A DNA stretch of 40,943 bases, from NCBI GenBank assembly GCA_003223115.1, contig QHXW01000125.1:1-40943 (forward strand). Reading direction: 5' to 3'. The DNA is from Acidobacteriota bacterium. Lineage in GTDB: Bacteria > Acidobacteriota > Terriglobia > Bryobacterales > Bryobacteraceae. This document shows, piece after piece, positions 1 through 40,943 of this stretch. The stretch's first letter is position 1, and the number at the start of each line of letters is the position of its first letter. Made by a program: the position numbers and the translations under genes. The notes under the pieces are model-generated. The model had not been told where the DNA came from. It saw only the letters and a program-made list of their open reading frames with translations, and searched no databases.

Positions 1-261
1 AAAACCTGGTGCGGATGCCCTGAGTTCATACGGGGAGGGCGGCAGCTCGGGAATGGCGTAAAAGCCGGAACGATCAGTGCGCGCACGCCGCTCCAAGCCT
101 CGCGCGGCATCTCTCGCCACCACATCCGCACCCGCTATGGCTTGATGATTCGGGTCAAGGACGTAACCCGCCAGAGACCCAGTCGTCACCTGGGCCCAGC
201 CGGGCAGCGCGACGCCAGGCAGCGCAAGAAAAGATGCGATCAGAAATAAGTCGAGCCGCAA
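1..261 (-). CDS. TonB-dependent receptor, N-terminal part (runs off left edge)
   Basis: The first 87 codons of an outer-membrane protein whose 3' part lies outside the window. Reading starts at TTG 261; an in-frame TGA two codons upstream and an out-of-frame ATG make TTG the only reasonable start. The product has a signal peptide (hydrophobic LFLIASFLALPG, then Ala-rich cleavage region near residue 24) followed by the beta-sandwich carboxypeptidase-regulatory-like domain seen at the N-terminus of Oar/TonB-dependent receptors: TGSLAGYVLDPNHQAIAGADV, then TDRSGFYAIPELPPSPYELRA. It lies 75 bp downstream of the M49 peptidase gene on the same strand and may be cotranscribed with it. The plug and barrel cannot be seen, so the substrate is unknown. 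The family call is confident; the start is less so. Confidence 0.75.
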   Translation of the reverse strand, partial: MRLDLFLIASFLALPGVALPGWAQVTTGSLAGYVLDPNHQAIAGADVVARDAARGLERRARTDRSGFYAIPELPPSPYELRASAPGF

Positions 262-336
262 CGTTCATCTTATCCGGTTCTGATGCGCGAACGCTTTGAA
301 CTCAAGTGCGTGAGCCAAGGCGATACGGCGCCTGGT

Positions 337-2415
337 CTACTTCGTCGCGCCGTACATGGCGGCGTAGCCCAGTTCCTGCTTGATGAAATCGCGCGGATAC
401 GAGATATCGACGGAAGTCACCTCGCCATTCGATCCGAGTTTCGCATCCAGTGCGGGATTGATCCCGGCCCAGTAAGTCGGCAACTCGAGCTTCTTGTAAC
501 GCGCGATCACCTGGTCGCGCAGCGCCGGCTCGAAATGCAGTCCGTATTGGTTCACCAGCGCTTTGATGGCATCGTAATCGCCTTCGGCCTTGATGCGCAT
601 CAGTTCTGCCAGCAGCATTCCGACGCCTTGGCGCATCTTGTCGTAGTCGCGGACGTAAATGTAGGCTTTGCCGTTCCGCTCGGCGCGTGCGATGGCGCCC
701 GTCTTATCCATGATGTAGTTGGCGATGAGCTGGCGGTCTCGCTGATGATCTTCCTCGAGCGTATCGCCTCTGGGATTCGAGCGCAGTTGCGTCAGCGCCA
801 CGCGTGTTGAGCCGTCGTACATGGCCTTGCCGACCTCAGGACTCGAGATCAAGCCAAGTTCTTTCAGCTTCGGATCGAAGACGTTCCACAATGCCATCAG
901 ATCGGCCCGGGCCTCCTCGAGCGTGGAGAAATACTCTTTGAGATAGTACGCGGGTTCATGAGTCTTGGGGCTGGACTTGCCTGAGCCATGCCCGATGATT
1001 TCGTGCAACGCTGTCATGAGGTCTTCGGCTTCGTCGCCGTATTTCTTGTCTCGTTCAGCCTCCTCGGGCGAGTAGGCAAACTCTTCGAGCGCCGCAAAGC
1101 CGGTGGCCTGCGAAAACGCGCGCGTGGTTCCGGTGAACAGAAAACTCTTGGTCCCGTATTTCTGGTGGATCTCATCCTCGTTAGGCAGATTGTCGCCAAT
1201 CGTCGAAACATGGAAATCGCCGGTCTCGATGATTGCCTCGACAGCCTTGGCCATGGGCGGCTTCCCACCCTGCTTCTTGTACTTCGGGTCCCACGGTGCG
1301 TGGTCGTCGAAATACTGGGCGTTGCCGGCAATCTTGAGCATCAGCGAATTCACGTGCTGGTCCGTCACCGAAACAAAACTCTGTGAAGTTCCTTTGGCGC
1401 CGCGAGCGTCACGATAGACCTCGATGAAGCCGTTGGTAAAATCCACGTTGGTATTGTTCTGCACCCAACTCGCTCCGAAACGCAGCCAGTCCTCCGGTTC
1501 GCCGCTCTGATAGAAACGGATCAGGTCATCGATGAGGGTATCCTGTCCGGGTTCGGCAAAGGGCCGCGCCTTCTGGAGATATTCGATGGTCTTCTTCAGA
1601 AATGGAGCGTACAGGCCCGCCGGAATTCTGCCGTCCGGAGTACCGGCTCTGTACACCATTTCGACAAGTTTGCCGTCCGGCATCTTGACCAGTTGCGAAT
1701 CGAGCGGGTAGCGCTCGTGAAAACCTTTCAAGTCGGCCAGGTTCACTCCGGAATAAAAATTGTTGGCGCTCGCTTGCAAGATATCCTCTCCGCCCTGCGG
1801 ATTTTTTGCCGTAATGCTGGGTTCGAAGGCCGGATCGAACAGCGACGGCTTGAGTTCGGTAATTTCGTTGACGAACTCCGCTTCAGTCTGGATGGGCTTG
1901 CCAGCGCCGTAAGGATTCCCGATGCGCAGTCCGTTCTTGATCGCCGTCACACCGGCATCGCGAAGCTCCTCGAAGGTGAACTCCGGGAGTAATTTTTGCG
2001 CGGTGGTGTCGTTGTGGTTGCCGCGGTTGGCCCAGAACAGTTTCGTGAAGTCGGTGATCTTTTTCATCACGTCGGAATTGATGCCCTGCGGATGTGAAAC
2101 CAGGGCTTCGAGCAGCCGCTTCTGCCGCAATCCAAAGCGCGAGAGCTGATCGTAGATGACAGGATCGACCGCGATCGACGCCTGGTTCAGCCAGTAGGCC
2201 AGCGTTTTCTCACGGGGCGTGAGCGCTTTGAAACTGTCGGCCTCGAGTTGCATGAAACCGGTCGAGCCGACGCGCTCCACCAGCGTGCTGCGCTCGCCCG
2301 GCGCACCGGCGCGTGAGCGTTCTCCCTCGGCGGAATTGTTACGCGAGCAGCCGGCCATCAATGCCACCGCGAGCCAGCAGAGGATCAGAAGCCGCGGACG
2401 ATTATTTGACAACAT
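337..2415 (-). CDS. Dipeptidyl-peptidase III-like M49 family zinc metallopeptidase, lipoprotein
   Basis: A 692-residue M49 peptidase, close to the usual length for the family. M49 enzymes remove dipeptides from the N-terminus of oligopeptides using one zinc ion. The zinc motif HEIIGH (about residues 471-476, in ALHEIIGHGSGK) has the one-residue-longer HExxxH spacing typical of M49, and the second motif EEARAD (about 500-505) supplies the glutamate ligand. The N-terminus is a lipoprotein signal: hydrophobic ILCWLAVALMAG then Cys23, so the enzyme is probably anchored in the periplasm. ATG 2415 is chosen over TTG 2418 because AGGA lies 7 nt upstream; its A overlaps the last base of the preceding gene's TGA (TGATG), indicating translational coupling. 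It sits between a DUF2064 gene and a TonB receptor, consistent with peptide uptake and breakdown (inference). Confidence 0.9.
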   Translation of the reverse strand: MLSNNRPRLLILCWLAVALMAGCSRNNSAEGERSRAGAPGERSTLVERVGSTGFMQLEADSFKALTPREKTLAYWLNQASIAVDPVIYDQLSRFGLRQKRLLEALVSHPQGINSDVMKKITDFTKLFWANRGNHNDTTAQKLLPEFTFEELRDAGVTAIKNGLRIGNPYGAGKPIQTEAEFVNEITELKPSLFDPAFEPSITAKNPQGGEDILQASANNFYSGVNLADLKGFHERYPLDSQLVKMPDGKLVEMVYRAGTPDGRIPAGLYAPFLKKTIEYLQKARPFAEPGQDTLIDDLIRFYQSGEPEDWLRFGASWVQNNTNVDFTNGFIEVYRDARGAKGTSQSFVSVTDQHVNSLMLKIAGNAQYFDDHAPWDPKYKKQGGKPPMAKAVEAIIETGDFHVSTIGDNLPNEDEIHQKYGTKSFLFTGTTRAFSQATGFAALEEFAYSPEEAERDKKYGDEAEDLMTALHEIIGHGSGKSSPKTHEPAYYLKEYFSTLEEARADLMALWNVFDPKLKELGLISSPEVGKAMYDGSTRVALTQLRSNPRGDTLEEDHQRDRQLIANYIMDKTGAIARAERNGKAYIYVRDYDKMRQGVGMLLAELMRIKAEGDYDAIKALVNQYGLHFEPALRDQVIARYKKLELPTYWAGINPALDAKLGSNGEVTSVDISYPRDFIKQELGYAAMYGATK

Positions 2416-3089
2416 CAATGTTTCCTTTCGGCTGGTCCGGCAATTGCCAGTTTCCTCAAAATCTCCCGGGTGTGGCGCGGCAAGCGCGATTCGGCCGCCA
2501 GACGCATCACGTCGGCCGGAAAATCCACGTCATACCACAATTGGCCTCGTTCGACGGCGAGCCCGCAGGCACCCGCCGCTCGCTCGGTTTGTTCCAGTAC
2601 ATGACCGGTTGACCATTTGACACCCGTAAACATTTCAGACGCGACGCGACGGCACGCGATTGCATAATAACCGCCGTCTTCGCAGGGGCCCAGCGCCACG
2701 TCGGCTCTCGACTCCAATAAGCGATGGATACATTCGTCGGGCAGCGTCGGCGAATCACTACCCAGAATCATCACCACGGAACGCCCCTGATCGAGTCCAC
2801 GGCTCAGCGCGTGAATCAATTTTAATTCGAGAGTTCCGGCCACCTGCAGATCGCGCGCAACGCCTGTCTCACCCCATGCATCGGTGGATATGTCGGTGTG
2901 CAACTCGAGGTCTGCAAACTTGTTGAACTGCCGTAGCTTTTCTAACGTATCCAGCACGAACGCGGAGTGCAACCCGGCCGCAGCCTCTTCGCCCCATTCC
3001 GCCGCCAGCCGCGTTTTGACCCTGCCCGGCACGGGTGCTTTGGCGAATAAGACGAGCAGCGGACGCGACGAGGACTGCACGGGCGGCAC
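2415..3089 (-). CDS. DUF2064/TIGR04282-type glycosyltransferase-like protein
   Basis: A 224-residue GT-A-fold protein of the DUF2064 family (also called rSAM/selenodomain-associated transferase 1). Family signatures seen are the N-terminal nucleotide-binding strand LLVLFAKAPVPGRVKTRL, the metal-site-like GSDSPTLP, the GPCEDGGYYAIA segment and the C-terminal YDVDFPADV. The biochemical reaction of the family is poorly known; nucleotidyl- or glycosyl-transfer is assumed from the fold. The frame stays open to ATG 3206, but GTG 3089 is preferred because it gives a normal family length, lies 6 nt after a TTTACAAT -10 box, and avoids a long Arg/Pro-rich extension into the region upstream of the divergent cytochrome gene. 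GTG 3080 is also possible. Its stop overlaps the start of the M49 gene. Confidence 0.8.
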   Translation of the reverse strand: MPPVQSSSRPLLVLFAKAPVPGRVKTRLAAEWGEEAAAGLHSAFVLDTLEKLRQFNKFADLELHTDISTDAWGETGVARDLQVAGTLELKLIHALSRGLDQGRSVVMILGSDSPTLPDECIHRLLESRADVALGPCEDGGYYAIACRRVASEMFTGVKWSTGHVLEQTERAAGACGLAVERGQLWYDVDFPADVMRLAAESRLPRHTREILRKLAIAGPAERKH

Positions 3090-3095
3090 CGGAAG

Positions 3096-3103
3096 ATTGT
3101 AAA
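3096..3103 (-). promoter_or_regulatory. Putative -10 promoter element of the DUF2064-M49 operon
   Basis: On the minus strand the sequence reads TTTACAAT, then 6 nt, then GTG (3089). The expected transcription start coincides with or lies next to the start codon, implying a leaderless transcript. There is no Shine-Dalgarno sequence before this GTG. The same 8-mer with the same 6-nt spacing precedes tyrS. No convincing -35 was seen. Confidence 0.5.
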
Positions 3104-3227
3104 CTATGTTTTTGATCCAGAGTTGCGCAGCGTCCAGGATCCGCGGCAGCTTTCCCGGTCGTATCTGCCGTGCTCCCGGTTTCGGCCTCCGGCGCTGCAA
3201 GCTCATTGCCAGGAGACGATTTACTTC

Positions 3228-3563
3228 ATGAAAATATCTCGCATCCTCGCGTGCTGTGGCGCTATTGCGCTGGTCTCAGGCTTGACGCTAGCCGGACAGA
3301 AAGACAAAAAAGGCGATGCCGAAAAGGGCAAGGAAGTCTTCCAGCAGTGCGCCGTGTGCCACAACGCCGACAGCACCGAGAAGAAGATGGGCCCGGGCCT
3401 GAAGGGCCTCTTCAGCCGCGAAAAAATGAACAACGGCAAGAAGCCTACCGAAGCCAACGTCAGAGAGAAAATTGACGAAGGCGGCCAGGGCATGCCGGCC
3501 TACAAAGAAATGCTCTCCGACGAGGAAAAAGACGACCTCGTCGCTTACCTGAAGACGCTCTGA
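3228..3563 (+). CDS. Small exported class I cytochrome c
   Basis: A 111-residue periplasmic c-type cytochrome. The signal peptide covers about residues 1-22 (KISRILACCGAIALVSGLTL, then Ala-Gly). The haem attachment motif CAVCH is at 41-45 (Cys41, Cys44, His45), and Met89 in GGQGMPAY is the likely sixth iron ligand. The C-terminal helix LSDEEKDDLVAYLKTL is typical of monohaem class I cytochromes. It is very rich in lysine and charged residues. The ATG is chosen because AGGAGA stands 11 nt upstream; the frame continues further upstream but without a signal peptide. It is divergent from the DUF2064 operon and monocistronic. It probably acts as a soluble electron carrier; its partner is not encoded nearby. 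Confidence 0.9.
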   Translation: MKISRILACCGAIALVSGLTLAGQKDKKGDAEKGKEVFQQCAVCHNADSTEKKMGPGLKGLFSREKMNNGKKPTEANVREKIDEGGQGMPAYKEMLSDEEKDDLVAYLKTL

Positions 3564-3633
3564 GTTTCGCCCCACTCCGCGTTGAACCGGGACCGTGCGG
3601 AAGCTGGCACCCTGCCGCGCATTTTCCTCACGC

Positions 3634-3671
3634 CAGGTCGGGATTACCATAACAGGTCGGGATTACCATAA
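3634..3671 (+). repeat. Perfect tandem duplication, 19 bp x 2
   Basis: The 19-mer caggtcgggattaccataa occurs twice back to back with no mismatch. It ends 6 bp before the original ATG of the hydroxypyruvate-isomerase-like pseudogene, so it alters the spacing of whatever lay upstream of that start. It may be a recent slippage duplication. Confidence 0.9.
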
Positions 3672-3677
3672 AAAGCT

Positions 3678-4557
3678 ATGTAGCGGCGGGAATTCCTGCA
3701 TTCTGCAGCCGGGCTCGTGACCGCGGCTGGTTTGAGCACAGGCGCCGCCGCCCCAAGCCAGGATCGCCAGCTCACTGACGCTGTGGACGCTCAAAGGTTC
3801 CTTTGAAGAGAAGCTCGAAATCGCCGCGCGCGCTGGAGTTCAATCGGTCGAGCTGGTCGGCGAGTAGGCTGAATGGACTGATGCTGATATTGCGCGCGTG
3901 AAGAAGCTACTGGTCTCATACCGGCTCGGCATGGACGTCTTGATCGCCACGCCAAACTGGCCCAGCCGGCCGGCGTCCATGGTGGACCCCGCGCAACGCG
4001 ACAACTTTCTAGCCGACGTGCGCAATGCCAACAATTACGCGCATAAGCTCGAAGTTCCCCCATGTCCTGTTGATGAGCGGTAACGCCATTCCCGGCCGCG
4101 CATATGAAGAGCAGTATGCGAGTTTGCTCGAAGGCTCGAAGCGCGCCGGCGACTTGATGGCGCAAGCCAACCTCACGGCAATTGTCGAACCGCTCAATTC
4201 ACTCGTGAACCATAAGGATTTTTTCTGACGACGTGCGTCGAGGGCGCAAAGCTGGTCCGCGAGACCGGCAATCCGCATGTGCGGCTGCTGTTCGACATCT
4301 ATCATGAGCAGGTGCAGGAAGGGAACGTGATCACGACACTCACCGAAGCCGCCGACATTGTGTCCGTGTTCCACGTGGCGGACAATCCCGGGCGTCACGA
4401 TCCCGGCACCGGGGAGATCAACTATCACAACGTGTACAAGGCCATCCAGAAGACCGGTTATGCCGGCTATGTAGCTATGGAATACCTTCCGCTTGGGGAT
4501 CCAATCGGTAGCCTCACCAAAGCTCTTTATGACTTCCGCAGCGCGTTGCCGAGCTGA
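3678..4557 (+). pseudogene. Tat-exported hydroxypyruvate isomerase-like TIM-barrel protein, multiply disrupted
   Basis: Spliced across frames this reads as one Hyi-type sugar isomerase (AP endonuclease family 2 TIM barrel) with a twin-arginine signal: M-stop-RREFLHSAAGLVTAAGL, then KGSFEEKLEIAARAGVQSVE, IVEPLNSLVNHKDFF, LLFDIYHEQVQEGN, VFHVADNPGRHDPGTGEI and GYVAMEYLPLGDP. The lesions are TAG at codon 2 (3681-3683), a +1-type frameshift near 3772-3780, TAG at 3865-3867, one extra C in the C-run 4057-4061, and one missing T in the T-run 4219-4224. The rest is well conserved, so the decay is recent or partly due to sequencing error at the two homopolymers; the two TAG codons are harder to explain that way. 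Relatives convert hydroxypyruvate and tartronate semialdehyde or related keto-sugars. No functional product is expected. Confidence 0.85.
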
Positions 4558-4678
4558 CTTCCGTCGCCCCAATCTGCAGGTGCGAAATCATCCAGTCCAT
4601 TCATAGAAAACCCGGAATGTCGTGTTACGATTCAAGTGCGGTTCTCTCGATTACGGCTCAAACCGTCTCGCTCACGCC

Positions 4679-5548
4679 ATGTATCAAGCCTTTTTCGGTC
4701 TCAGTGCAAGCCCATTCAGCCTGAGCCCTGACCCTGCGTTTCTGTATCGCAGCACACAACATGAAGAGGCGCTGGCGAATCTGATTTACGGCGTCCAGAG
4801 CCACAAGGGGTTCATCGTACTGACAGGCGAAGTCGGCACCGGCAAAACCACTATGCTCGAGTGCCTGCGCGACTTTCTGGCCCGCCAGCGGATCACCTTT
4901 GCTTCTCTTTTCAATTCCCGACTCAGCGTCGAGCAATTCTTCGAAATGGTGGCGTACGACCTGGATCTGCGGTGCGCTCGGAACTCTAAAACCGAGGTCC
5001 TGTTCGCGCTGAATGATCTGCTGGTGGAGAGCGCGAACCTGGGCCGCACCACCGTTTTGATCGTGGATGAGGCCCATAACCTCACCTGGGATGTATTGGA
5101 AGAGATTCGTCTGCTCGGCAATCTGGAAAGCCGGCGCGGCAAGCTGCTGCAAATCATTATCGCCGGCCAGCCGGAATTGGACCGCAAGCTCGAGGCGCCC
5201 GAGTTCCGCCAGCTCAAGCAACGGATTACGCTGCGCTGCTCGCTACGGCCCTTTGAAGCGCACGAGACCGCGGAGTACATTGCTACGCGCCTGGCTAAGG
5301 CTGGAATGCGCCAGCAGACCGTATTCAGCTCAGAAATACTGGCTGAGATCCACTACCGAACGCAGGGGCTGCCGCGATTGATCAACTCAGTCTGCGATAA
5401 CCTGCTCCTGACCGCCTTCGCCATGGAAACGAAAGCCGCCACGCTCGACATGTTGGATGAAGTGACCCGAGATTTGCGACTCGATTTGTCGCGCGAACCC
5501 ATCCTCCAGCCTGTCTATCAGGAGAGGACCCTAGGGAACACGCTCTAA
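4679..5548 (+). CDS. ExeA/GspA-like AAA ATPase
   Basis: A 289-residue ATPase of the ExeA (type II secretion-associated) family. It begins with the family hallmark MYQAFFGLSASPFSLSPDP, followed by Walker A GEVGTGKT (residues 50-57), Walker B VLIVDEAHNL (126-135), and the conserved LEEIRLLGNLE and IIIAGQPEL segments; the C-terminal RTQGLPRLINSVCDNLL belongs to the helical lid. Relatives drive secretion-channel assembly or occur in exosortase/PEP-CTERM polysaccharide loci, but neither context is present here and no peptidoglycan-binding domain follows. ATG 4679 is chosen because homology starts exactly there; an in-frame GTG lies at 4622. No clear ribosome site. It acts in the cytoplasm or at the inner membrane. 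Confidence 0.85.
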   Translation: MYQAFFGLSASPFSLSPDPAFLYRSTQHEEALANLIYGVQSHKGFIVLTGEVGTGKTTMLECLRDFLARQRITFASLFNSRLSVEQFFEMVAYDLDLRCARNSKTEVLFALNDLLVESANLGRTTVLIVDEAHNLTWDVLEEIRLLGNLESRRGKLLQIIIAGQPELDRKLEAPEFRQLKQRITLRCSLRPFEAHETAEYIATRLAKAGMRQQTVFSSEILAEIHYRTQGLPRLINSVCDNLLLTAFAMETKAATLDMLDEVTRDLRLDLSREPILQPVYQERTLGNTL

Positions 5549-5661
5549 ATTCGCCTCAGGCAAAGGTATCTTTTTCCACATTAGATAAATTTGGCAGCGA
5601 AAAATTTGCCGCTTTAACTAGGTAAGTTCGTTTCCTGGGGGGAAAGTGCGGGCGGAAGAGC

Positions 5662-5681
5662 GGGCGGGAACAGCCCCGCCC
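5662..5681. terminator. Hairpin between convergent genes, likely bidirectional terminator
   Basis: GGGCGGG (5662-5668) pairs with CCCGCCC (5675-5681) across the 6-nt loop AACAGC. It lies 5 nt beyond the stop codon of the minus-strand OmpA gene and about 110 nt after the plus-strand ATPase gene. On the plus strand it is followed by a T-rich CTTCTGTTACTTTT; on the minus strand there is no T-tract. Confidence 0.6.
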
Positions 5682-5686
5682 TTCTG

Positions 5687-6472
5687 TTACTTTTGAACCT
5701 CGCTGCTTTGGGTAATTGAACTGGGAGCTGGCTGCGTGTTTTGTGCTTGAGAAGAAGTGCCCATGTCCGGTGCTACGAACATTTTCACTTCGACCCGGCG
5801 ATTCTTCGCGCGCGCTGTCCGGTTGCGTCCCGTGTCAGCCGGCTTGGCAGTGCCTAGCCCAATCTCCTGAATACGATAGACGGGGATGTCGTACTGGGTG
5901 ACCAGATACGCCATCACACTGTCGGCACGGCGGCGACTGAGTTCGTCGTTATACCTGGCCGAGCCGGTCTTGTCCGCAAATCCTTCTATCGTAATGAAAT
6001 AGCGCTTGGCATTAGCGTGTTGTTTCACAAACTGGTCGATCTGTCCTCTAGCATCGTCCGCCAGTTTGTCTTTGTTGAAACCGAAGTTCACTACGGTTTC
6101 AGAGTTCAGTTTGTAATCGTCCAGGTTGCCGAGACTGTCCTTTAAAGAACTGATGGCTTGGGTGTTCTGGGTTGCAAGACTCTTCGCCTCAGTGGCCGTT
6201 TGACCAACCTCGGTGGCCTTCGTAAGGGCCTCGTTGGCTCGGTTTTCGGCCGACATCGCACGCTCTCGGGCGGCATTAATACCGGTCTCATGCCTCTCTA
6301 TATCTTTCCGAGACGCATCAATTTGGGTGCCTTGCGTGTTCGCTTGTTGGGCTACCTGATCGACCTTGGTTTGAATGGGAGCGGCGGTTTCCTGGACGTA
6401 TTTCTTCGTGGCACACCCTCCAGCTAACAGGGCGCCCATCAAAACCAAAGAGATGGCAAGGGTTCGATTCAT
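5687..6472 (-). CDS. OmpA-family peptidoglycan-associated lipoprotein
   Basis: A 261-residue outer-membrane lipoprotein. The signal ends at lipobox LLAGGC (Cys20). Residues of about 25-115 form a long Ala/Gln/Thr-rich heptad region (coiled coil, Lpp-like). The OmpA/MotB domain covers about 125-235: the VVNFGFNKDKL strand, ITIEGFADKTGSARYN, the signature NDELSRRRADSVMAYL, then IGLGTAKPADTGRNRTARAKNRRVEV. These residues bind meso-diaminopimelate in peptidoglycan, so the protein probably tethers the outer membrane to the wall. A strong AGGAGG lies 5 nt before the ATG. The Ser/Gln/Pro-rich tail is low complexity. It is monocistronic and divergent from the Gfo/Idh/MocA gene. Confidence 0.92.
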   Translation of the reverse strand: MNRTLAISLVLMGALLAGGCATKKYVQETAAPIQTKVDQVAQQANTQGTQIDASRKDIERHETGINAARERAMSAENRANEALTKATEVGQTATEAKSLATQNTQAISSLKDSLGNLDDYKLNSETVVNFGFNKDKLADDARGQIDQFVKQHANAKRYFITIEGFADKTGSARYNDELSRRRADSVMAYLVTQYDIPVYRIQEIGLGTAKPADTGRNRTARAKNRRVEVKMFVAPDMGTSSQAQNTQPAPSSITQSSEVQK

Positions 6473-6547
6473 AATAACCTCCTAGTGACCTCGCCTCTTG
6501 GTCCTGCAATTTGGGTACCTTTCCTTCCCTCCCGAGCACTAAAAGAG

Positions 6548-6553
6548 TAGAAT
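6548..6553 (+). promoter_or_regulatory. Putative -10 element TAGAAT before the Gfo/Idh/MocA gene
   Basis: TAGAATT starts 49 nt before the ATG at 6597. Close variants (TTAGAATT) precede the genes at 13571 and 22634. No good -35 hexamer was found at 16-18 nt, so the call rests on the -10 alone. Confidence 0.35.
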
Positions 6554-6596
6554 TTAATTCTGCATCAAGACGCGGGCAAAAAGAAAGGTAACCCAC

Positions 6597-7940
6597 ATGG
6601 CTGAGCACCATCCATCCGTCAATCGCAGAGATTTCATGAAAAAGGCTGCGGGCGTCGGCGCGACGCTCGGGGTCGCCGCCAAAGCCTTCGCCGCAAGGCC
6701 ACCAAAAGCCGCATCTCCGGGCAGAGTGTTGGGCGCTAACGATCGCATCAATGTGGCGGTGGTCGGTGTAGGCGGGCGTGGCTCCTACCTGGCAAAGGAA
6801 TTCGCCGGCATCGGCGAGCGCACCAACGATTGTAAGCTCGTGGCCGTCTGCGATGTTTACGAGAAGCGCAAACGCGAGAATGCTGAGCTCCATAAATGCG
6901 ACGGGTCTCTGGATTACCGTGAAGTGATCAATCGGTCAGACGTGGATGCGGTGATTGTCGCGACACCTGACCATTGGCACGCCAAGATTGCCCTGGAAGC
7001 GATGGATCGCGGCAAAGACGTCTATCTCGAAAAGCCGATGTGCCACACCATCGACGAGGCCAAACAACTGGTCAACACGGTGCACGAGAGCAAGCGTGTG
7101 CTGCAGGTAGGCTCGCAGACCACGTCGGCAGACCAATGGTGGAAGGCCAAGAAGGCGATTGCCGACGGCATGATCGGCAAAATGCTGATGAGCCAGGGCT
7201 CCTACCACCGCAACAGCGTGGAAGGCGAATGGAACTGGGATATTGATCCCGGCGCGGGGCCCGACGGCAAGGGTGACAACTACATCGATTGGAAGACTTG
7301 GCTGGGGCCGGCGCCGAAGCGCTCCTTTGATGCCGATCGCTTCTTCCGTTTCCGGAAGTATTGGGATTATTCCGGCGGCATTGCGACCGATTTGTTCTTC
7401 CACGTCGTGGCACCGCTGAACATCTGCTGGGCGCAGCCTCAGTTCCCGCATCGCGTCATGGCTTCAGGCGGGATTTATGTTTTCAAAGACGGCCGTGAGG
7501 TGCCCGATACCTTCAATCTGCTGGCCGATTTCGATAGCGATAATACGCTGGCGCTGAGCTCGAGTATGGCGAACTCGCGGCACATCCCCGGCTTGATTCG
7601 AGGCCACGAGGCCAGCATCATCATGGTGGAGCACGGAATGTTCGAAGGCGACACGGACCACATCACCGTGATCCCCGAGAAAAGAGTCATCAAGGACGAT
7701 TACAAAGCTAAGTGGGGAGTCGACCCAATTAACATTCCGGTCGAAGAGAAGCCACGCTGGGCGCACATGCAGAATTTCCTGGAATGTGTCCGCAGCCGCC
7801 AGAAGCCGGTGCTGGATGTGGACACGGCTTTCCATGCGCAGGTGCTGATTTCAATGTCCGTGCAGGCCTATCGCGAAAGCCGGGTGCTGTTCTGGGACGC
7901 CAAAGCCCTGAAGGTCACCAGCAAATCACCGAAAGCGTAG
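6597..7940 (+). CDS. Tat-exported Gfo/Idh/MocA family oxidoreductase
   Basis: A 447-residue NAD(P)-dependent dehydrogenase-like protein with a twin-arginine signal ([17 protein letters not shown], residues 9-25), so it is exported folded with its cofactor. The Rossmann domain starts at about residue 51 ([12 protein letters not shown]), with [13 protein letters not shown] at 116-128 and the family active-site motif EKPMCHT at 145-151. The C-terminal half is the alpha/beta substrate domain. Relatives include glucose-fructose oxidoreductase, inositol dehydrogenase and glycosidases using an NAD redox mechanism; which reaction applies cannot be read from the sequence. A weak GAAAGG lies about 10 nt before the ATG. 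It is convergent with cas6. Exported members of this family are abundant in Acidobacteria, Planctomycetes and Verrucomicrobia. Confidence 0.92.
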
Positions 7941-7959
7941 TAGCGTTTCCGAAACGTGC

Positions 7960-7999
7960 CGCCGCGAACCCGTGTCTAAGGTCGCCGGGGATCGCGGCG
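7960..7999. terminator. Inverted repeat between convergent genes, possible terminator
   Basis: CGCCGCG (7960-7966) pairs with CGCGGCG (7993-7999), with an inner CCCG/CGGG helix (7969-7972 with 7986-7989). It lies in the 67-bp gap between the stop codons of the oxidoreductase and cas6. There is no T-tract, so intrinsic termination is uncertain. Confidence 0.4.
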
Positions 8000-8007
8000 A
8001 GAGCGCT

Positions 8008-8940
8008 TTATTGAATGATCTGGATCTCACCTTTTCCCCAAACCGTCTGCCGGCCGACGCCGGTCCACCTTGCAGCGTGTAGGTAAGACACGAACTTCGC
8101 CAGATCACCGCGATACTCGGCAACGCCTGTGAAACCGCCCAGCGGATGTTCCTGTCCGGTGCGGCTCGACCGCCTTGATGCTTCCTCGTAGGCCAGATCG
8201 CAGTGCGTCATCAGAATCTGAGAGGCACGTTCGGCCATCCCCCGAAAGTCGATGTCCAGAGGGCCGGCACCATAAAGCGCGCCGAGCGTGCTCAGCCGAT
8301 CGCGTATGCGCGCGAACAATATGGGGAAGTCAGGGCGCGCGGCCAGGCCTTCGACGCACTTGAGTTCGGTGGGCGTCACGAAACGAATGCGCACGCGTTC
8401 TACCATTCGAGCGTCGGACAACAGATGGATGGATGAGGGTTCGAGCTGCTCGTGCACTTGGTCTCCGTCGAAGACTTGCTTGAGTACACGGTCTTCGGGC
8501 GATAACTGGTCGACGGTAACCAGCCGGGCACGCCCACGTCCGGACGCGATGCCTTCAGCTTCAAGAGCGCGAAACGTGGAGACAAACCAGTGAGCGGCCG
8601 GAAAAGCCGTATCAAACAGGTGCACATCGAGGCTGAACCGCTGCCCGGGGCCGATGCGCCGGCCGTCGAGATGCGCTGCTCGAAAGACGAACGGCCGCGG
8701 CTGGTTGACCAAGCCGCTCGGGCCTGCACCGCGCGCAGCTCGAGGTTCGAAAATACGCGCATACGCACATGCGTGCCTGCTGTCGCAAGACGCGGCATCG
8801 CGGCAATCCGGCGAGCAGGCGAGCTTGCGCAGTTCCGTCCCAAATGCTCCTCGCAGGATATTTCCAGCAGCGCCGTGCGGGAAAAGCACGGGCTCGGAGG
8901 CCTCGAAATAAAATCGAAGCCGGTAGAAATCGAACCGCAC
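8008..8940 (-). CDS. cas6: Cas6-family CRISPR precrRNA endoribonuclease (PF10040 type), solitary
   Basis: A 310-residue RAMP-fold protein. The N-terminal part has VRFDFYRLRFYFEASEP, then GNILRGAFGTELRKLAC, and a Cys-rich segment (C-x3-C-x5-C-x5-C) ending in CAYARIFEP, the equivalent of the family's CPYARLFE. The C-terminal part ends with the Cas6 glycine-rich hallmark GGFTGVAEYRGDL, then TGVGRQTVWGKGEIQII. Known Cas6 proteins cut CRISPR precursor RNA within the repeat. No other cas gene and no repeat array lies in the window, so its RNA target must be elsewhere or of another kind. The frame opens at TTG 8949, but that TTG overlaps a TATACT -10 box, so GTG 8940, 8 nt after it, is preferred. 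There is no Shine-Dalgarno sequence. Confidence 0.8.
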   Translation of the reverse strand: MRFDFYRLRFYFEASEPVLFPHGAAGNILRGAFGTELRKLACSPDCRDAASCDSRHACAYARIFEPRAARGAGPSGLVNQPRPFVFRAAHLDGRRIGPGQRFSLDVHLFDTAFPAAHWFVSTFRALEAEGIASGRGRARLVTVDQLSPEDRVLKQVFDGDQVHEQLEPSSIHLLSDARMVERVRIRFVTPTELKCVEGLAARPDFPILFARIRDRLSTLGALYGAGPLDIDFRGMAERASQILMTHCDLAYEEASRRSSRTGQEHPLGGFTGVAEYRGDLAKFVSYLHAARWTGVGRQTVWGKGEIQIIQ

Positions 8941-8948
8941 GTCGTTCA

Positions 8949-8954
8949 AGTATA
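8949..8954 (-). promoter_or_regulatory. cas6: Putative -10 element TATACT before cas6
   Basis: On the minus strand TATACT is followed by 8 nt and then GTG 8940. This places the expected transcription start within 1-2 nt of the start codon. No clear -35. It supports the downstream GTG as the cas6 start and a leaderless message. Confidence 0.45.
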
Positions 8955-9052
8955 ACGGCGTGTTTGGAATTCGAAAGACTCGGCGAAATGCCGGACGGTT
9001 TTACTTCCGGGAAAGGCTCGAGCCGCGTTGATTTGTGCTCCAGACCTTTGGG

Positions 9053-9058
9053 TATAAT
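9053..9058 (+). promoter_or_regulatory. Consensus -10 box TATAAT of the cold-shock gene
   Basis: A perfect TATAAT in TTGGGTATAATGATTAGG. The best -35 candidate is TTGATT (9028-9033) at a long 19-nt spacing. Transcription would start near 9065 and leave a leader of about 130 nt before the csp ATG, a common arrangement for cold-shock genes. Confidence 0.6.
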
Positions 9059-9064
9059 GATTAG

Positions 9065-9194
9065 GCATTTGACTCTCAGAACCATTCGTCAGCCATAATC
9101 CTGGGGTTGCGCGTGAGTCGGAACGCGTGCCCCCATTTTTTTTGGGGATGCGGGCTGGGAGTCGAACGCAATCAGACAGTTGGAAAGGATTCCC
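9065..9194 (+). promoter_or_regulatory. Structured 5' leader of the cold-shock mRNA
   Basis: About 130 nt between the predicted transcription start and the csp ATG contain no reading frame of note but clear structure. An imperfect hairpin (about 9125-9152) has CCCC/GGGG at its core and a T8 loop (9136-9143). It is flanked by a near-direct repeat: GAGTCGGAACGC (9115-9126) and GAGTCGAACGC (9159-9169). An upstream GACTC (9071-9075) can pair with the GAGTC of either copy, so two mutually exclusive folds are possible. GAAAGGA (9183-9189) is the ribosome site. Long leaders of other csp genes are known temperature-sensing RNAs; that role here is inferred. Confidence 0.5.
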
Positions 9195-9404
9195 ATGAAA
9201 GAAAAAGGCACAGTGAAATGGTTTAACGCCGCCAAGGGTTACGGATTCATCCAACGGGAGAATGGTGAAGACGTGTTCGTGCACTTCTCGGCTATACAGT
9301 CCGAGGGCTATCGCAGCCTGGAAGAAGGCTCGAAGGTGGAATTCGAAGTGACGCGCGGGCCCAAAGGTCTGCAGGCAGCGAACGTAAGCCCAGTGGCGGG
9401 CTGA
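9195..9404 (+). CDS. Cold-shock protein (CspA family)
   Basis: A 69-residue single cold-shock (OB-fold) domain, the normal length. RNP1 is KGYGFIQ (K-G-[FY]-G-F-I) and RNP2 is VFVHFSAI; it begins [15 protein letters not shown]. These proteins bind single-stranded RNA and DNA and melt mRNA structure, mainly at low temperature or in stress. ATG 9195 is preceded at 6 nt by GAAAGGA; an in-frame TTG at 9180 lies upstream of that site and is unlikely to be used. The gene follows a structured leader and is followed 79 nt later by infA, so the two are probably cotranscribed. Confidence 0.96.
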
Positions 9405-9483
9405 TCCGGCCAGCTGTCAATCCACGCGTTGCGGACCGGCGGGGCTTTCAAGCTGCCGGTTCGCCGCCTCAAGAAGGAGTTTG

Positions 9484-9702
9484 ATGAGCAAGGAAGACAA
9501 TATTGAAGTCACCGGTGTCGTTCTAGAAAAGTTCCCCAGCGGTCTGTTCAGCGTACAACTGGATCACAATCGCGTTGTTCTGGCACACTTGGCGGGACGG
9601 CTGCGGCGGAACCGTATCCGCGTCTTGGCCGGAGACCGCGTGACGCTGGAACTCTCGCCGTACGATCTGACCAAGGGCCGGATCACATTTCGCCACAGAT
9701 AG
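9484..9702 (+). CDS. infA: Translation initiation factor IF-1
   Basis: A 72-residue S1/OB-fold protein of exactly IF-1 length. It reads MSKEDNIEVTGVVLEKFPSG, then VLAHLAGRLRRNRIRVLAGDRV and VELSPYDLTKGRI-like LELSPYDLTKGRITFRHR, matching IF-1 throughout. IF-1 sits in the A site of the 30S subunit during initiation. ATG 9484 has AGGAG (9475-9479) 4 nt upstream; the preceding TTG is too close to it. Relative to classic enterobacterial IF-1, Met/Phe positions are replaced by Arg-rich ones (RLRRNRIRV). It is not in a ribosomal-protein operon but behind a cold-shock gene; the genome may hold a second infA. Confidence 0.95.
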   Translation: MSKEDNIEVTGVVLEKFPSGLFSVQLDHNRVVLAHLAGRLRRNRIRVLAGDRVTLELSPYDLTKGRITFRHR

Positions 9703-9882
9703 GTTCCCTCAGATATCTTTATCTGCCCATCACGCACCCCTCGGTTGCAGTTTTGACAGCGGCTCTAGGTTGGTTTTTCGCATTTTGACCCCGAAAGTCT
9801 ACCCGAGACCCCACGAAAAAGCACTTGAAAAACCTGAGAGCCAAGCAGCTCACCGTCCACTCACAGCAATACGGATACCTGC

Positions 9883-11025
9883 AAAATTCTCCTTGTTTTA
9901 GGAACCAGACCGGAAGCCATCAAACTCTGTCCGGTTCTGAGGCATATGCGCGGCTGCGCCGCTGCATTCGAGGTGAGGCTGCGCGTCACCGCGCAGCCTC
10001 AGTCCTCGAGGCTTTCGGGTCACTCCCGACCATCTGGACGTGATGCGTGGCGGGCAAACGCTTGGAGAATCGACATCGCGAATGATGGCCGTGCTCGAGC
10101 CGGTGATCGCAGCGGAGTGGCCGCATATGGTGATTGTGCAAGGCGATACGACGACGACGCTCTGCGGGGCTCTCTCGGCGTTCTATCTCAGAATCCCGCT
10201 CGGGCACGTAGAGGCCGGCTTGCGCACCTGGGACCCCAGCAGCCCTTCCCGGAGGAAATGAACCGCGTGCTGACGACGCGCATGGCGGACCTGCACTTCG
10301 CCGCTACTGAAGGCGCCGCTCACAATCTTGAATCACAAGGCGTCGACCATTCCCGCGTCTTTGTGACCGGCAACCCCGGGAATCGACGCTTGTGCTCTTC
10401 GTCAAGAATGCGCTGGAAAAAGGGACGCTGCGGGGAACCGATTGGCCGCAGCTTGATCTGCGAAAGAAACTGATCGTCGTCACGGCGCATCGCCGTGAAA
10501 ACTTCGGCGCCGGCATCGAGAATATCTGCACGGCTCTGACGCAATTGGCTCATCGCGAGAACGTGCAGCTGGTGTATCCAGTCCACTCAAATCCCAATGT
10601 ACTGGGTACCGTCACGGCCCGGTTGGGAGGCCTGAACAACGTTTCTTCTTCTGCCACCGCTGGACTACGTCTCTTTTGTCGACCTCACGCGGCGCGCGTA
10701 TTTCGTGATTTCTGACTCAGGCGGAGTGCAGGAAGAAGCCCCATCCCTCGGTAAAACCGATTCTAAATCCTGCGGGACAAAACGGAACGGCCGGAAGCGG
10801 TGGCTGCGGCGACGGCAAGATTGGTAGGGACCGACCCCAACGACAATCGTGCGCGAGGCCGGGATTCTGCTGGACGATGAAGCGGAATACGCCAGGCGCG
10901 CGCGCGTTCATAATCTTTATGGAGATGGCGCCTCGAGTGGGCGGATGACAGAGGCAATTCATTCATTCTTCGAGGCCAGACGACGAGGAAACAATGTCGG
11001 ATCGGTTGCCCGAACAATTGCATAA
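9883..11025 (+). pseudogene. wecB: UDP-N-acetylglucosamine 2-epimerase (WecB family), heavily frameshifted
   Basis: The three forward frames together rebuild one WecB-type epimerase: KILLVLGTRPEAIKLCPVL, VRLRVTAQ, LDVMRGGQTLGEST, VIVQGDTTTTLCGALSAFY, IPLGHVEAGLRTWD, EEMNRVLTTRMADLHFAATE, VFVTGNPG, VVTAHRRENFGAGIENI, DYVSFVDLTRRAYFVISDSG, then SGGVQEEAPSLGK and GILLDDEAEYARRARVHNL. At least five frame changes occur (near 9980-10015, 10245, 10385, 10645 and 10755-10850), the stretch after VTAQ is missing several residues, and no start codon precedes KILLVLG. WecB interconverts UDP-GlcNAc and UDP-ManNAc for surface polysaccharides. No other polysaccharide gene is adjacent. The frame ends at TAA 11023-11025. 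Short open pieces inside it are fragments, not genes. Confidence 0.85.
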
Positions 11026-11050
11026 TCAGGGCGGACGAGGGCCTTACCGA

Positions 11051-11056
11051 TATAAT
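11051..11056 (+). promoter_or_regulatory. Consensus -10 box TATAAT before the AAA-REC gene
   Basis: TATAAT ends 12 nt before ATG 11069, so the message would have a leader of about 5 nt. GGGG (11058-11061) lies in the gap but would be at the very 5' end of the transcript. No convincing -35. Confidence 0.45.
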
Positions 11057-11068
11057 AGGGGTAGCCCT

Positions 11069-12517
11069 ATGGTCGAGCGCACAAAAAATCCGCAGCCAAC
11101 GCCGCGGCCGAAGAAACAACCCACTGATCCGGCGGAGAACCTGACGGCGATCCTATCGCAGAAGGTAGTTGGGCAGCCCGCTGCTACCAGGGTCATTGTT
11201 CCCTACATCCAGATGTTTCAAGCGGGATTAGCTCCGGAGGGGAGGCCTGTCGGTGTGTTTCTACTGCTCGGTCCTACTGGGACCGGCAAGGCCAAGACCG
11301 TCGAAGCGTTGGCGGACATCCTGCACGGCAGCGAGAAGAACGTTCTGAAAGTGGACTGCGGAGAATTCCAGATGGAGCACGAGGTGGCGAAGCTGATTGG
11401 CGCGCCCCCGGGATATCTGGGACACCGCGAGACACAGCCCATGCTGACGCAACAGAAGCTGAATGCGGTGACAACCGACCGCTGCGGATTATCGCTGGTG
11501 CTGTTCGATGAAATCGAAAAGGCCGCGCCTTCCCTCACCCGGCTGCTACTGGGTGTGTTGGATAAAGGCGTCCTGCGGCTGGGAGACAACTCCACCGTGA
11601 ATTTCGAAAAGAGCCTGGTGTTCCTGACCAGCAATCTGGGCGCTCGGGAGATGATGAAAGAGATCAACCCGGACTTCGGCTTCCAGGCGGGCGCCGGCAT
11701 GGAACGGCATGATCTCACCAGCAAGCTGCAGAACATCGCGCTGGTGGCAGTGCGGAAGAAGTTTTCACCCGAGTTTATCAACCGCATCGACTGCATCATT
11801 ACCTACCAGCCGCTGACGGTGGAATCGCTTTCGGCGATTCTGGATCATCAGATCTCAGATCTTCAAAATCACGTAAATACTCGTCTGGGACCGCGGTGCT
11901 TCACCATCGAGGTTCCGTTTGAGAGTCGGCAATGGCTGCTGCGGAAGGGGACCAGCCCCGAATACGGCGCGCGTGAACTGAATCGCACAATTCACCGCAA
12001 CCTGACTCAGCCGCTGGCGACGATGGTAGCCACCGGCCAGGTGGAGCCCGCTTCGCGAGTACGGGTGGAAACCGCCGAAGACGACGAATCGCTGGTCCTG
12101 CGCACTACGGGGCCGGACGAGGCCGAGATTCCCGCGCATCCCACGGTGCTGCTGGTAGACGATAATCGTGACCTGCTGCATTTTCTGGAACGCTTAATGG
12201 CTGAAGCGGGATGGAAGCTGCTGACGGCCGAATCGGCCAGCGGCGCGAGAAAACTGCTGACCAGCGAAAAACCAAACGCGGCGTTACTCGACTACATGCT
12301 GCCCGACGGCAACGGCGTTGAGTTGGGCGTGCAGTTGCGCCAGATTGCTTCGCGGATGCAGGTGATCGTGATGACCGGTTCGGTTTTGCCGCCGGAAGAA
12401 GAAGCCATCTGCGAGGAACACGATTTTCCAGTGTTGCGCAAACCGTTCCTGGCTTCTGACGTGATGAATCAAATCCGCAGCCGTCTCACTCCCGCAGCCG
12501 GAGCCGGGGCGCGCTAG
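11069..12517 (+). CDS. ClpB/ClpA-type AAA+ module fused to a C-terminal response-regulator receiver domain
   Basis: A 482-residue protein of two parts. Residues of about 20-335 form one AAA_2 (Clp D2-like) module: VVGQPAATRVIVPYI, Walker A region GPTGTGKAKT (68-77), pore-loop segment GAPPGYLGHRE (111-121), Walker B LVLFDEIEKA (143-152), sensor 1 FLTSNLGA, PEFINRID near the arginine finger, and sensor 2 YGARELNR, followed by the small ClpB C-terminal domain. Residues 358-475 are a receiver domain: acidic pair Asp364/Asp365, phospho-acceptor Asp408, Thr436 and Lys458 (VLRKPF). The Walker A Thr/Ser after Lys74 is Ala75, which should weaken Mg-ATP binding. There is no N-domain, ClpP loop or first AAA ring. 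A phosphorylation-controlled remodeller or ATP sensor is inferred. No histidine kinase is adjacent. An in-frame start at 10994 overlaps the wecB remnant and is rejected. Confidence 0.85.
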   Translation: MVERTKNPQPTPRPKKQPTDPAENLTAILSQKVVGQPAATRVIVPYIQMFQAGLAPEGRPVGVFLLLGPTGTGKAKTVEALADILHGSEKNVLKVDCGEFQMEHEVAKLIGAPPGYLGHRETQPMLTQQKLNAVTTDRCGLSLVLFDEIEKAAPSLTRLLLGVLDKGVLRLGDNSTVNFEKSLVFLTSNLGAREMMKEINPDFGFQAGAGMERHDLTSKLQNIALVAVRKKFSPEFINRIDCIITYQPLTVESLSAILDHQISDLQNHVNTRLGPRCFTIEVPFESRQWLLRKGTSPEYGARELNRTIHRNLTQPLATMVATGQVEPASRVRVETAEDDESLVLRTTGPDEAEIPAHPTVLLVDDNRDLLHFLERLMAEAGWKLLTAESASGARKLLTSEKPNAALLDYMLPDGNGVELGVQLRQIASRMQVIVMTGSVLPPEEEAICEEHDFPVLRKPFLASDVMNQIRSRLTPAAGAGAR

Positions 12518-12537
12518 ACCCCTGGCGGCCACCGGCC

Positions 12538-13464
12538 TCAGCCACGGGAACAGAGGGCGGCGATGTATTTGCCGTCAGAATTTCGCGCTTCATCCAGAAT
12601 CTTCAACCCGGCGTGCTTTGTGAGGAGCCAGCGGAATGATTCCGGCGTGTAGAAGTACCGGAAATTCAGCATGATCCTCTCGCCGCGCGTGATGGTTGGC
12701 TCGCCCGGGAGAGGAATCACCAGATCGCGGCCCGCGCGGAAATGGCGTGTGATCATGTGCAGGCCGGCGTGCCGATCGTCGTGCTTGTGCTCAAACCGGA
12801 GTTCGCCATCGGCGTCAGCGATCCCCAGACTGACCAGGGGAGCCAGAGCGAAGCGGCGCACCGCGGGTTCCTGCACGCGATCCATCAGCGCCTCGTTGAA
12901 GACCTCACCATCGATCAGCAGCCGGTCCTCGGCATGCATGCACTCGGCCAAGTGACGGACCTGATCGAGTGGATCGAAACCACCGAGGGTGTTGCCCGCC
13001 ATCAGTAAGAGCTTCGGCGATTCGGCGGCATCGGACGCCAGCACCAAATGCACAGGACTGGCGATATCGGCTTTGATGCCCATGGTCACGAGCTCAGCAT
13101 CCTCGGCAGCGGAACAGGCCAGTTCGAGCAGCGTCTGACTGGCATCCACGGGAAAGTACTTCACGTTTTGGCCGGCGCGCTCGAGTCCCTTCATCAGCAG
13201 CCGGTCCTTGACGCCATCGCCAGAACCGAAGCTGATGAGAGAGACCGGAGCGCTGAGGTGCTCCGCCCAGGATTCGGCTTTCTGGCTGAGCACTTCCCAG
13301 AATTGGCGAAGCCCGGCGGTCACCGAGTTCTGTGAAAGCTCGATCCAGGCGCGGACAGAGCGCGGAAGCCAATAGAAGAATTTTTCCGGAAGGTCGTGAG
13401 CCTCGATGGAATCCGCAAATTCCTGAGCGATCTCCGCTTCTGTGAGGAACACTTCGATATTCAT
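12538..13464 (-). CDS. EgtD-like (L-histidine N-alpha-methyltransferase family) SAM-dependent methyltransferase
   Basis: A 308-residue methyltransferase of the EgtD/Methyltransf_33 family. The start has EVFLTEAEIAQEFADSIEAH, then LPEKFFYWLPRS; the SAM site is SLISFGSGDGVKDRLLMKGLE; then VKYFPVDASQTLLE and LLLMAGNTLGGFDP. EgtD trimethylates histidine to hercynine in ergothioneine synthesis. Here the family's GxTIGNF reads GNTLGGF, and the ENSxKYT substrate segment reads LNFRYFYT, so the histidine-binding Asn and Glu appear to be lost and another substrate is likely (inference). No egtB or other ergothioneine gene is nearby. ATG 13464 gives a family-like length; the frame stays open to 13752, but that extension is low-complexity and overlaps the divergent receptor gene. 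It is convergent with the AAA-REC gene, 20 bp apart. Confidence 0.75.
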   Translation of the reverse strand: MNIEVFLTEAEIAQEFADSIEAHDLPEKFFYWLPRSVRAWIELSQNSVTAGLRQFWEVLSQKAESWAEHLSAPVSLISFGSGDGVKDRLLMKGLERAGQNVKYFPVDASQTLLELACSAAEDAELVTMGIKADIASPVHLVLASDAAESPKLLLMAGNTLGGFDPLDQVRHLAECMHAEDRLLIDGEVFNEALMDRVQEPAVRRFALAPLVSLGIADADGELRFEHKHDDRHAGLHMITRHFRAGRDLVIPLPGEPTITRGERIMLNFRYFYTPESFRWLLTKHAGLKILDEARNSDGKYIAALCSRG

Positions 13465-13541
13465 ATGCGCGTGTTCTTCTAGCTTGAATCGGCGGCGGCT
13501 CGCGCGCAACTCGACCAGGGCCGCAATGCCGGGTTTCCCGT

Positions 13542-13547
13542 TAGAAT
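13542..13547 (+). promoter_or_regulatory. Putative -10 element TAGAAT before the TonB-dependent receptor gene
   Basis: TTAGAATT lies 23 nt before ATG 13571 in the gap shared with the divergent methyltransferase gene. Transcription would begin near 13554, leaving a short leader that carries the ribosome site GGGGGT (13562-13567). No clear -35. Confidence 0.4.
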
Positions 13548-13570
13548 TGAAGTAACATGCCGGGGGTAAA

Positions 13571-16036
13571 ATGATTCGAGCTTCAATTTTACCAGCCCTT
13601 ACGGCTGCGGCGCTGATTTCCACGCTCTCGGCAGACTCTGTCACTGTTACGGGCCGCACCGTTGAGGAAACTGGAGTGGCGGTGGCCGGCGTGCGCGTCG
13701 AGATCTCTTCAGCGGCAGGGGGGCGAACGGCGACCTCAGATCGAGCCGGCAATTTTAGCGTTGAACTCCCCGCGGCTGGCGACTATCACGTGCGGGCGGA
13801 GCAGCGGGGCTTTTTCGTTTTCCAAAAGTCAGTTCCATTTCAACCAGGCGCCAGTCAGCTCACCATCACCTTGAACCATCTCCAGGAATTCGCCGAGTCC
13901 GTGGAGGTGGCCTACTCGCCGTCGGTCATCGACGCCAAGGAGCCCGACGAGCAGAAGCAGCTCACGAATATCGAGATTCTCGACGTGCCCTACCCAGCGT
14001 CCCAAGATCTGCGCAGCGCCTTGCCGATGTTTCAAGGTGTAGTACAGGACACGAGCGGAAATCCCCACTTCAATGGCGGCGCGTCGAACGAAACCAACTA
14101 CACATTGGATAATTTCAATATTTCGGACCCATACACCGGGCGCCTCGAAGCGCGGGTGGACATTGAAGCCGTGCAGTCGCTGGATCTCGAAAGCGGGCGC
14201 TTCTCGGTAGAGAGGGGTCGCGGATCGGCCGGCAGCCTGGATATCAAAACGCGCATGGGTGATGATCACTGGCGCTTTTCGGGCACCAACTTCATCCCGG
14301 GCATCACGAGCCAGAACGGCGTGCTCATCAATAAGTGGACGCCGCGGATTCAGTTTTCGGGCCCGATCGCGAAAGGACGCGCATGGTTCCACAACGGCTT
14401 CGACACGTTTTACGACGTGAACAAAGTTCGCGAACTTCCGGCGGGCCAAAATCGCAGCCGTAGCGTGACTGGCAGCAACCTGAGCCGGTTCCAGGTGAAT
14501 CTGACGCCATCAAACATCCTGACGGCGAGCCTGCTGGTGAATTATAACGATGACAACCATCGCGGGCTGTCGTTCCTGAACCCGATCGAGACCACACTCA
14601 GCCAGCGGCAGAATCTGTATGTGGGAACCATTAGGAACCAGTCCTATTTCAGCAATGGCGCGCTGGTTGACGTGGGCTTCGCGGAAAGCCGGGGCTTGCT
14701 GCGCCAAAGTCCACTGGGAAACCAGATTTACGAGATCACGCCGTTCGGACATTCGGGAAATTACTTTGTGGACCTGACGCGGCACATCTACAGGCAGGAA
14801 TGGGTGTCCAACGCGTTTCTCCCCACGCTCTATGCCTTGGGCTCACACCAGCTTAAAGTGGGCGTGGATTTCGAGCGAACGTCAGTGGACCGGTTTGTGA
14901 CGCGGCATGATTACGAGGTACTGCGGACGGACAAGTCGGTGGCACGACGGGTCAGTTTTACTGGCAATCAGCAGCAACAGCGCCGGAATTTTGAAGCCTC
15001 CAATTACGTGCAAGACCGCTGGTTGCCGCGCGAAGGGCTGACTGTGGAAATAGGACTTCGTACGGACTGGAATCAAATCGTACGCGATGTTCTGATTTCG
15101 CCGCGGCTGTCGGCATCGTACGCGCCGGGTTGGATGCGCGACACAAAGTTTGCAGCAGGGTATGGAATTTTCTATGACACCTTGCCGCTCGCGACCCTGA
15201 TGCAGCCTCAGGATCAGTTCAGCCAATCGATATTTTTTCTGCCGAACGGGCAGGTACGCGGCCCGGTGGAAACTGCGTTCGTGGCTGATGAACAAAATCT
15301 ACACGCGCCGCGGCACCGGATCTCGAGCGTCAGCGTCGAGCGAAAACTGCCGTTCGACTTCTACGGAAAAGCGGCCTACCTGCACAAAGTGGGGAGCCAG
15401 GGGTTCACATTTGTGAATGAACTGGTGGGCGCCAGCAATTTCGAAGGCGGGCTTTACCAGCTACGCAACTGGCGCCACGACCGTTACGATTCGGCGGAAT
15501 TTACGATCCGGCGGACATTCGGGCGGCAATATGAGTGGGTGGCGGGATACACGCGGTCGAGCGCTCGCACCGACACCGCTGTCGATTACAACCTGGAGAA
15601 CCCGATCTTCGGGCCGCAGGGGCCGGGGCCCCTTTCCTGGGACACACCGAACCGTTTCCTGACCTGGGGCTGGGCGCCCTTACCCAAGCGTATTGTTCCG
15701 CACAAACTTCGGTTTCTGGTGGGTGAAACGGATGTCCTGTACCTGGTGGAATACAGGACCGGATTTCCGTTCAGCGTCGTCAACGAAGACGGCTTCCTGG
15801 TTGACGGACCGAACTCCCGCCGCTTCCCTTCCTATTTCGCTATCAACCTGCATTTCGAGAGGAAGTTCCGATTTCTGCATTATCTGTGGGCCTGGCGATT
15901 CGGGTTTAACAATCTCACCAACAATGGGAATCCAAACGTGGTGAACAACAATATCGATTCTCCCGCCTACCTGACCTATGGAAGGGGCCAACTCAGAGCG
16001 TTTGCGGTCAGGCTGCGGTTTCTCGGTAAGAAATAA
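13571..16036 (+). CDS. TonB-dependent receptor-like outer-membrane protein with carboxypeptidase-regulatory-like domain
   Basis: An 821-residue outer-membrane protein. The signal peptide covers about residues 1-21 (LPALTAAALISTLSADS). The regulatory-like beta-sandwich spans about 24-105 (VTGRTVEETGVAVAGVRVEI, TSDRAGNFSVELPAAG). A plug-like region follows: SQDLRSALPMFQGVVQDTSG, NYTLDNFNISDPYTGRLEAR and VERGRGSAGSLDIKTRMG. The remainder is an aromatic-rich beta-barrel ending in FAVRLRFLGKK. It is shorter than the Oar-type receptor at 37 kb, and no N-terminal TonB box is obvious. The substrate is unknown; such proteins import large nutrients or act in secretion. ATG with GGGGGT just upstream. 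Followed 62 bp later by the SYLF gene, possibly in one transcript. Confidence 0.88.
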   Translation: MIRASILPALTAAALISTLSADSVTVTGRTVEETGVAVAGVRVEISSAAGGRTATSDRAGNFSVELPAAGDYHVRAEQRGFFVFQKSVPFQPGASQLTITLNHLQEFAESVEVAYSPSVIDAKEPDEQKQLTNIEILDVPYPASQDLRSALPMFQGVVQDTSGNPHFNGGASNETNYTLDNFNISDPYTGRLEARVDIEAVQSLDLESGRFSVERGRGSAGSLDIKTRMGDDHWRFSGTNFIPGITSQNGVLINKWTPRIQFSGPIAKGRAWFHNGFDTFYDVNKVRELPAGQNRSRSVTGSNLSRFQVNLTPSNILTASLLVNYNDDNHRGLSFLNPIETTLSQRQNLYVGTIRNQSYFSNGALVDVGFAESRGLLRQSPLGNQIYEITPFGHSGNYFVDLTRHIYRQEWVSNAFLPTLYALGSHQLKVGVDFERTSVDRFVTRHDYEVLRTDKSVARRVSFTGNQQQQRRNFEASNYVQDRWLPREGLTVEIGLRTDWNQIVRDVLISPRLSASYAPGWMRDTKFAAGYGIFYDTLPLATLMQPQDQFSQSIFFLPNGQVRGPVETAFVADEQNLHAPRHRISSVSVERKLPFDFYGKAAYLHKVGSQGFTFVNELVGASNFEGGLYQLRNWRHDRYDSAEFTIRRTFGRQYEWVAGYTRSSARTDTAVDYNLENPIFGPQGPGPLSWDTPNRFLTWGWAPLPKRIVPHKLRFLVGETDVLYLVEYRTGFPFSVVNEDGFLVDGPNSRRFPSYFAINLHFERKFRFLHYLWAWRFGFNNLTNNGNPNVVNNNIDSPAYLTYGRGQLRAFAVRLRFLGKK

Positions 16037-16098
16037 GCCAAACCGATGCAGCGTTCTGCCACATAAATCGATAGACTAGGCCTGAAGGAGTGGTATCC

Positions 16099-16791
16099 AT
16101 GCGAGTACGATTTGCTCTGGTGCTGTGCCTGGCCGGTACGCTGGCAGCATTCGCGAGCGAGAAAGACAAATTTAAGACCACGCAAAGATTGGACGATGCG
16201 GCAGTCGTATTTTCAGAGATCATGGGCACGCCTGACAAAGGCATCCCGCAGGAACTGCTGGAGAAATCCCGATGTGTGGTGATTGTGCCGGGCCTGAAGA
16301 AAGGCGCGTTCATCCTGGGCGCCAAGTACGGTAAAGGATTCGTCAGTTGCCGGAAAGCGGGCGGCACGGGCTGGACTGCACCCGCGACGGTTCGCGTCGA
16401 GGGTGGCAGTATTGGACTCCAGATTGGTGGCGCCGAGACGGACGTGGTGATGCTGGTGATGAACGAGCGGGGCATGCAGAAGCTGATGTCCAGCAAGTTC
16501 ACTCTGGGCGGCGAAGGGGAAGTAGCGGCCGGGCCGGTGGGCAGGAATGCCAGCGCGCAGACTGACGCCAAGCTGCAGGCTGAGATTCTCTCCTGGTCCA
16601 GATCGCGGGGCGCGTTTGCCGGTATATCTTTGCAGGGCGCGACGCTGCGGGAAGATATGGAAGATAATCAGGAGCTCTACGGAAAAGCCTACGAGAATCG
16701 GGAAATCTTGAGCGGGAAGGTGGCTCCTCCGCCTGCGGCCTCGAAGCTGATTTCGCTGCTGGATAAATATTCGCCAAGAAAAACCGGTTAG
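16099..16791 (+). CDS. Exported SYLF (Ysc84-like) lipid-binding domain protein
   Basis: A 230-residue periplasmic protein. The signal peptide is about residues 1-20 (VRFALVLCLAGTLAAFA). The SYLF/Ysc84 domain fills most of the rest: DDAAVVFSEIM, GIPQELLEKSRCVVIVPGLK, KGAFILGAKYGKGFVSCR, APATVRVEGGSIGLQIGGAE, TDVVMLVMNERG and the C-terminal SRSRGAFAGISLQGATLRED. SYLF domains bind phosphoinositides in eukaryotes; the bacterial role is unclear, probably lipid or envelope related. ATG 16099 is used because AAGGAG (16085-16090) lies 8 nt upstream; GTG 16090 overlaps that site. A TAGACT -10-like hexamer (16072-16077) may serve it. The tail of about 25 residues is Pro/Ala/Lys-rich. Confidence 0.9.
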   Translation: MRVRFALVLCLAGTLAAFASEKDKFKTTQRLDDAAVVFSEIMGTPDKGIPQELLEKSRCVVIVPGLKKGAFILGAKYGKGFVSCRKAGGTGWTAPATVRVEGGSIGLQIGGAETDVVMLVMNERGMQKLMSSKFTLGGEGEVAAGPVGRNASAQTDAKLQAEILSWSRSRGAFAGISLQGATLREDMEDNQELYGKAYENREILSGKVAPPPAASKLISLLDKYSPRKTG

Positions 16792-16805
16792 CGAGCTGTT
16801 TGCGC

Positions 16806-16851
16806 AACGGCTGCGCTGCCCCGCGAAGGGCGTAAAGGTATCGCAGCCGTT
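16806..16851. terminator. Perfect 10-bp inverted repeat between convergent genes
   Basis: AACGGCTGCG (16806-16815) and CGCAGCCGTT (16842-16851) are perfectly complementary. The 26-nt loop holds a nested GCCC/GGGC hairpin (16818-16821 with 16828-16831). It is placed between the stops of the SYLF gene and the MazF-type toxin gene, consistent with a bidirectional terminator. There is no strong T-tract on either side. Confidence 0.5.
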
Positions 16852-16865
16852 CTCACAGTACAACG

Positions 16866-17198
16866 TCAGATCAAACCGATAAGTTCGATCCAGCTGAACG
16901 CATAGCCAACGGCACGTTTGACCTCCGGATGACGGCCAGGGTGCAGCGATCCCAATTTTCTCACCAGAGCCGAGCGTGCGATGGTCCGGAGATTGTCACA
17001 GTTGACCACGCAGGTCTTATGCAGGCCCTCTCTCGTGCCCAGCGCAACCTCGATGGGAATTCCTCGGACGGTGGTGGTGATCTCGGCAACGATGAACTTA
17101 TGGAGATAGGAATAGGCGCTGCTTCGGCTCAATAGGAGAACAGGTCTGCGGCCGGCCGGCTTTGGTAAATCGGCCCACCAGATCTCGAATTGCGTCAA
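16866..17198 (-). CDS. PemK/MazF-type toxin (type II toxin-antitoxin)
   Basis: A 110-residue toxin of the MazF/PemK fold, normal length. It opens with FEIWWADLPKPAGRRPVLLLSR, where family members have GDIWWADLP...RPVLVLS, then IVAEITTTVRGIPIEVALG, KTCVVNCDNLRTIARSALVRK and a C-terminal helix VKRAVGYAFSWIEL. These proteins are sequence-specific mRNA endonucleases that block translation. It begins at TTG 17198, overlapping the antitoxin stop (TTGA), so translation is coupled; no better start exists and homology begins there. It is second in the operon, the usual order for these pairs. No sign of truncation. Confidence 0.88.
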   Translation of the reverse strand: MTQFEIWWADLPKPAGRRPVLLLSRSSAYSYLHKFIVAEITTTVRGIPIEVALGTREGLHKTCVVNCDNLRTIARSALVRKLGSLHPGRHPEVKRAVGYAFSWIELIGLI

Positions 17199-17413
17199 GG
17201 TTTGTATTCCTCGGCCGTGGACCAGTCATCCGCTTCCGCCTCAGAATCCGGTTGTCGAACGTAGGCAGCTCTAATACGCTCGTATTCAGCTTCCAGAATA
17301 GCCTTGCGAATGGCGTTGCGAATAAATTGTGCTCGCTGCCGCTTGGCCGCAGGCGCGATCTGGTTCAACGCCTTATAGGTCGGCTCATCGAGATCGATCA
17401 GCACAGACTTCAT
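17195..17413 (-). CDS. Ribbon-helix-helix antitoxin (MazE/CopG-like)
   Basis: A 72-residue antitoxin. The N-terminal half is a ribbon-helix-helix DNA-binding domain: the beta strand KSVLIDLDEPTYKAL, then helices around KRQRAQFIRNAIRKAILEAE. The acidic C-terminal tail (RQPDSEAEADDWSTAEEYKP) is the expected toxin-wrapping segment, usually degraded by Lon or Clp proteases. It is the first gene of the operon and its TGA overlaps the toxin start. ATG 17413 lies 8 nt after a TATAAT -10 box with a palindrome between them, so it is probably autorepressed and translated from a nearly leaderless mRNA. Confidence 0.85.
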   Translation of the reverse strand: MKSVLIDLDEPTYKALNQIAPAAKRQRAQFIRNAIRKAILEAEYERIRAAYVRQPDSEAEADDWSTAEEYKP

Positions 17414-17427
17414 ATAGATCTATTATA
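17414..17427 (-). promoter_or_regulatory. Promoter and operator of the toxin-antitoxin operon
   Basis: On the minus strand TATAAT (17427-17422) overlaps the perfect 10-bp palindrome ATAGATCTAT (17414-17423), which ends right before the antitoxin ATG. A dimeric RHH protein bound there would cover the -10 and the start site, the standard autoregulation of such operons. Operator assignment is inferred from symmetry and position. Confidence 0.6.
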
Positions 17428-17505
17428 TAGAAGAATCTTATCCTTCGCGCCCCCCAAGCTGGGTTCGATTGTTCGGCCGGAGAGTCCATGCAATCCTCAC
17501 GCCTT

Positions 17506-17511
17506 TACAAT
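17506..17511 (+). promoter_or_regulatory. tyrS: Putative -10 element TACAAT of tyrS
   Basis: TTTACAAT ends 6 nt before GTG 17518, so transcription should start at or beside the start codon. The 8-mer and its spacing are the same as upstream of the DUF2064 gene on the other strand at 3.1 kb. No -35 of quality. Confidence 0.5.
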
Positions 17512-17517
17512 AGGTCT

Positions 17518-18744
17518 GTGACAGCGCGCCCGATCGACGAACAGCTCAACTACATAAAAAAAGGCCTGGCGGAACTGATCCGTGAAGAAGAGTTGCGCGA
17601 GCGCTTGACTAAAGCGGAGAAAGCCGGGCGGCCCTTGCGCATCAAAGCGGGTTTTGATCCGACGGCGCCTGACCTGCACCTGGGTCACGCGGTGCTGCTG
17701 CGCAAGATGAAGCACTTTCAGGATCTGGGCCACACGTTGATCTTTCTGATTGGCGAGACGACGGCGATGATCGGCGATCCATCCGGCCGCAACGTAACGC
17801 GGCCACGCATGACGCACGAGCAAATTGTGGCCAACGCCGAGACGTACAAAACGCAGGTTTTCAAATTTCTGGACCGCGAAAAAACCGAAATACGGTTCAA
17901 CAGTGAATGGCTCGCGCCGCTGAGCTTTTATGACGTAGTGCGCCTCGCGTCGCACTACACGGTGGCGCGGATTCTGGAGCGCGACGAATTCGCGAAGCGC
18001 TACAAAGAGGGCACGCCGATTTCGATGCACGAGCTAATCTATCCGCTGGCGCAGGCGTACGATTCGGTGATGCTGAAATGCGACGTCGAGCTGGGCGGGA
18101 CGGATCAGAAATTCAATCTGCTTGTGGGACGCGAGATTCAGAAGGCTTTCGGACAGCCGCCTCAGATTGTGGCGACGACGCCTCTTCTGGTGGGTCTGGA
18201 CGGCGTGAACAAGATGTCGAAGTCGCTCGGAAATTACATCGGCATCACGGAATCGCCGGGGGTGATGTTCGGGAAGGTAATGCAGATTTCCGATGAGCTG
18301 ATGTACGACTATTACGAACTACTCACGGACAAGAGCACCACAGAGATTGACGCCATGCGGCGGAAGATTGCAGCGGGCCAGTTGCACCCGATGGAAGCGA
18401 AGATGGAGCTGGGCCACACGATCGTGACGGACTTTCATTCGGCGGCGGATGCGAAGCGGGCAGTGGAGGAATTCGCGCGAGTTGTGCGGCGGGGCGAAGT
18501 ACCGTCAGATATAAAGACCGCTAAACTACCCGACGGAGTACGGGTTGCGAATGGCGTTCGGTTGGACAAACTGCTGGCTAAAGTTGGACTGGCCGAATCG
18601 GTGAGCGATGCAACGCGGAAGATCAAAGCCGGTGCGGTCGAAGTCAATGGCAGTAAGATTCACGATTTGGTGCTGGCCGCTGCTGCCGGTGAGTTGATCA
18701 TCCAGGTGGGCAAGAACTGGCGAAGAGTCGTTGTTACGGCGTGA
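17518..18744 (+). CDS. tyrS: Tyrosyl-tRNA synthetase
   Basis: A 408-residue class I aminoacyl-tRNA synthetase that charges tRNA-Tyr. The HIGH-type motif is HLGH (54-57), in FDPTAPDLHLGHAVL; KMSKS is at 232-236. Tyrosine-site segments are AQAYDSVML and GGTDQKFNLLVGR. The C-terminal S4 RNA-binding domain covers about 345-406 (VRLDKLLAKVGLAESVSDAT, then VEVNGSKI). The HLGH and FLIGETTAMIGDPSGR pattern matches the TyrZ-type subgroup. GTG 17518 is chosen because it lies 6 nt after a -10 box and begins VTARPIDEQLNYIKKG; an in-frame start at 17488 lies upstream of that promoter. No Shine-Dalgarno. Probably monocistronic, since a new promoter sits right after its stop. Confidence 0.96.
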   Translation: MTARPIDEQLNYIKKGLAELIREEELRERLTKAEKAGRPLRIKAGFDPTAPDLHLGHAVLLRKMKHFQDLGHTLIFLIGETTAMIGDPSGRNVTRPRMTHEQIVANAETYKTQVFKFLDREKTEIRFNSEWLAPLSFYDVVRLASHYTVARILERDEFAKRYKEGTPISMHELIYPLAQAYDSVMLKCDVELGGTDQKFNLLVGREIQKAFGQPPQIVATTPLLVGLDGVNKMSKSLGNYIGITESPGVMFGKVMQISDELMYDYYELLTDKSTTEIDAMRRKIAAGQLHPMEAKMELGHTIVTDFHSAADAKRAVEEFARVVRRGEVPSDIKTAKLPDGVRVANGVRLDKLLAKVGLAESVSDATRKIKAGAVEVNGSKIHDLVLAAAAGELIIQVGKNWRRVVVTA

Positions 18745-18746
18745 CG

Positions 18747-18752
18747 TATAAT
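18747..18752 (+). promoter_or_regulatory. Consensus -10 box TATAAT before the HicB-like gene
   Basis: TATAAT lies just after the tyrS stop and 10 nt before GTG 18763; the leader would be 3-4 nt long. There is no ribosome site in the gap (ATTTTCAAAA). Confidence 0.5.
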
Positions 18753-18762
18753 ATTTTCAAAA

Positions 18763-18951
18763 GTGTCTAGGCCCTTCAAAATAGTTCTCGAATGGGACGT
18801 GGATGCCCATGTTTGGGTCTCGCACGTTCCTGAGTTAGGGGACATCTCCACATACGACGACACTCTCAAAGAGACCATCACTCAGACGCGCGAAGCAATT
18901 CTGGGTTACTTAGAAACAGCGGCAGACGAGAGAATCTCTTTGCCGTTCTGA
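18763..18951 (+). CDS. HicB-like antitoxin domain protein, solitary
   Basis: A 62-residue protein with the partial RNase-H-like fold of HicB/DUF1902 antitoxins: FKIVLEWDVDAHVWVSHVPEL, then DISTYDDTLKETITQTREAILGYLE. HicB normally pairs with the small mRNA-cleaving toxin HicA and carries a C-terminal DNA-binding domain; here that domain is absent and no HicA frame flanks it (tyrS upstream, 131 bp of non-coding DNA downstream). It may be an orphan antitoxin, a member of a DUF1902-type family with another role, or a remnant. The GTG start follows a TATAAT box. Codon use is less GC-biased than in tyrS. Confidence 0.7.
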   Translation: MSRPFKIVLEWDVDAHVWVSHVPELGDISTYDDTLKETITQTREAILGYLETAADERISLPF

Positions 18952-19082
18952 CGTGAGCGCGTTGCGACCAACAATCGGACCGCTTCCAGCCAGCAGATGA
19001 ACTCGATATCCGTATTGACTCTACTGATTCGCTTACTCTAGTACTTAGACTGAATCGCATTAACACCTAGCTAAGCTAGCCC

Positions 19083-20309
19083 ATGCTCTCACCCGCCGAC
19101 AATCTCATGCTCTCCGCCGATTCCATCCGCGCGCACAAACTTCGCGCGGCGCTGACGGTGCTGGGGCTGACCATGGGCGTTGCCACGCTGATCACCGTGA
19201 TGACCCTGGTGCAAGGTGCCAACCTCTACGTGGAGCAGAAGATCGCCAATCTGGGCACCAATGTTTTTCGCATTGCGCGTACGCCGTTCGCGGTCACTGA
19301 TTTCACCGTAATTGTCAAAGCGCTTCGAAATAAGTCCATCACCCTCGACGACATGCGGGCGGTCGCGGACGGGTGTCTACGCTGCGGCAGGGTTGGCGCC
19401 ACGACGTCGACCACCGTTTCGGTCAAGTACAAAGACCAGGAGGTGCAGGATGCCACGCTCTACGGATACACGGCGAACATGGTGGATATCGACACGCGCA
19501 CGCTGGCGCTGGGCCGTTACTTCACCGACCCCGAGGACCGGCACTCGGCGCCGGTTTGTTTGATTGGATCCGGCCTCGCAGACCGATTCTTTGCGGGGGT
19601 CAATCCGCCCGGAAGAGTGATCCGGGTGGGGGCCGATGAGTTCACCGTGATCGGCACATTTGAGAAGATTGGGGCAGTGCTGGGCCAGGACCAGGACAAT
19701 TTCGTTCTGATCCCGATCAACACTTATCTGAAAGTTCGCGGATCTCGCACCAGCCTGACACTCGAAGTCCAGGCCACCGGGGGGCAAGCCGTGTTTCAGC
19801 AGGCGCAGGACGAGGCGAGCATGATCATGCGGTCACGCCGGCACGTGTTGGCCGGTCACGAAGACGATTTCTTTATCGGCACATCGCAGACTTATATTTC
19901 TTTGTGGCAGAGCATCAGCTCGGCATTTTTCGCGGTGTTCGTCATGGTGAGCTCGATTTCGGCTGTGGTGGGCGGCGTCGTTATCATGAACGTCATGCTG
20001 GTGAGCGTGACGGAGCGGACCAAGGAGATCGGCGTGCGGCGGGCGGTGGGAGCGACGCAGCGCGACATTCTGCGCCAGTTTCTCACCGAGAGTGTGATGC
20101 AGTGCGTGGTCGGAGGTCTGGTGGGAATCGCCATTGGATTCGCTTGCGCGCTGGCGCTGCGCACGTACACGTCGTTTCCGGCTTCGGTCAAGACCTGGGT
20201 GGCTCTGCTCGGAGTATTCCTGAGCTCGGTCATCGGCGTGTTCTTTGGGATCTACCCGGCGGTCAAGGCGTCCAAGCTTGATCCTGTGACTGCGCTGCGG
20301 AGCGAATGA
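19083..20309 (+). CDS. MacB/FtsX-like ABC transporter permease, first of a pair
   Basis: A 408-residue inner-membrane permease of the MacB type: TM1 at about 20-42 (KLRAALTVLGLTMGVATLITV), a periplasmic MacB_PCD domain of about 240 residues, and three C-terminal TM helices forming the FtsX domain, including VVIMNVMLVSVTERTKEIGVR, then RAVGATQRDILRQFL and GIYPAVKASKLDPVTALRSE. Such permeases transmit ATP-driven motion to the periplasm (export of lipoproteins, peptides or drugs) and need an ATPase partner, which is absent here. The gene ends 1 nt before the next permease. ATG 19083 is used; a second in-frame ATG at 19110 is possible. No clear ribosome site. Confidence 0.9.
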   Translation: MLSPADNLMLSADSIRAHKLRAALTVLGLTMGVATLITVMTLVQGANLYVEQKIANLGTNVFRIARTPFAVTDFTVIVKALRNKSITLDDMRAVADGCLRCGRVGATTSTTVSVKYKDQEVQDATLYGYTANMVDIDTRTLALGRYFTDPEDRHSAPVCLIGSGLADRFFAGVNPPGRVIRVGADEFTVIGTFEKIGAVLGQDQDNFVLIPINTYLKVRGSRTSLTLEVQATGGQAVFQQAQDEASMIMRSRRHVLAGHEDDFFIGTSQTYISLWQSISSAFFAVFVMVSSISAVVGGVVIMNVMLVSVTERTKEIGVRRAVGATQRDILRQFLTESVMQCVVGGLVGIAIGFACALALRTYTSFPASVKTWVALLGVFLSSVIGVFFGIYPAVKASKLDPVTALRSE

Positions 20310-20310
20310 G

Positions 20311-21564
20311 GTGACTCGCAACGCACTTCGGGAGAACTTGCTGGTGGCGCTGGACACGCTGAACTCGCGCAAGCTGCGCTCCGGCCTGACAATTCTGGGT
20401 ATCGTGATCGGCGTTACGTCGGTGATTACGGTTGCGTCGATCATCGACGGGCTGAACGGCTACATTCAGGCGCGGGTGCAATCGTTCGGCTCGAAAACGT
20501 TTTTTGTCACGCGCCTGCCAGCGGGCCGGTTCGGCCGTCCACCGGAGAAAATCCGCCTGCGCAAGTATCTGCAATTGGGAGACGCGCCGTTCATCAAGGA
20601 GACCTGCCCGTCGGTAGCCCTGGCCACGACGCTGATGAACCGGATCAACTTCGGCGAACAAACGGACACCATCTGGTACGGCTCGGCGCACGTCGAGCGT
20701 CTGTTCGTACGCGGCGTGGAGCCGGATTACGGGCGAGTGATCCCCCTGTTTTCGGTGGCGCAAGGACGGTTTGTTTCCGCCTACGATCTGGAGCATGCGC
20801 GATCGGTGGTGGTGATCGGGGCGGCCATCGCCGATTCGCTATTTCCGCACGTTGATCCGGTGGGAAAAACGGTCCGCCTGAATGGCCGGCCTTATGAAGT
20901 GATCGGCGTGTTCGATCGAGACCCGGGACTTTTCGGCGGGTTCGGAGTAGACATCTTCGCGTGCATTCCGCTAACGAATTTTCACAAAAACTTTCCAAAT
21001 ATTCATGAGGTCGCCGTTGCCGTCATGGCGCAAGATGAAGCCAGCCTGGGCCAGGCGCGTAACGAAGTGATCGAGACCATGCGACGCCGGCGGCGCGTTC
21101 CGTATCGCGGCGAAAATGATTTTGAAGTCGTGGACCCCGATTTTCTGAGCAATCTGTGGAATCAGCTTACCGGTGCGCTGGCGTTGCTCACGGGCATCAT
21201 CAGCTCCATCGGTTTACTGGTGGGCGGCATCGGCGTCATGAATATCATGCTGATTTCTGTAACCGAGCGGACCGCCGAGATCGGCATCCGCAAAGCCATT
21301 GGAGCACGGGCCGCGGATATTCGCGTGCAGTTTTTGCTCGAAGCGGTGACGCTGTCCAGCATTGGCGGCTTCATCGGCATCGTGCTGGGCGCGCTAATCG
21401 CGTTTACGGTGCGTACGCTGGTGCCTTCGATTCCAGCGTCGCTCTCACTGATCTGGGTAAGTTTAGGCATTCTGATCTCGCTGAGCGTGGGATTGTTCTT
21501 CGGCTATTACCCGGCCAGCCGGGCAGCAAAGCTTGATCCCATTGTGTGCCTGCGCTATGAATGA
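20311..21564 (+). CDS. MacB/FtsX-like ABC transporter permease, second of a pair
   Basis: A 417-residue permease with the same plan as its upstream neighbour: TM1 KLRSGLTILGIVIGVTSVITV (about 20-42), a MacB_PCD periplasmic domain, and three C-terminal TMs with GVMNIMLISVTERTAEIGIR, then KAIGARAADIRVQFL and GYYPASRAAKLDPIVCLRYE. It starts with GTG 20311, one base after the previous TGA, and ATGAGG supplies the ribosome site, so the two are translated as a unit. The two sequences are clearly related but divergent, as expected for a heterodimer rather than a recent duplication. No MacB-type ATPase, adaptor or TolC gene adjoins, so the pair depends on subunits encoded elsewhere. Confidence 0.9.
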   Translation: MTRNALRENLLVALDTLNSRKLRSGLTILGIVIGVTSVITVASIIDGLNGYIQARVQSFGSKTFFVTRLPAGRFGRPPEKIRLRKYLQLGDAPFIKETCPSVALATTLMNRINFGEQTDTIWYGSAHVERLFVRGVEPDYGRVIPLFSVAQGRFVSAYDLEHARSVVVIGAAIADSLFPHVDPVGKTVRLNGRPYEVIGVFDRDPGLFGGFGVDIFACIPLTNFHKNFPNIHEVAVAVMAQDEASLGQARNEVIETMRRRRRVPYRGENDFEVVDPDFLSNLWNQLTGALALLTGIISSIGLLVGGIGVMNIMLISVTERTAEIGIRKAIGARAADIRVQFLLEAVTLSSIGGFIGIVLGALIAFTVRTLVPSIPASLSLIWVSLGILISLSVGLFFGYYPASRAAKLDPIVCLRYE

Positions 21565-21584
21565 GCGCCGGCACTCTGATCGCA

Positions 21585-21613
21585 ACCACAGATGGACAAG
21601 AATAAACGCGGAC
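21585..21613 (+). repeat. Dispersed intergenic repeat, copy 1 (CAGATGRACA type)
   Basis: ACCACAGATGGACAAGAATAAACGCGGAC resembles the segment at 23750-23780. Both sit shortly after a stop codon. Similar CACAGATGAACACAG phrases recur between genes of many environmental bacteria (from memory, not checked). This copy can be read as the start of an unlikely N-terminal extension of the GNAT gene; it is better treated as non-coding. The two copies match only imperfectly. Confidence 0.45.
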
Positions 21614-21669
21614 CCCGGCAAGACGCCGAAATCAACTCCGGCGGCGCTAGGGAGCAGGGCCACGGCATT

Positions 21670-22491
21670 ATGACTCCGCGAATTTTGACTGCTTCGGACA
21701 TTCCCGAGTGCATGCGCCTCAAAGAATCGGCGGGCTGGAATCAGACGGAGCAGGACTGGCGCAACGTGATGGCGCTCGCGCCCGAAGGCTGTCTCGGGAT
21801 TGAGGAGAGCGGCGCCGTCGTCGCAACTACGACCGCCGTTTGTTTCGGCCAAGAGTTGGGCTGGATCGGCATGGTGCTCACCGACCCGGCATATCGCGGC
21901 CGCGGCTACGCGCGATGTTTGATGCAAGAGGCGCTGGCTCAGTTGAGCGCCCGGCGAGTTCGCTGGATCAAGCTGGATGCCACGGACATGGGGAGGCCAC
22001 TCTATGAGCAGCTCGGATTTCGAACCGAGGGCCTCATTGAGCGTTGGCTGAGGCCGCCGGGTGCGGTCCTTCCGCCATGCACCGCACCTGGACCCTTCCG
22101 ACTCGATGTTGCGCTTGATCGCGAGGCATTCGGTGCGGACCGTAGCGAACTGCTCGAGGTCCTGGCGAAAATGGAAACGGCGACGCTGGAGAGCGGTGCA
22201 TATGCCATGGGCCGGCCAGGATCGAAGGCTCACTACTTTGGTCCGTGCGTCAGCCGGTCCCGCGAACACGCACGTGATCTATTGACCTGGTTTCTCGGGC
22301 AACATCAGCGGGAGCCGGTCTACTGGGATGTTCTTTCCGCTAACAGCGAGGCCGTGGATCTGGCACGCGAGCATGGATTCGAAAAAGTGCGTACGCTCTC
22401 TCGCATGTCGCTGGATAGTGTGGCGGACACCCCGCGGCTGGATAATCATGACGAGTTAGTCTTCGCGGCGGCTGGCTTCGAATATGGTTAA
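21670..22491 (+). CDS. GNAT-family N-acetyltransferase with C-terminal YitH/Acetyltransf_18-like domain
   Basis: A 273-residue acetyltransferase with two parts. Residues of about 1-135 form a GNAT domain with the acetyl-CoA loop DPAYRGRGYARCLMQEAL (R/Q-x-x-G-x-G/A motif) and LYEQLGFRTEG. Residues of about 150-270 are the C-terminal domain typical of the YitH/HolE-like family, with VYWDVLSANSEAVDLAREHG, then FEKVRTLSRM. Such enzymes acetylate small amines or remain uncharacterised. ATG 21670 (MTPRILTASDIPECMRLKES) is chosen because family similarity begins there; the in-frame ATG 21592 lies inside an intergenic repeat. It follows the permease pair by 105 bp. No clear Shine-Dalgarno or promoter. 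Confidence 0.85.
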   Translation: MTPRILTASDIPECMRLKESAGWNQTEQDWRNVMALAPEGCLGIEESGAVVATTTAVCFGQELGWIGMVLTDPAYRGRGYARCLMQEALAQLSARRVRWIKLDATDMGRPLYEQLGFRTEGLIERWLRPPGAVLPPCTAPGPFRLDVALDREAFGADRSELLEVLAKMETATLESGAYAMGRPGSKAHYFGPCVSRSREHARDLLTWFLGQHQREPVYWDVLSANSEAVDLAREHGFEKVRTLSRMSLDSVADTPRLDNHDELVFAAAGFEYG

Positions 22492-22611
22492 TCGGGTTCC
22501 GGCTATTTCACGTTCGTTTGCCTGCTGGTGCCCTTAGGCGTCAAGAACTCCGGCGGCTGATCTGATGCGTGCCATGGTGACCGCCCTAGGGTTCGATGTC
22601 GCTGCGTCTGT

Positions 22612-22617
22612 TAGAAT
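22612..22617 (+). promoter_or_regulatory. Putative -10 element TAGAAT before the triple-RidA gene
   Basis: TTAGAATT ends about 16 nt before ATG 22634. The predicted leader would be only about 10 nt and lacks a Shine-Dalgarno sequence. The same octamer precedes the receptor gene at 13571. Confidence 0.4.
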
Positions 22618-22633
22618 TTCATCCTTGACCTCT

Positions 22634-23749
22634 ATGAACAAACTTGGCGCGCTAGCACTCTGTGCTCTGATGGCGTACGCGGGTCCGTTTGACAAGAAAA
22701 AGAAAAAAGGAGAGGACGAAGAAATCACCCAGGTCCTGCAGCTTCCCAAGGAGCCGCCCAGCGCAACGGTTGCGGAGACGGCGCGGTTGGTCTTCCATGT
22801 TTCACCGCTGTCGTCCAAGGGCTTGCTCTCACAGCAGGTGCGCGAGGCGTTGAAGTCGCTGCACCGGTCGGTAGGCAGCGCAACCATCGTGAAGCTGCGC
22901 GCTTTCGTGGCCGGAAGCGGTGATATGCGGCGTGTGCCCCAAATCGTCAGCGAGATCTTCACCGACCGTCATCAGTCGCTGCCCGCGGTGAGCGTGGTAC
23001 AGGTGGGCGGCCTTCCGCTGGAGGGCGCACAGGTGGTGCTCGAATCCATTTCGGCGGCAAAAAAGGACGTGAATAGGAATGGCCTGATCTTCATCTCGGG
23101 GCAGGCTGCCACGGATGAAAAACCGCTGCAGCCGGTAGTCACATTAGCCCAGAAGTCGCTGGCAGATTTGCGCGCGGCGGTTCGAGGCGCTGGAGGCGAA
23201 GTGGAGGACGTAGTACGCGGAACCTGCTTCATGAGTTCCCTCGAGGGATTAGACAAAGTGAGAGGATTGGTTCAATCAGAGTACGGCTCGGCAACCTGGA
23301 ACTATGTGCAAATCCAGCGAGCGCCGGCGCACTCGACTGTCGAATGCGAAGCGGTAGCACGCGCCCGCGTGAAGATTGACGGCCCCTTGCAGTTTCTCAA
23401 TCCGGATGGTTTGACGAAATCGCAGAACTACTCTCAGATTGCTCTAGTCGGTGCGCCTCGCGTGGCACTCACCGGTACGCAGGTGGCGTTCGGTTCGCAG
23501 GATTCCGATGTGCGGCTGGCGTTCCAGCGGCTGGAAAAAGAACTGGTGCAAGTGGGAGCGTCGGTTAAGGATGTAGCCATGTCGCACATCTATCCTCTGT
23601 CGAACCAAAGTGCAGACCAAGTGCGCCGCATCAGGTTCGAGTTTTACGACAAAGGCCGGCCGCCGGCCAGCACCATGCTGATCTTTGAAGGCCTGCCCTC
23701 AATGGATGCGAGTTTCGCCGTGGACGCCGTGGCGGTAGTGGGCAATTGA
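22634..23749 (+). CDS. Exported protein with three tandem RidA/YjgF-like domains
   Basis: A 371-residue protein with a signal peptide (MNKLGALALCALMAYAGPFD) and a Lys/Glu-rich linker, followed by three RidA-like domains at about 45-142, 148-246 and 268-370. Typical elements include LIFISGQAATDEKPLQPVVT, the helix LAQKSLADLRAAVRGAGGEV, then EDVVRGTCFMSSL; the third has LVQVGASVKDVAMSHIYPL. RidA proteins form trimers with active sites between subunits and hydrolyse reactive imines using a conserved arginine in the P-x-R-[ST] strand. That position is not arginine in any of the three domains (PAVSVVQV, APAHSTVE, PPASTMLI), so classic deaminase activity is unlikely. One chain could fold as a pseudo-trimer in the periplasm (inference). 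A frame extension to GTG 22565 would lose the signal peptide. Confidence 0.8.
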   Translation: MNKLGALALCALMAYAGPFDKKKKKGEDEEITQVLQLPKEPPSATVAETARLVFHVSPLSSKGLLSQQVREALKSLHRSVGSATIVKLRAFVAGSGDMRRVPQIVSEIFTDRHQSLPAVSVVQVGGLPLEGAQVVLESISAAKKDVNRNGLIFISGQAATDEKPLQPVVTLAQKSLADLRAAVRGAGGEVEDVVRGTCFMSSLEGLDKVRGLVQSEYGSATWNYVQIQRAPAHSTVECEAVARARVKIDGPLQFLNPDGLTKSQNYSQIALVGAPRVALTGTQVAFGSQDSDVRLAFQRLEKELVQVGASVKDVAMSHIYPLSNQSADQVRRIRFEFYDKGRPPASTMLIFEGLPSMDASFAVDAVAVVGN

Positions 23750-23780
23750 AACAGCAGATGAACACAGAACAACACGGATT
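23750..23780 (+). repeat. Dispersed intergenic repeat, copy 2 (CAGATGRACA type)
   Basis: AACAGCAGATGAACACAGAACAACACGGATT begins right after the triple-RidA stop codon. It aligns with 21585-21613 over CAGATGRACA and the closing AAACRCGGA/CAACACGGA with small gaps. It probably belongs to a genome-wide intergenic family; function unknown. Confidence 0.45.
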
Positions 23781-23795
23781 TGTGGCTGACGCCGT

Positions 23796-24830
23796 ATGAC
23801 GAAAATGGTCGTAACGTTCGGAGAGATCATGCTGCGCCTCGCGCCACCGGGGTTCGAGCGCTTTCTGCAGACGCCGCAGTTTGTAGCGACATTCGGCGGC
23901 GGGGAAGCCAATGTGGCCGTGGTGCTGGCGGGTTTCGACTCTCCCGCCGCTTATGTGACGGTGCTGCCGCCCAACAATCCCATCGCCGATGCAGCGGTGG
24001 GTGAGCTGCGGCGCTTCGGGGTGGACACATCCCGCATCGTACGCGGCAAAGGGCGCATGGGAGTCTATTATGTCGAGAATGGCGCCAATCAGCGTCCCTC
24101 GAAAGTGGTTTACGACCGGGATGACAGCGCCATTGCGCTCGCGAAGCCGGGTGACATCGATTGGGATCGCGCGCTCGAGGGCGCCGGCTGGTTCCACATT
24201 ACGGGCATCACCCCGGCATTGAGCGCCTCGGCCGCGGAGCTGGCGCTTGAATCCGTGCGCCAAGCGAAAGAGAAAGGCCTCACCGTCTCCTGCGACCTGA
24301 ACTATCGCAAGAATCTTTGGAAGTACGGCAAGCCCGCGGCAGACGTCATGCGCGAGATGGTGAAGTTCGTGGACGTCGCCATCGCCAACGAAGAGGACGT
24401 GCAGATGGCGTTGGGAATTCAGGCGGACGTGGATGTGCACTCGGCTAAGCTCGATCGGGAGCAATACCGCGGACTGGCGGGCAAAGTGCTCGGCCAATTT
24501 TCCAATCTGAAGATGATCGCTATCACGCTGCGCGAATCGCACAGCGCGTCACACAACGGATGGTCTGCCTGTCTGTTCGACGGCAAGCAATTTCTCACTA
24601 GCCGTCATTACGACATCACCCATATCGTGGATCGCGTGGGTGGGGGTGATTGTTTCGCCGGCGGGCTGATCTACGGTTTGCAGGCGTTGACGGGTCCGCA
24701 GGAGGCGCTCGAGTTCGCAGTGGCCGCGTCCTGCCTGAAACATTCCATTCCAGGTGATTTCAACCGGTTCAGTGTGGACGAGGTCAAGAGTCTGCTCAAG
24801 GGCGGCGGCTCGGGGCGCGTTCAGCGCTAA
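23796..24830 (+). CDS. PfkB-family sugar kinase, 2-dehydro-3-deoxygluconokinase (KdgK)-like
   Basis: A 344-residue ribokinase/PfkB-fold kinase. The N-terminal signature is [15 protein letters not shown], then [15 protein letters not shown]. The C-terminal signature [16 protein letters not shown] contains the catalytic Asp (GGGDCF, usually GAGDxF) and the anion hole. [24 protein letters not shown] and HSIPGDFN are typical of KDG kinases, which phosphorylate 2-keto-3-deoxygluconate to KDPG in pectin/uronate or modified Entner-Doudoroff pathways. The specificity is inferred from overall similarity; an aldolase is not adjacent. ATG 23796 has no obvious ribosome site; a second ATG at 23805 is possible. 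It lies 46 bp after the RidA-type gene with a repeat in between. Confidence 0.88.
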
Positions 24831-24865
24831 AACAAGTGGTCCGCCCGCGTCGATCCGGCATACGA

Positions 24866-24871
24866 TAAAAT
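24866..24871 (+). promoter_or_regulatory. Putative -10 element TAAAAT before the VWA gene
   Basis: TAAAAT in ATACGATAAAATAGC lies 21 nt before ATG 24893; the leader would be about 15 nt and contains a weak purine-rich GCGAAAGAG. No clear -35. Confidence 0.35.
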
Positions 24872-24892
24872 AGCTGCAAAGCGAAAGAGTCT

Positions 24893-26032
24893 ATGTTTCG
24901 GCGCATCCCGTTCGCGCTGGCGCTTACCGCATTCATCTTTGCGCAAGCGCAGCAAAACCCCGAGCCTCTCAAGACCGAACAGCCGAAACCTGCCGCGGCG
25001 CAGGCCCCACCCGCGCAGACACCGGCCTCCACGCCCGGGCCCGCACCAGCGCACGCGTCCGCAGCGCCTGCTGACCTTCAGCAAAAGCCCATTAAAGTTC
25101 AAGTAAACGAAGTCATTGTGCCGGTGACAGTCACAGACGAGAAGAACAAATTCGTCTCGAACCTCGACGCCAATGATTTCAGGATCTTTGATGAGGGTAG
25201 AGAACAGAAGCTGCACTTCTTCAGCCGGGAACACAGCCAGCCGGTCGTTGTAGGGTTTCTGATCGACCTGAGCAATGCGACTAGGCTGCATTGGAAAAAT
25301 TATCAGGACGCAGCAACGGAGCTGGCGCTGAATCTTCTCCCTGGGGACAATCCGAAATACAGCGCCTACCTGATCACCTACGGCAACGACGCCGAAGTTG
25401 CGGTCGATACTACTCACGATCCGGAAATGATCGTCGACAAGTTGCGCAAGGCGAAGCCGGGCGGTGGCGCTGCGCTGTTCGATGCGATTTATCTGGCCTG
25501 CCACAAACGCCACGTCGTTGACGGAGAGCCCTACGATCCGTGACGAGTAATCATCATCTTTGGCGACGGGCATGACACAGCGAGCAAGAAAGGTCTGGAT
25601 GAGGTTCTGGAACTTGCCCAGCGTAACCTGATCACGATTTACGGCATGAGTACCGTGGCGTTCGGCTTTACCAGCGAAGGAAGCAAGGACCTGGCGAGGT
25701 TAGCCGAAGAAACGGGCGGGCGCGTGGAGTACCCGTTGCAGAACCTGTATGCGGACGTTTCGGGCTACTTGTCGAGGCCTTCGGATGAAGGAAATTACGC
25801 CTACCAGGTGGGCACCGGAGCCTACGCGGCTGAACTTTCGAACGGGATTTTCCGCGCTGTGAACAATATCGCTGGTGAAGTGACAACGCAGTACATCCTG
25901 CGCTACACGCCGGACACCGATCCCAAGACCGAGGGAAAGACATTTCGCAACATTCGGGTCGCGGTGAACCTGCCGAACGTTAAAGTCCGTGCGCGCAAGG
26001 GCTACTATCCACAATCACTAGACAATCGCTAA
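24893..26032 (+). pseudogene. Acidobacterial VWFA-related exported protein, interrupted by one in-frame TGA
   Basis: One continuous frame of 380 codons apart from a single TGA at 25541-25543. The signal peptide covers about residues 1-19 (FALALTAFIFAQA), then a Pro/Ala-rich linker to about 62, then the acidobacterial VWA-related domain (TIGR03436 type): IKVQVNEVIVPVTVTDEKNK, then VSNLDANDFRIFDEGREQKL, VVGFLIDLSNATR (MIDAS-like, second Ser replaced by Ala), then PYDP-stop-RVIIIFGDGHDTASKK and LITIYGMSTVAFGFTSEG, and TQYILRYTPD near the end. The stop reads TGA where CGA would continue the sequence, a single C-to-T change, with no frameshift. It is either a very young pseudogene, a leaky UGA-C readthrough gene, or a base error. 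Family function is unknown, probably adhesion or surface interaction. Confidence 0.8.
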
Positions 26033-26055
26033 CCTGGTCCGAAGAGAACACATAC

Positions 26056-26862
26056 ATGCCAGTGATCTCCATTGCTACCGGGCGCAGGAAACCCGGCGAC
26101 TTGCGCAATGGCGAATACCTTCTGCCCGGCAAGCCGCGGCGGAATGTCGGAGTGCTGCTATTGGATCCGGAACACGAGAGGTTGTACGTAAAAATCCGTG
26201 GTCATTGGGAGGACGTCACCGATCCGGATGACGTAGCGCTGCTCACGTCGCTCGCCGGGGATTTTGAAGCCAAGATCCGTGAAATGGGCGGCGCCAACTT
26301 TCTCCACACGCTGGAAGACACACTCTCAAATACTTTGCAGTTAAGTGACCGAACGAGAATTCAGGTCACGGATTGGACGCGCGCTCTCGAAGATCTCTAT
26401 GACGAGCATGTCGAGACCGCGGAGATCAAACGATACGTCACCCATCTGCCCATCTATTCACTCAAGACCGCGGCCACCAGGCTCGGTGAAGAACGTGAAG
26501 TGGAGGAGGAGTCGTGGATCAGGACGCCGCCGGCGCTGCGACTCTCACCGGACATGTTCGTGGCGCGTGTTGTGGGCCGCTCCATGGAGCCCCGGATTCC
26601 GGATGGCAGTCTCTGCGTCTTCCGCGGGAACCTCGTGGGATCGCGGCAAGCGAAGTTAGCACTGGTGGAACGTTTCGGCACAGCCAACACCAGCGCCCGC
26701 TACTCCATCAAGAAGTACACGAGCAAGAAGACCTATACCCCAGAGGGCGAGTGGCAACACGCGGAGGTGCGGCTCGAGCCGCTCGATAAGGAGTTCGAAG
26801 GCTTCGAGCTCGAAGAAGGCGAGTGCCGGGTAATCGCCGAATTCGTTCAGGTGCTGGAGTAA
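26056..26862 (+). CDS. Peptidase S24 (LexA/UmuD-like) domain protein without HTH
   Basis: A 268-residue protein. The C-terminal part (about 165-265) is an S24/LexA-type domain: MFVARVVGRSMEPRIPDGSLC with catalytic Ser176 in GRSMEP, and YSIKKYTSKK with Lys219 as the expected general base. These domains cleave themselves or act as self-processing switches in repressors. Unlike LexA or phage repressors there is no N-terminal helix-turn-helix; the first 160 residues are unrecognised, starting with GRRKPGDLRNGEYLLPGKPR, then VGVLLLDPEHERLYVKIRG, and an acidic middle segment (LGEEREVEEES). No Ala-Gly or Cys-Gly autocleavage site was evident just before the domain. The gene overlaps mutY by 40 bp, suggesting a shared transcript with a DNA-repair enzyme. 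ATG with a weak GAAGAGA upstream. Confidence 0.75.
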   Translation: MPVISIATGRRKPGDLRNGEYLLPGKPRRNVGVLLLDPEHERLYVKIRGHWEDVTDPDDVALLTSLAGDFEAKIREMGGANFLHTLEDTLSNTLQLSDRTRIQVTDWTRALEDLYDEHVETAEIKRYVTHLPIYSLKTAATRLGEEREVEEESWIRTPPALRLSPDMFVARVVGRSMEPRIPDGSLCVFRGNLVGSRQAKLALVERFGTANTSARYSIKKYTSKKTYTPEGEWQHAEVRLEPLDKEFEGFELEEGECRVIAEFVQVLE

Positions 26863-27884
26863 CTCACATCGCTCGCGAATCGGTCCACATCCGCAGCTCA
26901 CGGTTTTCAGCCGCGTTGCTCGGGTGGTACGAACACAACCGGCGCGATCTACCTTGGCGTCACACGCGCGATCCATACCGCATTCTGGTTTCTGAAATCA
27001 TGCTGCAGCAGACTCGCGCTGAAGTAGTGATTCCGTATTACCAACGTTTTCTCGAGCGCTTTCCTGACGCGGCAACTTTGGCCCAGGCGAAGCAGGCGGA
27101 TGTGCTGGCATGCTGGAGCGGGCTCGGCTATTACTCGCGCGCGCGAAATTTGCAAGCTGCCGCACGCGCCATCACCGCGAGCGGAGGCTTTCCGCGAGAC
27201 TACCATTCCCTTCGGGCGCTGCCAGGCGTGGGTCCCTATACGGCGGCCGCGGTCTCGAGCATCGCGTTCGATCAGCCCTGTGCCGTGCTCGACGGTAACG
27301 TGTTGCGAGTCATAGCGAGAATCACCAATGACGGCAGCGATATTGCCTTAGCCAGAACGCGGGCACAATTTCAAAGAGTGGCTGACGGGCTTCTGGCGCC
27401 GGAATGCCCTGGAGACTTCAACCAGGCCATGATGGAACTCGGCGCGACCATCTGCCTGCCGCGTGCGCCCGGGTGCACGTCCTGTCCGGTAGCCCGGTTT
27501 TGCGAAGCGTGCAAGGCTGGAACACAAGGTGAGTTGCCGGTGAAATCCGGAAAACTGCAGCCCCAGACCATTCGCGCCGAAGTGGTCATCGTCGAAAAGG
27601 ACAGCAAGATTCTATTGCACAGAAGGGCCGCAAGGGAGAGACGCATGGCGGGATTTTGGGATTTGCCGCAACCGGCTGAACTGAACGGCCTGCATTCTGT
27701 CGTAACACTCGGGTCATTCCGCCATACCATTACCCATCACCATTACACATTAAACGTGCTGGCCGGCGCGGTTCCGCACATTCCCCGCGGATTCCGCTGG
27801 TGGCGACTTGACCGGATGCAGGATATTCCGTTGAGCACCATTGCCCGGAAAGCAATACGCCTACGCCATCCGCGCACAAATTAA
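26823..27884 (+). CDS. mutY: A/G-specific adenine DNA glycosylase
   Basis: A protein of up to 353 residues with the complete MutY plan. It removes adenine mispaired with 8-oxoguanine. Seen are the catalytic Glu in VSEIMLQQTRAEVV, the helix-hairpin-helix ALPGVGPYTAAAVSSIAF, the catalytic Asp in CAVLDGNVLRVIAR, the [4Fe-4S] cysteines in CLPRAPGCTSCPVARFC, and a C-terminal NUDIX-like domain (AEVVIVEKDSKILLHRR, FWDLPQP, HTITHHHYTLNVLAG) that reads the oxoG strand. GTG 26823, inside the preceding gene, is the only start codon before the conserved FSAALLGWYEHNRRDLPWR; TTG 26916 would remove part of it. The 40-bp overlap implies coupled expression with the S24-type gene. Confidence 0.93.
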   Translation: MPGNRRIRSGAGVTHIARESVHIRSSRFSAALLGWYEHNRRDLPWRHTRDPYRILVSEIMLQQTRAEVVIPYYQRFLERFPDAATLAQAKQADVLACWSGLGYYSRARNLQAAARAITASGGFPRDYHSLRALPGVGPYTAAAVSSIAFDQPCAVLDGNVLRVIARITNDGSDIALARTRAQFQRVADGLLAPECPGDFNQAMMELGATICLPRAPGCTSCPVARFCEACKAGTQGELPVKSGKLQPQTIRAEVVIVEKDSKILLHRRAARERRMAGFWDLPQPAELNGLHSVVTLGSFRHTITHHHYTLNVLAGAVPHIPRGFRWWRLDRMQDIPLSTIARKAIRLRHPRTN

Positions 27885-27945
27885 CGACGGTTAAACATTA
27901 AGAGCCGAGTACCCGGAGCCGGGCCAGTGTTCGTATCAGTAGATT

Positions 27946-29280
27946 ATGACTCGAAAGAAAATCATGATCACCAAGTTTGCGGTGGCGCTCGCCGTGGTGC
28001 CGGTTTTGATCTATGCCTACGCGGAAGGTCCGGATCCCGGTTATGCGAGTGTGCCGAGCGAGTCCGACTGCACCTCCTGCCACCGGGGAACACTGAACTC
28101 AGGTCCCGGGAACGTAAAGGTCGCGTTCCCAAATGGGTTGACGTATTCCCCGGGAGTGAAGCAGCACCTGGTCCTAACGATCCAGGACCCGAGCCAGCAG
28201 CGCTGGGGCTTCGAGCTTACGGCGCGTCAGGCAAACAGCACGCAAACTGAAGCCGGAAGCTTTATGCCCGGCTCGGACGGATTTACTCAGGTAATTTGCT
28301 CGTCGCCGAATGCTCTGCCGTCAATCCTGCCCTGCTCGGCGACTGCTCCGCTCGAATATATCGAGCACAGTTTCAAAGGTACGCGGCCCGGGCAGACCGG
28401 CTCGGCCACATTCGAATTCGACTGGACACCACCAGCCAGCAATGCCGGCAACGTCGTGGTTTATGTCGCGGGCAATGCCGCCAACGGCGACGGTGGCCTT
28501 TTTGGAGACCACATTTATAGCGCCAGCTACACGTTGACGCCTGCTGCAAGCGGCAGCGGAAATCCGGCCATCACGCGCGTGGAGAACGCAGCGGGCTTTC
28601 AGGCGACCATTGCTCCCGGAGCCTGGCTGGACATTAGGGGCACAAATCTGGCCTCGACCACCGATACCTGGGGCAAGGCCGTGGTCAACGGAGTTCTGCC
28701 CACGCAACTGGATGGCGTGAGCGTTACCATTGGCGGCAAGCCCGCGTTTATCTACTTCGTGAGTCCCACGCAGATCAACGCGCTGGCGCCACTGGACGTT
28801 GGAACCGGCAATGTGCAAGTGGTGGTGAGTAATAAGGGCATCATAAGCAATGCGGCAAACGCGGTAGTGGATCAGTTTTCACCGGCGTGCTTCCTGTGGC
28901 CTGGAAGCTACGTGGTGGCCACTCGCCAGGATTTCTCACTAGCGGTGAAGAGCGCCGAATTTCAGGGCCTGACGACTACGCCGGCTAAACCTGGCGATAT
29001 TTTGATTCTCTGGGGGACAGGCTTCGGTCCGACAAACCCGCTGCCGCCGAATGGAAAGGTCGTTCCGGTCAACCCGGTCCACAATGTGGTCGACCAGCCT
29101 GTGGTGGCCATCGGCGGGGTCACGGCCAAGTTTTTCGGCGGCGCATTGGCATCGGGCAGCGCTGGTCTGTACCAGTTGGCCATCCAGGTACCCTCCCTGG
29201 CCGACGGTGACTGGCCCGTTTCGATTCATGTCGGGGGTGTATCTACACCAGCGGGGGCGCTTCTGACCGTCCGCAAGTAG
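27946..29280 (+). CDS. Exported protein with CxxCH Reeler-like (choice-of-anchor V) domain and C-terminal TIGR03437-type domain
   Basis: A 444-residue secreted protein. After a signal peptide (about 10-26, AVALAVVPVLIYAYA) comes a domain with DCTSCHRGTLNSGPGNVKVA, then GLTYSPGVKQHLVLTIQD and RWGFELTARQANSTQTEAG, the pattern of Reeler/choice-of-anchor V proteins; CTSCH could bind c-type haem. From about residue 205 to the end is the IPT/TIG-like TIGR03437 domain abundant in Solibacter: VENAAGFQATIAPGAWLDIRG, then VTIGGKPAFIYFVSPTQINA, DILILWGTGFGPTNP and GLYQLAIQVPSLADGDWPV. Its role is unknown, probably extracellular binding or adhesion. A decayed paralogue follows directly. There is no Shine-Dalgarno sequence before ATG 27946. 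Confidence 0.85.
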   Translation: MTRKKIMITKFAVALAVVPVLIYAYAEGPDPGYASVPSESDCTSCHRGTLNSGPGNVKVAFPNGLTYSPGVKQHLVLTIQDPSQQRWGFELTARQANSTQTEAGSFMPGSDGFTQVICSSPNALPSILPCSATAPLEYIEHSFKGTRPGQTGSATFEFDWTPPASNAGNVVVYVAGNAANGDGGLFGDHIYSASYTLTPAASGSGNPAITRVENAAGFQATIAPGAWLDIRGTNLASTTDTWGKAVVNGVLPTQLDGVSVTIGGKPAFIYFVSPTQINALAPLDVGTGNVQVVVSNKGIISNAANAVVDQFSPACFLWPGSYVVATRQDFSLAVKSAEFQGLTTTPAKPGDILILWGTGFGPTNPLPPNGKVVPVNPVHNVVDQPVVAIGGVTAKFFGGALASGSAGLYQLAIQVPSLADGDWPVSIHVGGVSTPAGALLTVRK

Positions 29281-29343
29281 CGAAAGACGTAACCGTAGCG
29301 CCCGCCGCGACGCTGGAAGTACAATGCTCGTCGGTCTCCCCCG

Positions 29344-30291
29344 ATGAGAAGACTGGCTCGCTTGTGCACGGCCGCCGCGCTTCCACTCTGTCTGTATGCG
29401 CATATCAACGGGTTGCCCATTTGAAGGACGGGTGCGCCAGTAGACGATAACGGATTGAATTGTTCCGAGTGCCACACGGGAACTCGAGTGAACTTCACGA
29501 ACGGGCTCGCGGTGCTTGCGTCTGCCTATACCCCTGGTTTGACTCAATCCATTCGCGTCGACGTTTCAGACAGCTCGGCCCTAATTTCGGATTCCAACTT
29601 ACGGCGCGCCTGGCTAACGATGTGACGAAGCAAGCTGGAACGTTCTCTCCCACGGTGGATGCACAAATTTACTGCGATCCCGACGGGCGTGCCGGACCTT
29701 GCAATGGAGCAGTTGAGTTCGTGACAAACACTCCAGCCTCCGCGGGTCCTTACACCGGCGGTAGGCGTCAGTTTTCTCTCAGCTGGACGGTGCCCGGCCG
29801 GGACTTGGGCCCGGTTATCTTTATGCGATGCGGCCGCGGCGGCCGGCAATCATGACGAGACCGCTGCGGGAGACCACGTCTTTACCTGCACCGTGCAGGC
29901 CCCCGTGCTGCCGTGCAACCTGACCGGAGCGCCAACCATCGGACAGGTAAAGAACGGGTCACGGACGCCGCCAGCTATCGCGATAGCATTTCATCGAAAG
30001 AACTTGTTTCTATCTTCGGCTCCGGTTTGGCTTCTGCCCTCTTGCCGCCGGAAGGATACCGGGGCCGCGCGAAGCGACCTGCAGATCCTGAATTTGAGCG
30101 CACTGCGGGTATCGGTGGATGACAAGGGCGTTAACCGCGGCAGAGTCTCGTACGCGGGCGTGACGCCCGGCACCTCGGGTCTATATCAACTCAACCTGAA
30201 ACTGCCCGACCCGGTCGCCACCAACCCGGAAGTCCGCATCTCCATTGGAGGTAGCAGCAGCCCGCCCGCTGTCCACCTGGGTGTGCGGTAA
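29344..30291 (+). pseudogene. Decayed tandem paralogue of the CxxCH/TIGR03437 exported protein
   Basis: It starts like an exported protein (RRLARLCTAAALPLCLYAH) but has TGA at 29422-29424 after 26 codons. Downstream pieces in changing frames match the upstream gene: NCSECHTGTRVNFTNGLAVL (same CxxCH position), FGFQLTARLANDVTKQAGTF, GDHVFTCTVQAPVLP, DAASYRDSISSKELVSIFGS, and TSGLYQLNLKLPDPVATNP with VRISIGGSSSPPA. Frame changes occur near 29575-29590, 29820 and 29955, and again between about 30030 and 30085. The TIGR03437 part is internally shortened. No functional product is expected. The duplication is old, since the two copies are only moderately similar. Confidence 0.8.
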
Positions 30292-30333
30292 ATAGCCGTG
30301 GGTTAACGCAACCGAAATAAATGGAATTGCGTT

Positions 30334-30353
30334 TACAATGATTAGGCTAAAAT
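30334..30353 (+). promoter_or_regulatory. Two overlapping -10-like elements before the VirB10-like gene
   Basis: TACAAT (30334-30339, in GTTTACAATG) and TAAAAT (30348-30353) precede ATG 30371. TTGCGT (30327-30332) could act as a -35 for the second at a short 15-nt spacing. The first gives a 25-nt leader that keeps the AGGAG ribosome site (30361-30365) usable and is preferred. Confidence 0.4.
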
Positions 30354-30370
30354 CAAGCAGAGGAGTATTT

Positions 30371-31219
30371 ATGCGGCTTCGCGCGCCATTGGTTGCGCTA
30401 TTCGTAACTTCCACGGGCCTTTTTGCGCAGGAACCAGCACCCACACCGCCTACAACCCAGGAACCGGCAGCCGAGCCTGCGGTGCAGGACAAGGGCCAGC
30501 CTCAAGGTTGGCGGAAAACGGACACATCGAAACCCGGCGAGTTCGTGGTGACGCCAGGGACCAAGGTCCCGCTGGCACTGATTAACAGCGTCAGCACCAA
30601 ACACTCGGTCGAAGGGGACCGCGTGTATCTGGAAACCGTATTTCCCATCATGGTGAACGGCCGCATCGTGATTCCGCCCGGAAGTTATGTAGCAGGCACC
30701 GTCACACAGGTGAAGAGGCCGGGCCGGGTTAAGGGGCGCGGTGAGCTCTTCGTTCGCTTTGATTCGCTCACGCTTCCCAATGGTGTTACACGCGATTTTC
30801 GTGCGCGCATGAGTTCCATGGATGGCCGCGCGGCGGAAGATTTTGACCGCGCCGAAGGCAAAGTCAAAAGCGAAGGCAACAAGGCCGATGATGCGCGCAA
30901 CGTCGGTGAGGCTGCGGCTGCGGGCGCCTCGGTGGGCGTGCTGGGAGGCGCGGCATCGGGTCACTACGGCATGGGCGCCGGAATCGGTGCGGCTGCCGGA
31001 GCCGCCGCCGGTCTGGTGGGCGTGTTGCTCACCCGAGGGCCGGACGCCGTGTTGGCCAAGGGCAGCACCGTCGAGATGGTGCTCGACCGTTCGTTGTCTT
31101 TCCAGGAAAATGAACTGCTTTCAGGGCCGATGCAGCCTTTGCCGGTGTCGGACGGAGGTCCGGCGCCGAGCCATAAAAGCGCGAGCGTGCCCATTCCGGG
31201 CCGCCGGCTTCCGTTCTGA
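30371..31219 (+). CDS. Exported protein with VirB10/TrbI-like beta-barrel fold and glycine-zipper segment
   Basis: A 282-residue protein. The signal peptide is about residues 1-20 (RLRAPLVALFVTSTGLFAQ), then a Pro/Thr/Glu-rich linker to about 45. Residues of about 54-142 resemble the core of VirB10/TrbI: PGTKVPLALINSVSTKHSVE, then IMVNGRIVIPPGSYVAGTVT and LFVRFDSLTLPNGV. Residues of about 170-205 are a Gly/Ala-rich zipper (GVLGGAASGHYGMGAGIGAA, then GAAAGLVGVLL) able to insert in a membrane, followed by KGSTVEMVLDRSLSF. No other type IV secretion gene is near, so it is probably a free-standing envelope protein, not a conjugation part. AGGAG 5 nt before ATG 30371 fixes the start. It is well conserved in reading frame despite the decayed gene before it. 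Confidence 0.75.
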   Translation: MRLRAPLVALFVTSTGLFAQEPAPTPPTTQEPAAEPAVQDKGQPQGWRKTDTSKPGEFVVTPGTKVPLALINSVSTKHSVEGDRVYLETVFPIMVNGRIVIPPGSYVAGTVTQVKRPGRVKGRGELFVRFDSLTLPNGVTRDFRARMSSMDGRAAEDFDRAEGKVKSEGNKADDARNVGEAAAAGASVGVLGGAASGHYGMGAGIGAAAGAAAGLVGVLLTRGPDAVLAKGSTVEMVLDRSLSFQENELLSGPMQPLPVSDGGPAPSHKSASVPIPGRRLPF

Positions 31220-31364
31220 AAAGCAGGCATACGAAGGAATCGCCCGCCCAGACGCAAGTCACGAGAGAATCGACAGCCGACATCACCATGCCGGTAGCCG
31301 CGTTGCCTTCCGCTTCTGCTAAAATCGCTCAAACGGAGTCAGTTGCCCTATATCCGGACGCCCC

Positions 31365-32153
31365 CTGCTCGACGAAATCGAACATTCGATCTGTGATGCG
31401 CCCACTCTCTGGTGGCTGGGCCATAGCGGCTTCGTAGTCAAATATCGCACCAGCATTTTCTACCTCGACCCGTACCTGTCGGACTCGCTCGCTCCCAAAC
31501 ATTCACGCCGCGTGGAGCCGTTATTCGCGCCTGGGGAAGTAAGCCACGCCGGCTTGATCCTGTGCACGCACGCACACAGCGACCATCTCGATCCCGGCAC
31601 GGTTCCCGCCATGCTCGAGGCTTCCCGGCGCGCCAAAGTCATTATTCCCAAAAGCTTGGCGGAACATGCGCACTCGATCGGAATCAGTTACGACCGCATG
31701 GTGACGACCGATTCGAGCTTGCGCGTCGAGTACCTGAACGATCGCATCTACGCGGTACCGTCCGCCCATAACGAACTCGAGTGGACGCCGCTCGGCGGCT
31801 ATCCCTGTCTCGGTTATCTGGTGCGAGTCGGAACCTCGACCATTTATCACGCAGGCGACTGCATTCCCTACCCCGGTCTCGCCGACCGCCTGCGCCCGTA
31901 CAACGTCACCGTCGCGCTGCTGCCCATCAGCGGCCGCAAAGCCGGCGGCGCACCCGGAAATTTCGAGATCGCCGAAGCCGCGCAATTGGCCGAAGACATT
32001 ACGGCGCGGTGGCTTGTCCCGATGCACTACGACATGTTTGCGAATAACACAGGAGACGTAGACCGCTTTGTGGCTCACCTGCTGGGACAGCGCCCCGAGC
32101 AGCGGTTCAAAGTATTTGATTACGGCGAGAAGTGGAGCGTGCCGGTGGAATAG
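31365..32153 (+). CDS. UlaG-like metallo-beta-lactamase-fold hydrolase; start codon unclear
   Basis: An MBL-fold protein similar to UlaG (L-ascorbate-6-phosphate lactonase) and other RNase Z-like hydrolases. The zinc motif HxHxDH is in LCTHAHSDHLDPG; AGDCIPYPGL and LVPMHYDMFANN give further metal ligands. The fold clearly begins upstream of the first canonical start: LWWLGHSGFVVKY and IFYLDPYLSDSL form the first strands. The frame is open from 31323 but contains no ATG, GTG or TTG before GTG 31512, which would delete about 50 conserved residues. CTG 31365 (LLDEIEHSICDAP) is given as the most plausible non-standard start; ATA 31350 is another. Alternatively the start codon has been lost. TAAAAT (31320-31325) may be its -10. 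The substrate is unknown. Confidence 0.7.
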   Translation: MLDEIEHSICDAPTLWWLGHSGFVVKYRTSIFYLDPYLSDSLAPKHSRRVEPLFAPGEVSHAGLILCTHAHSDHLDPGTVPAMLEASRRAKVIIPKSLAEHAHSIGISYDRMVTTDSSLRVEYLNDRIYAVPSAHNELEWTPLGGYPCLGYLVRVGTSTIYHAGDCIPYPGLADRLRPYNVTVALLPISGRKAGGAPGNFEIAEAAQLAEDITARWLVPMHYDMFANNTGDVDRFVAHLLGQRPEQRFKVFDYGEKWSVPVE

Positions 32154-32244
32154 GGCGCCGAATGTGTATTGCACTGATCAGCCAAGTGACGTGTAATAAA
32201 GTAATCTGATCTCGCTTGTCTCCCGCCGCGGGATCACATCGGTT

Positions 32245-35200
32245 ATGTGGATTGTACGGCTGGGATTACGGCGCCCCTATACCTTCGTGGTGATGTCGAT
32301 TGTCATCGTCATTTTGGGTGTGCTCGCCGTGTTCCGCATGCCCACCGATATCTTCCCGGACATCAACATTCCCGTTGCCAGCGTGATCTGGAGCTATTCC
32401 GGCCTTTCTCCTGAAGAGATGGCGGAGGTGATCACCACCCGCTGCGAGCGTGGTTTTACTACCTCGGTGAACGACATCGAGCACATGGAATCGCAATCGC
32501 TGCCTGGCATCGCCATCATTAAGCTGTACTTCCACCCGAACGCCAAGATCGAGGCGGCGGTAGCGCAGCTCGCCGCCAGCTCGCAATCGGTGTTGCATTC
32601 ATTGCCGGCCGGAATTTTTCCGCCGGCGATCTTACGCTACAACGCTTCGAGTGTGCCTATCCTTCAATTGAGCATCTCGAGCAATACGCTCAGCGAGCAG
32701 GCGCTCTACGATTACGGCTACAACTTTATCCGAACCCAGATGGCCAATGTGCAAGGCGCCAGCTTTCCGCTGCCGTTCGGCGGACGGCCGCGGCAGATCA
32801 TGGTGGACATCAATCCCCAGGCGCTCTACGCGCAAGGTCTCTCCGCCGCGGATGTGGCCAACGCCATCAACGCACAGAACATTATTCTTCCCTCCGGCAC
32901 TGCCAAGATCGGCGAGCGTGAATACAACGTCCGGTTGAACGGCAGCCCCGAAATCGTGGAGGCGTTCAATAATCTGCCGGTGAAGCAGGCCGGCGCATCG
33001 ACCATTTACATCCGGGACGTTGCGCACGTGCGTGACGGTTACGCTGTACAAACCAACATTGTGCGCCACGACGGGCGGCGCGGGGCGTTGCTCACGGTAC
33101 TCAAGAACGGCGCCTCGTCGACGCTTCAAATTGTGCGCGACCTCAAAAAGATGCTGCCCCGAATACGCTCCACATTGCCGCCGGAGCTGAATCTGAAGCT
33201 GCTATTCGATCAATCCGTGTTTGTGCGCGCGGCCATTCAAGGCGTGCTGAAGGAAGCCATCATCGCCGCTCTACTAACCGCGCTGATGATTCTGCTGTTT
33301 CTGGGAAGCTGGCGCAGCACGCTCATCGTGTGTATCTCCATCCCTCTTTCGATTCTGACTTCGCTCGCGATTCTGAACCTGCTGCATGAAACCGTGAATG
33401 TGATGACGCTTGGCGGCCTGGCGCTGGCCGTCGGGATTCTGGTCGATGATGCCACGGTCGAAATCGAGAATATCCATCGCAATCTGGGGGAGGGCAAGGC
33501 CATCGTCCACGCGATTCTTGACGGCGCGCAGCAGATTGCCGTGCCGGCGTTCGTCTCGACTCTGTGCATCTGCATTGTCTTCGTGCCGGTCATTTTTTTG
33601 AGCGGCGTCGCCAAATACCTGTTCACGCCTCTCGCGCTGGCCGTCGTGCTGGCCATGATGGCCTCGTACATCCTGTCGAGAACGCTCGTACCCACCATGG
33701 TGAAATACCTGATCCGTAGCGAGGTGGCGCGTTATCGCAGACCGGAGGGCACAGCGAAAACCGATGACGGCGGTTTCTTCCGCCAGGTGCATTACGCTTT
33801 TGACCGCTGGTTTCAGCTCCGGCGCGAGGGTTATCGCAATCTGCTTGAAGCGGCGCTCGGGCACAGAAAACTGGTGGCACTGTGTTTTTTCCTCATCACC
33901 GCGGTATGCGTGGCGCTCGTTCCATTTATCGGCACCGACTTTTTCCCGCTGGTGGACGCCGGCCAGATCCGGTTGCACGTGCGCGCGACTGCCGGCACAC
34001 GGGTGGAACAGACCGAGCAAATCTTCGCCAGAGTGGAAGACACCATACGCCGTGTGATTCCGGCGAGTGAATTGACGGATATTATCGACGACATCGGGCT
34101 TCCCTACAGCGGATTCAACGTGGCCTTCAGCGACAGCGGCATCATCGGATCGTTCGATGGTGAGATCCTGGTGTCGCTCAAAGCGGGCGAACATGGCCCC
34201 ACGTGGGATTACGTTCGGCGGTTGCGGCGCCAGTTGAACGATGAGTATCCAAGTCTTACGATCTTCTTTCAGCCGGCCGACATCGTCGGACAAACTCTGA
34301 ACTTCGGCCTCCCCGCCCCGGTTGATGTTCAGATCGTAGGGCCGTTAGCCAACGCCCCGTCGAATTTTTCGATTGCGAAACAGATCGAAGCGCGTCTGGC
34401 CCACACTCCGGGCGCCGTGGATGTCCACGTACATCAGGTCCTTAACGTTCCCGAGCTGCGCCTGAAAGTGGACCGGGCGCGCGCACAGCAGGTAGGCCTC
34501 ACGGAGCGGAATGTGGCCGACAGCCTGCTCGTCTCGCTGAGTTCGAGCTCGCAGGTTTCGCCCAATTTCTGGATCAATCCACAGAACGCCGTCGACTATC
34601 CCGTGGCCGTGCAGACGCCGGAATATCGCGTGGATTCGACCCAAGCCTTGCTGACCACGCCGATCCGCGGGAGCGGTCAATCGACTCAGTTGTTGAGCAA
34701 CATCGCGCGCCTGGAGCGCGGCTCGACGGCATCGGTGGTCAACCACTACAACGTGCAGCCGCTTTATGACGTCTACGCCAACGTCCAGGATCGCGACCTT
34801 GGTAGTCTGTCGCGAGAAGTGGACCGAATTCTGGACGAGTTGAGACCCAGTCTGCCGCGCGGTAGTTTCTTTGAAGTGCGGGGGCAAGTGGAAACCATGC
34901 GAACCTCGTTCATCGGTCTGGGAGTGGGGCTGATTTTCGCGATTCTGCTGGTCTACTTCGTGATGGTGGTAAACTTTCAATCCTGGCTCGATCCGTTTAT
35001 CATTTTGATGGCGCTGCCCGGCGCGCTTGCCGGCATTCTGCTCATGCTGTTCCTGACCCAGACCACGATCAATGTGCCCTCGATGATGGGCGCCATTATG
35101 AGCATCGGCGTCGCCACCGCCAACAGTATTCTGTTGGTGAATTTTGCGAATGACCTGAGGTGCACGGGAGAAGACGCGCGCTCGGCTGCACTCGAAGCAG

Positions 35201-35442
35201 GCTTCACGCGCTTGCGGCCCGTTCTGATGACGGCGCTGGCCATGATCGTGGGCATGCTTCCTATGGCTTCGGGTTTGGGCGAAGGGGGCGAGCAGAATGC
35301 GCCGCTTGGGCGGGCGGTCATCGGCGGTTTGATGATGGCCACTGTCGCAACTCTGTTTTTCGTGCCTGTGGTGTATAGTGTCCTGCGGGGCAAACCGCCC
35401 AAAGATTTCGACGAGGTCGAAATGGAAGCGGCTGAGATTTGA
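32245..35442 (+). CDS. RND-family efflux pump inner-membrane subunit (AcrB/HAE-1-like)
   Basis: A 1065-residue RND permease, full family length, with 12 TM helices and two large periplasmic loops. It begins RLGLRRPYTFVVMSIVIVIL with the FPDINIPVASVIWSYSGLSP motif. The TM4 pair is intact: LAVGILVDDATVEIENIHRN. In TM10, where AcrB has the essential Lys940 (SAKNAILIVEFA), this protein reads VATANSILLVNFANDL, so the proton-relay lysine is missing and coupling must differ. The end MIVGMLPMASGLGEGGEQNA, then PLGRAVIGGLM, is typical. It exports drugs, lipophiles or other small molecules from the periplasm. It is followed at 10 bp by its adaptor gene; no TolC gene is present. ATG 32245 lacks a strong ribosome site. 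Confidence 0.92.
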   Translation: MWIVRLGLRRPYTFVVMSIVIVILGVLAVFRMPTDIFPDINIPVASVIWSYSGLSPEEMAEVITTRCERGFTTSVNDIEHMESQSLPGIAIIKLYFHPNAKIEAAVAQLAASSQSVLHSLPAGIFPPAILRYNASSVPILQLSISSNTLSEQALYDYGYNFIRTQMANVQGASFPLPFGGRPRQIMVDINPQALYAQGLSAADVANAINAQNIILPSGTAKIGEREYNVRLNGSPEIVEAFNNLPVKQAGASTIYIRDVAHVRDGYAVQTNIVRHDGRRGALLTVLKNGASSTLQIVRDLKKMLPRIRSTLPPELNLKLLFDQSVFVRAAIQGVLKEAIIAALLTALMILLFLGSWRSTLIVCISIPLSILTSLAILNLLHETVNVMTLGGLALAVGILVDDATVEIENIHRNLGEGKAIVHAILDGAQQIAVPAFVSTLCICIVFVPVIFLSGVAKYLFTPLALAVVLAMMASYILSRTLVPTMVKYLIRSEVARYRRPEGTAKTDDGGFFRQVHYAFDRWFQLRREGYRNLLEAALGHRKLVALCFFLITAVCVALVPFIGTDFFPLVDAGQIRLHVRATAGTRVEQTEQIFARVEDTIRRVIPASELTDIIDDIGLPYSGFNVAFSDSGIIGSFDGEILVSLKAGEHGPTWDYVRRLRRQLNDEYPSLTIFFQPADIVGQTLNFGLPAPVDVQIVGPLANAPSNFSIAKQIEARLAHTPGAVDVHVHQVLNVPELRLKVDRARAQQVGLTERNVADSLLVSLSSSSQVSPNFWINPQNAVDYPVAVQTPEYRVDSTQALLTTPIRGSGQSTQLLSNIARLERGSTASVVNHYNVQPLYDVYANVQDRDLGSLSREVDRILDELRPSLPRGSFFEVRGQVETMRTSFIGLGVGLIFAILLVYFVMVVNFQSWLDPFIILMALPGALAGILLMLFLTQTTINVPSMMGAIMSIGVATANSILLVNFANDLRCTGEDARSAALEAGFTRLRPVLMTALAMIVGMLPMASGLGEGGEQNAPLGRAVIGGLMMATVATLFFVPVVYSVLRGKPPKDFDEVEMEAAEI

Positions 35443-35452
35443 GGATGGGTTA

Positions 35453-36736
35453 GTGGCGATACCGGAGCCTGCCATTTCAGAACGTCATAGCAGGGACCGC
35501 GGACCGCGCCACCGGACTGGCCGGGGACCGCTGCTGGTGATGTTCGGAATTCTGGCGGTGATCGTAGTTGTTGCGATCGTGCTGGGAATCCGCCCGCGGC
35601 TGGCGCGCGAGAAAGCCCTCCTGGCGGCAAATGATGCCGCGACGGACAAGCGCCCGGTGGTCAATGTGGCACCGGTGCATCAAGCCGCCCCGCAGTCCGA
35701 GGTGGAGTTGCCGGCCGATCTCCAGGCATTGATTGAATCGCCGGTGTTCGCACGAGCCGACGGTTATTTGAGCAAGCGCCTGGTGGATATCGGCGACCGT
35801 GTACGAACGGGCCAGGTTCTGGCCGAAATCGAAACCCCGGAACTCGATCAGCAGTTAAGCCAGGCACGCGCAAACGTGGCCCAATCCCAGGCCTCGCTGG
35901 TGCAACTGCAGGCGCTCATCGTGCAAGCTCGAGCAAATCTCAAGTTGGCCAAGGTCACCTATGACCGCTGGAAGCGCCTGGCGGCCGCCGGCGTGTTCTC
36001 AAAGCAGGAGTCTGACGAGCGCGAGGCCGCATCTGACGCGCGCCAGGCCGACCTCGAAGCCGCGCAGGCGAACCTCAACGCCACAGAAAAAACTGTGGAA
36101 GCGAACGCTGCCAACGTGCGGCGCCTGGAAAACTTGAAATCCTTCGCTCACATCACGGCGCCGTTTGACGGCATTATCACCGCGCGAAATATTGATGTGG
36201 GGACGCTCATCAATGCCGGAAACGGCGGCGCCACCCACGAAATATTCCGTATCGCCCAGATTCAATTGATGCGCATTTTCGTGAATGTGCCTCAGACCTA
36301 TGCGTCCGAAGTCCATGCGGGCCAAAGCGCCGAGCTGCGCGTCCAGGAACTGCCTGGAAGAGTTTTCAAAGCTGCGGTCGAGCGCACCACCAACTCGGTG
36401 GATCCGAGCACGCGCACGATGCTCGCGGTCCTGCGGACCCCCAATCCAACGGGCGTCTTGCTCCCGGGCATGTACACCCAAGTCAGGTTTTCGTTCCCCA
36501 GAAAAGCCTCTGCGCTGCTGGTTCCAGGCGATGCGCTGGTAATGGGCCGCGAAGGCCCGCGCGTCGCGGTGGTCGGGCCCGATCATGCCGTTCACATGCG
36601 AAGCATCCGCATCGTCCGCGATTATGGCTCGGAGCTCGAGGTGGAGTCCGGCGTGCTTTCCGGTGACATGGTGGTGGTCAATCCCAGCGACCAGGTCCGC
36701 GAAGGCGCCCAGGTAGAGACGCGCACCGGCAGGTAA
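35453..36736 (+). CDS. RND periplasmic adaptor (HlyD/MFP family)
   Basis: A 427-residue membrane-fusion protein. A single TM anchor lies at about 27-46 (LLVMFGILAVIVVVAIVLGI), followed by the first lipoyl half VFARADGYLSKRLVDIGDRV, then TGQVLAEIETPELDQQL, a long Ala/Gln-rich coiled-coil hairpin (about 140-225), the second lipoyl half SFAHITAPFDGIITARNIDV, and beta-barrel and membrane-proximal domains. It bridges the RND subunit to an outer-membrane channel. GTG 35453 follows the pump stop by 10 bp with GAGG upstream; an earlier in-frame ATG at 35378 lies inside the pump gene. The order pump-adaptor is the reverse of acrAB. The outer-membrane factor must be encoded elsewhere. Confidence 0.9.
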   Translation: MAIPEPAISERHSRDRGPRHRTGRGPLLVMFGILAVIVVVAIVLGIRPRLAREKALLAANDAATDKRPVVNVAPVHQAAPQSEVELPADLQALIESPVFARADGYLSKRLVDIGDRVRTGQVLAEIETPELDQQLSQARANVAQSQASLVQLQALIVQARANLKLAKVTYDRWKRLAAAGVFSKQESDEREAASDARQADLEAAQANLNATEKTVEANAANVRRLENLKSFAHITAPFDGIITARNIDVGTLINAGNGGATHEIFRIAQIQLMRIFVNVPQTYASEVHAGQSAELRVQELPGRVFKAAVERTTNSVDPSTRTMLAVLRTPNPTGVLLPGMYTQVRFSFPRKASALLVPGDALVMGREGPRVAVVGPDHAVHMRSIRIVRDYGSELEVESGVLSGDMVVVNPSDQVREGAQVETRTGR

Positions 36737-37071
36737 TTCCGTGTGAAAACCCTCTCGATTCCTCAAAAAATTCTTGCATCCCGGACCAAATCATCGTAAT
36801 CTCTATAGACATTAGGATGAATATGGGAAAAATGCCGATTCCCCTCACCCGCTGTGGTTGTTGACCCGTTTTCTGCCAGTTAAACCAACTTTTTGATATG
36901 GAGGCACTTAGGTAATGACCGCGGGTCGATGGCTGAAATTGCAGGTGGAGGGCGAGCGCTTTCGTTGCAATGCCCCTATTCTCTACCAATGTAGTATAGT
37001 ACGGTCCGCGACGCCGCGGCCACTGTTGCGCCATGCAGCACGCCGAATCTCTGGAGATAGGGGCAAACATA
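36737..37071. other. Intergenic region, 335 bp, probable receptor promoter
   Basis: No reading frame with family features was seen. It is AT-richer than its flanks in the first part (AAAAAATTCTTGCATC; AACTTTTTGATATGG). TAGTATAGT (36992-37000) contains a -10-like TATAGT, with TTGCAA (36965-36970) upstream but at an unsuitable 24-nt distance. Transcription from it would give a leader of about 65 nt ending in GGAGATAGGGG before ATG 37072. No riboswitch or small RNA was recognised. Confidence 0.4.
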
Positions 37072-40000
37072 ATGTCTAGAACTAGTAGACCGAGCCAGAA
37101 ATTGACGGCAAGCGTGACGAAAATACTGGCCGCCATGCTCTGCCTTCCGCTAGCCCTTCTCGGGCAGGTGGGTTCGGGCAGCATCACGGGTGTCGTTCGG
37201 GACCAGACTCAGTCTCCGATTCCCAATGCCACCATTACGATCATCAATTCACACTCGGGTGTCAGCACAAACGTGGTCTCCAATGATACGGGCAGCTATC
37301 GTGTGAATTCGATTCTCCCCGGTTCATACCGGATCGATGCCTCGGCACCGGGATTTGCCACGGTCGTTCAGAAAGACCTCACGCTGTCTACCGGGCAGAC
37401 TCTTGCCGTAGATCTAACGTTGCCCATCAGTGAGCAGCACCAAACGGTCACCATTGAAGGGGGTGCGGCGCTTTCTGATACGCAGAGTTCCAGCCTGGAG
37501 CAGTTGGTCGGCCATGAGTACATCGAAAACTTGCCTCTGCCCAACCGTTCGGCGAATTCGCTGGTCAATTTGTCGCCGGGCGTGGTGATGATCGATCCCG
37601 GCCAGGGCCCCGAGAACTATCCCATCTTTTCGGTAGCTGGCGGACGAGCCCGCAACCAGAATTTCACGCTCGATGGCGGTAGCATCGGCAACGTAGTTGG
37701 GCTGGCTCGTCCATCCCAGGTAGCCAGTCTCCCGCTCGACGCGCTCGAGGAATTCCGTATCATCAGCAACAACTACACCGCCGAGTACGGCCACTCCACG
37801 GGAGGGCAGGTGGCGCTGACCACGCGGTCTGGGACCAATCAGTTACATGGCAGTGTATTCGAGTATCTGCGGAACGACGCTCTCGACGCGCGGAATTTCT
37901 TTGCCAACCAGAAACCTCCCCTTCACCTGAATCAGTTTGGCGGCGCGGCAGGGGGCCCGATACGCAAGAACAAGACGTTCTTCTTTGCGAGTTGGGAGCA
38001 AACCCGCCAGACTTCGAGCGACGCGGTGCTCTCCACCGTGCCCACCTTGGCGCAGCGCACGGGCGACTTTTCCGGCATTAGCAATGCGATCTATGACCCG
38101 TTCAGCCTCGTGGGCGGCGTGAAGCAGCCATTCGCGGGGAATCAGATCCCCCTGAACAGGATCGACCCGGTGGCCAGCGCCGCCAGCAGCTTTTGGCCGG
38201 TCCCGAATCGGCGGGGTGCTGCGAACGGCGCCAACAACTACCTGGCCAACACCAGGGTCAACCTCAACCGGAATATCGTGGTAGGCAAGCTCGACCACGT
38301 CGTGAGCGAGAAGGACCGGCTCTCGGCCCGCTATTACATCAACGACGCCTCTTCGACGAACGCCGGTTCCTACCGGATTCCTGTGGCGGATCCCCTAGCC
38401 GGCAATACGGATATCCGGATACAGAGCGTGCTCGGGACGTATACGCACACGTTCAATCCCTCCCTATTGAATAGCTTTCAGGTGAGTTTTATGCAGCGCA
38501 AGTTCGTCCAAACGCGCGGGGGAGCGGGCCAGGACTATGCCGGAAAACTCGGTCTCACCGGTGTCAGTGATGCGGCCTTTCCGACTCTCAACGTCACGGG
38601 CTACGCGCTGGTAGGATCACAGGGTGTTGCCAATAGTTCCATTGCCCGAGTCCAGACGCCAATCCGCGACCTGCAATTTCAGGACTCGATCTCAAAGTTT
38701 GTTGGCAGGCACGCATTCAAGGCCGGCGTTGAATATCGCCGCGGGTACAACAACGAATCCAACGACCTTTCTTCGTCCGGCAATCTGGTCTTCAACCGGT
38801 TAATCACGGACAAGCCCGGGGCTTCCAACACGGGTGATGCCTATGCCAGCTTCCTACTGGGCGCTGCCAATTCCGCCACCATCAGCAAGACCGACGTCAT
38901 TCCATCGCGTGCTGCTTATTGGGCGGCGTACGTTCAGGACGACTTCCGCGTGACCGACCGCCTGACGCTGAATGCCGGGCTCCGCTGGGAAGTCGAAACA
39001 CCGCGGTATGTGGATGGCAACAAGCTAAACGCCTTTGACCCGGCTGCGATCAATCCCGTTTCGGGGACTCCGGGCGTAGTAACGTTCGCGGGGCGTAATG
39101 GCGTACCGCGCACCTCTTTCGATGGAAACTATAAGAACTTTGGCCCGCGCCTTGGCTTCGCCTATAGTCCGCCGTTCGCGAAGGATCTGGTGATCCGCGG
39201 CGGAGCCGGGATCTTCTACGGACCGAACATGAGCAACTCCGTTACCACCGCCGCCAGTCTCGGTTTCTCCGACAACGTCAGCTATGTAACTTCGCAGGCG
39301 GAAACGGCTTACGTCCTGCTCCTGGCCAACGGTTTTCCGGCCTATGCGCGGCCATCCATCGATACTCCTGGATTCGGCGCGGTGAAAGTTGGGGACAGAC
39401 CCACCACGGCGGTGACGTACTTCGACCGGAATCGGCCGTCGCCCGTGTCGTATCAATACAACTTGGACATTCAGAAGTTATTCTTCGGCAACCTGCTCGT
39501 CGAGACGGGATACCTCGCCAACGTGAGCCATCACCTGACGGCAAACGACCTCACTATCGATCAACTGCTGCCCAGCCAGTTCGGGCCAGGGAAGACGCAG
39601 GCATTGCGCCCGTTCCCGCAATTCAGCAACGTATCGATGCTGAACCCGGCGGTTGGGAATTCGACGTATCACGGCGTGTTCGTCAAGTCGGAGCGCCGCT
39701 TCGCCAACGGGTTTTCGTTCCTCGCCCACTATACTTACTCGAAGTTCATTGATGACGTCGCGTCGGGAGACGAATTTGGCGATCCCGGCAGTTACATGGA
39801 TCAATACAATCGCCGCCTGGATAAGGGACTCAGCGGGACGGACCTGCCGCAGCATCTGCTGTTCACGGGGCTCTATCAAATCCGGCAGTTCAAGAACAAC
39901 AAAGCGCTCAATCTCTTTGCCGGCGGCTGGCAACTTGGGCTGAACGCCAATTTTCGGTCAGGTGCGGTATTCACGGTATTTGATTCGGCGAACACCACCA

Positions 40001-40362
40001 ACGGGTTCCCGGCCGGCACCCTGCGCCCCAATCTGATTGGCGACCCGCGGCTCAGCTCAGGGAGCACGTTGCAGCACTACTTCAACACTGCAGCATTCCA
40101 GCACGCACCGAACTTTCAGTTTGGCAACGCGCCGCGATCTGTGCTGCGCGGACCCGGTAGCAATAATGTCGACTTCAGTGCAGCAAAGTTCTTCACTGTG
40201 ACGGAACGTTTGAAGACTGAGTTTCGCGGCGAATTTTTCAACGTATTCAACTTCTCGAATTTCGACATACCTGGACACACGCTCGGGAATGCTGACTTTG
40301 GGATTATCAACACAGCGAAACCGGCACGTATCGTTGAGCTTGCACTGCGGCTGGTGTTCTAG
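37072..40362 (+). CDS. Oar-like TonB-dependent receptor with carboxypeptidase-regulatory-like domain
   Basis: A 1096-residue outer-membrane protein, the standard acidobacterial size. The signal peptide is about residues 18-36 (TKILAAMLCLPLALLGQ). The regulatory-like domain spans about 40-125: GSITGVVRDQTQSPIPNATI, then SNDTGSYRVNSILPGSYRI. The plug region follows, with LPLPNRSANSLVNLSPGV, GRARNQNFTLDGGSIGN and EFRIISNNYTAEYGHSTGGQ, then TTRSGTNQLHGSVFEYLRND. The rest is a large barrel with AGVEYRRGYNNES, DDFRVTDRLTLNAGLRWE, NFGPRLGFAYSP, GGWQLGLNANFRSG and the closing FFNVFNFSNFDIPGHTLGNA, then RIVELALRLVF with terminal Phe for BAM assembly. The substrate is unknown. ATG 37072 is chosen for AGGGG upstream and signal peptide position; ATG 37033 is in frame. 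Confidence 0.93.
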   Translation: MSRTSRPSQKLTASVTKILAAMLCLPLALLGQVGSGSITGVVRDQTQSPIPNATITIINSHSGVSTNVVSNDTGSYRVNSILPGSYRIDASAPGFATVVQKDLTLSTGQTLAVDLTLPISEQHQTVTIEGGAALSDTQSSSLEQLVGHEYIENLPLPNRSANSLVNLSPGVVMIDPGQGPENYPIFSVAGGRARNQNFTLDGGSIGNVVGLARPSQVASLPLDALEEFRIISNNYTAEYGHSTGGQVALTTRSGTNQLHGSVFEYLRNDALDARNFFANQKPPLHLNQFGGAAGGPIRKNKTFFFASWEQTRQTSSDAVLSTVPTLAQRTGDFSGISNAIYDPFSLVGGVKQPFAGNQIPLNRIDPVASAASSFWPVPNRRGAANGANNYLANTRVNLNRNIVVGKLDHVVSEKDRLSARYYINDASSTNAGSYRIPVADPLAGNTDIRIQSVLGTYTHTFNPSLLNSFQVSFMQRKFVQTRGGAGQDYAGKLGLTGVSDAAFPTLNVTGYALVGSQGVANSSIARVQTPIRDLQFQDSISKFVGRHAFKAGVEYRRGYNNESNDLSSSGNLVFNRLITDKPGASNTGDAYASFLLGAANSATISKTDVIPSRAAYWAAYVQDDFRVTDRLTLNAGLRWEVETPRYVDGNKLNAFDPAAINPVSGTPGVVTFAGRNGVPRTSFDGNYKNFGPRLGFAYSPPFAKDLVIRGGAGIFYGPNMSNSVTTAASLGFSDNVSYVTSQAETAYVLLLANGFPAYARPSIDTPGFGAVKVGDRPTTAVTYFDRNRPSPVSYQYNLDIQKLFFGNLLVETGYLANVSHHLTANDLTIDQLLPSQFGPGKTQALRPFPQFSNVSMLNPAVGNSTYHGVFVKSERRFANGFSFLAHYTYSKFIDDVASGDEFGDPGSYMDQYNRRLDKGLSGTDLPQHLLFTGLYQIRQFKNNKALNLFAGGWQLGLNANFRSGAVFTVFDSANTTNGFPAGTLRPNLIGDPRLSSGSTLQHYFNTAAFQHAPNFQFGNAPRSVLRGPGSNNVDFSAAKFFTVTERLKTEFRGEFFNVFNFSNFDIPGHTLGNADFGIINTAKPARIVELALRLVF

Positions 40363-40480
40363 CGCCATCCAACGGCCTGAACCGCGCGCAGCCAGCGGAT
40401 CAACTTGCGCCCCGCACAGAGGCGCGACCGTAAGCGAGCGCACTCATCTCGTCTTCCTCAACGGATGTTCACCTCTGATG
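40363..40480. other. Intergenic region with weak hairpin after the receptor gene
   Basis: GCGCC (40407-40411) and GGCGC (40421-40425) can form a short hairpin with a 9-nt loop, without T-tract; a weak terminator at best. No gene seen. Composition drops sharply in GC from about 40480 onward, marking the likely approach of the insertion sequence. Confidence 0.3.
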
Positions 40481-40943
40481 TTTTGAGCTAACCTCTCAAG
40501 CTTCATTCATTTGACTGCTGTTTTGTACTCAATTATGTAGACATGCATTATTGCTATATTTCATTGTTAAATGAGTGTTTATGCCTTATCTTGTGGACAT
40601 GTACGTCGCCCGCGCCTCCTGGCCCTCCTCCAACGGCAAAATCTACCAGTCCATCTTCCTCCGCCAGTCCTACCGCGACGGCCCCCACGTTCGCAAACGC
40701 GATATCGCCAACCTCACCCACTGCGATCCCCAAGAAATCGCTGCCATCGAACTCGCTCTCCAATTCAAAGGCGACCTGGCTGCGCTGGGCTCACTCGACA
40801 AAATCCAGTTATCCCAAGGGCTCTCCGTCGGTGCCGTGTGGACCGTCTTTGAAATCGCCCGGCGCCTCGGGATCGACCAGGCGCTCGGCCCTGAGTTTGC
40901 CGGCCAGTTGGCGCTGTGGCAAGTGCTGGCTCGCGTGATCGAG
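40480..40943 (+). mobile_element. Left end of an insertion sequence (IS1634/IS4-like), continues off right edge
   Basis: An AT-rich stretch of about 100 bp (40480-40580) without coding features leads into a transposase N-terminus that runs past the window end. The exact left end and inverted repeat cannot be fixed because the right end is not in the window; the start given is the compositional change and is approximate. Confidence 0.55.
40581..40943 (+). CDS. IS1634/IS4-like transposase, N-terminal part (runs off right edge)
   Basis: The first 121 codons of a transposase, open to the window end. The start MPYLVDMYVARA, then IYQSIFLRQSYRDGPHVRKR, matches the beta-rich N-terminal segment of IS1634-like transposases (LLRESYREG..VKKRTLANL in relatives). 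DIANLTHCDPQEIAAIELAL continues it, and GLSVGAVWTVFEIARRLGID, then FAGQLALWQVLARVIE matches the helical region before the DDE domain. The DDE catalytic residues would lie downstream, so intactness cannot be judged. ATG 40581 or ATG 40599 could be the start; the AT-rich flank gives no clear ribosome site. It is inserted about 220 bp after the receptor gene, so it does not disrupt it. Confidence 0.75.
   Translation, partial: MPYLVDMYVARASWPSSNGKIYQSIFLRQSYRDGPHVRKRDIANLTHCDPQEIAAIELALQFKGDLAALGSLDKIQLSQGLSVGAVWTVFEIARRLGIDQALGPEFAGQLALWQVLARVIE

Follow-up and report, generated by a model that had tools for sequence, protein, structure and literature searches.

A conserved family of single-ring Clp-type AAA+ proteins, centred on Bryobacteraceae, with a C-terminal receiver domain as a possible phospho-switch

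Two-component signalling is known to reach Clp machines through separate receiver adaptors. CpdR binds ClpXP and primes it when unphosphorylated (PMC8973945), and RssB is a receiver protein that serves as a ClpXP adaptor in trans (PMC7226468); in these systems the phosphorylation state of a receiver governs the Clp machine or the delivery of its substrates. Both act in trans, whereas the protein described here, termed Clp-REC, carries its receiver fused in cis at the C-terminal end of a Clp ring and would represent the shortest possible link of this kind. Receiver and AAA+ ring also share one chain in NtrC-type enhancer-binding proteins, but there the order is reversed and the ring belongs to another AAA+ clade with a GAFTGA motif; Clp-REC has neither GAFTGA nor, by Pfam, a DNA-binding domain. 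With ClpB/Hsp104, Clp-REC has in common the D2 large and small domains, the pore loop, the Arg finger and the sensors, but it has one ring, a C-terminal receiver and an extra FGF loop, and, as follows from its length, neither N-domain nor middle domain. ClpC/ClpA share with it the D2 ring, and the structures tie with those of ClpB in fold searches; Clp-REC differs from them in its one ring, its receiver tail and an FGF tripeptide in place of (L/I/V)-G-(F/L). Finally, the same bacteria also have D2-only Clp proteins with no receiver, with AAA cores 56–69% identical to that of Clp-REC in the loci L072–L092 and 44–55% identical in the same genome (L002–L006). What is new is thus the receiver–Clp fusion in cis, the parts themselves being known, and such a compact one-ring protein, carrying its own switch, would be a handy object for testing the gating of Clp motors.

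The Clp-REC gene of the window, i.e., the whole stretch of 40,943 nucleotides analysed, stems from a soil bacterium (Table 1). Its frame is open throughout from the ATG at 11069 to the TAG at 12515–12517; a longer in-frame start exists at 10994, and the relative L013, a full-length homologue with 94% protein identity, starts at the equivalent of 11069, just 5' of which the window reads AGGGG. Pfam finds AAA_2 (122.1 bits, cut-off 27), ClpB_D2-small (54.9 bits, cut-off 21.9) and Response_reg (54.3 bits, cut-off 30.2) in this order along the protein, with scores far beyond chance, confirming the architecture proposed in a preliminary description, a Clp D2-type AAA+ module with a receiver behind it. 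The Walker A motif ending in GKA and the receiver residues were likewise found at the numbers given there, and the Walker B motif, pore loop and sensors, said to be intact, are indeed all present (LFDEIE, GYLG, sensor 1 TSN, GARELN), as is FINRID; the motif roles, with FINRID as the Arg-finger position and GARELN as sensor 2, are those that we presume from AAA+ biology. Silent codon differences greatly exceed amino-acid-changing ones (202 versus 28 against L013, 210 versus 24 against L014), which indicates that the gene has been under strong constraint until very recently; because of this excess and the intact frame, we rejected the view that the whole gene is a pseudogene.

Table 1. Features of the Clp-REC gene and its surroundings in the window.
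Feature	Position	Strand	Basis or remark
Cas6-like gene, PF10040, 47.9 bits	8008–8949	-	Pfam
IF-1 gene (the genome has two IF-1 matches)	9484–9702	+	upstream of the clp gene
Decayed, presumably wecB-like gene	9883–10980	+	several indels break the frame, which is open in L013
Clp-REC gene: D2-only Clp AAA+ module, then receiver domain	11069–12517	+	482 aa; ORF, Pfam, homologue L013
Walker A GPTGTGKA, residues 68–75	11270–11293	+	sequence and alignment
GCC (Ala) as codon 75, where Walker A has [ST] of GK[ST]	11291–11293	+	the 103 other rows that cover it have ACN (Thr)
Walker B LFDEIE, residues 145–150	11501–11518	+	family-conserved
FGF tripeptide, residues 203–205, hypervariable loop after it	11675–11683	+	aligns with IGF/LGF of presumed ClpC-like proteins of the same genome
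Receiver domain, about residues 361–470; Asp364/365, Asp408, Thr436, Lys458	12149–12478	+	Pfam, alignment, model
Histidine-specific methyltransferase-like gene, PF10017, 55.7 bits	12538–13752	-	convergent with the clp gene

The protein reached the cut-off of no named NCBIfam family among the matches listed (25 of 84). The best of these, TIGR03346 (ClpB), scored 219.7 bits against a cut-off of 1232.1 and spanned only profile positions 560–849 of 853, that is, the second ring, so that Clp-REC has neither the two AAA+ rings nor the score of a ClpB; the ClpA score was lower still (193.7 bits). Literature searches over titles and abstract openings, with the subscription literature largely outside, returned no description of a Clp-REC fusion. 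These results give no sign that the fusion is a common annotated family with a known function, which the preliminary description had named as a refuting outcome. The best PDB sequence match was again ClpB. An AlphaFold model (mean pLDDT 83.7, pTM 0.73) is of low confidence at residues 1–19, a short N-terminal stretch, at 206–212, directly after the FGF tripeptide, and at 476–482. In searches with this fold by Foldseek and VIA-align, the leading matches were D2 rings of ClpB, ClpC and ClpA, which could not be separated by score; among the matches listed, those to ClpC and ClpB D2 rings had Z values of 30.9 to 25.8, with ClpB at 31–38% identity and VIA-align Z up to 30.1. The ring is also of Clp and not of NtrC type, as had been claimed: the Clp-type domains found by Pfam and the absence of GAFTGA rule out an NtrC-like regulator. 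Sigma54_activat does pass its Pfam cut-off (26.2 versus 20.2 bits), far below the 122.1 bits of AAA_2, and we read it as an AAA+ cross-hit. The same applies to the four PADLOC matches (72.8 bits and less), for which reason a role in anti-phage defence was rejected; the PADLOC model match to Dodola DolB was weak (43.6 bits).

Homologues were drawn from the same genome, from a scan of GTDB genome contigs covering all prokaryote phyla and from 61 genomes (own included) yielding 30 loci. The contig scan used patterns from the window protein and hence reached close relatives only, not distant proteins of the same architecture; the best 80 of 143 relatives were kept (L013–L092). In total, 122 matching ORFs in 121 loci gave 106 distinct rows, of which 104 cover residue 75, two fragments being too short. 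Identical copies and the ClpB/ClpC ORFs of the own genome (L007–L009, all three with GKT) were removed before counting, and the loci L122–L128 from the phylum-wide genome search were left out of the rows. Alignment A1 joins the window to 36 of the 59 REC loci L013–L071 (37 sequences in all); A2 holds 17 of the 21 loci L072–L092 and was used for summary only. The REC-fused group comprises 66 distinct rows, L051, which ends inside the receiver, being counted among them.

Conservation within this group was observed to be extensive. All 66 rows are identical at Lys74, Tyr116, Asp147, Glu148, Asn189, Arg239 and Arg302, and all keep Asp364 and Asp408; Asp365 is kept in 65 of 66, Lys458 in 65 with a gap in the remaining one, and 61 of 66 have Thr or Ser at position 436. 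The family thus has GK[ST], the Walker B DE, the pore aromatic, the Arg finger and the sensors, with only the window reading GKA, possibly in error, and its receiver has the acidic pair, phospho-Asp, Thr/Ser and Lys of a response regulator. Such a pattern of residues is what one would see in a functional ATPase joined to a receiver that can be phosphorylated. In a tree of the AAA core, all 66 REC rows lie on one side of a single branch (support 95/98; recovered in 94% of 200 bootstrap trees) and 36 REC-less rows on the other. The fusion is real and conserved, and since all REC rows fall on one side of one branch, a single receiver gain inside a REC-less D2-only family would be the simplest account; the tree is midpoint-rooted and its long branches meet near outgroups, which leaves the direction of change unproved. 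In the phylum-wide search, 7 of 297 genomes (own included) passed E 1e-90, and three of the others matched via the receiver. The conserved family is centred on Bryobacteraceae. Two loci bear other titles, L016 (Nevskia soli) and L072 (Acidimicrobiia); in the tree their proteins fall among Acidobacteriota rows, and the assemblies may carry wrong labels. The own genome holds several REC-less D2-only Clp paralogues or fragments, on contigs C148, C467, C459, C256, C214, C531, C180, C181 and C284; some are split between matches or contain in-frame stops, which suggests that the D2-only Clp family has expanded there and is partly decaying.

The GKA of the window had been taken as a sign of an ATP-binding-impaired remodeller. 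At the family level this reading fails: the homologue comparison proposed along with it gave Thr at residue 75 in 103 of the 104 distinct covering rows (65 of 66 in the REC-fused group) and Ala in the window only. Thr in the homologues is one half of the refuting pattern that had been named, a sequencing error at the base being the other. Ala75 is therefore ruled out as a family trait; among the rows examined, no other genome has it, and it is no defining mark of the family, about which the GKA point is probably uninformative. Ala75 would be either a consensus error or a recent private substitution, and the latter would be expected to cripple this copy. We give about an even chance that base calling or assembly of the draft genome went wrong here and that the true protein has Thr75, as is ordinary for the family. 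The window codon GCC is one base from ACC, the commonest of the Thr75 codons (ACC 63, ACG 24, ACT 9, ACA 7 among the 103 rows) and the one used by the three loci nearest in identity (L013, L014 and L015). Moreover, T75A is the only private change of the window at columns otherwise invariant in the 66 REC rows, and the open frame and the excess of silent changes speak for a constrained gene. Against an error stands the finding that private changes are fairly frequent here: 16 other REC rows have one to four each at otherwise invariant columns, and one of these changes, P69L in L059, falls in the P-loop as well.

Somewhat short of even, in our estimate, are the chances that Ala75 is genuine and arose recently, impairing or abolishing nucleotide use in one lineage, be it as the onset of gene loss or as a dominant-negative subunit; the window copy may then have no function at all. 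The Walker A Ser/Thr is described as strictly conserved and Mg-coordinating (PMC9599734), and the adjacent wecB-like gene, decayed here and open in L013, indicates that genes of this locus can be lost. However, 59 of the 80 loci L013–L092, some of which end early, showed no wecB next to clp, so that losing it is nothing peculiar to this genome. The frame and the other ATPase and receiver residues checked are intact, and the terminal branch of the window (0.039, versus 0.0057 and 0.026 for its sisters) is only modestly long. If checked in the reads, the GKA detail would be a lesson in testing invariance before interpreting one residue of a draft genome.

For the family as a whole, the retention of ATPase, pore-loop and receiver residues across the 66 REC rows supports a switched unfoldase. 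We consider it fairly probable that these proteins are single-ring Hsp100/Clp unfoldases with the C-terminal receiver as a phospho-switch, possibly feeding ClpP. A histidine kinase, unlinked in most loci, would phosphorylate Asp408, and the phosphorylated receiver would alter ring assembly, substrate access or partner docking; an ordinary ATP-driven pore-loop motor would then thread the substrate, which would be either released or handed to ClpP through the [F/I]GF loop. Phosphorylation, switching, ClpP docking and the substrate are the elements that we infer here. The histidine-kinase control suggested earlier would hold in so far as the receiver carries the required residues. What weighs against a switched unfoldase is the scarcity of kinases nearby: a pattern test of limited sensitivity saw no histidine-kinase-like motifs in window frames of 150 aa or more, and ORFs with both kinase motifs lay near the clp gene in only three fetched loci, at 341, 774 and 3,982 bp.

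The evidence for the ClpP arm is divided. FGF is found in 62 of the 66 REC rows and IGF in the other 4; the 33 REC-less rows have FGF (29), IGF, FGY, FGL and MGF (1 each), and six of seven paralogue rows have LGF, the remaining one being a fragment without the tripeptide. Gly204 and Phe205 are invariant in the REC group, next to variable positions 207–214 (1.4 to 3.1 bits). In the alignment with the long Clp proteins of the own genome, IGF and LGF occupy this place in L007 and L009, and none is present in L008; from this feature and from general knowledge, we take L007 and L009 to be ClpC-like and L008 to be ClpB-like. The same genome has a ClpP gene on contig C543 (272.9 bits), and to our knowledge ClpB does not dock ClpP. 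The [F/I]GF loop is thus possibly a ClpP link, as judged from the alignment. Phe, on the other hand, is off the published docking consensus (L/I/V)-G-(F/L) at its first position (PMC8745299); FGY, FGL and MGF in three REC-less rows and the higher NCBIfam score of ClpB than of ClpA also count against this arm. That the receiver, C-terminal to the D2 ring, gates ClpP docking via the FGF loop upon phosphorylation, with a kinase switching degradation directly and without a separate adaptor, we regard as rather unlikely.

A ClpP-independent, ClpB-like disaggregase or remodeller, with the receiver as its switch and the GF loop serving another partner, is an alternative of real, if less than even, weight. 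It is favoured by ClpB being the best match in NCBIfam (among those listed) and in the PDB sequence search, and by Phe rather than Ile, Leu or Val at the first docking position in most REC rows; it is disfavoured by the absence of the tripeptide from L008 and its presence in L007 and L009, and by the invariance of G-F beside a hypervariable loop. That the receiver is a dimerisation or localisation module instead of a phospho-switch would agree with most fetched loci having no kinase-like ORF near the gene, but is improbable in view of the near-complete retention of Asp364, Asp408, Lys458 and Thr/Ser436 and of the two nearest kinase ORFs, which Pfam confirmed, at 341 and 774 bp in loci titled Pyrinomonadaceae. 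These are PAS-containing histidine kinase genes downstream of clp (L067, 7736–9355, 341 bp; L063, 8193–10847, 774 bp) and are candidate cognate kinases of the switched unfoldase. A further downstream ORF, recurring in 9 loci, looks receiver-like by eye and had no Pfam match in the copy checked (L035).

As to the neighbourhood, 58 of the 80 loci L013–L092 (the best 80 of 143 relatives) have an IF-1 gene on the same strand, no more than about 1.4 kb upstream of clp, namely, 40 of the 59 REC loci and 18 of the 21 loci L072–L092; several contigs end near the clp gene, which lowers such counts. The window copy scores 75.3 bits to the Pfam model versus 41.4 bits for the second IF-1 match of the genome, which sits in a cluster that, by eye, looks to contain adk, map, rpmJ and genes for ribosomal proteins. 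The gene between IF-1 and clp, which we take to be wecB-like, occurs at this place in 8 of the REC loci with IF-1 and in 12 of the L072–L092 loci with IF-1; in L074, wecB is present and IF-1 was not detected. The window seems to catch this gene in decay, and the genes flanking it that are shared with L013 remain open. A search of the window for close direct-repeat arrays gave none; L013 has a Cas6-like gene as well (57.1 bits), which is likewise on the minus strand and lies upstream of its IF-1 and clp genes. A PF10017-type gene is also found beside clp in L013 and L014.
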